Below are positions 1 to 37,383 of a stretch of DNA of 37,383 nucleotides, piece after piece; within the stretch, counting starts at the first letter, position 1; each line of letters begins with the position of its first letter. The notes beneath the pieces were generated by a model that saw only the letters and a list, made by a program, of their open reading frames with translations, searched no databases and had not been told where the DNA came from. Source of the DNA: Alphaproteobacteria bacterium (GTDB lineage: Bacteria > Pseudomonadota > Alphaproteobacteria > VGDZ01); contig VGDZ01000025.1 in NCBI GenBank assembly GCA_016869515.1, positions 1-37,383 on the forward strand, in the 5' to 3' direction. Position numbers and translations under genes: made by a program.

Positions 1-699
1 TTCGAGGATCGCGGCGCGGTGGTGGCCGAACCCTTCAGGCAATGGGTGATCGAGGACCGCTTCGCCGCCGAGCGTCCCGCCTGGGAGGCGGGCGGGGCGG
101 AGTTGGTCGGGGATGTGGCGCCCTACGAGCTGATGAAACTCCGCCTGCTCAACGCCGCGCATTCGACCTTGGCCTATCTCGGCCGGCTGCTGGGGCACGA
201 TTATGTGCATCAGGCGATCGGAGATCGGCGATTGCGGGCGGCGGTCGAACGGCTGTGGGCCGAAGCCGCGCCGACCGTGCCGGTGCCGACCGCGGACTAT
301 CGCCGTGCGCTGATCGAGCGCTTCGCCAATCCCGCGCTCAATCATCGGCTTTTGCAGATCGCCATGGACGGATCGCAAAAATTGCCGCAGCGCGTCCTGG
401 CGGGCCTGCGCGAGCGGCTCGCGCGCGGCGAGCCGATCGACGCCCTGGCCTTGACCGTGGCCGGCTGGATGCGTTTCATCGTGCTGTCGGATTCGCTCGA
501 CGACCCGCTCGGGGCCGAACTCAAGCGTCGGGCCCGCGGCACGCCGGCCGAAGTGGTCAGCGGCGTGCTGGGGTTGGCCGCGGTGTTCGGCGCCGATCTG
601 GCCGGGGCCAAGCCGCTGGTGGCGGCGACGACGCGATGGCTCGAGGCGCTGACCGCCAGTCCGGCGGCGGCGCTGGAGAAAGGAGTTGGGCATGCTTAG
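1..699 (+). CDS. Mannitol dehydrogenase/fructuronate reductase family protein (5' truncated)
   Basis: C-terminal 232 residues of an NAD(P)-dependent polyol or sugar-acid dehydrogenase of the mannitol dehydrogenase family (MtlK/UxuB/UxaB type). The reading frame is open from base 1, so the N-terminal Rossmann half lies outside the window. The stretch beginning YELMKLRLLNAAHS is the family's substrate/catalytic helix, with the Lys and the Asn-x-x-His that help polarise the carbonyl. The rest matches the all-helical C-terminal domain. The next gene starts inside its last codons, so the two are probably translationally coupled. Whether the substrate is fructuronate, mannitol or arabinitol cannot be read from this half; the isomerase and TRAP neighbours fit sugar-acid or polyol use. 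Confidence 0.85.
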   Translation, partial: FEDRGAVVAEPFRQWVIEDRFAAERPAWEAGGAELVGDVAPYELMKLRLLNAAHSTLAYLGRLLGHDYVHQAIGDRRLRAAVERLWAEAAPTVPVPTADYRRALIERFANPALNHRLLQIAMDGSQKLPQRVLAGLRERLARGEPIDALALTVAGWMRFIVLSDSLDDPLGAELKRRARGTPAEVVSGVLGLAAVFGADLAGAKPLVAATTRWLEALTASPAAALEKGVGHA

Positions 700-1483
700 G
701 TTGGCGGCCAATCTCGACTGGCTGTTCCAGGAATTGCCGATGGAGCGGCGCTTTGCCGCCGCCGCCGAGGCCGGGTTCCGCGGCATCGAGCTGTTGCGGC
801 CCTATGCCCATCGCGCCGAGGATCTGGAACGCTGGCGCGACGCCTCCGGGTTGCAATGCGTGTTGCTCAACGTGCCCTCGGGCGCGCCCGACAAGGGCGA
901 GATCGGTTTCGCCGCCCTGCCCGGGCGCGAAAGCGAGTTCCGCGACGGCCTCGCGCGCGGGCTGGACTATTGCGAGGCGCTCAACTGTCCGCGGCTGCAT
1001 GTCATGGCCGGCGTGCCCGCGCACGACGCCGACCGCGAGGCTTGCGCCGAGACCTACATCGCCAACCTGCGCCAGGCCGCCGAAAAGGCCGCCGCGCGCG
1101 GCGTGACGGTGCTGATCGAGCCTTTGAACGCCCGCGACATTCCGGGCTATTTCCTCGCCACCAACGCCCAGGCGCGGCTGACCATCGACATGGTCGAGCA
1201 TGCCAATCTGCGGCTGCAATTCGATGCCTATCACACCCAGATCAGCGAGGGCGATCTGTTCCGGCGGTTCGCCACCTTCCGGCCGCTGATCGGCCATGTC
1301 CAGGTCGCCGATCCGCCCGAGCGCCACGAGCCGGGCAAGGGCGAGATCAACTACCCCAATTTGCTGCGGCTGATCGAGGCCTCGGACTATGCCGGCTGGG
1401 TCTCGGCCGAATATCGTCCCTCGACCGCCGACACCCGCCGAAGCTTGGCCTGGGGTCAGGCCTGGGGCCTCAAGAGCGCCTGA
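692..1483 (+). CDS. hyi: Hydroxypyruvate isomerase family protein (Hyi/OtnI-like TIM barrel)
   Basis: A 263-residue AP-endonuclease-2-type TIM barrel. It keeps the Hyi/OtnI pattern: an N-terminal NLDWLFQELP strand, the metal/catalytic Glu in IEPLNARDIPGYFL, the QFDAYHTQI strand and the C-terminal GWVSAEYRP with a second acidic residue. The family interconverts hydroxypyruvate with tartronate semialdehyde, or 2-oxo-tetronate isomers in the case of OtnI; the sequence alone does not decide between them. ATG at 692 is chosen because AGGAG at 681-685 is ideally spaced; a TTG two codons upstream would sit almost on that site. It overlaps the upstream dehydrogenase by 8 nt, so the two act together. 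The gene converges on dctM, with 8 nt between the stops. Confidence 0.8.
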   Translation: MLRLAANLDWLFQELPMERRFAAAAEAGFRGIELLRPYAHRAEDLERWRDASGLQCVLLNVPSGAPDKGEIGFAALPGRESEFRDGLARGLDYCEALNCPRLHVMAGVPAHDADREACAETYIANLRQAAEKAAARGVTVLIEPLNARDIPGYFLATNAQARLTIDMVEHANLRLQFDAYHTQISEGDLFRRFATFRPLIGHVQVADPPERHEPGKGEINYPNLLRLIEASDYAGWVSAEYRPSTADTRRSLAWGQAWGLKSA

Positions 1484-1491
1484 ATCTCGGT

Positions 1492-2811
1492 TTAGCGGAA
1501 GGCAACCGAGGGGAACCACAGCACGATCTGCGGAAAGACCAGGCACAGCACCAAGGCGATGACCTGGATGATCATGAAATCCGCCATGCCGCGATAGATC
1601 GTGCTGAGACCCCATTGCGGCACCACCTGTTTGAGGTAGTAGGCCGACATCGCCACCGGCGGCGAGAGGAATGCGGTCTGCAGGTTGATGGCCACCAGGG
1701 CGCCGAACCACAACATGTCGATCTTCAGCGCCAGCACCACCGGATAGAAGATCGGCAGGAAGACCAGGATGATCGCCGGCCACTCGAACGGCCAGCCCAA
1801 GAGGAAGATCAGGATCATCACCACGATCAGCACCGCCATCGGCGGCAGCGGCAGCGACAACAGCGCGTCGGTCACCACCTGGGCCGAGCCCAGCCGCGAG
1901 AACACCGCGCCGAAGACGTTGGACGCCACTGCCAGGAACAGCACCATCGAGGAGGTGGTCATGGTGCTGATCATGGCTTGTTTCAGCACCTCCAGATTGA
2001 GGCGGCGATAGACCAGCGCCAACACCAGCGCGCCGGTCGAGCCGACCGCGGCCGCTTCGGTCGGCGTCGCCAACCCGCCCAGGATCGAACCCAGCGTGCA
2101 GGCGATCAGCGCCGCCAGCGGCACGATGCCGACAAACACTTCGCGCACGATCTGGCCGGTATCGTGCACCCGCTCGTCCTCGGGCACCGGCGGACCGAGC
2201 GTCGGGTTGATGAAGCTGCGGATCATGGTGTAGGCGATGTACATCATCGCCAGCATGAAACCGGGACCGAAGGACGCGGCGTAGAGCTTGGCCACCGACA
2301 CGCCGATCACCGGCCCCATCACGATCAACATGACCGAAGGCGGGATCAGGATGCCGAGCGTGCCGCCGGCGGCGATGGCGCCGGCGCTGAGGCGCGGATC
2401 GTAGCCGGCCTTGATCATGATCGGCGCCGCCATGATGCCCAGCACCGTCACCGCCGCGCCGACGATGCCGGTGGCCATGGCGAACACGGTGGCGGTCAGG
2501 ATCACCACCAGATAGAGCGCGCCGCGCACCGGCGCCAGCAGGTCGCGGAAGGCCTGGAACAGGCGCTCCATCAGGCCGGCGCGCTCGGTGATGTAGCCCA
2601 TGAAGATGAACAGCGGCACCGCCGCCAGGGTCTCTTCCTTCATCAGGCCGATGGTCTGGAAGAAGGCGAGATCGAACACCCGCGCCCCCAGGCCGACCCA
2701 GCCGAACGCCAGCGCCAGGAACAGAAGCGTGAACGAGATCGGGAAGCCGATGAAGATCACGCCGATCATCGAGATCAGCATGACCAGGCCGAGGATTTCG
2801 TTGAAGGTCAT
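1492..2811 (-). CDS. dctM: TRAP transporter large permease (DctM)
   Basis: A 439-residue inner-membrane protein, the usual DctM length. It starts with a hydrophobic MTFNEILGLVMLISMIGVIF helix and has a dozen or so membrane segments. The family signature GGTLGILIPPSVMLIVMG is present, as is a matching re-entrant-loop region in the C-terminal half (TAFLSPPVAMSAYYLK). DctM is the Na+-coupled translocation subunit of a tripartite TRAP importer. Its ATG overlaps the dctQ stop (ATGA), so translation is coupled. It is the last gene of the dctPQM operon. Confidence 0.95.
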   Translation of the reverse strand: MTFNEILGLVMLISMIGVIFIGFPISFTLLFLALAFGWVGLGARVFDLAFFQTIGLMKEETLAAVPLFIFMGYITERAGLMERLFQAFRDLLAPVRGALYLVVILTATVFAMATGIVGAAVTVLGIMAAPIMIKAGYDPRLSAGAIAAGGTLGILIPPSVMLIVMGPVIGVSVAKLYAASFGPGFMLAMMYIAYTMIRSFINPTLGPPVPEDERVHDTGQIVREVFVGIVPLAALIACTLGSILGGLATPTEAAAVGSTGALVLALVYRRLNLEVLKQAMISTMTTSSMVLFLAVASNVFGAVFSRLGSAQVVTDALLSLPLPPMAVLIVVMILIFLLGWPFEWPAIILVFLPIFYPVVLALKIDMLWFGALVAINLQTAFLSPPVAMSAYYLKQVVPQWGLSTIYRGMADFMIIQVIALVLCLVFPQIVLWFPSVAFR

Positions 2812-3371
2812 ACTTCGATCTTCTCGGTCGGACGGTAGATGCGGCCGGTGCGCCAGGCATGGACGCTCTTGAGCAGTTCCGAAGTGCCCTGGATCAGCAG
2901 CAAGAGCGCGGTCAGCGGGATCACCGACTTGAACGGCCAGATCACCGGCCGCCAGGCGGTCTGCTCGGACTTCTCGTTGATCGAGAACGAGTAGATCGCG
3001 TCGTCGATCGAGGTCGAGAACAGCATGATCATGGCCGGGAAGAAGAACAGCACATAGGCCAAGGTGTCGATCTTACCCTTGGTCCGGTCGCTGAATTTTT
3101 CCCACAGCATGTCGGTGCGGATATGCGCGCCCTTGAGCAGCGCGTAGGACGCTCCCAGCATGAAGATCGTGCCGTAAAGCATGTAGGTCAGGTCGAACGC
3201 CCACAGCGTCGGCGCGTTGAAGACGTAGCGTGCCGCCACTTCCCAGGTCAGGCCGCCGACCAGCGGAATGAACAGCCAGGCGAGCAGACGGCCGAAGCCG
3301 CCGGTGAAGGCGTCGACCGCCTCGATCACGCCGACGAAAGCGGGCGCGGCGTCAGGTGCGTCGGAAGTCAT
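2808..3371 (-). CDS. dctQ: TRAP transporter small permease (DctQ)
   Basis: A 187-residue four-helix membrane protein of the DctQ family. Helix 1 is around residues 28-48 and carries the LVGGLTWEVAARYVFN motif. Next comes WAFDLTYMLYGTIFMLGASYALLKGAHIRTD, a very typical DctQ stretch (tryptophan, then Gly-Ala-x-Tyr). Two further helices follow. It partners DctM. The length is slightly above average because of a loop with an acidic/aromatic insert (residues 105-140), as seen in DctQ proteins paired with TakP-like receptors. It is separated from dctP by a hairpin attenuator, which should lower its expression relative to the binding protein. Confidence 0.92.
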   Translation of the reverse strand: MTSDAPDAAPAFVGVIEAVDAFTGGFGRLLAWLFIPLVGGLTWEVAARYVFNAPTLWAFDLTYMLYGTIFMLGASYALLKGAHIRTDMLWEKFSDRTKGKIDTLAYVLFFFPAMIMLFSTSIDDAIYSFSINEKSEQTAWRPVIWPFKSVIPLTALLLLIQGTSELLKSVHAWRTGRIYRPTEKIEV

Positions 3372-3395
3372 GGCGATTCTCAGGTCGGAAGGCGC

Positions 3396-3428
3396 AAAAA
3401 GAAACGGGGCGGCGTCTCCGCCGCCCCG
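3396..3428 (-). terminator. Intrinsic attenuator between dctP and dctQM
   Basis: A perfect 10-bp GC stem pairs 3405-3414 with 3419-3428 around a 4-nt loop. Read on the minus strand it is followed at once by TTTCTTTTT (3396-3404). This is a classical Rho-independent terminator placed after the dctP stop and upstream of dctQ. There is no other promoter visible for dctQM, so it most likely works as a partial terminator giving more periplasmic receptor than permease. Confidence 0.85.
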
Positions 3429-3438
3429 CCGTCTCAGG

Positions 3439-4539
3439 CTACTTCTTTTCGGGCCAGTAGTAGTTGGCCGCGAACTCGTAAGGCGGGAACATGAAGCGCT
3501 TGGCCGGCACCACCAGATTGGCGTAGGCCCGCTGCGAGTCCCAAACCTTCTTGAAGAACGGGTTCTTGGCGGCTTCCTCGGCGGCCAGCTTGTCCCAGGC
3601 CTTGAGGAATTCGTACAGGATTTCGTTCGGCGTCTTGAGGATCCGCACGCCGTGCTTTTCCTGCAGTTCCTTCAGCGCCTCGGCGTTCTGCTTCTGCCAC
3701 TTCGGCCACCAGATGATGAAGGCCTCGTTGGCCGCCGACTTGACGATCTCTTGCAGATCCGGCGCCAGGCTCTTCCAAACGTCGCCGTTGATCAGCAGCT
3801 CGCCGACGGTGACGTTCTCGTGCATGCCGGGCGTGTAGTGGATCTTCCAGACGTTGTGGAAGCCGAGCCGCAGATCCTCGACCCCGCCAACCCACTCGGC
3901 GCAATCGATCACGCCGCGCTGGGCCGAGGGGATGATTTCGCCGCCCGGCATGTTGACCACGCGCATGCCCATGGCGGTGAAGACCTCGGCGGCCATGCCG
4001 GTCTGGCGGCACTTCATGCCTTTGAAATCGGCCAAGTCCTTGATTTCGCGCTGGAACCAGCCGAAGGCCTGCGGGCCGGCCGGCAGGATCGGGAACACCA
4101 CGACGTTGAGCTTGAGCACGTCGCGGTAGAACTCCTGGTAAAGCTCCCAGCCGCCGCCGTGATACATCCAGCCCATGTAGTCGATGAAGTCCATGCCGAA
4201 AGTGCCGCCGGGACCGCCGGTGAACAGCACCGCGGTCTTGTTCTTGCCCACCCAGTAGGCCGCCCAGGAATGGCCGCCGTCGATCACTTTCTTGTGGGTG
4301 GCGTCGAGCACTTCGAACGCCGGCACGACCGCACCCGCCGGGTCGGTCTTGAACTTGAGCCGGCCGCCCGAGATCTTGTCGACGCGCTCGGCGAAGTAGA
4401 CGAACTGCTCGTGCAGCGTCAGCGAAGCCGGCCAGGTCGACTGCGTGTTCAGCGTGCGCGATTGCTGCGCCGACGCCATGCCGGCGCCGAGCGCGATGCC
4501 CGCCGCGGCAATGACGCCCAACCAACTAGATTTCACCAT
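3439..4539 (-). CDS. dctP: TRAP transporter periplasmic substrate-binding protein (DctP family, TakP-like)
   Basis: A 366-residue secreted receptor. Signal peptide residues 1-25 end in MASA-QQ. The mature protein has the DctP fold. The substrate-carboxylate Arg lies in KGMKCRQTGMAAEVF, and the CAEWVGGVEDLRLGF stretch has the Glu-Trp pair found in TakP-type receptors for 2-oxo acids and related monocarboxylates. WKIHYTPGMHE continues that match. A small organic acid is therefore the best guess for the ligand, but it is not proven. The start is fixed by GGGAGG just upstream. It is the first gene of dctPQM. Confidence 0.93.
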   Translation of the reverse strand: MVKSSWLGVIAAAGIALGAGMASAQQSRTLNTQSTWPASLTLHEQFVYFAERVDKISGGRLKFKTDPAGAVVPAFEVLDATHKKVIDGGHSWAAYWVGKNKTAVLFTGGPGGTFGMDFIDYMGWMYHGGGWELYQEFYRDVLKLNVVVFPILPAGPQAFGWFQREIKDLADFKGMKCRQTGMAAEVFTAMGMRVVNMPGGEIIPSAQRGVIDCAEWVGGVEDLRLGFHNVWKIHYTPGMHENVTVGELLINGDVWKSLAPDLQEIVKSAANEAFIIWWPKWQKQNAEALKELQEKHGVRILKTPNEILYEFLKAWDKLAAEEAAKNPFFKKVWDSQRAYANLVVPAKRFMFPPYEFAANYYWPEKK

Positions 4540-4595
4540 GTGATACCTCCCAGATCGATCAGTGACGTTATTCGAACTCCCCCCGTGCCGGATCG

Positions 4596-4624
4596 ACTTT
4601 ATGGACCCCCCGGGCCTGAGTCAA
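4596..4624 (-). promoter_or_regulatory. Sigma-70-type promoter of dctPQM
   Basis: On the minus strand TTGACT (4619-4624) is separated by exactly 17 bp from TAAAGT (4596-4601). The predicted start near 4589 leaves a leader of about 50 nt before the dctP ATG. Found by eye only. Confidence 0.6.
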
Positions 4625-4636
4625 TCGCAGCGCCAC

Positions 4637-5740
4637 TTACGCCGCGGCCAGCTTGTGGATCAGGTAGTCGAGATTGTCGGTGTCGAAGCCGCCCTCGAAC
4701 TGCGTCAACACGCGGGTGATGACGCGCTGGCGGAAGCGTTCGCGGTCGTTGGGACCGCCGTCATAGCTGGTCTCGCGCGCCACTTCCAACGCCGCCCGGA
4801 TGACGTCGTGGAAACGCCGCGGGATGGCCGAACGCTCGAGCAGCGAGTTGATCCCGCGCCCGCTCATGTCGTTGAGCAGCAGGTAGACGTTGCCGGGCGA
4901 GACGTTGGTCAGCCTGGCGATGGCGGATTCGAAGAACAGGATGTCGCCCATGCACAGCGCGCGCACGACGATGGTCGGCGTCAGCCGCTTGTTGGCATGC
5001 AGCTGGTCGACCAGCGCGTCGATGGTGAAGCGGTCGGCATCGGCCGACAAGAGCGAGATGGTGGCGCGCTCGCGCGCCTGCAGGATCAGATCGGTGGCCA
5101 TGCTCTCGGGCAGCTGATGGCGCGTCACCAGCTCGTCGCGCAGCCGCTGCGAGACCTTGGCCACCAGCCGCTCGGACACCGCCACCGGCAGCGTCCGGCG
5201 ATGCACGATCGCGGCGCCGACGGTCTCGTCGTTGCCGTGGCGCTCGATCACCTTGACGAAGGTCTTTTCCGAGATCTGGGCGCCGTCATTGGCCATCAGC
5301 GTCGCCACCACCTCGGTCTTGCCGGTGTCGGCCAGCGCGTCCGAGACCTTTTCCGACACCATCGGCCGACGCGCCACCGCCAGCTGCTTGGCGGTGTCGT
5401 TGGTGCGCACCACCTCGAGCAAATCGTCCTCGCTCAACACCGAGGAATAAGTCAGGATCGGCAGCGCCACCGATTCGACGTCCTTAGCCATGGCCTTGGC
5501 GACGTCGCGCGGCACCGCCGGGTTGTCCTTGAGGTTTTCGGCCAGCATCTGGCGGACCTTGACCTCGACGTCGCGCATCATGGCGCGGATGATGTCCTCG
5601 GCCAACTTGCGTTCGGCGTCGGACAGCGGATGCGAAAATTCGCGCGCCACCTTGGCGGCGGTGTCGGCGCGGGTGGTCGAAGACGGATCGTTCAACAGCC
5701 GCTGAACGTCGGCCGGCGTGAGATGGAACTGTTCGGTCAC
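4637..5740 (-). CDS. DUF2336 domain-containing protein
   Basis: A 367-residue cytoplasmic, largely alpha-helical protein of the DUF2336 family, which is almost restricted to Alphaproteobacteria and has no firmly assigned function. The N-terminal half carries HEAT-like helical repeats (for example AEDIIRAMMRDVEVKVRQML and SEKVSDALADTGKTEVVATL). The C-terminal part reads NVSPGNVYLLLNDMSGRGIN, a hallmark of the family. The start is the GTG at 5740, where homology begins and a GGAG precedes; upstream in-frame codons give a low-complexity sequence unlike the family. It lies 52 nt downstream of the TonB-like gene on the same strand, so it may be read through from the riboswitch-controlled transcript. 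Confidence 0.85.
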   Translation of the reverse strand: MTEQFHLTPADVQRLLNDPSSTTRADTAAKVAREFSHPLSDAERKLAEDIIRAMMRDVEVKVRQMLAENLKDNPAVPRDVAKAMAKDVESVALPILTYSSVLSEDDLLEVVRTNDTAKQLAVARRPMVSEKVSDALADTGKTEVVATLMANDGAQISEKTFVKVIERHGNDETVGAAIVHRRTLPVAVSERLVAKVSQRLRDELVTRHQLPESMATDLILQARERATISLLSADADRFTIDALVDQLHANKRLTPTIVVRALCMGDILFFESAIARLTNVSPGNVYLLLNDMSGRGINSLLERSAIPRRFHDVIRAALEVARETSYDGGPNDRERFRQRVITRVLTQFEGGFDTDNLDYLIHKLAAA

Positions 5741-5792
5741 GGATCGGGACTCCAGGCGACTACTTTCGCAAGATTTCCGGCATTTGGCGAGT

Positions 5793-6509
5793 TCAATCTT
5801 GCAGCCGGAAGACGATCGGCACGTCGATCCGGCCGCCGACGGCGTGCCCATCGCGCTCGGCCGGGCGATAGCGCCAGGTGCGCACCGCCGCCTCGGCGGC
5901 GCGGTCCAGCGACGCATGGCCCGAGCTTTCCAACACCTCGGTGCGCTCGGCCCGGCCCTGGGCATCGACCGTCACCCGCATCAGCACCCGGCCCTCGATC
6001 TGGCGCCGCCGTGCCGAAAGCGGATAGGCCGGCGGCTGGCCACCTGCGATCGCCGCCTCGCGCGCCGGGGGCGGGGCGGGCACGGAAGTCGGCGCGGCGA
6101 TCGGGGGCGTAGCCAGGGCGGCCAGGTCTTGCCCTGGGCTGGCGCTGTCCGTCGGCGCTTCGGTCGCGGCAGCGCTTTCGCGCGGGGCGTCGGCGGGCCG
6201 AGCGCGCGGCAAAGGCGGCGTCTTGCGCGTCGCGGCGGGAGGTGGCGGCGGCGCAGGGAGCGGATCGAGGGCGGCGCGTGTCGGGGCCGAAGCGGGCGCA
6301 GGCCTTGTCTGCGGCGCCAAGCTCGGCGGCGCCTCGACGGTGGCTTCGATCGCCGCCGGAACGATCTCGACCACAATGCTCGGCTCGGGATCGGGCGCAA
6401 GATCGCTGGGGCCGGGCCAAGCCCACAACGCCACCCCCAGCGCAGCGCCGTGTCCGGCCGCGGAGCCCAAAGCCGCCAATCCCGAAATCGATCGCCAACC
6501 CGCCGCCAT
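5793..6509 (-). CDS. tonB: TonB family protein, cobalamin-riboswitch controlled
   Basis: A 238-residue protein with TonB layout: a short cytoplasmic start, one membrane helix (about residues 10-32, [21 protein letters not shown]), a long Pro/Ala-rich periplasmic linker (about 45-160), then a C-terminal TonB domain. The domain shows [18 protein letters not shown] and ends in [12 protein letters not shown] and VPIVF. TonB passes energy from ExbBD to outer-membrane receptors. The upstream riboswitch ties this copy to vitamin B12, so a BtuB-type receptor is the likely client. I prefer the ATG at 6509, preceded by GGGA; a GTG at 6536 would add nine non-conserved residues and lie against the riboswitch. 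Confidence 0.85.
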
Positions 6510-6544
6510 TTCGTCCCACCCGACGTCGACGCGCACAGCCTCAG

Positions 6545-6721
6545 CGACGGCAGGTCTCCTGGCTCGCGGGTCGACGCCCTCGGTCCGGCCTTCCCGGGCA
6601 TCGCTGCCCAGTGGCGGTTTGGACCCGGGCTCGCCGCCTACAGTTGCGGGGGCAGCCGCGGCTTGCGATCCGCTCGGATCGGAACCGCATTCCCTTGCAA
6701 ATCCCGTTGCGGGAACCGTCT
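6545..6721 (-). ncRNA. Cobalamin riboswitch
   Basis: Read on the minus strand, this leader carries the cobalamin-aptamer landmarks in order. GGGAATGCGG is near the 5' end. CCCCCGCAACTGTAGG is at 6652-6637. The GCCACTG box is at 6615-6609. A distal arm, GACCCGCGAGCCAGGAGACC followed by TGCC, occupies 6572-6549. Together these define an adenosylcobalamin-type riboswitch. It ends about 35-40 nt before the ATG of the TonB-family gene and lacks an obvious T-run terminator, so control is probably at translation initiation. High B12 would be expected to shut off tonB. Confidence 0.93.
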
Positions 6722-6727
6722 AAACCC

Positions 6728-6755
6728 AGTATGCGACCCGGGATCGGACTGTCAA
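6728..6755 (-). promoter_or_regulatory. Promoter of the riboswitch-tonB transcript
   Basis: A consensus TTGACA (6750-6755, minus strand) is followed after 16 bp by CATACT (6728-6733). The predicted transcription start near 6721 coincides with the 5' end of the riboswitch, which supports both calls. Confidence 0.6.
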
Positions 6756-6778
6756 TCGCGGGGCGCGCGGGGGCCGGG

Positions 6779-7159
6779 ATGCGGACGGTGTTGGCGGCGG
6801 TTTTGGCGGCGACCGGGCTGGCGGGACAGGCCTGGGCCTCGGGCGATGTCGCCAAGGGCGAACGCGTTTTCCAGAAGTGCAAGGCCTGCCACACCATCGA
6901 AGCCGACGGCAAGCACGAGGTCGGACCCAACCTGCATGGCATATTCGGTCGCCGCGCCGGAACGCGCGAGGGCTTCCGCTTTTCGACCGCGTTGACCGAG
7001 CGCGGCAAGGCCGGGCTGAACTGGGACGATGCCGCGCTCGATGCCTATATGGCGGATCCCAAGGGCTACATCCCAGGCAACAAGATGGTGTTCGTCGGCA
7101 TCCGACGCGAAGACGAGCGCCGCGATCTGATCGCCTATCTCAAGCGCGCCGGCGATTAG
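6779..7159 (+). CDS. Class I c-type cytochrome (cytochrome c2/c550-like)
   Basis: A 126-residue periplasmic electron carrier. Signal peptide residues 1-20 end in AWA-SG. Covalent haem site CKACH is at residues 34-38. A mitochondrial-type core follows ([14 protein letters not shown], then [14 protein letters not shown] with the axial Met at about 103) and the C-terminal helix [12 protein letters not shown] start at 6779 because it gives a clean signal peptide; the in-frame ATG at 6731 would overlap the divergent riboswitch promoter. It probably shuttles electrons between the bc1 complex and an oxidase or periplasmic dehydrogenase; nothing nearby names the partner. Confidence 0.9.
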
Positions 7160-7217
7160 GGAGCGTCCCAAGCGCGCCGTCGACTAAGGCCTGCTTGGCG
7201 CGGCGGCGCGGCTTGGG
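7141..7217 (+). repeat. Duplicated cytochrome 3' end with imperfect hairpin
   Basis: The last bases of the cytochrome gene (7141-7160, encoding KRAGD-stop) are repeated with few changes at 7169-7189, where they would encode KRAVD-stop. The second copy also forms the left arm of an imperfect hairpin: 7167-7179 pairs with 7204-7217 with one bulged base around a loop of about 24 nt. No T-run follows, so it is not a standard intrinsic terminator. Confidence 0.5.
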
Positions 7218-7267
7218 CTAGACTCGGACTCGCAAGCGGCGCATCGTGGCGCCGGGGTGGGGGCCGC

Positions 7268-8272
7268 ATGGCTGGCTTCAACGGCAAGAACGGGTTTGCC
7301 TCGTTGGCGGTGGGCGCAACGCTGGCGCTGGCGCCCTATCAGGGGCTCAAAGCGGCCGATTTCGGGCCCGAGCTGTTCCAGGCGGTGGTCAAGCTGGTGG
7401 CCGAAGTGCCCAAGGACGCGCGCTCGGCGCAGACCCTGGGCACGCGGCGCGAAGGCAACGGCGTCGTCATCGACGACAATGGGCTGGTGCTGACCATCGG
7501 CTATCTGATCGTCGAGGCGATGGCGGTGACGCTCGAGGATCATGCCGGCAAGTCTACCGCGGCCGAGATCGTGGGCTATGACCACGACACCGGTTTCGGG
7601 CTGGTGCGGGCCAACGCCCCGCTCGGCGTCAAGCCGCTGCGAATCGGCGATTCGCGCAAGCTCGAAGCCCGCGATCCGGTGTTGGTGATCGGCCATGGCG
7701 GGCCGGACGCCACTGTCGCCGGCGTGGTGATGTCGCGCCGGCTGTTCGCCGGCTATTGGGAGTACATGCTCGAGCGCGCCATCTTCACCAGCCCGCCGCA
7801 CGGCAATTGGGGCGGGACCGCGCTGATCGGCAAGGACGGCACGCTGCTCGGCATCGGCTCGCTGTTCGTCAACGACGCCGCCGACCGCGCCTCGCAGATT
7901 TCGGGCAACATGTTCGTGCCGATTGACCTGTTGAAGCCGATCATGGGCGATCTGCTCAGCGCCGGCCGCCCGAGCGGAGCGCCGCGGCCCTGGCTGGGCA
8001 TGCTGTCGACCGACCAGTTCGGCGTGGTGCTGGTGACCCGCGTCACGCCCGATGCGCCGGCGCACAAGGCGGGCTTGCGGCCGGGCGATGTGGTGGTGGC
8101 GGTGCGCGACAAGCCGGTCAAGTCGGTCGAGGCGTTCTATCGCGCGCTGTGGGCCAGCGGCGAAGCCGGGGTCGAGGTGCCGCTGACGGTGATGCGCCAG
8201 TCCGGCGCGATCGAGGTCGTGGTCAAATCGGCCAGCCGCTACGACTTCATGCAGTTTCGGCGCACCTTCTAG
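7268..8272 (+). CDS. HtrA/S1C-like pseudoprotease with PDZ domain
   Basis: A 334-residue exported protein: signal or anchor segment (about 1-30), trypsin-like domain (about 35-230) and one C-terminal PDZ domain (about 240-322, with HKAGLRPGDVVVAVRDKPV). The fold follows DegP/HtrA, but the triad is gone. The TNAHV segment reads LTIGYLIVE, with Tyr79 where His belongs. The S/T-D-I-A segment reads DHDTGFGL, with Gly109 for Asp. GNSGG reads GNWGG, with Trp181 for Ser. It is therefore probably a non-catalytic chaperone, sensor or scaffold in the periplasm. The start has a G-rich ribosome site (GGGGTGGGGG). It has no obvious operon partner. Confidence 0.82.
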   Translation: MAGFNGKNGFASLAVGATLALAPYQGLKAADFGPELFQAVVKLVAEVPKDARSAQTLGTRREGNGVVIDDNGLVLTIGYLIVEAMAVTLEDHAGKSTAAEIVGYDHDTGFGLVRANAPLGVKPLRIGDSRKLEARDPVLVIGHGGPDATVAGVVMSRRLFAGYWEYMLERAIFTSPPHGNWGGTALIGKDGTLLGIGSLFVNDAADRASQISGNMFVPIDLLKPIMGDLLSAGRPSGAPRPWLGMLSTDQFGVVLVTRVTPDAPAHKAGLRPGDVVVAVRDKPVKSVEAFYRALWASGEAGVEVPLTVMRQSGAIEVVVKSASRYDFMQFRRTF

Positions 8273-8312
8273 GCCGCGCCGCCGATCGTAATAGTCCGAA
8301 AAGCGAGGATCG

Positions 8313-10031
8313 GTGGCGGGGGCGGAACCCTATCTGTTCATTGCGGTGAGCGATCCCGAGCTGACGGCCGAGATCAAGCGCGCCGTCGGCGAGGGTCGGC
8401 TGGCGGCCGAGGTGGCGCCGATTCCCGATCCGACGCTGATCCGGGCGCTGGTCAATTCCGGGCGCTACGACGTGCTGGTGATCGATGCGGCGCTGGCCTT
8501 GGCCGAGGACCGCGCGCTGTTGCGCGTCGCCGAGACCGTCGACACCGCGGTGGTGCCGATCGGCGACGATCCCGAACTGCTCGACGCCTGTCGCGAGATG
8601 GGGGCGGGCGAGGGACTGTCGCCGAAAGGGATCGACGCTCGCGCCCTCAAGTTGGCGGCGCGCGCCGCCCGTCGCCTGACCCAGGCCGAAAAGCGCGCCC
8701 GCGGCGCCGAGGACAGGCTCGCCCGCCATATCGGCTTCGATGACCTGACCGGATTGCCCAACCGCGCCCTCTTCACCGACCGTCTGCAGCAGGCGATCTC
8801 GTACTGCCAACGCGAGCAGCAGTCGCTGGCGGTGATGCTGCTCGACATCAACCGCTTTCGCGACGTCAACGCCGGCCACGGCCGGCCGATCGGCGATCGC
8901 GTGCTGCAGGAGGTCGGCATCCGCCTGCGCACCAAGCTGCGCGAATCCGATTCGATCGGTCGCATCGGCGCCGATCGCTTCGCGGCGCTGTTGCCGACCG
9001 GCGCCACGCTGCACGGCGCGCTGAATGCGGCCGGCAAGTTGGTCGAATCGCTGCGCGCCCCGATCGTGGTCGGCTCTTCGCGGCTGACGCCGACCATGGC
9101 GGTCGGCATCTCGCTCTATCCGGCGCATGGCGATTCGCCCCAGCTGCTGCTCGATCGTGCCACCCAGGCCCTGGCCGAGGCCAAGGCGACGCGCGGCGGG
9201 TTGGTGGTCTATGGCGGCGCCGATGGCGGTCCCGACATCGGCCCGCTGGCGCTGGCCGGCGAACTGCGTCAGGCCATCGCCCAGGGCGAGCTGTTCCTGA
9301 GCTACCAGCCCAAGGTGCAGATGGCGACCGGCAAGCCGGCCGGGGTCGAGGCGCTGGTGCGCTGGCGCCATCCCAGCCGCGGCCTGATCATGCCCGACGT
9401 GTTCGTGCCGCTGGCCGAGCGCACCGGCTCGATCAACCCGCTGACCCATCATGTGCTCGACCTCGCCTTGGGCCATATCGCGGAACTGCTGCGCCAGGGC
9501 CACGACCTGCACGTCTCGGTCAATCTCTCGGCGGTGTCGCTGCATGATGTCGACTTGCCGGGTCGGATCGGGGATCTGCTGCGCAAATGGCAGGTGCGGC
9601 CGGATCATCTGGTGCTGGAGCTGACCGAGACCGCGATCATCAACGACACCGCGCGCGCGGTCGAGGTGGCGCGGCGTCTCAAGGCCATGGGCATGACCAT
9701 CGCCATCGACGACTTCGGCACCGGTCACACCTCCTTCGCCTATGTCCGTTCGCTGCCGGTGGGCGAGATCAAGATCGACAAGTCTTTCGTGCAGTCGATG
9801 GGCGGCTCGGCCGAGGACAAGACCATCGTCCGGCTGGTGGTCGAAATGGCTCAGACCCTGGGCCTCAAGGTGGTGGCCGAGGGGGTCGAGGATCTGGCCA
9901 CCTGGGACACGCTGGTCGATTTCGGTTGCACGATGGCGCAGGGCTACTACGTCAGCCGGCCGCTCGACGCCGAGGCGCTGGCCGAATGGCTGGCGCCGCC
10001 GGGCTGGTCCCCGGGCGGCGGGCCAGCCTGA
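8313..10031 (+). CDS. GGDEF-EAL protein, probable c-di-GMP phosphodiesterase
   Basis: A 572-residue cytoplasmic signalling protein. Residues 1-125 look like a degenerate response-receiver domain, followed by a helical linker. The GGDEF domain (about 140-300) opens with DDLTGLPNRALF, but its active-site loop is GADRF (219-223), so cyclase activity is unlikely. The EAL domain (about 315-560) is complete: EALVRW at 346, NLS, ELTET, DDFGTG, KIDKSF, AEGVE and QGYY. It should hydrolyse c-di-GMP, with the dead GGDEF as a possible GTP-sensing regulator. The start is GTG, five bases after GAGG. The next gene follows by 16 nt. Confidence 0.88.
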   Translation: MAGAEPYLFIAVSDPELTAEIKRAVGEGRLAAEVAPIPDPTLIRALVNSGRYDVLVIDAALALAEDRALLRVAETVDTAVVPIGDDPELLDACREMGAGEGLSPKGIDARALKLAARAARRLTQAEKRARGAEDRLARHIGFDDLTGLPNRALFTDRLQQAISYCQREQQSLAVMLLDINRFRDVNAGHGRPIGDRVLQEVGIRLRTKLRESDSIGRIGADRFAALLPTGATLHGALNAAGKLVESLRAPIVVGSSRLTPTMAVGISLYPAHGDSPQLLLDRATQALAEAKATRGGLVVYGGADGGPDIGPLALAGELRQAIAQGELFLSYQPKVQMATGKPAGVEALVRWRHPSRGLIMPDVFVPLAERTGSINPLTHHVLDLALGHIAELLRQGHDLHVSVNLSAVSLHDVDLPGRIGDLLRKWQVRPDHLVLELTETAIINDTARAVEVARRLKAMGMTIAIDDFGTGHTSFAYVRSLPVGEIKIDKSFVQSMGGSAEDKTIVRLVVEMAQTLGLKVVAEGVEDLATWDTLVDFGCTMAQGYYVSRPLDAEALAEWLAPPGWSPGGGPA

Positions 10032-10047
10032 ACGGCGGGTGCCAAGG

Positions 10048-10653
10048 GTGGCGTCGCGCTACGGATCCGAGGTCGAAATCGACCCCAGCGCCTTCGTGCA
10101 CGACGGCGTGCTGCTTTATGGCCGGGTGCGGGTGCGGGCCGGCGCTTCGCTCTGGCCGCATGTCGTGGTGCGGGCAGAACTGGCCCATGTCGACATCGGC
10201 CAGCAGGCCAACATCCAGGATTTCGTCATGATCCATGTCGGCTATACCGAGCCGACCGTGATCGGCGCTTTCTGCTCGGTCACCCATCACTGCACCATCC
10301 ATGGCGCCAGCATCGGCGACAATTGCCTGATCGGGGTCAACGCCACGCTGATGGACGGTTGCGAGATCGGCGCCAACTCGATCGTCGCCGGCGGCGCCTT
10401 CCTCAAGGAGCGCACCGTCATCCCGCCCAATTCGATCGTCATGGGTGCGCCGGGCAAGGCGGTGAAGACCCGCAACAACTGGATCGCCAATCGCTTCAAT
10501 GCCCGGCTCTATGCCCGCAACGCCCGGGCCTATATGAGAGGCGATCACCGCGCCTGGTCGGGCCCCGAATTCGAGCGCTTCTGCAAGGACGAGATGGAAG
10601 CGTTGCGCGCCGAGTTCTCCACCCTGGTCGCGGCAGGGAAGGAACAGGCCTGA
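10048..10653 (+). CDS. Gamma-carbonic-anhydrase-like left-handed beta-helix protein
   Basis: A 201-residue hexapeptide-repeat protein of the gamma-carbonic anhydrase/PaaY family. The LbetaH coils run from about residue 10 to 150. Three candidate zinc histidines are present, in VMIHVG, SVTHHC and TIHG, in the usual spacing, so a metal-binding active enzyme is possible. The C-terminal part is helical (WIANRFNARLYARNARAYMRG). The start is uncertain: GTG at 10048 or GTG at 10039, both in frame and without a strong ribosome site. It trails the GGDEF-EAL gene closely and converges with tupA, with 1 nt between the stops. Confidence 0.8.
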   Translation: MASRYGSEVEIDPSAFVHDGVLLYGRVRVRAGASLWPHVVVRAELAHVDIGQQANIQDFVMIHVGYTEPTVIGAFCSVTHHCTIHGASIGDNCLIGVNATLMDGCEIGANSIVAGGAFLKERTVIPPNSIVMGAPGKAVKTRNNWIANRFNARLYARNARAYMRGDHRAWSGPEFERFCKDEMEALRAEFSTLVAAGKEQA

Positions 10654-10654
10654 A

Positions 10655-11458
10655 TCAGCTGCGCGGTGCGGGCGCGGCGGGCAGCGGGAAAAAGATCTGC
10701 TGGCCGCCGACGCGGAAGGCGGCGATGGCGGCGCGGCCTTCGGCTCCGGTCAGCCAAGCGATGAAAGCCCGACCCTCGGCCGCCTTGACGTGCGGATGGC
10801 GGACGGGATTGACCAGCATGACGCCATAGGGATTGAACAGCTTGGGATCGCCCGCGCTGGCGATCGTCAAGCCGCGCCGATTGCCGAAGCTGGCCCAGCT
10901 CGCGCGGTCGGCCAAGGTATAGGCATCCAGCGCCGCCGCCATGTTGAGCGTCGCTCCCATGCCCGATCCGGTCTCGCGATACCAACGCCCCGTGCCGGAC
11001 TTGGGGTCGATGCCGGCCGCTTGCCACAACCTGAGTTCGGCCTTGTGCGTGCCGGAATCGTCGCCCCGGCTGACGAAGGGCCGCCCGGCGAGGTCCCGGA
11101 AGGAGGCGACCGCATCGCGCGGGCTGCCGACCGGCGTCGGGCCTACCAGGACGAAGTCGTTGTACATCGCCGGCTTGCGCTCGATGCCGAAACCGGCGGC
11201 GACGAATGCCAGTTCCGACGCCTCGTCATGGACCAGCACGACGTCGGCATCGCCGCGTTCGCCCAGCCTCAGCGCCTGCCCGGTGCCGACCGCGACCACG
11301 CGCACGGCGATGCCGCTGGCGGCGCGGAATTTTGGAAGCAACTCCCCGAACAGTCCCGACTGCTCGGTCGAGGTGGTCGACGACAGGGTGATGAACCGCT
11401 CCTGGGCGGCGGCCGGAAGCGCCGCCAGCGCGGCGGCCAGGAGCAGACCCCTCACCAC
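10655..11458 (-). CDS. tupA: Tungstate ABC transporter substrate-binding protein (TupA)
   Basis: A 267-residue periplasmic receptor. The signal peptide (about 1-19) ends in PAAA-QE. The mature start RFITLSSTTSTEQSGLFGELL is the diagnostic TupA oxyanion loop (TTSTxxSGL). SRGDDSGTHKAE and YRETGSGMGATLNMA supply further anion-binding residues. Tungstate is the likely ligand, for molybdopterin/tungstopterin enzymes. Two GTG codons are possible (11458, 11455). I prefer 11458 because AGGGAG lies 7 nt upstream; 11455 would give a GTGA overlap with the ATPase stop. It is the last gene of tupBCA, an unusual position for the receptor. Confidence 0.9.
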   Translation of the reverse strand: MVRGLLLAAALAALPAAAQERFITLSSTTSTEQSGLFGELLPKFRAASGIAVRVVAVGTGQALRLGERGDADVVLVHDEASELAFVAAGFGIERKPAMYNDFVLVGPTPVGSPRDAVASFRDLAGRPFVSRGDDSGTHKAELRLWQAAGIDPKSGTGRWYRETGSGMGATLNMAAALDAYTLADRASWASFGNRRGLTIASAGDPKLFNPYGVMLVNPVRHPHVKAAEGRAFIAWLTGAEGRAAIAAFRVGGQQIFFPLPAAPAPRS

Positions 11459-12150
11459 GGCAGGTCTCCCTTGAGGAAAGCGCGCGCCGCTTCGCTGGCC
11501 GGCGCGGCAAAGAATTCGGTCGCCGGCCGATGCTCGACCAGCCGGCCGCGATGCAGGAACAGCACTTCGTCCGCCAGCCGCCGCGCCTGGCCGAGATCGT
11601 GGGTGGTCATGACGATCTTGGTGCCGGCGGCGTGGATGGCGGCGACGATCTCCTCGACCGCGCGCGTCGCCGCGGGATCGAGATTGGCGGTGGGTTCGTC
11701 GAGCAGGAGAAGCTCGGGGCGCGTCGCCCAGGCCCGCGCCAGCGCCAAGCGCTGCTGTTCGCCGCCCGACAGCACGCGTGCCGGCCGGTCGGCCAACGCG
11801 GTAAGGCCGGTGCGCGCCAGCGCCTCGTCGACGCGCCCGGCATCGCTGACGCCGCGCAGTTCGAGTGCGTAGTAAATATTGGCGGCAACCGAGCGCCGCA
11901 GCAGCACCGGGCGCTGAAACACCAGCGCCTGGACGCGCGCGGGCTCGGGCGCGCTCCACCGCATGGACCCGGCGGTCGGCCGGATCAGGCCGTGCAGCAG
12001 GCGCAACAACAAGCTTTTGCCGGCACCGTTGGGACCGAGGACGACGCTGCGCATGCCGGCCCGCAGCGCAAAGCCGATCCCGGCCAACAGCGTCTCGCCG
12101 CCGGCGGCGAAGCCGAGGCCCTCGACCGTCAGCGGCAGGATCGCGCTCAT
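11452..12150 (-). CDS. tupC: Tungstate ABC transporter ATP-binding protein (TupC)
   Basis: A 232-residue ABC ATPase with Walker A GPNGAGKS, Q-loop VFQRPVLLRRSV, signature LSGGEQQR, Walker B LLLLDEPTANLD and switch His in MTTHDLGQA. The compact length and lack of a C-terminal regulatory domain fit TupC rather than ModC. It starts within the tupB stop (ATGA overlap) and ends inside the first codons of tupA. Confidence 0.9.
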   Translation of the reverse strand: MSAILPLTVEGLGFAAGGETLLAGIGFALRAGMRSVVLGPNGAGKSLLLRLLHGLIRPTAGSMRWSAPEPARVQALVFQRPVLLRRSVAANIYYALELRGVSDAGRVDEALARTGLTALADRPARVLSGGEQQRLALARAWATRPELLLLDEPTANLDPAATRAVEEIVAAIHAAGTKIVMTTHDLGQARRLADEVLFLHRGRLVEHRPATEFFAAPASEAARAFLKGDLPW

Positions 12151-12854
12151 GCCGCGCTCAGCCGCCGCGCCAGTGCGCGCAGGCCGAAGGTCGCCACCGT
12201 CACGCCGACGCCGAGCGCGATCAGCACCAGCCCGAGCGCCAGCGCCAGCGCCAACTGTCCGCGGCCGGTCTCCAATGCGATGGCGGTGGTCATCACGCGC
12301 GTCGCGCGGTCGATATTGCCGCCGACGATCATCACCGCGCCGACTTCGCCGGCGGCGCGGCCGAAGCCGGTCAGCAGCGCGGTGGCGAGGGCGAAGCGGC
12401 CCTCCCACAGCAACGTCGCCGCCGCGTGCCAGGGGCCGGCGCCGAGCGAGCGCAACAGCTCGCCGTACTCGCGCGCCAGCTCTTCGATCTGCTGCGAGGC
12501 CAGCGCCGCCAAGATCGGCAGGATCAACAGCGTCTGGGCGATGATCATCGCCGTCGGGGTGTAGAGCAGGCCGAGAAACCCCAACGGCCCCGCGCGCGAC
12601 AGGACGAGGTAGACCAACAGCCCCAGCACCACCGGCGGCAGCGCCATCAGCGCATGCACCGTCACCAGCAGCATCTGGCGGCCAGGGAACCGCGCCAGCG
12701 CCAGCAGCGCGCCCAACGGCAGCCCCAGTGCCGCCGCCAACACGGTGGCGCTGGCCGTGACCAGAAGCGAGCGCGCGATGATGTCGACCAGCGCGCTGTC
12801 GAATTCCGTGATCAGGCGCAGCGCCAGGCGTGCGGCTTGGGCCAATTCGTCCAT
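12147..12854 (-). CDS. tupB: Tungstate ABC transporter permease (TupB)
   Basis: A 235-residue inner-membrane permease with five or six helices. The EAA-type loop that contacts the ATPase is present (REYGELLRSLGAGPWHAAATLLWEGRFALATALLTGFGRA, split here over about residues 125-165). ALPPVVLGLLVYLVLSRAGPLG matches TupB closely. It is the first gene of the tupBCA operon and is divergent from ada across 84 bp. Confidence 0.9.
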   Translation of the reverse strand: MDELAQAARLALRLITEFDSALVDIIARSLLVTASATVLAAALGLPLGALLALARFPGRQMLLVTVHALMALPPVVLGLLVYLVLSRAGPLGFLGLLYTPTAMIIAQTLLILPILAALASQQIEELAREYGELLRSLGAGPWHAAATLLWEGRFALATALLTGFGRAAGEVGAVMIVGGNIDRATRVMTTAIALETGRGQLALALALGLVLIALGVGVTVATFGLRALARRLSAA

Positions 12855-12938
12855 GTCGAGCCAGCAGCATCATAGCCCGGGATATCGGCCGCAAACAGCG
12901 GATAGCCGGGCCGCGACGCGCGGTCTAGAGTCGCCGCC

Positions 12939-13997
12939 ATGAACGCCATCCATCCGCCGATCGCCGAGCGCCGCTGGCGCGCCGTGGTCGAACGCCGCGC
13001 CGATCCGAGCTTCGTCCTCGGCGTGATCACGACTGGGATCTATTGCCGCGCGGGCTGTCCCGCGCGCCAGCCCAAGCGCGAGAACGTCCGCTTCTTCGAC
13101 GGCTCGGCCCAGGCCGAGCTGGCCGGCTTTCGCGCCTGCAAGCGCTGTCGACCGCAGGCGGCGATGCCGCTCGATCCGGCGCTGCCGGCGATCCGCCGCG
13201 CGCTCGCCGCGCTGGATCGCGCCGAGACGCCGCCGAGGCTCGCCCGGCTCGCCCTCGTCGCCGGCCAGTCGCCGGCGCATTTCCAGCGCTGCTTCACGCG
13301 CCTGGTCGGCGTCAGCCCGCGCGCGTACTGGGATGCGCGTCGGCTCAAGGGCTTCAAGACGCGGCTGCGTTCCGGCGGCGACGTCACCGGCGCGCTCTAC
13401 GAATCGGGCTACGGCTCGCCCAGCCGGGTCTACGAGGAGGTCGGCATGAAGCTCGGCATGACGCCCGGCGCCTATGCCAAGGGCGGGCAGGGGCAGGAAC
13501 TCGGCTTTGCCGTCGCGCCCTGTCCGCTCGGCCTTGTGCTGGTCGCGACCAGCGCGCGCGGGGTCGCCTTCGTGGCGCTGGGAGACGATGCCGCCGGCCT
13601 TGAGGCCGAACTGCGGCGGGACTTCCCGCGCGCCGCCATCGCCGCCGATCGCAAGCGCCTGGGCGAGACCGTCGCCCAAGTGGTGTCCTATCTCGAAGGC
13701 AGGACGCCGTCGCTCGATCTGCCGATCGACGTCCGCGCCACCGCCTTCCAGCGCCAAGTGTGGGACGCGCTGCGCCGCATCCCCTCGGGCGAGACCCGCA
13801 GCTATGCCGCCGTCGCCCGCAGCATCGGTCGGCCGCGCGCGGTGCGCGCCGTGGCGCGGGCTTGCGCCACCAATCCGGTGTCGCTAGTAGTGCCCTGCCA
13901 TCGCGTGGTCGGGTCGGACGGCAAGCTGACCGGCTATCGCTGGGGCATCGAACGCAAGCGGGCCTTGCTGGCGACGGAGCGCGCGCAGGCCCGGTGA
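12939..13997 (+). CDS. ada: Bifunctional Ada: methylphosphotriester/O6-methylguanine repair protein and transcriptional activator
   Basis: A 352-residue protein, full Ada length. The N-terminal zinc domain has FVLGVITTGIYCRAGCPAR and FRACKRCRP, giving four cysteines with Cys36 as the phosphotriester acceptor. An AraC-type DNA-binding segment follows (about 85-180). The C-terminal O6-alkylguanine transferase domain has the acceptor Cys in VVPCHRVVG and the Arg finger region IGRPRAVRAVA. It repairs alkylated DNA and, once methylated, activates the adaptive response. The downstream PaiB-like gene begins 16 nt later and may be co-transcribed. Confidence 0.93.
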   Translation: MNAIHPPIAERRWRAVVERRADPSFVLGVITTGIYCRAGCPARQPKRENVRFFDGSAQAELAGFRACKRCRPQAAMPLDPALPAIRRALAALDRAETPPRLARLALVAGQSPAHFQRCFTRLVGVSPRAYWDARRLKGFKTRLRSGGDVTGALYESGYGSPSRVYEEVGMKLGMTPGAYAKGGQGQELGFAVAPCPLGLVLVATSARGVAFVALGDDAAGLEAELRRDFPRAAIAADRKRLGETVAQVVSYLEGRTPSLDLPIDVRATAFQRQVWDALRRIPSGETRSYAAVARSIGRPRAVRAVARACATNPVSLVVPCHRVVGSDGKLTGYRWGIERKRALLATERAQAR

Positions 13998-14013
13998 TCC
14001 CGGGGAAGAACCC

Positions 14014-14631
14014 ATGTACACGCCTTCGCATTTCCAGGGCAGCGACGCGGTCGACGCCGTCGCCGCCTTCGTCGACGCCTATGGCTTCGGGCTGCTGGTC
14101 AGCGTCGGGCCGGACGGGCTTCCGTTCGCCACCCATCTGCCGTTCCAATACGACAAGACGCGCGGGCCGAAGGGGACGCTGCACGTCCATATGGCGCGCG
14201 CCAATCCGCAATGGCAGGCCTTCGACGGCAAGACCGGCGCCATGGCGGCGTTCCAGGGCGAGCACGCCTATATCAGCCCGTCCTGGTACACGGTGAAGGA
14301 CTCGGTGCCGACTTGGAACTACGAGGCGCTGCACCTTTACGGCCAGCCGCGCGAGGTGACCGGGCCGGCGGCGCGGGCGATAGTCGAAAGCCTGGTGGCG
14401 CGCTACGAATCCGGCCGCGAACCGCCGTGGGCGATCGCGGCCGCGTCCGAGCCGTTCCTGCAGGGCATGCTGCGCGGCATCGTCGCGCTCGAAATCCCGA
14501 TCGAACGCATCGAGATGAAGGCCAAGCTCAGCCAGAACCGGCGGCCGGCCGACCGCGAACGCGTCATCGCCGCGCTGCGCCGGGAAGGCCAAACCGCGCT
14601 GGCGGATCGGATGGAAAAGAGCGGACGGTAG
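14014..14631 (+). CDS. PaiB-family FMN-binding protein
   Basis: A 205-residue protein of the PaiB family (flavin-reductase-like split barrel). The start MYTPSHFQGSDA, the THLPF loop, HVHMARANPQW and the YISPSWYTVKDSVPTWNYEALHLYG block are family signatures. PaiB proteins bind FMN or haem; the Bacillus member represses sporulation and protease genes, but alphaproteobacterial members are uncharacterised, so a role as a flavin-binding oxidoreductase is equally possible. GGGGAAG precedes the ATG. It follows ada closely and converges on the SDR gene. Confidence 0.88.
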   Translation: MYTPSHFQGSDAVDAVAAFVDAYGFGLLVSVGPDGLPFATHLPFQYDKTRGPKGTLHVHMARANPQWQAFDGKTGAMAAFQGEHAYISPSWYTVKDSVPTWNYEALHLYGQPREVTGPAARAIVESLVARYESGREPPWAIAAASEPFLQGMLRGIVALEIPIERIEMKAKLSQNRRPADRERVIAALRREGQTALADRMEKSGR

Positions 14632-14642
14632 CGGCACGGCGT

Positions 14643-15404
14643 TCACATCGCGCTGATGCCGCCGTCGATCTTGAGCTCGGCGCCGGTGATGAACTTGGAT
14701 TCGTCCGAGGCCAGGAACAGCACGGCATAGGCGACGTCGTCGGGTTCGCCGACGCGGCCCAGCGGCACCTGGCGGCCGAGCTTGGCCAGCGCCTCCTTGG
14801 CGCCCATGCGTTCCTTGTACTTGTCGAGGATCGGGGTGTCGATGAAGGTCGGGTGCACCGAATTGCAGCGGATGTTGTAGCCCTTGCGCGCGCAGTGCAG
14901 CGCGATCGACTTGCTCAGCAGCCACACCCCGGCCTTGGCCGAGTTGTAGGCGGTCATGTTGTGGCCGGCGATCAGGCCGGCGATCGAGGAGATGTTGACG
15001 ATCGAGCCCGGGCCCGAGCGCTTCATCAGCCCGAGCGCCGCCTTGCTGCCGAGGAACACCGAGTCGAGATCGACCGCGTGTACCCGCTTCCAGTCCTCGA
15101 ACTTGGTGTCCTCGATGGTGTCGGCGCCGCCGATGCCGGCGCAATTCACCAGGATATTGAGCGCCCCGAAATCGCGTTCGACCGCGGCCATCACCTGGTT
15201 CCAATCGGCCTCGGAGGCGACGTCGTGGCGATAGGCCCGCGCCGCGGCTCCGATGCCGCGCGCCACCGCCTCGCAGCCGCTTAGGTTGAGATCCGAGCAG
15301 GCGACGCGCGCGCCCTCGCGCGCCAACATCTCGGCGATCGCCTTGCCCAGCCCCGACGCCGCGCCGGTCACCAACGCGGTCTTGCCTGCGACCCGTCCTG
15401 CCAT
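14643..15404 (-). CDS. SDR family NAD-dependent oxidoreductase
   Basis: A 253-residue classical short-chain dehydrogenase. Cofactor motif TGAASGLG is at 13-20, and Asp38 at the end of the second strand suggests NAD rather than NADP. NCAG is at 87-90. The catalytic Ser is in NISSIAG (139-140), with Tyr153 and Lys157 in YNSAK. The closest look is to cyclohexanol/3-alpha-hydroxysteroid-type enzymes (DxxFLGSKAAL, HPTFIDTPIL). It is the last gene of the minus-strand operon that begins at the ABC ATPase. AAGGAGAGC precedes the ATG. The substrate is unknown. Confidence 0.88.
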   Translation of the reverse strand: MAGRVAGKTALVTGAASGLGKAIAEMLAREGARVACSDLNLSGCEAVARGIGAAARAYRHDVASEADWNQVMAAVERDFGALNILVNCAGIGGADTIEDTKFEDWKRVHAVDLDSVFLGSKAALGLMKRSGPGSIVNISSIAGLIAGHNMTAYNSAKAGVWLLSKSIALHCARKGYNIRCNSVHPTFIDTPILDKYKERMGAKEALAKLGRQVPLGRVGEPDDVAYAVLFLASDESKFITGAELKIDGGISAM

Positions 15405-15419
15405 GATGCTCTCCTTGTT

Positions 15420-16562
15420 TCAGCCGATCGCGCCGAGGCCGCGCAGCCGCGCGATCTCGGCCGCGGCGAAGCCCCAATCCGCCAGCACGGCGTCGGTGTC
15501 GGCGCCGCGCGGCGAGGGCGGTTTCGAAATTTTGCCGGGCGTGCGCGAGAACCGCGGCGCCGGCCCGGGCTGGGTCACGCCCGCCACCTCGACGAAGCTG
15601 CCGCGCGCCGCCATGTGCGGATGCTTGGGCGCTTCGGTCAGGCTCAGCACCGGGGCGAAGCAGACGTCGCTGCCTTCCATGATCCGGCACCACTCCTCGC
15701 GGCTCTTGGTCTTGAACACGGCGGCGAAGCGCGCCTTGAGTTCCTTCCAGGCGCGGAGGTCGTTCTGCTTGGGCAGGGTCTCGCCCGCGAGCCCGGTGAG
15801 TTTCAAGAGTTCGGCATAGAACTTGGGTTCGATCGAGCCGATGGCGACGTACTTGCCGTCGGCGCATTCGTAGGTGTCGTAATAGGGCGCGCCGGAGTCC
15901 AGCACGTTGGTGCCGCGGCCCTCGCGCCACAGGCCCGACGCGCTGAGGCCGTGGAAGATGGTCGCCAGATAGGCCGCGCCGTCGACCATGGCGGCGTCGA
16001 CCACCTGGCCCTGGCCCGAGCGCTTGGCCTCGATCAGCGCCGCCAGGACGCCGACCGCCAGGAACATGGCGCCGCCGCCGAAATCGCCCACTAGGTTCAA
16101 GGGCGGCACCGGCCGCGTGCCTTCGAGCCCGATCGGCTCCAGCGCGCCGGCCAGGGCGATGTAGTTGATGTCGTGACCGGCGGCGTGGGCCAGCGGTCCT
16201 TCCTGGCCCCAGCCGGTCATGCGGCCGTAGACCAGGCGCGGATTGCGCTGGCGGCACTCCTCGGGGCCGAGGCCGAGGCGCTCGGTCACGCCCGGCCGGA
16301 AGCCCTCGATCAGCGCATCCGCCCGCTCGACCAGCTTGAGCACGGTCTCGACCCCATCGCGGTGCTTGAGATCGACCGCGACCGAGCGGCGGCCGCGATT
16401 GAGCAGCTCGTATTTGGGTTGGCGCGGAATGCCCAGGCCCGAGGGCTCGCGGCGGTCGACCCGGATCACCTCGGCGCCGAGATCCGACAGCAGCATGGCG
16501 CAGAACGGCGCCGGGCCGATGCCCTCGAGTTCGATCACCTTGACGCCGGCCAGCGGTCCCAT
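15420..16562 (-). CDS. Class III CoA-transferase family protein, alpha-methylacyl-CoA racemase-like
   Basis: A 380-residue CaiB/BaiF-fold protein. It keeps the residues that mark alpha-methylacyl-CoA racemases: His130 in [11 protein letters not shown], Asp160 in NLVGDFGGG and the Glu in SIEPKFY. The CoA-binding N-terminal strand [15 protein letters not shown] is also typical. Racemases move the alpha proton of branched acyl-CoAs so that beta-oxidation can go on; some relatives instead transfer CoA. Its presence in a sugar-type operon is unexpected and suggests an acyl-CoA step in the pathway. It lies 15 nt upstream of the SDR gene; GAGAGGAGAGG precedes the start. Confidence 0.85.
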
Positions 16563-16577
16563 GACGCGCCTCTCCTC

Positions 16578-17387
16578 TCAGCCGCCGATGGCCTCGGCGC
16601 GGGCGATGCAGGTGGCGACCACCTCCTCGCCCGGCTTGCGCCACCAATTGCGGGCCGAGAATATCTCGACCTCGTGCAGGCCGCGATAGCCGGCGCGCGC
16701 CATCAGATCGGCGAAGCGCGCCAGGTCGATCGCGCCGTCGCCCATCATGCCGCGATCCTCCAGCATGTCGACCGTCGGCACCAGCCAGTCGCAGATGTGA
16801 TAGGCCAGGATGCGCGCTCCGGCGCGCATCGCCTGGCGCTCCAATTCGGGGTCCCACCAGGTGTGATAGACGTCGATCGCCACGCCCAGCCCCTCGCCCA
16901 GCTGGTCGCAGACGTCGAGCGCCTGGCCGAGCGTGTTGATGGCGGCGCGGTCGGCGGCATACATCGGGTGCAAGGGCTCGATCGCCAGCGGCACGCCCGC
17001 CGCGCGGGCATGCGGCAAGAGCCGCGCGATGCCGTCGGCGATGCGCTTGCGGGCATCGGGCAGGTCGCGCGAACCCGCCACCAGCCCGCCGCAAACCAGC
17101 ACCAGGCACTGGGCGCGGATCGCCGCCGCCTCGTCGACCGCGCGGCGATTGTCGTCCAGCGCCTCGGGGCCGGCGGTGAAAAAGCCGCCGCGGCAAAGCC
17201 CGCTGACGGTCATGCCGTGGTCGGCCAACAGCCGCGCCGCCTCGCCGAGGCCGCATTCTTGCAGCTTGTCGCGCCAGGGGGCGACGGCGCGCACGCCCAG
17301 CCGAGCGCAGCCCTCGATCGCCTGCCGCAGCGTCCACTGCGGCTTGACCGTGGCGGTGTTGATCGAAAGGCGGGCGCGCGCGACCAT
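16578..17387 (-). CDS. Sugar phosphate isomerase/epimerase family TIM-barrel protein
   Basis: A 269-residue AP-endonuclease-2-like barrel (IolE/DTE-type superfamily). Likely metal ligands are Glu in LAIEPLHPMYA, Asp in VAIDVYHTWWDPEL, His in ILAYHICDWLVP and the C-terminal Glu in GLHEVEIFS. Such proteins isomerise or epimerise sugars and keto-sugars, or dehydrate inosose. It starts 1 nt after the stop of the DUF993 gene, so translation is coupled. The trio DUF993, Gfo/Idh and this isomerase recurs in other genomes to my knowledge, though the pathway is not established. Confidence 0.85.
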   Translation of the reverse strand: MVARARLSINTATVKPQWTLRQAIEGCARLGVRAVAPWRDKLQECGLGEAARLLADHGMTVSGLCRGGFFTAGPEALDDNRRAVDEAAAIRAQCLVLVCGGLVAGSRDLPDARKRIADGIARLLPHARAAGVPLAIEPLHPMYAADRAAINTLGQALDVCDQLGEGLGVAIDVYHTWWDPELERQAMRAGARILAYHICDWLVPTVDMLEDRGMMGDGAIDLARFADLMARAGYRGLHEVEIFSARNWWRKPGEEVVATCIARAEAIGG

Positions 17388-17388
17388 A

Positions 17389-18555
17389 TCAGGAATCCAG
17401 CCCGTGGCTGGCCATCAGCCCCCGCATCCGCCGCGCCGCCAGCTCGGGATCGCGCAACAGCCCGGCCTTGTCGGCCAGCCGGAACAACTCGGCCAGGTGC
17501 AGGGCCGAGCGCGCCGATTGCTGGCCGCCGACCATGCAGAAATGGCGCTGATGGCCGTTCAGCCAGGCCATGAACACCACCCCGGTCTTGTAGAACCGCG
17601 TCGGCGCCTTGAAGATGTGCCGCGACAGCGCCACCGTCGGCGCAAAAATGCGGTCATAGTCGGCGCGGTCCTCGCCCGCCAGCGCGTCCAGCGCGGCCGA
17701 GGCCGCCGGCGCGATGGCGTCGAAAATCCCCAGCAGCGCATCGGAATGGCCCTGGGCGTCGCCGGCGATCAGTTCCGGGTAGTTGAAGTCGTCGCCGGTA
17801 TACATGCGCACGCCGGCCGGCAGCCGCCGCCGCATGTCGATCTCGCGCTGCTTGTCGAGCAGCGAGATCTTGATGCCGTCGACCTTGGCGGCGTTGGCCG
17901 AGATCGCCGCCAGGCACACCTCCATCGCCCGGCCGAGATCGGCATGGCCCCAATAGCCCGCCAGCGCCGGATCGAACATGTCGCCCAGCCAATGCAGGAT
18001 GGCGGGCTGGCGCAACTGGCGCAGGACGCGGTCGTAGACCTTGAGATAGTCCTCGGGCCCGCGCGCGCACGCCGCCAGCGCCCGGCTGGCCATCAGGATC
18101 ACCCGCCCGCCCAGCTTCTCGACCGCGCCGATCTGTTCCTCGTAGGCGGCGATCACCTGGTCGAGCGAAAGGCCGGGCGCGGGCGCGAGATGGTCGGTAC
18201 CGGCGCCGCAGGCGATGACCGCGCCCGGAATGTCGCGCGCGGCATCGAGCGCGCGGCGGATCAGTTCGAGCGAGCCCTTCCAATCGAGGCCCATGCCGCG
18301 CTGGGCGGTGTCCATGGCCTCGGCCACGCCCAGGCCCAGCGACCAAAGATGCCGGCGATAGGCCAAGGTCGCCTCCCAGTCGATGGCCGGTTCCAGCCAG
18401 GGATCGTGCTCGGCCAGCGGATCGGCGACGACATGGGCGGCGGCGTAGGCGATGCGGTTGAAGGGCCGGTTGGCGCGCGGCTTGAAGGCGCGCGGCGCGC
18501 CGGGAAGGTAGCGCTCGGTGCGGCCGCCGGGCAGGGGCAGGGTCAGCGCGGTCAT
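17389..18555 (-). CDS. DUF993 family protein, dihydrodipicolinate-synthase-like aldolase
   Basis: A 388-residue protein of the DUF993 family, a divergent branch of the DHDPS/N-acetylneuraminate lyase barrel. The likely Schiff-base lysine is Lys229 in KVDGIKISLLD, followed by a typical MYTGDDFNYPELI strand. It may split or form a keto-acid carbon-carbon bond; the true substrate is not known. It is separated by 1 nt from the genes on both sides (Gfo/Idh upstream, isomerase downstream), so the three are surely one functional unit. The start MTALTLPLP is the first Met after the upstream stop. Confidence 0.83.
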   Translation of the reverse strand: MTALTLPLPGGRTERYLPGAPRAFKPRANRPFNRIAYAAAHVVADPLAEHDPWLEPAIDWEATLAYRRHLWSLGLGVAEAMDTAQRGMGLDWKGSLELIRRALDAARDIPGAVIACGAGTDHLAPAPGLSLDQVIAAYEEQIGAVEKLGGRVILMASRALAACARGPEDYLKVYDRVLRQLRQPAILHWLGDMFDPALAGYWGHADLGRAMEVCLAAISANAAKVDGIKISLLDKQREIDMRRRLPAGVRMYTGDDFNYPELIAGDAQGHSDALLGIFDAIAPAASAALDALAGEDRADYDRIFAPTVALSRHIFKAPTRFYKTGVVFMAWLNGHQRHFCMVGGQQSARSALHLAELFRLADKAGLLRDPELAARRMRGLMASHGLDS

Positions 18556-18556
18556 G

Positions 18557-19708
18557 TCAGGCCTTCAGCGCCGGCAGGTCGATCCAGCGGCGCTGCTTCC
18601 AGCTTTTGAGGCCGGCTTCGGCCAGTTGCACGCCCTTGGCGCCGGCGCCGAGATCCCAGGGGAAGGCGCCGCCCTCGTAGAGATGGCGGATGAACAGCTC
18701 CCATTCGGCCTTGAAGGCGTTGTCGTAGGCCACGGCGTCGGGCACTTCCTGCCAGCCGGCGAAGAAGTCGATCGGCTGGGGGATGTCGGGATTCCACACC
18801 GGCTTCGGCGTGTTGACCCGGCCCTGGGTCCAGCAGCGCCGCAAGCCCGCCACCGCCGAGCCGTGGGTGCCATCGACCTGCAAGGTCAGCAGATCGTCGC
18901 GGCGCACGCGCACGCACCAGCTCGAATTGAAATGCGCGATCGCGCCCGAGGCCAGGCGGAAAGTGGCGTAGGCGGCGTCGTCGGCGTCGGCGGCATAGGG
19001 CTTGCCGGCTTCGTCCCAGCGCTTGGGAATGTGGACCGCGCCCAGGCAGGAGACCGATTCGACCGCGCCGAACAGATTGTCCAGCACGTAGCGCCAATGG
19101 CACAGCATGTCGAGAACGATGCCGCCGCCGTCCTTCTTGCGGTAGTTCCAGGACGGTCGCTGGGTCGGCTGCAGATCGCCTTCGAACACCCAATAGCCGA
19201 ACTCGCCGCGCACCGAAAGGATGCGGCCGAAAAATCCCGAGTCGATCAAGAGCTTCAGCTTGCGCAGGCCCGGCAGCCACAGCTTGTCCTGCACCACGCC
19301 GTGCTTGATGCCGGCCTTGCGGGCGAGCCGCCAGATGCGCAGCGCGTCCTTGAGGTTCTCGGCCACCGGCTTCTCGACATAGACGTGCTTGCCGGCCGCG
19401 ATCGCCCGTTCGATCAGGCCGGCGCGCAGATTGGTCGAGGCGGCGTCGAAGAACAGTTCGTCCTTGGGATCGGCCAGGGCGGCGTCCAGGTCGGTCGAGA
19501 CCCGCTTGAGGCCGTGGGCGCGGGCGAGGGATTCCAGCTTGGCACGGTTGCGGCCGACCAGGATCGGATCGGGCATGACCCGCGAGCCGTCGGCCAGCCG
19601 CACCCCGCCTTCCTGGCGGATGGCCAGGATCGAGCGCACCAGATGCTGGTTGGTGCCCATGCGGCCGGTGACGCCGTTCATGACGATGCCGAGGCGCTTG
19701 TCCGCCAT
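18557..19708 (-). CDS. Gfo/Idh/MocA family oxidoreductase
   Basis: A 383-residue NAD(P)-dependent dehydrogenase. The N-terminal nucleotide fold begins [18 protein letters not shown], a somewhat unusual glycine loop. The family Lys is in [10 protein letters not shown]. The C-terminal half holds the substrate site, with [15 protein letters not shown] providing the expected Asp/His. Family members oxidise sugar hydroxyls (often at C3) or inositols. It lies 3 nt after the ABC ATPase stop, preceded by GGAG, and immediately before the DUF993 gene. Confidence 0.9.
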
Positions 19709-19711
19709 GTC

Positions 19712-20476
19712 CTACTCCATTCCCAACAGGCGGTAGATCCGCCGCGTGTAGTCGCCGAAGCGTTCGTGGGTCTTGAGATCGAGCGTGCGCGGATGCGGCA
19801 GCTCGATCGGGAACTGGTCGGCCATGCGCGCCGGCCCCGCGGTCAGCACGATCACCCGCGTTCCCAGGAACACCGCCTCGGCGATGCCATGGGTGACGAA
19901 CAGGATGGTCTTGCGGCTCTCGCGCCAGATGCGCAGCAGTTCGAGGTTCATCTTCTCGCGCGTCAGCGCGTCCAGCGCGCCGAACGGCTCGTCCATCAGG
20001 ATCAGCTTGGGATCGTGGATCAGGGCGCGGGCGATGGCGGCGCGCTGCTGCATGCCGCCCGAAAGCTCGTAGGGATAGGCCTGTTCGAAGCCCTTGAGGC
20101 CGACCAGTTCCAGGAGTTCGTGGGCGCGCCGGCGCGCGGCGTCCATCGGCAGGCCGAGGATCTCGGCCGGCAGCAGCACGTTGTCGACGATGCGGCGCCA
20201 TTTCAGCAGCAGCGATTGCTGGAACACCATGCCGATGTCGCGCGCCGGATCGAACGGATGCTCGGCCGAGCCGATGCGCACGCTGCCGCCGTCGTGGCCG
20301 TGCAGCCCGGCCAGGATCTTGAGCAGCGTGGTCTTGCCGCAACCCGACGGCCCGACCAGCGCCACCAGCTCGCCGAAGCCGACGTCGAAGCTGGCCTCGG
20401 AAATCGCCAGGAACTCGCTGCCGCGACCGCGATAGAGCTTGCGCACGTTGTCGAGACGGATGAACGGCTCGGCCAT
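19712..20476 (-). CDS. NitT/TauT-type ABC transporter ATP-binding protein
   Basis: A 254-residue SsuB/TauB/NrtD-like ATPase: Walker A GPSGCGKTT, Q-loop VFQQSLLLKWRR, signature LSGGMQQR, Walker B LILMDEPFGALDALT, switch His in VTHGIAEA. The start is the ATG at 20476, where homology begins. The frame stays open for another 249 codons upstream, but only through a tandem repeat. It is the first gene of the operon down to the SDR gene. The matching permease (22693-23454) and binding protein (25981-26979) lie in two other transcription units that share the TetR operator, so it is probably their ATPase. Confidence 0.92.
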   Translation of the reverse strand: MAEPFIRLDNVRKLYRGRGSEFLAISEASFDVGFGELVALVGPSGCGKTTLLKILAGLHGHDGGSVRIGSAEHPFDPARDIGMVFQQSLLLKWRRIVDNVLLPAEILGLPMDAARRRAHELLELVGLKGFEQAYPYELSGGMQQRAAIARALIHDPKLILMDEPFGALDALTREKMNLELLRIWRESRKTILFVTHGIAEAVFLGTRVIVLTAGPARMADQFPIELPHPRTLDLKTHERFGDYTRRIYRLLGME

Positions 20477-20490
20477 GGCCCCCGACCTTT

Positions 20491-20536
20491 GTAACCAGCC
20501 GGTTACACCTCTAACCGACCGCAAGCCGGGGGTCAA
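20491..20536 (-). promoter_or_regulatory. Promoter and TetR-type operator of the ABC ATPase operon
   Basis: The perfect inverted repeat GTAACC-N4-GGTTAC occupies 20491-20506, the same palindrome as in front of tetR. On the minus strand TTGACC (20531-20536) and, 17 bp on, TAGAGG (20508-20513) form a plausible promoter whose start would fall inside the palindrome. This layout predicts repression by the TetR protein encoded at 25263-25931. The palindrome is seen directly; the promoter and the regulator assignment are inferences. Confidence 0.72.
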
Positions 20537-20600
20537 TTCGCCCGCCCGTCGCGCATACTTGCGCGCGGAGAAGTGGCGCGCGTCATCGCGCGCAGGGTCG

Positions 20601-20741
20601 CGCGTCAAGTCGCGCGCAGAGAAACGACCGCGCGTCAAGTCGCGCGCGGAGAAACGACCGCGCGTCAAGTCGCGCGCGGAGAAACGACCGCGCGTCAAGT
20701 CGCGCGCAGAGAAACGACCGCGCGTCAAGTCGCGCGCGGAG
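20601..20741. repeat. 30-bp tandem repeat (four full units and a partial fifth)
   Basis: Units begin at 20601, 20631, 20661, 20691 and 20721 (the last is cut at 20741). The unit starts CGCGTCAAGT and ends AACGACCG. Units 1 and 4 share one base variant against units 2 and 3. Degenerate partial copies flank the array, near 20548-20563 and 20779-20791. The period is ten codons, so the array stays open in several frames and encodes 10-residue peptide repeats, but neither strand shows a ribosome site or a credible gene. No unique spacers are present. Confidence 0.9.
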
Positions 20742-21163
20742 TAAGAGTAAGAGTGACGGCCGCGCGCACGTCGCGCACACTTGCGCGCAAAGCGGCGGAA
20801 CCAGTCCGATTGGGACCCGAATGGCGCGGATTGAGTCCCCAAGCGCGCGGAGTCGAGCCGCAAATGCGCGCAAATGCGCGCAAATGGACAATTTGTAACC
20901 ACCCATGTCTTTGATTGTGTTGAGCAATTTAGGTATGTCGGGTGCAAGAGTCGCAAATCGCCGTTAACCGCCGCCTCCGGCCCGGGCTTGAGTGCGGGAC
21001 GGAGAGCAGGGGTAGCCATAGGGTAGAGCGGTCCTTTGGAGGGGTTGATTGAAGAACGGTACATATAGTGAATACACGAGAACTTGTCAAGTCTCCAATG
21101 CCGGGCCTGCTGGTCGGTTGTTGCGGGCGAGCCGCGATTGGCTTTGCCGTCCGCTGGGCCTAA
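20742..21163. other. Non-coding stretch between the tandem repeat and the toxin module
   Basis: I find no convincing gene here. It starts as degenerate GCGC-rich sequence, includes a short 10-bp direct repeat (CAAATGCGCG at 20861 and 20871, third copy partial), and becomes less GC-rich from about 20885. The end holds the likely promoter region of the toxin-antitoxin pair. Confidence 0.5.
21064..21092 (+). promoter_or_regulatory. Possible promoter element and operator of the Doc module
   Basis: TATAGT at 21064-21069 is a good -10 hexamer but has only a weak partner upstream. Shortly after it, ACTTG-T-CAAGT (21082-21092) is a perfect inverted repeat that could bind the antitoxin for autoregulation. 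Weak evidence, from position only. Confidence 0.3.
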
Positions 21164-21175
21164 AATGAATCCGTC

Positions 21176-21427
21176 ATGACCGAGGGCAGGCGCAGGGCCG
21201 TCAAGGCGACGGCGAACGAGCACGGGACCGAGGCCGTGGCCGTCCAGGGCGCGGCCGGCGGCTATGTCGTCACCACCAAACGCAGTCGCTCGGGCGGCAC
21301 GGTCCGCACCATCCGCGGCCCGGACGGCAGCACCGTCACTTCTCGCACCAGCGCCGCCACGCAGGCCAAGATCGAGCGCATCGCCAAGACCTATCGATCG
21401 GCGTTGTCGCGCCTTGCCGACAAGTAG
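21176..21427 (+). CDS. Small basic protein, candidate antitoxin of the Doc toxin
   Basis: An 83-residue protein that I cannot place in Phd, AbrB or another known antitoxin family. The middle (about 28-55) looks like two beta hairpins rich in Gly, Thr and Arg (GGYVVTTKRSRSGGTVRTIR). The C-terminus (about 58-83, QAKIERIAKTYRSALSRLADK) should be one amphipathic helix of the kind that antitoxins use to block a toxin. It lies directly upstream of, and overlaps, the Doc gene. A five-codon minimal frame (21165-21179, MNPS-stop) overlaps its ATG. Function is inferred from position only. Confidence 0.6.
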   Translation: MTEGRRRAVKATANEHGTEAVAVQGAAGGYVVTTKRSRSGGTVRTIRGPDGSTVTSRTSAATQAKIERIAKTYRSALSRLADK

Positions 21428-21821
21428 ACGGCATTACCGCATTACCGTTTCCGACGTTCTCGGGCTGCATGAGATCGCCATACGGGAAACAGGCGGCCGT
21501 GACGGAGTATTGAACCTGCCGATCATCGAGGCGGCGGTGGCGAGACCGTTCGGCGGCTATTACCGGGCCATCGAACGCAAGGCGGCGGCGTTGGTGCAGT
21601 CGCTGGCTTGCGGCCATGGCTTCCAGGACGGTAACAAGCGAACGGCGCTGATGGCATTGGTGCTGTTTGTCGACAACAGCGGCTATCGCCTCTTGCCCGA
21701 AGACGACGAAGCGCGTGGGCGCGAGCTGGAAGACATGTTTCTCGACCTGGTCACGCGCCGCACCGATTTCGAGGGCGTGGTCGCATGGTTGAAGGCGCGC
21801 CTGGTGAAAGAGGCGTCATGA
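21414..21821 (+). CDS. doc: Doc family (Fic-fold) death-on-curing toxin
   Basis: A 135-residue Fic-fold protein of Doc size. The catalytic motif HGFQDGNKRTA (His68) matches HxFx(D/N)(G/A)NKR. The N-terminus ITVSDVLGLHEIAIRETGG and the following LNLPIIEAAVARPFGGYY are typical Doc. Doc phosphorylates EF-Tu in the one well-studied case, and other Fic proteins AMPylate. No ATG or GTG exists between the upstream stop and the conserved start; the TTG at 21414 gives the expected N-terminus and overlaps the upstream gene by 14 nt, so translation is probably coupled and weak. Confidence 0.82.
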   Translation: MPTSRRHYRITVSDVLGLHEIAIRETGGRDGVLNLPIIEAAVARPFGGYYRAIERKAAALVQSLACGHGFQDGNKRTALMALVLFVDNSGYRLLPEDDEARGRELEDMFLDLVTRRTDFEGVVAWLKARLVKEAS

Positions 21822-22006
21822 TCGCCGCGCCGATCCGGGCTTTGGGTAGGGCTTGGTGTTGGACCTACTGGACTGTCGGGCCGAAGCGAAATTCGCGCCG
21901 CCGCTCCCTGCCTTAGTTTCCCTAAACCCTGTTTCAAGAAATCCTGGTTTGCGGCGCGGGCGGCTTGCGGGCGATATGGCCGGCATCCGCTTCGGAGTCC
22001 CGCGTC

Positions 22007-22696
22007 ATGTCCTTGTCGATCCCGTCCCTGCCGGTTCCGTCCGCGTCGCAAGCCGCGATCGGCATTGCGGCGTTCGCGGCGGGGACAGTCCCGCCCGCGC
22101 TCGTGCTGCCGAACCGGATCGAGGCCATCGGCCTGGCGATCCGCGCCTTGGCCGGGTTCGGCGATAACATCGTCGCCGCGGTCGACATCGATCCCGCGGT
22201 TCACGCCTTCCTGGCCGAGACCCTGGAGACCGAAGGCATCGAGATCCGCTTCATCGATCCGGCGACGCCGGATTGCTTCGCGCGCAACTCGGACGCCCAG
22301 ACCCGGGTCTATTTCGGCCAGGCGCTGTCATATCCCAAGCGCCGGGCTTTTCCCCTAGCCGAGGCGCTGGCGCATTCCCGCCGGCTGGGCATTCCGCTGA
22401 TCCTGAATGCTGGCGACGAAGGCGAGATCGGCGGGCTCGGGGTCGATCCGCTGAAACTTGGCGTGGCCGGGCTGGTGACGGCGATCGAAGGCGGGGCGGC
22501 GATCCTCGCCGGCACGCGGTTCGATTGGAGCCATCGTCCGGCGCGCTCGCCCATGCTCAACCGGCCCGATCTCGATCACGAGGGCCGGGTGTGGACCGAA
22601 ATCGCCGGCGAGGACGCCTATGGCGCGCGCCTGCGGGCCATGCTGGAACGCCGCGGCGCCTCGATGCTTGGCGCCGGCAATACGCTGGCGGCCTAA
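22007..22696 (+). CDS. Shortened Cys/Met-metabolism PLP-enzyme-like protein without the catalytic lysine
   Basis: A 229-residue frame that follows the O-acetylhomoserine sulfhydrylase/cystathionine-synthase family through its middle part. GIEIRFIDPATPDCF, QTRVYFGQALSYPKRRAFPL and HSRRLGIPLILNAGD align with the large domain. RFDWSHRPARSPMLNRPDLDHEG matches the family's FDW...FP.L..PDPSYHG block. The cofactor Asp (usually DNT) is changed to NAGD, the segment with the Schiff-base Lys is missing, and the length is about half the normal 420-430. It is either a decaying gene or a repurposed PLP-free protein. It converges on the ABC permease gene, sharing the last 4 bases. My alignment is from memory of the family. 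Confidence 0.55.
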   Translation: MSLSIPSLPVPSASQAAIGIAAFAAGTVPPALVLPNRIEAIGLAIRALAGFGDNIVAAVDIDPAVHAFLAETLETEGIEIRFIDPATPDCFARNSDAQTRVYFGQALSYPKRRAFPLAEALAHSRRLGIPLILNAGDEGEIGGLGVDPLKLGVAGLVTAIEGGAAILAGTRFDWSHRPARSPMLNRPDLDHEGRVWTEIAGEDAYGARLRAMLERRGASMLGAGNTLAA

Positions 22697-23454
22697 CCGA
22701 TCCGCGAATCCCGCGGCACCAGCAGCGTTTCGAGCAGGATCACCAGCCCGTACAGCGCCACGCCGATCAGCGTGATCAGTATCACCGCCATGAACATGGC
22801 GGCGGTGTCGAGCGTGACCTGGACCTGCAGCATGAGATAGCCCAGCCCGCGATCCGAGCCCAGGAACTCGCCGACGATCGCCCCCGCCACCGCCAGGATC
22901 GCCGCCACCTTCATGCCCGAAAAGACATAGGGCAGCGCGCCCGGCAGCTGGATCTTGACGAACACCTGCCAGCGCGAGGCGCGCAGCGTGCGCACCAGGT
23001 CGATCAGCTCGGGCTCGACCTCGCGCAGGCCCCGCGCCGTGGTCAGGACGATGGGAAAGAACGCGATCGAGAACGCCATCAGCAGGTTGGTCACCCGGCC
23101 ATAGGACAGCCAGACGATGATCAGCGGCCCCAGCGCCACCTTGGGAATCATGTTGAGGCTGACCAAGAGCGGCATCAGGAAGGCCTCGACCGGCCGCCAC
23201 CAGGTGAAGGCCAGGGCGATGGCGATGCCGCCCGCCACCGCCAGCAGATAGCCGCCGAAAATCTCGATCGCGGTGGCGCGGATGTTTTCGGCCCAGGGAT
23301 AATTGCCCTCGGTCAGCGCCTGGAGCGTGGCCAGCGGCGAGGGCATGACGAATTTCGGCACCTCGCCATAGACCACGAACAGATGCCAGGCCAGCACCAG
23401 CAAGAGATGCGCCAGGATGGCGAGGCCGATGCGAAAGGCGCGGTCGTCGTTCAT
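22693..23454 (-). CDS. NitT/TauT-type ABC transporter permease
   Basis: A 253-residue inner-membrane protein of the SsuC/TauC/ThiX group with about six helices. The EAA loop ELIDLVRTLRASRWQVFVKIQLPGALPYVFSGMKVA is complete (about residues 140-175), as is the earlier PLLVSLNMIPKVALGPLIIVW segment. It starts inside the phyH stop codon (ATGA) and is the last gene of the tetR operon. The ATPase partner is probably the gene at 19712-20476 and the receptor the one at 25981-26979; together they make one complete importer. Confidence 0.92.
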   Translation of the reverse strand: MNDDRAFRIGLAILAHLLLVLAWHLFVVYGEVPKFVMPSPLATLQALTEGNYPWAENIRATAIEIFGGYLLAVAGGIAIALAFTWWRPVEAFLMPLLVSLNMIPKVALGPLIIVWLSYGRVTNLLMAFSIAFFPIVLTTARGLREVEPELIDLVRTLRASRWQVFVKIQLPGALPYVFSGMKVAAILAVAGAIVGEFLGSDRGLGYLMLQVQVTLDTAAMFMAVILITLIGVALYGLVILLETLLVPRDSRIG

Positions 23455-24203
23455 GGCGCCCGAGACACGGCGACGCGCTTGGTGGCATCGAACGCCCAGG
23501 CCGGGCGGACGAAATCGACGTCGTGGCGGACATAGTGCACGGCGCAGGCCCGCCGCCACTTGCTCGATCGATTCGCGCCCGAGCGGTGCAGCGTGGCGCC
23601 GTGATGGAACGACACCCCGCCCTTGGGCACCGGCGCCAGCGTCATCGCCTGGCCCGCGGTCGCGGCCTCGGGCACTTGCAGGTTGAAGGGCTCGTCGGCC
23701 GGCGCGGCATGGGCGTGCAGCGGTCGCAGATGCGAGCCCTCGCCGAACTCCATGCAGCCGTTCTCGGCGCCGGCGTCGTCGAGGGCGATCCAGGCGGTGA
23801 TCAGCCCGTCGGGGTCGGACGGGCCGAAATAGGCGTTGTCCTGGTGCATCGGCTTGGGGCCGCCGCCCTCGGGCGGCTTGAAGAACACCTGGCTGAAATG
23901 CACCGCCACGCCCCGGCCCAAGACCTGTTCGACCATCTCGACCAGCCGCGGATCGCAGGCCAGCCGCCGGATGGCGGGGCGGAAAAAGACCGGCTGGTCC
24001 AATTTGCGCAGCACGTCGCGCGCCTTGACGCCGCCATCGACATACCAGCGGCGCTGGGCGGGATCGAGCTCGCGCAGGAACTCCTCGCCCCAGGTTTCGA
24101 GATCGGCGATGGCGGCGTCCATCTCGGCCGGCGCGAACACCCCCGGCACGGTCAGGTGCCCGGCGGCGCGATAGCGCGCGAGGTCGTCGGCGCCCAGCCT
24201 CAT
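23451..24203 (-). CDS. Phytanoyl-CoA dioxygenase (PhyH) family protein
   Basis: A 250-residue non-haem Fe(II)/2-oxoglutarate oxygenase of the PhyH family. Iron ligands are His120 and Asp122 (KPMHQDNAYF) and His206 (GATLHRSG), with an Arg shortly after for 2-oxoglutarate. The family hydroxylates acyl-CoAs, ectoine, phosphonates and many small metabolites, so no substrate can be named. It lies between the DHDPS-like and permease genes with 4-nt ATGA overlaps at both ends, so it acts on the imported compound or its breakdown product. Confidence 0.88.
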   Translation of the reverse strand: MRLGADDLARYRAAGHLTVPGVFAPAEMDAAIADLETWGEEFLRELDPAQRRWYVDGGVKARDVLRKLDQPVFFRPAIRRLACDPRLVEMVEQVLGRGVAVHFSQVFFKPPEGGGPKPMHQDNAYFGPSDPDGLITAWIALDDAGAENGCMEFGEGSHLRPLHAHAAPADEPFNLQVPEAATAGQAMTLAPVPKGGVSFHHGATLHRSGANRSSKWRRACAVHYVRHDVDFVRPAWAFDATKRVAVSRAP

Positions 24204-25261
24204 GCCAGCCAGCGATCGCGGTTGGCGCGGACGAAATCGTCGTCGGCCAGTTCGGGATAAAGCGCGGCGATGCGGTCCAGCGCCGCCGCCTGGCCCGGCC
24301 CCATCCCCTCGTCGGGATCGAGGCACCAGGTCCCGGCCAGCAGGCCCTGGCGGCGCAGCACCTCGTGGCAGCCGGCGATGCAGCCGTGGAAATCGTTGGC
24401 GACGTCGAACAGGGCGGCGTTGGTGTCGGTGACCTGGGCATCCAGCGCCAGCAGCTCGGGCTCGATCCGGCCCGACGCCACGGCGGCATGGCAGCGCGCC
24501 AGGATCTCGACCGCGCGCTTGGTCCAGACGCTCCAATGGCCGAGCAGCCCGCCGGCGATGCGCAGGGTCACCGCGCCGCCCGGGCGCGGCACGCGGAACG
24601 GCGTCAGCAGGTCGGCGACGATGTGATCGTCGTTGCCGGTGTAAAGCGCGACCCGGCCCTCGGCCCGGGCCTCGGCCACGCCCCGCACCACGTCCAAGGT
24701 GCGATAGCGGTTGAAGGGCGCGATCTTGATCGCCGCCACCTGCTCGATCTCGGCGAAGCGCCGCCAGAAGCCCGCGCCCAAGAGGATGCCGCCCACCGCC
24801 GGCTGGAGATAGAACCCGACCAGCGGCATCACCCGCGCCACCGCGCGGCAATGGGCGACGATCTCGTCCTCGGCCGCGCCCTTCCAGGCGGCCAGCGACA
24901 AGAGGCCGGCGTGATAGCCGAGGCCGCGCGCGATCTCGGCCTCCTTGGTCGCCTGCGGGGTGCGGCCGACCAGGCCCGCGATCAACACCGCGGGCCGCTT
25001 GGCCCAGTCGCGCGCGGTCTCGGCCGCCAGCTTCAGCACCGGTTGGTACAGCCCGCGTTCGCGGATCGCGAACTGGGTCGAATGCACCCCCACCGCCAGC
25101 CCGCCCGCCCCGGCATCGAGGTAATAGCGCGTCAGCGCGCGCTGGCGCCGCGCATCCAGCTTGCGATCGGCGTCCAGCGCCAGGAGATGCGCCGGGATGA
25201 CGCAGCCCTCGGCCAGGGTCTTGCGCACGGCTTCGGGCCAATCGGCGACGGTCAGGGTCAT
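24200..25261 (-). CDS. Dihydrodipicolinate synthase family protein (keto-acid lyase)
   Basis: A 353-residue DHDPS/NAL-type class I aldolase barrel, somewhat longer than DapA (about 290). The likely Schiff-base residue is Lys179 in VAAIKIAPFNRYRT; VALYTGNDDHIVADLL follows. GGLAVGVHSTQFAIRERGLYQPVL replaces the GTTGE region of true DapA, so lysine synthesis is not its role. It is the second aldolase-like protein in the locus, after DUF993, and shares with it the IKI...YTG(D/N)D pattern. It starts 1 nt after the tetR stop and overlaps phyH. Confidence 0.85.
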   Translation of the reverse strand: MTLTVADWPEAVRKTLAEGCVIPAHLLALDADRKLDARRQRALTRYYLDAGAGGLAVGVHSTQFAIRERGLYQPVLKLAAETARDWAKRPAVLIAGLVGRTPQATKEAEIARGLGYHAGLLSLAAWKGAAEDEIVAHCRAVARVMPLVGFYLQPAVGGILLGAGFWRRFAEIEQVAAIKIAPFNRYRTLDVVRGVAEARAEGRVALYTGNDDHIVADLLTPFRVPRPGGAVTLRIAGGLLGHWSVWTKRAVEILARCHAAVASGRIEPELLALDAQVTDTNAALFDVANDFHGCIAGCHEVLRRQGLLAGTWCLDPDEGMGPGQAAALDRIAALYPELADDDFVRANRDRWLA

Positions 25262-25262
25262 G

Positions 25263-25931
25263 TCACGGCCTCAGATAGCCCAGCACGGCGTCGGCCGCGC
25301 GCTCGCGCCAGGCGGCGCGGGCCTCGGGCCGGCCGAGATCGCGGCGGAAGATGGTCGACAGCGTCCAGCGGTTGGAATGGAAGAACCAGCCCAGCGAGGC
25401 GATCAGCAGATAAAGATCCAGCGCCGCCACGTCGCGGCGGAACAGCCCCGCCGCCTGGCCGCGGGCCAGGATCTCGGCCACCATGTCGAGCAGCGCGCCA
25501 TGCAGCGCCGGCACCTCGCGCGAGCGCTTGAGATAGCGCGCGCGGTGCAGGTTCTCGGTCGACAGCAGCGAGATCAGCTCGGGATGCTCGGCGCAATAGG
25601 CGGCGTTGAAGGTCACCAGCTTGCGCATCGCCGCGGCGGGATCGAGATCGCCCAACCGCAGCGCGCGCTCGGCGCCGCGGAAGGCGGCGTAGACGCTTTC
25701 CAGCACGGCGAGGTAGAGCCCCTCCTTGTTGCCGTAATACTGGTAGAGCATGCGCTTGTTGAGGCCGGCGCGGCGGGCGATCTCGTCGACCCGGGCGCCG
25801 GCCAGGCCCTTGGCGGAAAACTCGGCGGTGGCGGCGGAAAGGATGGCGGCGCGGCTGCGCGCCGGGTTGCGGCGCGGCGGCGGCGCCGCGGCCGGGCGGT
25901 CGTGATTGACAGCGCTGGCGGTCGCGACCAT
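25263..25931 (-). CDS. TetR family transcriptional regulator
   Basis: A 222-residue repressor. The HTH is at about residues 20-65: FSAKGLAGARVDEIARRAG, LNKRMLYQYYGNKEGLY. A C-terminal TetR_C-type ligand domain follows, with several Trp/His residues (LGWFFHSNRWTLSTIF). The ATG at 25931 is chosen since upstream codons run through the operator. The palindrome GTAACC-N4-GGTTAC at 25942-25957, 10 nt upstream, is its probable binding site, and an identical-arm copy precedes the ABC ATPase operon. It heads the operon tetR-lyase-phyH-permease and probably senses the imported compound. Confidence 0.92.
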   Translation of the reverse strand: MVATASAVNHDRPAAAPPPRRNPARSRAAILSAATAEFSAKGLAGARVDEIARRAGLNKRMLYQYYGNKEGLYLAVLESVYAAFRGAERALRLGDLDPAAAMRKLVTFNAAYCAEHPELISLLSTENLHRARYLKRSREVPALHGALLDMVAEILARGQAAGLFRRDVAALDLYLLIASLGWFFHSNRWTLSTIFRRDLGRPEARAAWRERAADAVLGYLRP

Positions 25932-25957
25932 GATCCCATTAGTAACCGGATGGTTAC
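25906..25957 (+). promoter_or_regulatory. Promoter of the binding-protein gene with TetR operator at its start site
   Basis: On the plus strand TTGACA (25906-25911), 17 bp, then CATGAT (25929-25934). The start near 25941 abuts the palindrome GTAACC-N4-GGTTAC (25942-25957). The same palindrome covers the likely minus-strand promoter of tetR (TTGCGG, 17 bp, TACTAA). Repression of both directions by TetR is the natural reading. Confidence 0.7.
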
Positions 25958-25980
25958 GGCACCGCAACGGGGAGGGATTC

Positions 25981-26979
25981 ATGACTCGGGCGACGATCGC
26001 GGCGCTGGCCGCGCTTTTGGCCGGCGCGGCCCAGGCGCAGACCATGGACAAGGTCGAATTCGCGCTCAACTGGGTGCCGGGCGGCGATCACGCGCCGATG
26101 TACTGGGCCAAGAAGATGGGCCACTACGCCAAGGCCGGGATCGACCTGGCGCTGGAGCCGGGCCGCGGCTCGGCGGCATCGGCGCAGCGCGTCGGCGCCG
26201 GCGCCGCGCAGATCGGCCTGGCCGACATGGCGGTGGTGCTGAACGCGCGCGGCAAGGGCGCCGAGCTGGTCGGCGTGATGAACGTCTACGCCAACTCGCC
26301 GCAGGGGCTCTATTGGCTCAAATCCTCGGGCATCACCGGAGTCAAGGACCTGGCCGGCAAGAAGATCGGCAATCCCGCCGGCGACGCCGCGCGCACGATC
26401 TTCCCGGCGCTGGCCAAGGCCAACAATCTCGATCCGAGTTCGGTGGTGTGGGTCAACATCGATGCCAACGCCAAGCTGGCGGCGCTGAAGTCGAAGGCGA
26501 TCGACGTCACCACCTCGTTCTTCAACCTGCACCACGTCTTCAAGGCCGAGCTTGGCGCCGACATGGGCTTCCTGCCCTGGCGCGAGGCCGGGCTGAACCC
26601 CTACGGCAATTCGATCGTCGCCAACGGCGCCTTCCTCAAGGCCAAGCCCGACAAGGTCGCGGCCTTCGTCAAGGTCACCCAGGCGGCCTATCACGCCTGC
26701 AGCCAGAACGCCGAGCCCTGCGTGCAGGCGCTGGTCGAGGCCAACGGCGCGCTCAAGTTCGACAACGAATTGCAGAACTGGCGCCTGGTCGAGGCGCTGA
26801 TGAGCGACCGCACCTCGCAGACCGTGGCGCTGGGCTGGCACGACGACAAGCGCATGGCCGAGGACTACGCCCTGGTCGACCAGTTCCTCAAGATCGAGAA
26901 GGCCTACGACGTCAAGCAGGCCTACACCAACCAATATCTCGATCGCGGCCTGAAGATGAAGGCGGTGGCGATCAACTGA
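25981..26979 (+). CDS. ABC transporter substrate-binding protein (NMT1/THI5-like)
   Basis: A 332-residue periplasmic receptor. The signal peptide (about 1-20) ends in AQA-QT. The mature start KVEFALNWVPGGDHAPMYWAKKMGHYAKAGIDL is the typical NMT1/ThiY/SsuA opening and extends over about residues 24-56. GRGSAASAQRVGAGAAQIGLAD follows. These receptors bind pyrimidine precursors, sulfonates, taurine and various aromatic or cyclic compounds. GGGGAGG precedes the ATG. It is divergent from tetR and lies under the shared operator. The missing permease and ATPase are those at 22693 and 19712. Confidence 0.9.
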   Translation: MTRATIAALAALLAGAAQAQTMDKVEFALNWVPGGDHAPMYWAKKMGHYAKAGIDLALEPGRGSAASAQRVGAGAAQIGLADMAVVLNARGKGAELVGVMNVYANSPQGLYWLKSSGITGVKDLAGKKIGNPAGDAARTIFPALAKANNLDPSSVVWVNIDANAKLAALKSKAIDVTTSFFNLHHVFKAELGADMGFLPWREAGLNPYGNSIVANGAFLKAKPDKVAAFVKVTQAAYHACSQNAEPCVQALVEANGALKFDNELQNWRLVEALMSDRTSQTVALGWHDDKRMAEDYALVDQFLKIEKAYDVKQAYTNQYLDRGLKMKAVAIN

Positions 26980-26989
26980 CCGCCGCCGA

Positions 26990-27107
26990 GACCGCGATCG
27001 CTCGATCGGGAATCGCGGCCGCGATTCCTTATGGACCGCGGATCGCGGTCCAGAACGGAATGCGAGGGCATGATTTGGGATCGGTCTTGAACCCCATGGT
27101 TCAAGAC
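26990..27107 (+). promoter_or_regulatory. Leader with three hairpins and a competing long-range stem
   Basis: Between the binding-protein stop and the Bug gene are three perfect inverted repeats: a 20-nt palindrome (27009-27028); an 8-bp stem with 3-nt loop (27033-27040 with 27044-27051); and a 10-bp stem with 4-nt loop (27084-27093 with 27098-27107). In addition 26990-26999 is perfectly complementary to 27041-27050, and this stem cannot form together with the second hairpin. No T-run follows any of them. They could end, protect or switch the transcript ahead of the AGGAGGAGAGG ribosome site (27124-27134). Confidence 0.6.
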
Positions 27108-27138
27108 AGATCGATCGTGTCCTAGGAGGAGAGGATCG

Positions 27139-28107
27139 ATGAATAGGGTTTGGAGCGCGCTGGGCGCGCTGGCCGTGCTGCTGGGCGCGGCCGGGCCGGC
27201 CCTGGCGCAGGACTGGCCGCAGCGGCCGATCCGGCTGGTGGTCGGCTTCGGCCCGGGCGGCGGCACCGACATCCTGGCGCGCATCCTGGCGCCGACGCTG
27301 CAAGGCATTCTCGGCCAGCCGGTGGTGGTCGAGAACAAGCCCGGCGCCGGCGGCACGGTCGGCGCCGAAAGCGTCGCCCGCGCCGCGCCCGACGGCCACG
27401 TCGCCTTCGTCATGAACAACGGCCACGCCGTCTCGGCCGTCCTCTACAAGTCGCTGCCGTTCGACGCCGTGGCCGATTTCGCCCCGGTGGCGATGGTCGC
27501 GACCATGCCGCTGGTGGTGGTGGCCGACAAGGGCTTCGCCGGGCGGAGCGTGGGCGATCTGGTGGCCGCGGCCAAGGCCCAGCCCGGCAAGCTCAACTTC
27601 GCCAGCGTCGGCGTCGGCTCGAGCCAGCATTTCGCCGCCGAACTGCTGCGCCAGTTGTCCGGCATCGACATGGTGCATGTGCCCTATCGCGGCACGCCGG
27701 CGGCGATCCTGGCGATGCGCAACGGCGAGACCCAGATGCTGGTCGAGGTGGCGGCGGCGGTGCTGGGCCAGGTGCGGGCGGGCGATCTCAAGGCGCTGGC
27801 GGTGACCTCGGCCGCGCGCTTCCCGATCCTGCCCGAGGTGCCGACCGTGGCCGAATCGGGCCTGGCCGGCTACGACGTGGCGACGTGGTACGCCATCGCC
27901 CTGCCGGCCAAGACGCCGCGCGCGACGGTCGACAAGTTCAACGCCGCGGTGCGCCGCGCGCTGGCCGACGAGGCCACGCGCAAGCGCATGCTGGATGCGG
28001 CCTTCCTGCCCGAGACCGGCACGCCCGAGGGGCTCGGCGCCCATCTCGGCGCCGAGATCGCCAAATGGGCGCGGGTGCGCGACGCCGCCCGCATCGAACT
28101 GCAATAG
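27139..28107 (+). CDS. Bug/TctC-type tripartite tricarboxylate transporter substrate-binding protein
   Basis: A 322-residue periplasmic receptor. The signal peptide (about 1-23) ends in ALA-QD. WPQRPIRLVVGFGPGGGTDILAR and VVVENKPGAGGTVGAESVARAAPDG are the two hallmark Bug blocks; GVGSSQHFAAELL and VPYRGTPAAI complete the pocket. Bug proteins bind small carboxylates or amides. No TctA/TctB membrane genes are nearby, so it is an orphan receptor, as is common in this family. A very strong ribosome site precedes it. The SnoaL-like gene follows by 7 nt. Confidence 0.92.
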   Translation: MNRVWSALGALAVLLGAAGPALAQDWPQRPIRLVVGFGPGGGTDILARILAPTLQGILGQPVVVENKPGAGGTVGAESVARAAPDGHVAFVMNNGHAVSAVLYKSLPFDAVADFAPVAMVATMPLVVVADKGFAGRSVGDLVAAAKAQPGKLNFASVGVGSSQHFAAELLRQLSGIDMVHVPYRGTPAAILAMRNGETQMLVEVAAAVLGQVRAGDLKALAVTSAARFPILPEVPTVAESGLAGYDVATWYAIALPAKTPRATVDKFNAAVRRALADEATRKRMLDAAFLPETGTPEGLGAHLGAEIAKWARVRDAARIELQ

Positions 28108-28114
28108 GCCGGCG

Positions 28115-28714
28115 ATGACCGATGCGCGCGAAGACCGGCTGGCGATCCGCGAGCTGATCGAGAACTGGGCGCTCTATCGCGACGCCGGCGATTGGGAGCG
28201 CTTCGCCGGCTGCTGGCACGCCGATGGGGTGATGATGGCGACCTGGTTCCAGGGCCCGGCCGCCGAGTTCATCCGCGTCAGCCGCGAGGGCTTCGAGCGC
28301 GGCGTCAGCATCCTGCATTTCCTCGGCGGCGCCACCATCGACCTGGCCGGCGACCGCGCCGTCAGCCAGACCAAGATGACCATCGGCCAGCGCGCCCGCG
28401 TCCACGAGGTCGAGGTCGACGTGGTCTGCACCGGCCGGTTCTACGATTTCGTCGAGCGTCGGGCCGGGCGCTGGGGCGTGGTGCTGCGCCAGCCGATCTA
28501 CGAAAAGGACCGCATGGACCCGGTCGATCCGGCGGCCAAGCTGGCTCTCGACCGCGCGCTGCTGGAGCGCTTCCCGGTCGGCTATCGGCACCTGGCCTAT
28601 CTGCAAAGCGCGATCGGCTTCAAGGTCAAGCCCGACATGCCGGGACTGAAAGGCCCCGAGGTCGAGGCGCTTTACGCCCGCGGCCGCGCCTGGCTGGCGG
28701 GCAAGCCGCTTTAG
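28115..28714 (+). CDS. SnoaL/NTF2-like domain protein
   Basis: A 199-residue cone-shaped NTF2-like fold protein. It starts DRLAIRELIENWALYRDAGDWERFAGCWHADGVM, the common SnoaL_4 opening (about residues 7-40), with Tyr and Asp/His positions known from scytalone-dehydratase-like and dioxygenase beta-subunit-like members. VLRQPIYEKDRMDPVDP follows. It may be a small dehydratase, isomerase or hydrolase, or a ligand-binding protein; nothing fixes the substrate. It follows the Bug gene by 7 nt and converges on the FAD oxidoreductase gene with a 4-nt overlap. Confidence 0.8.
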   Translation: MTDAREDRLAIRELIENWALYRDAGDWERFAGCWHADGVMMATWFQGPAAEFIRVSREGFERGVSILHFLGGATIDLAGDRAVSQTKMTIGQRARVHEVEVDVVCTGRFYDFVERRAGRWGVVLRQPIYEKDRMDPVDPAAKLALDRALLERFPVGYRHLAYLQSAIGFKVKPDMPGLKGPEVEALYARGRAWLAGKPL

Positions 28715-30009
28715 CCGGTCCGTTCGAGGTTGTCGCGCAGCCGGGCTTGCAGCGCGGCGACGTCGATCTGGTGCAGCGAGCCGGCGCCGGCCAAAACGAG
28801 CGCATGCGCCGCCGCGGCGCCGGTGGCGATACAGGGCCCCATCACCCGCACGCTCGACAGCGCGCCGGGCTGGCCGTCGATGCAGCGCCCGGCCGCGGCC
28901 AAATTGTCGGCCTCGGCGTGGACCAGCGATCCCAGCGGCACGTAATGCATGTGATCGTCGCCGAACTCCTCCCAGAAGCCTTCCTCGGCGCGGTGATGCA
29001 GCTCGATCGGCCAGGAGCAGCGGGCGACGGCGTCGGCATGGCGATGGCCGGCGCGCACCTCGGCGTCGGTCAACTGGTGCCGGCCGACGATCCAGCGCGT
29101 CATGCGAATCCCGGGCAGGCCGTAGCTGCGCACCCGTGCCCGGCCGTAGGCGTGGGGGAACTCGGCGCGCATGAAGGCCAGCACGCGATCGGCCTGATCG
29201 CGCCCGGCCAACTGCGCCCGCGCCGCCGCCACCGGATCGAGCGGGGTCTCGGTATGGGTCATGTTGAGCAGCGCCACGTCCCGGCCCGGCACCGGAAAGG
29301 CGAAGCCGTCGCGGCGCACCAGGCCGTGGGCCTGGGCGCGGTCGCGCAGGCGGGCATCGAACTCGGCGCGGGCGATCCGCCGCGCCGCCTCGCCGTCGAC
29401 GCCTTCCAGCACCAGCATTTGCGATCCGAACAGGGGACCGCCCGCGGGCTCGCGGCAGGAAAGCTGGGCGGTGTGCGCCAGCGCCGCATCGCCCGAGGCG
29501 TCGACGAAGCCGTGCGCGAGCACGCGCAAGGAGCCATAGCGCGTCGCCAGCTCCAGCGCCTCGATCCGCCGGCCGTGGCGGACGACGCCGGTGAGGACGG
29601 CGCCGGTCACCGGCACCACGCCGGCCTCGGCCACCGCGCGCTCGATCCAGCGCCCGAGCGCGAGATCGTCGTATTGCACGATGCGGGTGCGGCGGCGGCC
29701 GTCGATGAAGTTGAGATGCCCGCCGGCGCCGAGATCGCGCAGGATCTCGGCGGCGATGCCGTAGGTCACCGGATAGGGCTTGGGGCCGTTGGAGTAGAAC
29801 CCGCAGAAGGTGCCGATCTGGGCGCCGACCGCCTGGCCGCCCAGCACCGGCGCGCCGTCGATCAGGGCGGTGCGCCGGCCCAGCCGCGCGGCCTCGATCG
29901 CCGCCGACACCCCGGCGATGCCCGCGCCCAGCACGGCGATGTCGACCTTGAGCGTCGCCGGCGCCTCGATCCGCGCGATGCGGGTCGCTATCTCCACCGC
30001 AGCAGCCAT
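28711..30009 (-). CDS. FAD-dependent oxidoreductase
   Basis: A 432-residue flavoprotein of the FAD_oxidored (PF12831-like) group. The dinucleotide site is VDIAVLGAGIAGVSAAIEAARLG (about residues 22-44), with an acidic residue after it (ALIDG). GGQAVGAQIGTFCGF is a conserved second block, and GFVDASGDAALAH is the ATG/DGD-like motif. The C-terminus again shows a GG/PG motif (AAGRCIDGQPGALSSVRVMG). It is the last gene of an ABC import operon and overlaps the permease by 22 nt, so it probably oxidises the imported compound. Substrate unknown. Confidence 0.85.
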   Translation of the reverse strand: MAAAVEIATRIARIEAPATLKVDIAVLGAGIAGVSAAIEAARLGRRTALIDGAPVLGGQAVGAQIGTFCGFYSNGPKPYPVTYGIAAEILRDLGAGGHLNFIDGRRRTRIVQYDDLALGRWIERAVAEAGVVPVTGAVLTGVVRHGRRIEALELATRYGSLRVLAHGFVDASGDAALAHTAQLSCREPAGGPLFGSQMLVLEGVDGEAARRIARAEFDARLRDRAQAHGLVRRDGFAFPVPGRDVALLNMTHTETPLDPVAAARAQLAGRDQADRVLAFMRAEFPHAYGRARVRSYGLPGIRMTRWIVGRHQLTDAEVRAGHRHADAVARCSWPIELHHRAEEGFWEEFGDDHMHYVPLGSLVHAEADNLAAAGRCIDGQPGALSSVRVMGPCIATGAAAAHALVLAGAGSLHQIDVAALQARLRDNLERTG

Positions 30010-30782
30010 GCCTCCACCCGTCCCAGGATCGCCCCGATCGCCAGCCCCAGCAGCGACAGCACCACCACCCCCGCCAGCAGCCGGTCGATCTGCATCAGAT
30101 TGCCGGTCAACAGGATATAGGCGCCGACGCCGAACTCGGCGCCGATCATCTCGGCCGCCACCACCAGGATCAGCGCGATCGAGGCCGAGATGCGGAAGCC
30201 CGACAGCACCCCCGGCAGCGCCCCCGGCAGCACCACCTTGCGCACGATCTCGGCCACCGGCAGGCCGAAGCTCTGCGCCATGCGGATCAGGTTGCGCGGC
30301 ACGTTGTCGACCGCGCCGAAGGCCGAAACCACGGTCGGGAAGAAGGTGCCCAGCGCGATGGTCGCCACCTTGCTGGGCTCGCCGATGCCGAACCACAGGA
30401 TGAACAGCGGCAACAGCGCGATCTTGGGAATCGGGAACAGCGCCGACACCACCGGAATCCCCACCGCGCGCGCCATCGACCACAGCCCCATCGCCAGCCC
30501 GACCGCCAGCCCCGCCGCCGCCCCCAGCGTCCAGCCGAGGCCGATGCGATAAAGGCTGGCGCCGAGATGGCGGCCGAGATCGCCCGAGGCCGCCAGCGAT
30601 CCCAGCGCCCGGCCGATCTCGACCGGGCTGGGCATGAACAGCGAAGGCAGCATGCCCGCCGCCGAGGCCGCCTGCCACAGCCCGAGAATGGCGGCGAAAG
30701 CCAGCCACGGCGCCCAGCGCCGCGGGCTGGGCTGGAAGCCGCCGCCACGGAAGGCCACCGGCCGCGGCGCGGACTCAGCCAT
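29988..30782 (-). CDS. NitT/TauT-type ABC transporter permease
   Basis: A 264-residue inner-membrane permease (SsuC/TauC group) with about six helices. The EAA-loop NLIRMAQSFGLPVAEIVRKVVLPGALPGVLSGFRI is present (about residues 160-195), as is the ALFPIPKIALLPLFILWFGIGEPSK segment. It overlaps the ATPase gene by 8 nt upstream and the FAD gene by 22 nt downstream. It belongs to the second ABC importer of the window and is not closely similar in sequence to the permease at 22693. Confidence 0.92.
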   Translation of the reverse strand: MAESAPRPVAFRGGGFQPSPRRWAPWLAFAAILGLWQAASAAGMLPSLFMPSPVEIGRALGSLAASGDLGRHLGASLYRIGLGWTLGAAAGLAVGLAMGLWSMARAVGIPVVSALFPIPKIALLPLFILWFGIGEPSKVATIALGTFFPTVVSAFGAVDNVPRNLIRMAQSFGLPVAEIVRKVVLPGALPGVLSGFRISASIALILVVAAEMIGAEFGVGAYILLTGNLMQIDRLLAGVVVLSLLGLAIGAILGRVEAWLLRWR

Positions 30783-31548
30783 CGGCCACCTCGCGCTCGG
30801 CGACGCGGGCCTCGTCCTCGATCAGCCGCCACAGCCGCGCCTGCAGATCGGCCATGGCGGCGGCGTGCTCGGGCCGCTCGCGCGCGCCGCGCGGCAGGTC
30901 GATCGCCAGCGTGTCCTTGATCCGCCCCGGCCGGCGCGACATCACCACCACCCGATCGCCCAGCCGCGCCGCCTCGGCCAGGTTGTGGGTGACGTAGAGC
31001 GCGGTGGTGCGCTCGCGCTCCCAGATCGCCAGCAGATCGGCCATCAACAGTTCGCGGGTCTGCGCATCCAGCGCCGACAAGGGCTCGTCCAGCAGCAGGA
31101 TCGCCGGCCGCACCACCACCGCGCGCGCCAGGCCGACGCGCTGGCGCATCCCGCCCGAAAGCTGCTTGGGATAGACAAGGGCGAATTCGCGCAAGCCGGT
31201 CAGCGCCAGCGCGGCATCGACCCGCTCGGCGCGCTCGCTGGCAGTCAGGGGATGATGTTCCAGCGCCAGCGCGACGTTGCCTTCGACCGTGCGCCAGGGC
31301 AAGAGCGCGAAATCCTGGAAGACATAGGTCAGCGGATTGAGACAGCCGGCCGGCGCCGCGCCCGCGGTCTCGACCCGGCCGGCGCCGGGCGCCAGGAGGC
31401 CGCCGGCGATGCCCAACAACGTCGACTTGCCGCAGCCCGACGGTCCGATCAACACCACCGTCTCGCCCGAGCCGACGGTCAGGTCGACGCGCTCGATCGC
31501 GGTCAGATCGCCATAGCGGTGCGCGATGCCCGAAAGCCGCAGATCCAT
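30775..31548 (-). CDS. NitT/TauT-type ABC transporter ATP-binding protein
   Basis: A 257-residue ATPase: Walker A GPSGCGKST, Q-loop VFQDFALLPWRTV, signature LSGGMRQR, Walker B ILLLDEPLSALDAQT, switch His in VTHNLAEA. It begins immediately after the stop of the binding-protein gene (no gap) and overlaps the permease gene by 8 nt, so expression is tightly coupled. Confidence 0.93.
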   Translation of the reverse strand: MDLRLSGIAHRYGDLTAIERVDLTVGSGETVVLIGPSGCGKSTLLGIAGGLLAPGAGRVETAGAAPAGCLNPLTYVFQDFALLPWRTVEGNVALALEHHPLTASERAERVDAALALTGLREFALVYPKQLSGGMRQRVGLARAVVVRPAILLLDEPLSALDAQTRELLMADLLAIWERERTTALYVTHNLAEAARLGDRVVVMSRRPGRIKDTLAIDLPRGARERPEHAAAMADLQARLWRLIEDEARVAEREVADG

Positions 31549-32532
31549 TCAGCGCGGCAGGTCGAGATGGCCGGCGACGAAGCTGAGGTCGACCACGGTC
31601 TTGGCATCGACCGCAGCGTCGACCAGCTTGTTGGCCTTGTTCCAGGCGATCTGGTCGTAAATGTCCTGCACCCGCAGCCGCGCCATCGGATCGATGTAGG
31701 GCAGGCCGGCCTTGACCGCCTCGGGGATCGATTTGGTGTGCTTGGCGATGATTTCCAGCAGCGCATCGGCGTCCTTGCCCGGCGCGCCCTTCTGAAAGTT
31801 GGCGTCGTATTCGGCCGCCGCCTTCTGATAGGCGCGGACGAAGCGCTCGACCAGCGGCCGGCGCTCGGCGATGGTCTTGGGCGCGGTGAACAGGGCGCCC
31901 AGCTGCCAGGGGACATGGTCCGCCACCCAGCCGATCAGCTTGCCCTCGCCCGCCTTGTCGATGGCGATTCCGGTCGGGGGCGGCGCCTGGATGACGTCGA
32001 CCTGGCCGCCCTTCACCGCCGCCAGCATCGCCGGCACGGTCTGCAGCGCGCGCAACTGGCCTTGCTCCAACTGCCAGCCCTGCTTCTCGGCCAGCCGGCC
32101 GAAGACGTAATGGAAGGTCGAGCCGATGGTGGTCAGGCCGATGCTGCGGCCCTTGAACTGATCGACCCGCGTCAGGCCCTCGGCATAGGCCTTGTTGGAG
32201 ACGATGAAGGCATTGAACCGGAAGCCGGTCTCCTCGCGCGCCTGGCTGGCGACGATCCGCACCGCCCCCTTGCCGGCCAGGTTGTAGAAGCCGCCGGTCA
32301 GGCCGGTGACGCCGAAATCGGCGTCGCCCGAGGCGATCGCGGTCGGCACCGCCGCCGCCGACTGCATGAACTTGAGTTCGACCTCCAGCCCCTCGGCCTT
32401 GAAATGCCCGCGGTCGACGCCGACGAACACCGGCGCCGAACTGGTCAGCGGCAGCAGCGCGATCGAGGTCTTGGTCTGGGCCAAGGCCGCGCCCGAAACC
32501 AGCAGCGCGGCCACAACGGCAATCCGCAGCAT
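31549..32532 (-). CDS. ABC transporter substrate-binding protein (NMT1/SsuA-like)
   Basis: A 327-residue periplasmic receptor. The signal peptide (about 1-18) ends in ALA-QT. SIALLPLTSSAPVFVGVDRGHFKAEGLEVEL is a typical opening for the family (about residues 22-52), followed by ASGDADFGVTGLTGGFYNLAG. The ATG at 32532 has GGGGAG 8 nt upstream; the frame runs 18 codons further without any signal-like sequence. It is the first gene of the operon receptor-ATPase-permease-FAD oxidoreductase. The ligand cannot be read; Leu-Pro-Leu-Thr-Ser-Ser in the pocket differs from known sulfonate binders. Confidence 0.88.
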   Translation of the reverse strand: MLRIAVVAALLVSGAALAQTKTSIALLPLTSSAPVFVGVDRGHFKAEGLEVELKFMQSAAAVPTAIASGDADFGVTGLTGGFYNLAGKGAVRIVASQAREETGFRFNAFIVSNKAYAEGLTRVDQFKGRSIGLTTIGSTFHYVFGRLAEKQGWQLEQGQLRALQTVPAMLAAVKGGQVDVIQAPPPTGIAIDKAGEGKLIGWVADHVPWQLGALFTAPKTIAERRPLVERFVRAYQKAAAEYDANFQKGAPGKDADALLEIIAKHTKSIPEAVKAGLPYIDPMARLRVQDIYDQIAWNKANKLVDAAVDAKTVVDLSFVAGHLDLPR

Positions 32533-32557
32533 CGTCTGTCTCCCCTGTGCGGGAGCC

Positions 32558-32586
32558 AAGCTAGGGAGGCGGGGGGACGGCGTCAA
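32558..32586 (-). promoter_or_regulatory. Possible promoter of the second ABC operon
   Basis: On the minus strand TTGACG (32581-32586), 17 bp, then TAGCTT (32558-32563). It sits exactly at the edge of the AT-rich insert, so the insert ends without removing the promoter. The -10 match is weak. Confidence 0.4.
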
Positions 32587-32675
32587 TTAACGAATGTTAA
32601 GAAATTATTGTAGATAGCCAATTTTCATCGATGCGCCAAAGAGTCCGGTTTAGCCATTGCTAGGGTGAGTTCGAT

Positions 32676-32897
32676 TTACCCTGCCGACTTGTAGTACGAA
32701 CGAAATGCCGGATCAGTCGTTTGCTCCCACTTATTGCCGCTTCCCTGTTCACGCCTGCCGAAGGGAACTCTCGGGGCGGTTTTTGTGTTTGCACGGTTGG
32801 CCCTAGCTTTCTTAACTTTTTTTTGTAAGCGTAGGAACTCCTCCTTGTCTAAGTGAGGATTTTTTTTGAGGAGACTCTCTAGGTCCAGCTTTTCCAT
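32676..32897 (-). CDS. Small basic protein of unknown function
   Basis: A 73-residue protein, unrecognised. The N-terminal half is an amphipathic, strongly charged helix (LDLESLLKKNPHLDKEEFL, then RLQKKVKKARANR). The C-terminal half is polar, with PRVPFGRREQGSG and an aromatic end (FRSYYKSAG). The ATG at 32897 is chosen because AAGGGG precedes it by the right distance; an ATG at 32921 overlaps the upstream gene but lacks a ribosome site. It lies 13 nt after the end of the protease frame, so the two form a pair. Adaptor, substrate or regulator are all possible. Confidence 0.55.
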   Translation of the reverse strand: MEKLDLESLLKKNPHLDKEEFLRLQKKVKKARANRANTKTAPRVPFGRREQGSGNKWEQTTDPAFRSYYKSAG

Positions 32898-32910
32898 TGG
32901 CCGCCCCTTC

Positions 32911-33794
32911 TCAACCTGCAATCAATGGTGAGAAGCCACTTTTGGTATGCACGACACTTAAGTGGCGCATTTTGGACATATAGTCAATTAGTAGCCCGTG
33001 GTAGCCCCGGATGGCGTCTCGCCTACTTTTTGGCTGCCCGAAATCGTCAATTTTGAGTTTCAGTTCATCCCGTAGTTGACGCATATTTATTCCCATGCCA
33101 TGCGAATTCCAGCGCTTTATGTCGTTTAGTTTTTTCGCTATCTCTTTGGCGCGATCTCGCTTCATTTTATCGGTTACTGGCCTGGCACGTGTTTCTGTAG
33201 TGTTCCAATTCTTCCACTTATATTTACAAAGCCACTCCACGAGCAAAGAAATTGATAAATCACGAGCTTGCTCGTAGGAATAAAGTTGACCCTGATCAAA
33301 CTCCATCAATATAGATAACTCTGCATGAGTAATTTTACCTTTGTTTGCTTTTTTCAATAATTCATTATATTTTACCAAATACCCAAGGGCTGGAATTAGT
33401 TTTTTGTCTTTATTTTCAATTTGTGGATCTATTGGACCAAGAATGGAGTAGTAATCCATATGAATCGCATCGCCAGACATAACCAGTATTGTCCCTGCAG
33501 ATAATGCGTAATTCGGAACTATAAACTCGACGGTACTATAATGGTGCCTAAGAGTATCGGATATTCTTCTCGCTGTTTCTGAAAAACCGCCAGCAGTTTC
33601 AATAATAAAAACTAATTTTCTCTTTTGTTTTCGATAGACTCTATGGCATCTCTAATATCATCATCTGCTCCAAATGCGATTGGGCCGACATAAGTGATAC
33701 AATCGCAATCATATAATTTTTCTATGTTCCCCAAATATGCCAAGAGTTGTCTCTCAACTATCCTATTCGCGTCAATGTTGGGTCTGTTCGCCAT
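32911..33794 (-). pseudogene. ClpP-fold serine protease of the SDH_sah type, broken by a frameshift
   Basis: Two frames together make one protein. 33794-33612 gives MANRPNIDANRIVERQLLAY... and VGPIAFGADDDIRDAIESIENK, then stops. A second frame continues from about 33626 with KLVFIIETAGGFSETARRIS, TLRHHYSTVEFIVPNYALSA and GTILVMSGDAIHMDYYSILG, ending at 32911. The order and motifs fit the serine dehydrogenase proteinase family (PF01972; SppA/ClpP fold), with the nucleophile in ALSAGT. One extra A in either A4 run (33616-33619 or 33623-33626) would restore a single frame of about 294 codons. It is a recent mutation or a homopolymer sequencing error. The C-terminal third is Lys-rich and helical. 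Confidence 0.75.
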
Positions 33795-34034
33795 TGTGTC
33801 ATAGATCCGAGGTTCGAAAGAGCTACCGCTTGGAGATTGCCTGTACGCCTACAACTAAGGTAATGCGTGCATATCATAAGTAGCGTAGTTAGAACAATGC
33901 ACTTCATCCTAAGGATCGATAATTACGAGCGTTACCATGGCACGAAAATAAGCTCATTTATTCTCTTTGTTTTTTTTGCTGGCCGCAAGGCCTCTGCGAT
34001 GCTGTCATGGGCCGCGAGGGGTGGCGGAGGCGCG

Positions 34035-35477
34035 ATGGCGCGGCGAGGCAAGGGCGGGCAGGCGGCATTCGACGAGATGAGCGGTCTCGACGGCCAGGTG
34101 CGGCCGGCCTATCGCGCGCTCAAGCAATGGCTCGAGCAGGTGCCGCCCGCGCGCCTGCGGCAGATGCAGGCCGAGGCCGATCTCTTGTTCCGGCGCATGG
34201 GCATCACCTTCGCGGTCTACGGCGAAAGCGCGGGCAACGAGCGGCTGATCCCGTTCGACGTGCTGCCGCGCATCCTCGCCGCCGAGGAATGGCAGATCGT
34301 CGAACGCGGCGCGGTGCAGCGCGTGCGCGCGCTCAACGCCTTCCTCGACGACGTCTATCACCAGGGCGAGATTTTCCGGAAGGGCCTGGTGCCGGCCGAG
34401 CTGGTCGAGCGCAACAAGGCCTGGCGGCCGGAAATGCGCGGCATCGACCTGCCGGGACGGACCTATGTCCATGTCGCCGGCATCGACATCGTCCGCACCG
34501 AGGCCGATTCCTTCACCGTGCTGGAGGACAATCTGCGCACGCCCTCGGGCGTGTCCTACATGCTGGAGAACCGCGACGTCTCGATGCGGCTGATGCCCGA
34601 GGTCTTCGCCCGCCATCGCGTCGCCCCGGTCGACCACTACCCCGACGTGCTGCTGCGCAACCTGCGCGACATCGCTCCGCCGGCGGCGGGCGTCGATCCG
34701 ACCGTGGTGCTGCTGACGCCGGGCATCCACAACTCGGCCTATTTCGAGCACGCCTTCCTGGCCGAGCAGATGGGCATCGAGCTGGTCGAGGGGCAGGACC
34801 TGTTCGCGCGCGAGGCCGCGATCTACATGCGCACCTCGGAAGGGCCGAAGCGGGTCGACGTGATCTATCGCCGCATCGACGACGACTTCCTCGACCCGCT
34901 GGCCTTCCGGCCGGAATCGGTGCTGGGCGTGCCCGGGCTCTACGCCGCCTATCGCGCCGGCAACGTCTCGCTGGCCAACGCCATCGGCACCGGCGTCGCC
35001 GACGACAAGGCGATCTACGCCTATGTCCCGGCGATGATCGAGTTCTATCTCGGCGAGAAACCGGTGCTGAAGAACGTCCAGACCTGGCAATGCGCGCGCG
35101 AGGACGACCGCAAGCTGGTGCTCGACCGCCTGGCCGAGCTGGTGGTCAAGCAGGTCGACGGCTCGGGCGGCTACGGCATGCTGGTCGGACCCAAGGCCAG
35201 CAAGGCCGAGCTGGCGCGCTTCCGCGGCCTGATCCGCCGCCACCCCGAACGCTACATCGCCCAGCCGACGCTGGCGCTGTCGACCTGCCCGACCCATGTC
35301 GCCGAGGGCGTGGCGCCGCGCCATCTCGACTTGCGGCCCTATGTGCTGTCGGGCAAGACCGTGACGCTGGTGCCGGGCGGGCTGACCCGGGTCGCGCTGC
35401 GCAAGGGCTCGCTGGTGGTCAATTCCAGCCAGGGCGGCGGCACCAAGGACACGTGGGTGTTGCGGGGCGCGCCATGA
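34035..35477 (+). CDS. Circularly permuted ATP-grasp type 2 protein (DUF404/DUF407)
   Basis: A 480-residue CP-ATP-grasp protein. RMGITFAVYGESAGNERLIPFDVLPRIL (about residues 56-83), VQRVRALNAFLDDVYHQGEI and the FTVLEDNLRTPSGVSYMLENR block (about 160-180) are the family's hallmarks, as is VVKQVDGSGGYGMLVGP near the end. The family is predicted to form peptide or amide bonds with ATP, together with an alpha-E protein. The ATG at 34035 is preceded by GGAGG; open codons further upstream belong to the AT-rich insert. The stop overlaps the alpha-E start (ATGA). Confidence 0.92.
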   Translation: MARRGKGGQAAFDEMSGLDGQVRPAYRALKQWLEQVPPARLRQMQAEADLLFRRMGITFAVYGESAGNERLIPFDVLPRILAAEEWQIVERGAVQRVRALNAFLDDVYHQGEIFRKGLVPAELVERNKAWRPEMRGIDLPGRTYVHVAGIDIVRTEADSFTVLEDNLRTPSGVSYMLENRDVSMRLMPEVFARHRVAPVDHYPDVLLRNLRDIAPPAAGVDPTVVLLTPGIHNSAYFEHAFLAEQMGIELVEGQDLFAREAAIYMRTSEGPKRVDVIYRRIDDDFLDPLAFRPESVLGVPGLYAAYRAGNVSLANAIGTGVADDKAIYAYVPAMIEFYLGEKPVLKNVQTWQCAREDDRKLVLDRLAELVVKQVDGSGGYGMLVGPKASKAELARFRGLIRRHPERYIAQPTLALSTCPTHVAEGVAPRHLDLRPYVLSGKTVTLVPGGLTRVALRKGSLVVNSSQGGGTKDTWVLRGAP

Positions 35478-36418
35478 TCCTGTCGCGCCTGGCCGACAAT
35501 CTCTTTTGGATGGCGCGCTATTGCGAGCGCGCCGAGAACATCGCCCGCAATCTCGAGATCAACCTGCGCATGACGCTGTGGGACCGCGCCGGGGCCGACG
35601 ATCCGGAGTGGTGGGAGGCGGCGGTGCGGGTCTCGGGCGACCCCGAGGAGTTCAAGGCGCGCCATGGCGCGGCCGGCCAGAAGACCGTGGTCGAGCATCT
35701 GATTCTCGACCGCGACAATCCGTCCTCGATCTGGTGCTGCTTCGAGCGAGCGCGGGACAATGCGCGCGCGACCCGCGGCAAGATCACGGTCGAGACCTGG
35801 GAGGCGGTCAACGCCATCTGGCTGGAAATCCAGGACCTGACCGCGGCCAAGCTGCAGCGCCAGGGCGCGCGCGAGTTCTGCGACTGGGTCAAGGCGCGCT
35901 GCCACGGCCTGCGCGGCGTCACCGACGGCACCATGCTGCGCGACGACGCCTATCGCTTTTCGCGCCTCGGCCTGTTCCTCGAGCGCGCCGACAACACCGC
36001 GCGCCTGTTGGACGTGCGCTATCACATGCTGCTGCCCGAGGGCGCCGCGCTGCGCGAAAGCGGCGCGGTCGACTACTACCATTGGGGCGCGATCCTGCGC
36101 GCGGTCTCGGCCTTCAGCGCCTACCGCCGCATCTACCGCGACCAGATCGTGCCGCTGCGCGTGGCCGAGCTGTTGATCCTGCGCCAGGACATGCCGCGCT
36201 CGCTTCATGCCTGCATGAACGAGGTGACGACGGTGCTGGGGGAACTCGGCCCCGGTCTCGAATGCGCGCGGCTTGCCGGCGCGCTGCACGCCGAGCTGCA
36301 CTTCACCCGCATCGAGGACGTGTTCCGCGACCGCCTGTCCAGCTTCCTCAATCGCCACTTGGCCCAGGCCAATGCGCTGGGCGCGCGCATCGCCAAAGAC
36401 TTCTTGATGGTGGCCTGA
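35474..36418 (+). CDS. Alpha-E domain protein (DUF403)
   Basis: A 314-residue all-helical alpha-E protein. It starts MILSRLADNLFWMARYCERAENIARNLEIN (residues 1-30), the diagnostic opening, and contains RFSRLGLFLERADNTARLLDVRYHMLL. It is a constant partner of CP-ATP-grasp type 2; the two are thought to act with a transglutaminase-like peptidase in a small-peptide modification system. That third gene is not in the window. The start overlaps the upstream stop by 4 nt, and its own stop shares one base with the next ATG. Confidence 0.93.
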   Translation: MILSRLADNLFWMARYCERAENIARNLEINLRMTLWDRAGADDPEWWEAAVRVSGDPEEFKARHGAAGQKTVVEHLILDRDNPSSIWCCFERARDNARATRGKITVETWEAVNAIWLEIQDLTAAKLQRQGAREFCDWVKARCHGLRGVTDGTMLRDDAYRFSRLGLFLERADNTARLLDVRYHMLLPEGAALRESGAVDYYHWGAILRAVSAFSAYRRIYRDQIVPLRVAELLILRQDMPRSLHACMNEVTTVLGELGPGLECARLAGALHAELHFTRIEDVFRDRLSSFLNRHLAQANALGARIAKDFLMVA

Positions 36419-37383
36419 TGGAGCGCGTGCGCCGGATGGGCGCGGCGCTGGCGCTGGCGTTTGCGCTGGCGGCGGCGGGACCGGCTTGGGCCCAGGCCGA
36501 TGCGGCGCGGGCGCATCTCGCCCGGGGCGAAGCGCTGCTGGCGCAGGGGCTGCAAGGCGGCGACAGCGGCCGGCTGGCCGAGGCGGCGTCGGCCTTTCGC
36601 GCCGCGCTGGCGGCGGCGGCCGACTTCCCCGAGCGCGCCTATGCCTACAACCGGCTGGGCGATGCCTTGCATCGGCTGGGCGCGCGCCAGGGCGATCCAC
36701 GCCGCCTGGCCGAAGCGATCGAGGCGCATCAAGCCGCGGTCGACCGCTTTGCGCTCGACGGCGGTCGCGAGCATGTCTTCGCCATTCACGATCTCGGCGA
36801 CACGCTGGCCAGTTTCGGCGTGCTCACCGGCCAGCGCGCGCCGCTCGAGGACGCGGTGCGGCTGTTGGGGATGGCGGCCGACGCCGCGCAGCGCGCCGGC
36901 GCCGCCGGCCCGCTGGCCAATATGCGCAACACGCTGGGCTCGGCGCTGATGGGTCTCGCCAATCTGAGCGACGACGAGGCGGCACTGATCGAGGCGGTGG
37001 CGGTCTATCGCGCCGCCCGCGCCGAGCGGCCGGAATCCGCCCAGGTGCTGGGCAATCTGGCCGAGGCGCTGCGGCGGCTGGGGGAACGGCGCGCGGGCAC
37101 GGCCGAACTGGAGGAGGCGCTGGCGATGCTCGATCGCCTGGACGCGCCGCAACTGCGCGCGCCGCTGTTGTTGAGCTTGGGCGTGCGCGAGACGGGCACG
37201 GCGCGGCTGGATCGCGCCGCCGAGGAGTTCCGCGCCGCGCTGGCGCTGACCGATCGCGCCAATGCCGCGGCGTCCTGGGCGCGGCTGGCCGACGGGCTGG
37301 GCGCGACGCTGTTGCTGCGCGACGAGCGCGCGGGCGACGAGCGCCTGCTGACCGAGGCGATCGCAGCGCTGGGCGGGGCGCTC
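36418..37383 (+). CDS. Exported TPR-like repeat protein (3' truncated)
   Basis: An open frame of 322 codons that runs off the window. A signal peptide (about residues 1-25) ends in PAWA-QA. After that come tandem helical units of TPR type, for example AEAASAFRAALAAAADFPERAYAYNRLGDALHRLG (about 60-95), then LAEAIEAHQAAVDRF, DEAALIEAVAVYRAAR and LDRAAEEFRAALALTD. No catalytic domain is seen so far. It begins at the last base of the alpha-E stop (TGATG), so it is in the same operon and possibly a periplasmic scaffold for it. Where it ends cannot be known. Confidence 0.75.
   Translation, partial: MERVRRMGAALALAFALAAAGPAWAQADAARAHLARGEALLAQGLQGGDSGRLAEAASAFRAALAAAADFPERAYAYNRLGDALHRLGARQGDPRRLAEAIEAHQAAVDRFALDGGREHVFAIHDLGDTLASFGVLTGQRAPLEDAVRLLGMAADAAQRAGAAGPLANMRNTLGSALMGLANLSDDEAALIEAVAVYRAARAERPESAQVLGNLAEALRRLGERRAGTAELEEALAMLDRLDAPQLRAPLLLSLGVRETGTARLDRAAEEFRAALALTDRANAAASWARLADGLGATLLLRDERAGDERLLTEAIAALGGAL

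Follow-up and report, generated by a model that had tools for sequence, protein, structure and literature searches.

A predicted ClpP-fold protease and its dedicated small partner: a candidate mobile phage-exclusion cassette

The stretch of alphaproteobacterial DNA analysed here (the window, 37,383 nt) carries two frames that look like the halves of one serine protease, followed by a small gene, both within a short AT-rich insert. What is such a pair for, and how did it come to stand there? The question is of some interest since, to our knowledge, proteases of the SDH type have no settled role in bacteria. The answer favoured here, at a probability of roughly one half, is a mobile phage-exclusion cassette, with the protease as effector and the small protein as regulator, a function that is inferred from the location of related pairs.

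A split protease gene in an AT-rich insert

The insert holding the pair spans positions 32590-33990 (a feature without strand, whose ends are approximate and set by the drop in GC), and its GC content, taken from the window composition, is about 40-45%, against about 69% in the surroundings. The ORF check revealed no further plausible gene in the insert besides the pair, and neither a transposase nor an integrase is found among the 25 listed of the window's 32 Pfam families. The pair stands alone in foreign-type DNA, as the initial annotation had it. No tRNA occurs in the whole window, and no convincing terminal repeats, insertion ends or target duplications were seen around the insert.

The protease is encoded in two minus-strand frames. 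Frame 1 (33612-33794) provides the N-terminal part, 60 amino acids with an early stop at the end, and frame 2 (32911-33618) the remainder, of which 235 amino acids are used and which holds the putative Ser-Asp-His triad. The initial annotation had joined them into one SDH-type protease, and comparison with the intact protease of Azospirillum melinis (locus L003) agrees with this. Frame 1 matches its residues 11-59 with 57% identity over 49 residues (E 8e-19, in a single comparison), and frame 2 continues at residue 60 with no gap and matches residues 60-291 ungapped, the joined frames being 65% identical to the intact protein overall. The N-terminal frame thereby belongs to the family; this placement relies on close relatives rather than on Pfam, because the Pfam match is largely confined to residues 60-130.

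Both frames appear to be under purifying selection (pN of 0.29 and 0.24, with silent sites close to saturation at a pS of about 0.9), and the break is therefore either recent or a sequencing error. The latter, which would leave the gene intact in the organism and is compatible with any reading of its function, is somewhat doubtful. Conservation of both frames and their exact junction at a single point, in a draft genome of 166 contigs, would suit an error; nevertheless, an A4 run is atypical as a site of short-read error, and the same protease is independently broken in other genomes. Programmed frameshifting was also considered, and rejected, as the junction is devoid of a canonical slippery heptamer and intact relatives read through in one frame.

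In profile searches, PF01972 (SDH_protease; curated cut-off 31.3) matches the joined protein with 65 bits, while the 250-bit cut-off of the equivalog NF047768 (Clp_like_SDH) is reached neither by the window protein (71 bits) nor by that of L003 (75 bits). The subfamily as a whole scores 65-75 bits against SDH profiles, far under the NF047768 cut-off, and its C-terminal half is its own, unlike that of the PF01972/NF047768 proteases. The letters 'SDH' in the name of PF01972 presumably stand for the Ser-Asp-His order of the catalytic residues. Across 53 proteases, Ser99, Asp123 and His232 (numbered as in L003) are invariant and stand in this order; they constitute the putative triad. All three are retained in the window protease, on the minus strand: the Ser lies in ALSAGT, where the nucleophile had been placed from the start (33499-33501, the codon reading from 33501 to 33499), the Asp in GPIDPQ (33427-33429), and the His in WNSHG (33100-33102), the latter outside the best Pfam stretch. 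The predicted structure of the L003 protein is a confident model (pLDDT 93.7, pTM 0.90) with a ClpP-like fold, its best PDB matches being the 1510-N protease and ClpP. Escherichia coli members are named 'SDH family Clp fold serine proteinase' in RefSeq, and the E. coli-type protease matches the PHROGs family phrog_11747 (E 2e-99). The window copy is the only one above the family cut-off in its genome.

The small partner gene

The small gene (32676-32897, minus strand; 73 amino acids from the ATG) has its own ribosome site, as first annotated: a Shine-Dalgarno-like GAAGGGG at 32904-32910 on the minus strand, 6 nt upstream of the start, recognized from the sequence. Such partners were counted at loci taken from viral contigs, plasmids and genomes alike; an ORF qualified if it had an ATG start, a length of 50-85 codons and a first base in the interval from -20 to +60 nt relative to the protease stop. 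One is found at 51 of the 54 distinct subfamily loci, against 110 of 647 (17%) for the remaining genes at these loci and two of 18 for more distant SDH proteases. Three subfamily loci lack it: the phage contigs L036 and L038, and L011, a Rhizobium copy with a frameshift. The small protein is, thus, a dedicated partner of the protease, with a gene that adjoins the protease stop or, often, overlaps it (starts at -4, -8 and -17). Homologues do carry the small downstream gene, as the initial annotation required; its description of the partner as basic does not extend to the family, in which the pI spans 4.2-11.3.

The small proteins (56-79 amino acids) are highly divergent. Most keep an N-terminal helix, a M-I-x-x-L-x-x-x-G-(L/F)-like stretch and a tail of the form P-x-(F/Y)-x-L-A-x-(G/S)-P. 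In the window protein, which is 31% identical to the L003 partner (E 3e-10, single comparison), this tail is poorly kept (TAPRVPFGRR). The structural model is weak (pLDDT 70.7), with two short helices and an unstructured tail. Searches of Pfam and NCBIfam gave sub-threshold matches only, and no match to the Rex families was obtained. The E. coli-type small protein matches phrog_28875 (E 2e-30); PHROGs does not cover the alphaproteobacterial ones. Neither the protease nor the small protein is fitted by any PADLOC model (library of 2023).

A different small protein, recognizable by a GKNPAAVALGRLGG...ARAxxL...KARW-like sequence and belonging to no Pfam family, is encoded directly upstream of the protease at several loci (L003:5723-5974, L005:5771-5977, L008, L009, L014 and L044), overlapping the protease start in L003. 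It is absent from the window and from the E. coli phages.

Decay of the pair was seen at several loci. The protease is broken or gone, and the small gene whole, in the window and at L008, L021 and L104. In E. coli locus L102 (5014-5184), the protease is deleted and an intact small gene is kept behind the repressor; the same deletion is present on viral contigs L115-L119, an allele thereby shared among enterobacterial prophages. Two further matches (H54 and H55) cover the small gene only, and both genes are damaged in L011 and L013. Such a pattern fits a costly protease, although the protease is fivefold longer than its partner, which could account for the trend just as well. Loss asymmetry was, therefore, discarded as proof of an antitoxin: it is not significant given the lengths, and gene length alone could account for it.

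This bears on an unlikely alternative, a stability module resembling toxin-antitoxin systems, in which a toxic protease and a small antitoxin would maintain the elements that carry them (prophages, plasmids, islands) and would have no action on phages. Two coupled and mobile genes, one of them small, would suit it, as would the loss of the protease next to an intact small gene (window, L008, L021, L104, L102 and L115-L119), if the fivefold longer protease did not predict that loss as well. The gene order, with the protease first and the small gene second, argues against it, and so does the place behind prophage repressors, which points to superinfection rather than segregation.

Prophages, chromosomes and the movement of the pair

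In IMG/VR, 122 contigs encode relatives. The gene upstream of the pair in prophages is usually a CI/LexA-type repressor: of 33 distinct neighbours, 23 contain Peptidase_S24 and 21 HTH_3. In many cases, a divergent gene of cro size lies on the far side of the repressor. The gene order in annotated E. coli prophages is cro, cI, protease, small gene, one of them having an additional small ORF after cI. Among 5426 complete E. coli genomes, 20 match, 17 of them over most of the pair.

Four alternative occupants of this slot were sampled (L105-L108). In three of the sampled strains, the same E. coli phage backbone carries a methylase and a BsuBI/PstI-type endonuclease there, beside a repressor near-identical or related to that found beside the pair; one further strain has a restriction-modification remnant. 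This suggests that, in this backbone, defence genes are exchanged at the site behind the repressor. Slots behind repressors also accept genes without a defence role. In many other bacteria, the pair occupies the region in which prophages place genes against competing phages, and it is thus a candidate for an anti-phage system not yet studied. The initial annotation had seen in it the pattern of a small defence or stress cassette, and the prophage immunity regions, with their rexAB position and restriction-modification genes in the same E. coli slot, lend good circumstantial support to a defence cassette; the chromosomal copies examined do not, since they lie among housekeeping genes and not in defence islands.

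The pair is not tied to one repressor. Distance matrices of the protease and the small protein agree (rho 0.82), whereas those of the protease and the repressor barely do (0.27), and identical protease pairs are found beside repressors of only 19-25% identity. The pair is therefore a cassette whose two genes travelled together from one immunity region to another, and its spread is best explained by temperate phages for the most part. A role as lysogeny regulator like ImmA of ICEBs1, in which the protease would cut the neighbouring repressor or an antirepressor and thereby control induction, is favoured by the adjoining repressor of many prophages. It is weakened because the pair is independent of the repressor, with identical protease pairs beside unrelated repressors and disagreeing trees, and because most of these repressors possess their own S24 autocleavage domain, the normal means of self-cleavage of such repressors. 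Chromosomal copies and the window copy, moreover, have no adjacent repressor, and this role is quite improbable.

Outside phages, copies lying among housekeeping genes, much like that of the window, occur in metagenome-assembled genomes of Planctomycetota, Acidobacteriota and Actinomycetota, as well as in Alphaproteobacteria. No defence islands were seen around the chromosomal copies examined; PADLOC matches near them were set aside, as they look like generic helicases, kinases and regulators. The pair is rare: besides the window genome, two of 95 class relatives and one of 398 phylum members match (E 1e-20). The copy in the window is best explained as a degraded, horizontally acquired version of the two-gene cassette. 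It is a lone AT-rich remnant and probably inactive, because the protease is broken and the small gene alone is whole.

These settings also bear on a protease of head maturation or general quality control, with no part in defence, which is highly improbable. The weak profile matches to ClpP-related head maturation proteases would favour it, but they remain far below the cut-off, the gene lies in the immunity region rather than in a head operon, and standalone chromosomal copies exist.

Two other contexts were observed. On Rhizobium plasmids L011, L012 and L013, a bacterial ubiquitin-like operon precedes the protease in the same direction (about 5050-8860); it is composed of a multiubiquitin with an E2-like domain, a ThiF/JAB protein and DUF6527, and was seen in this lineage only. 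Gene 31 of Gordonia phage BeeGee (L017:4812-5774), a temperate actinophage, stands with the tail genes on one side and the integrase on the other, and encodes a distant SDH protease without a small partner.

Proposed action and comparison with known systems

Among the readings considered, phage exclusion ranks first in likelihood, followed by a stability module, a lysogeny regulator and, lastly, a head or housekeeping protease. Phage exclusion could proceed as follows. The pair would be transcribed together with the repressor in lysogens, and would exclude other phages. Control of the protease would fall to the small protein, most likely through binding by the conserved P-x-(F/Y)-x-L tail of the latter, which would keep the protease inactive; infection would then disturb the complex and activate the protease, and the freed enzyme would cut a host or phage protein, by which the infection would be stopped. 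That the small protein acts as an inhibitor is a guess, and an activator or an adaptor fits the data equally. A fuller version of phage exclusion is offered more tentatively: an undescribed anti-phage system, in which a ClpP-fold protease of the Ser-Asp-His type is held by its own small inhibitor and released by infection, and which is carried behind prophage repressors as a cassette open to exchange, besides standing alone in chromosomes of several bacterial phyla.

The literature, searched with few subscription papers and no preprints, contains nothing that links SDH proteases to phages or to phage defence. If true, phage exclusion by the pair would constitute a new effector type for prophage exclusion, and phrog_11747 and phrog_28875 would obtain a function. 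The defence reading lends itself to a specific and inexpensive test in laboratory E. coli, thanks to the dedicated partner, the joint transfer of the two genes and a slot in which restriction-modification genes can stand instead.

Several known families and systems can be compared with the pair. With the proteases of PF01972 and NF047768, the protease shares the predicted ClpP-like fold and the core motif, with the nucleophilic Ser and the Asp of GPIDPQ; it differs by its dedicated partner, which only two of the 18 more distant SDH proteases have. In PHROGs, the families of the E. coli-type protease and small protein are both function-unknown entries, and are not described as a pair.

By position, the closest comparison is RexAB. 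Defence of this type is known from the slot behind the prophage repressor in phage lambda and in the Pseudomonas putida prophage P1 (PMC12894663), and other immunity-region systems are near precedents by position only (PMC12724215). RexAB likewise consists of two genes directly behind a prophage repressor, a likeness that holds for the prophage relatives and not for the copy in the window, since the latter lies outside a prophage. It combines a DNA-binding sensor, RexA, with a membrane protein, RexB, whereas the pair described here combines a ClpP-fold protease with a soluble small protein, and position alone is shared. ImmA of ICEBs1, a metalloprotease, is paired with its repressor, ImmR. ImmR-ImmA resembles the pair in having a protease gene beside a repressor on a mobile element, but the protease and small gene described here form a pair that is independent of the repressor.
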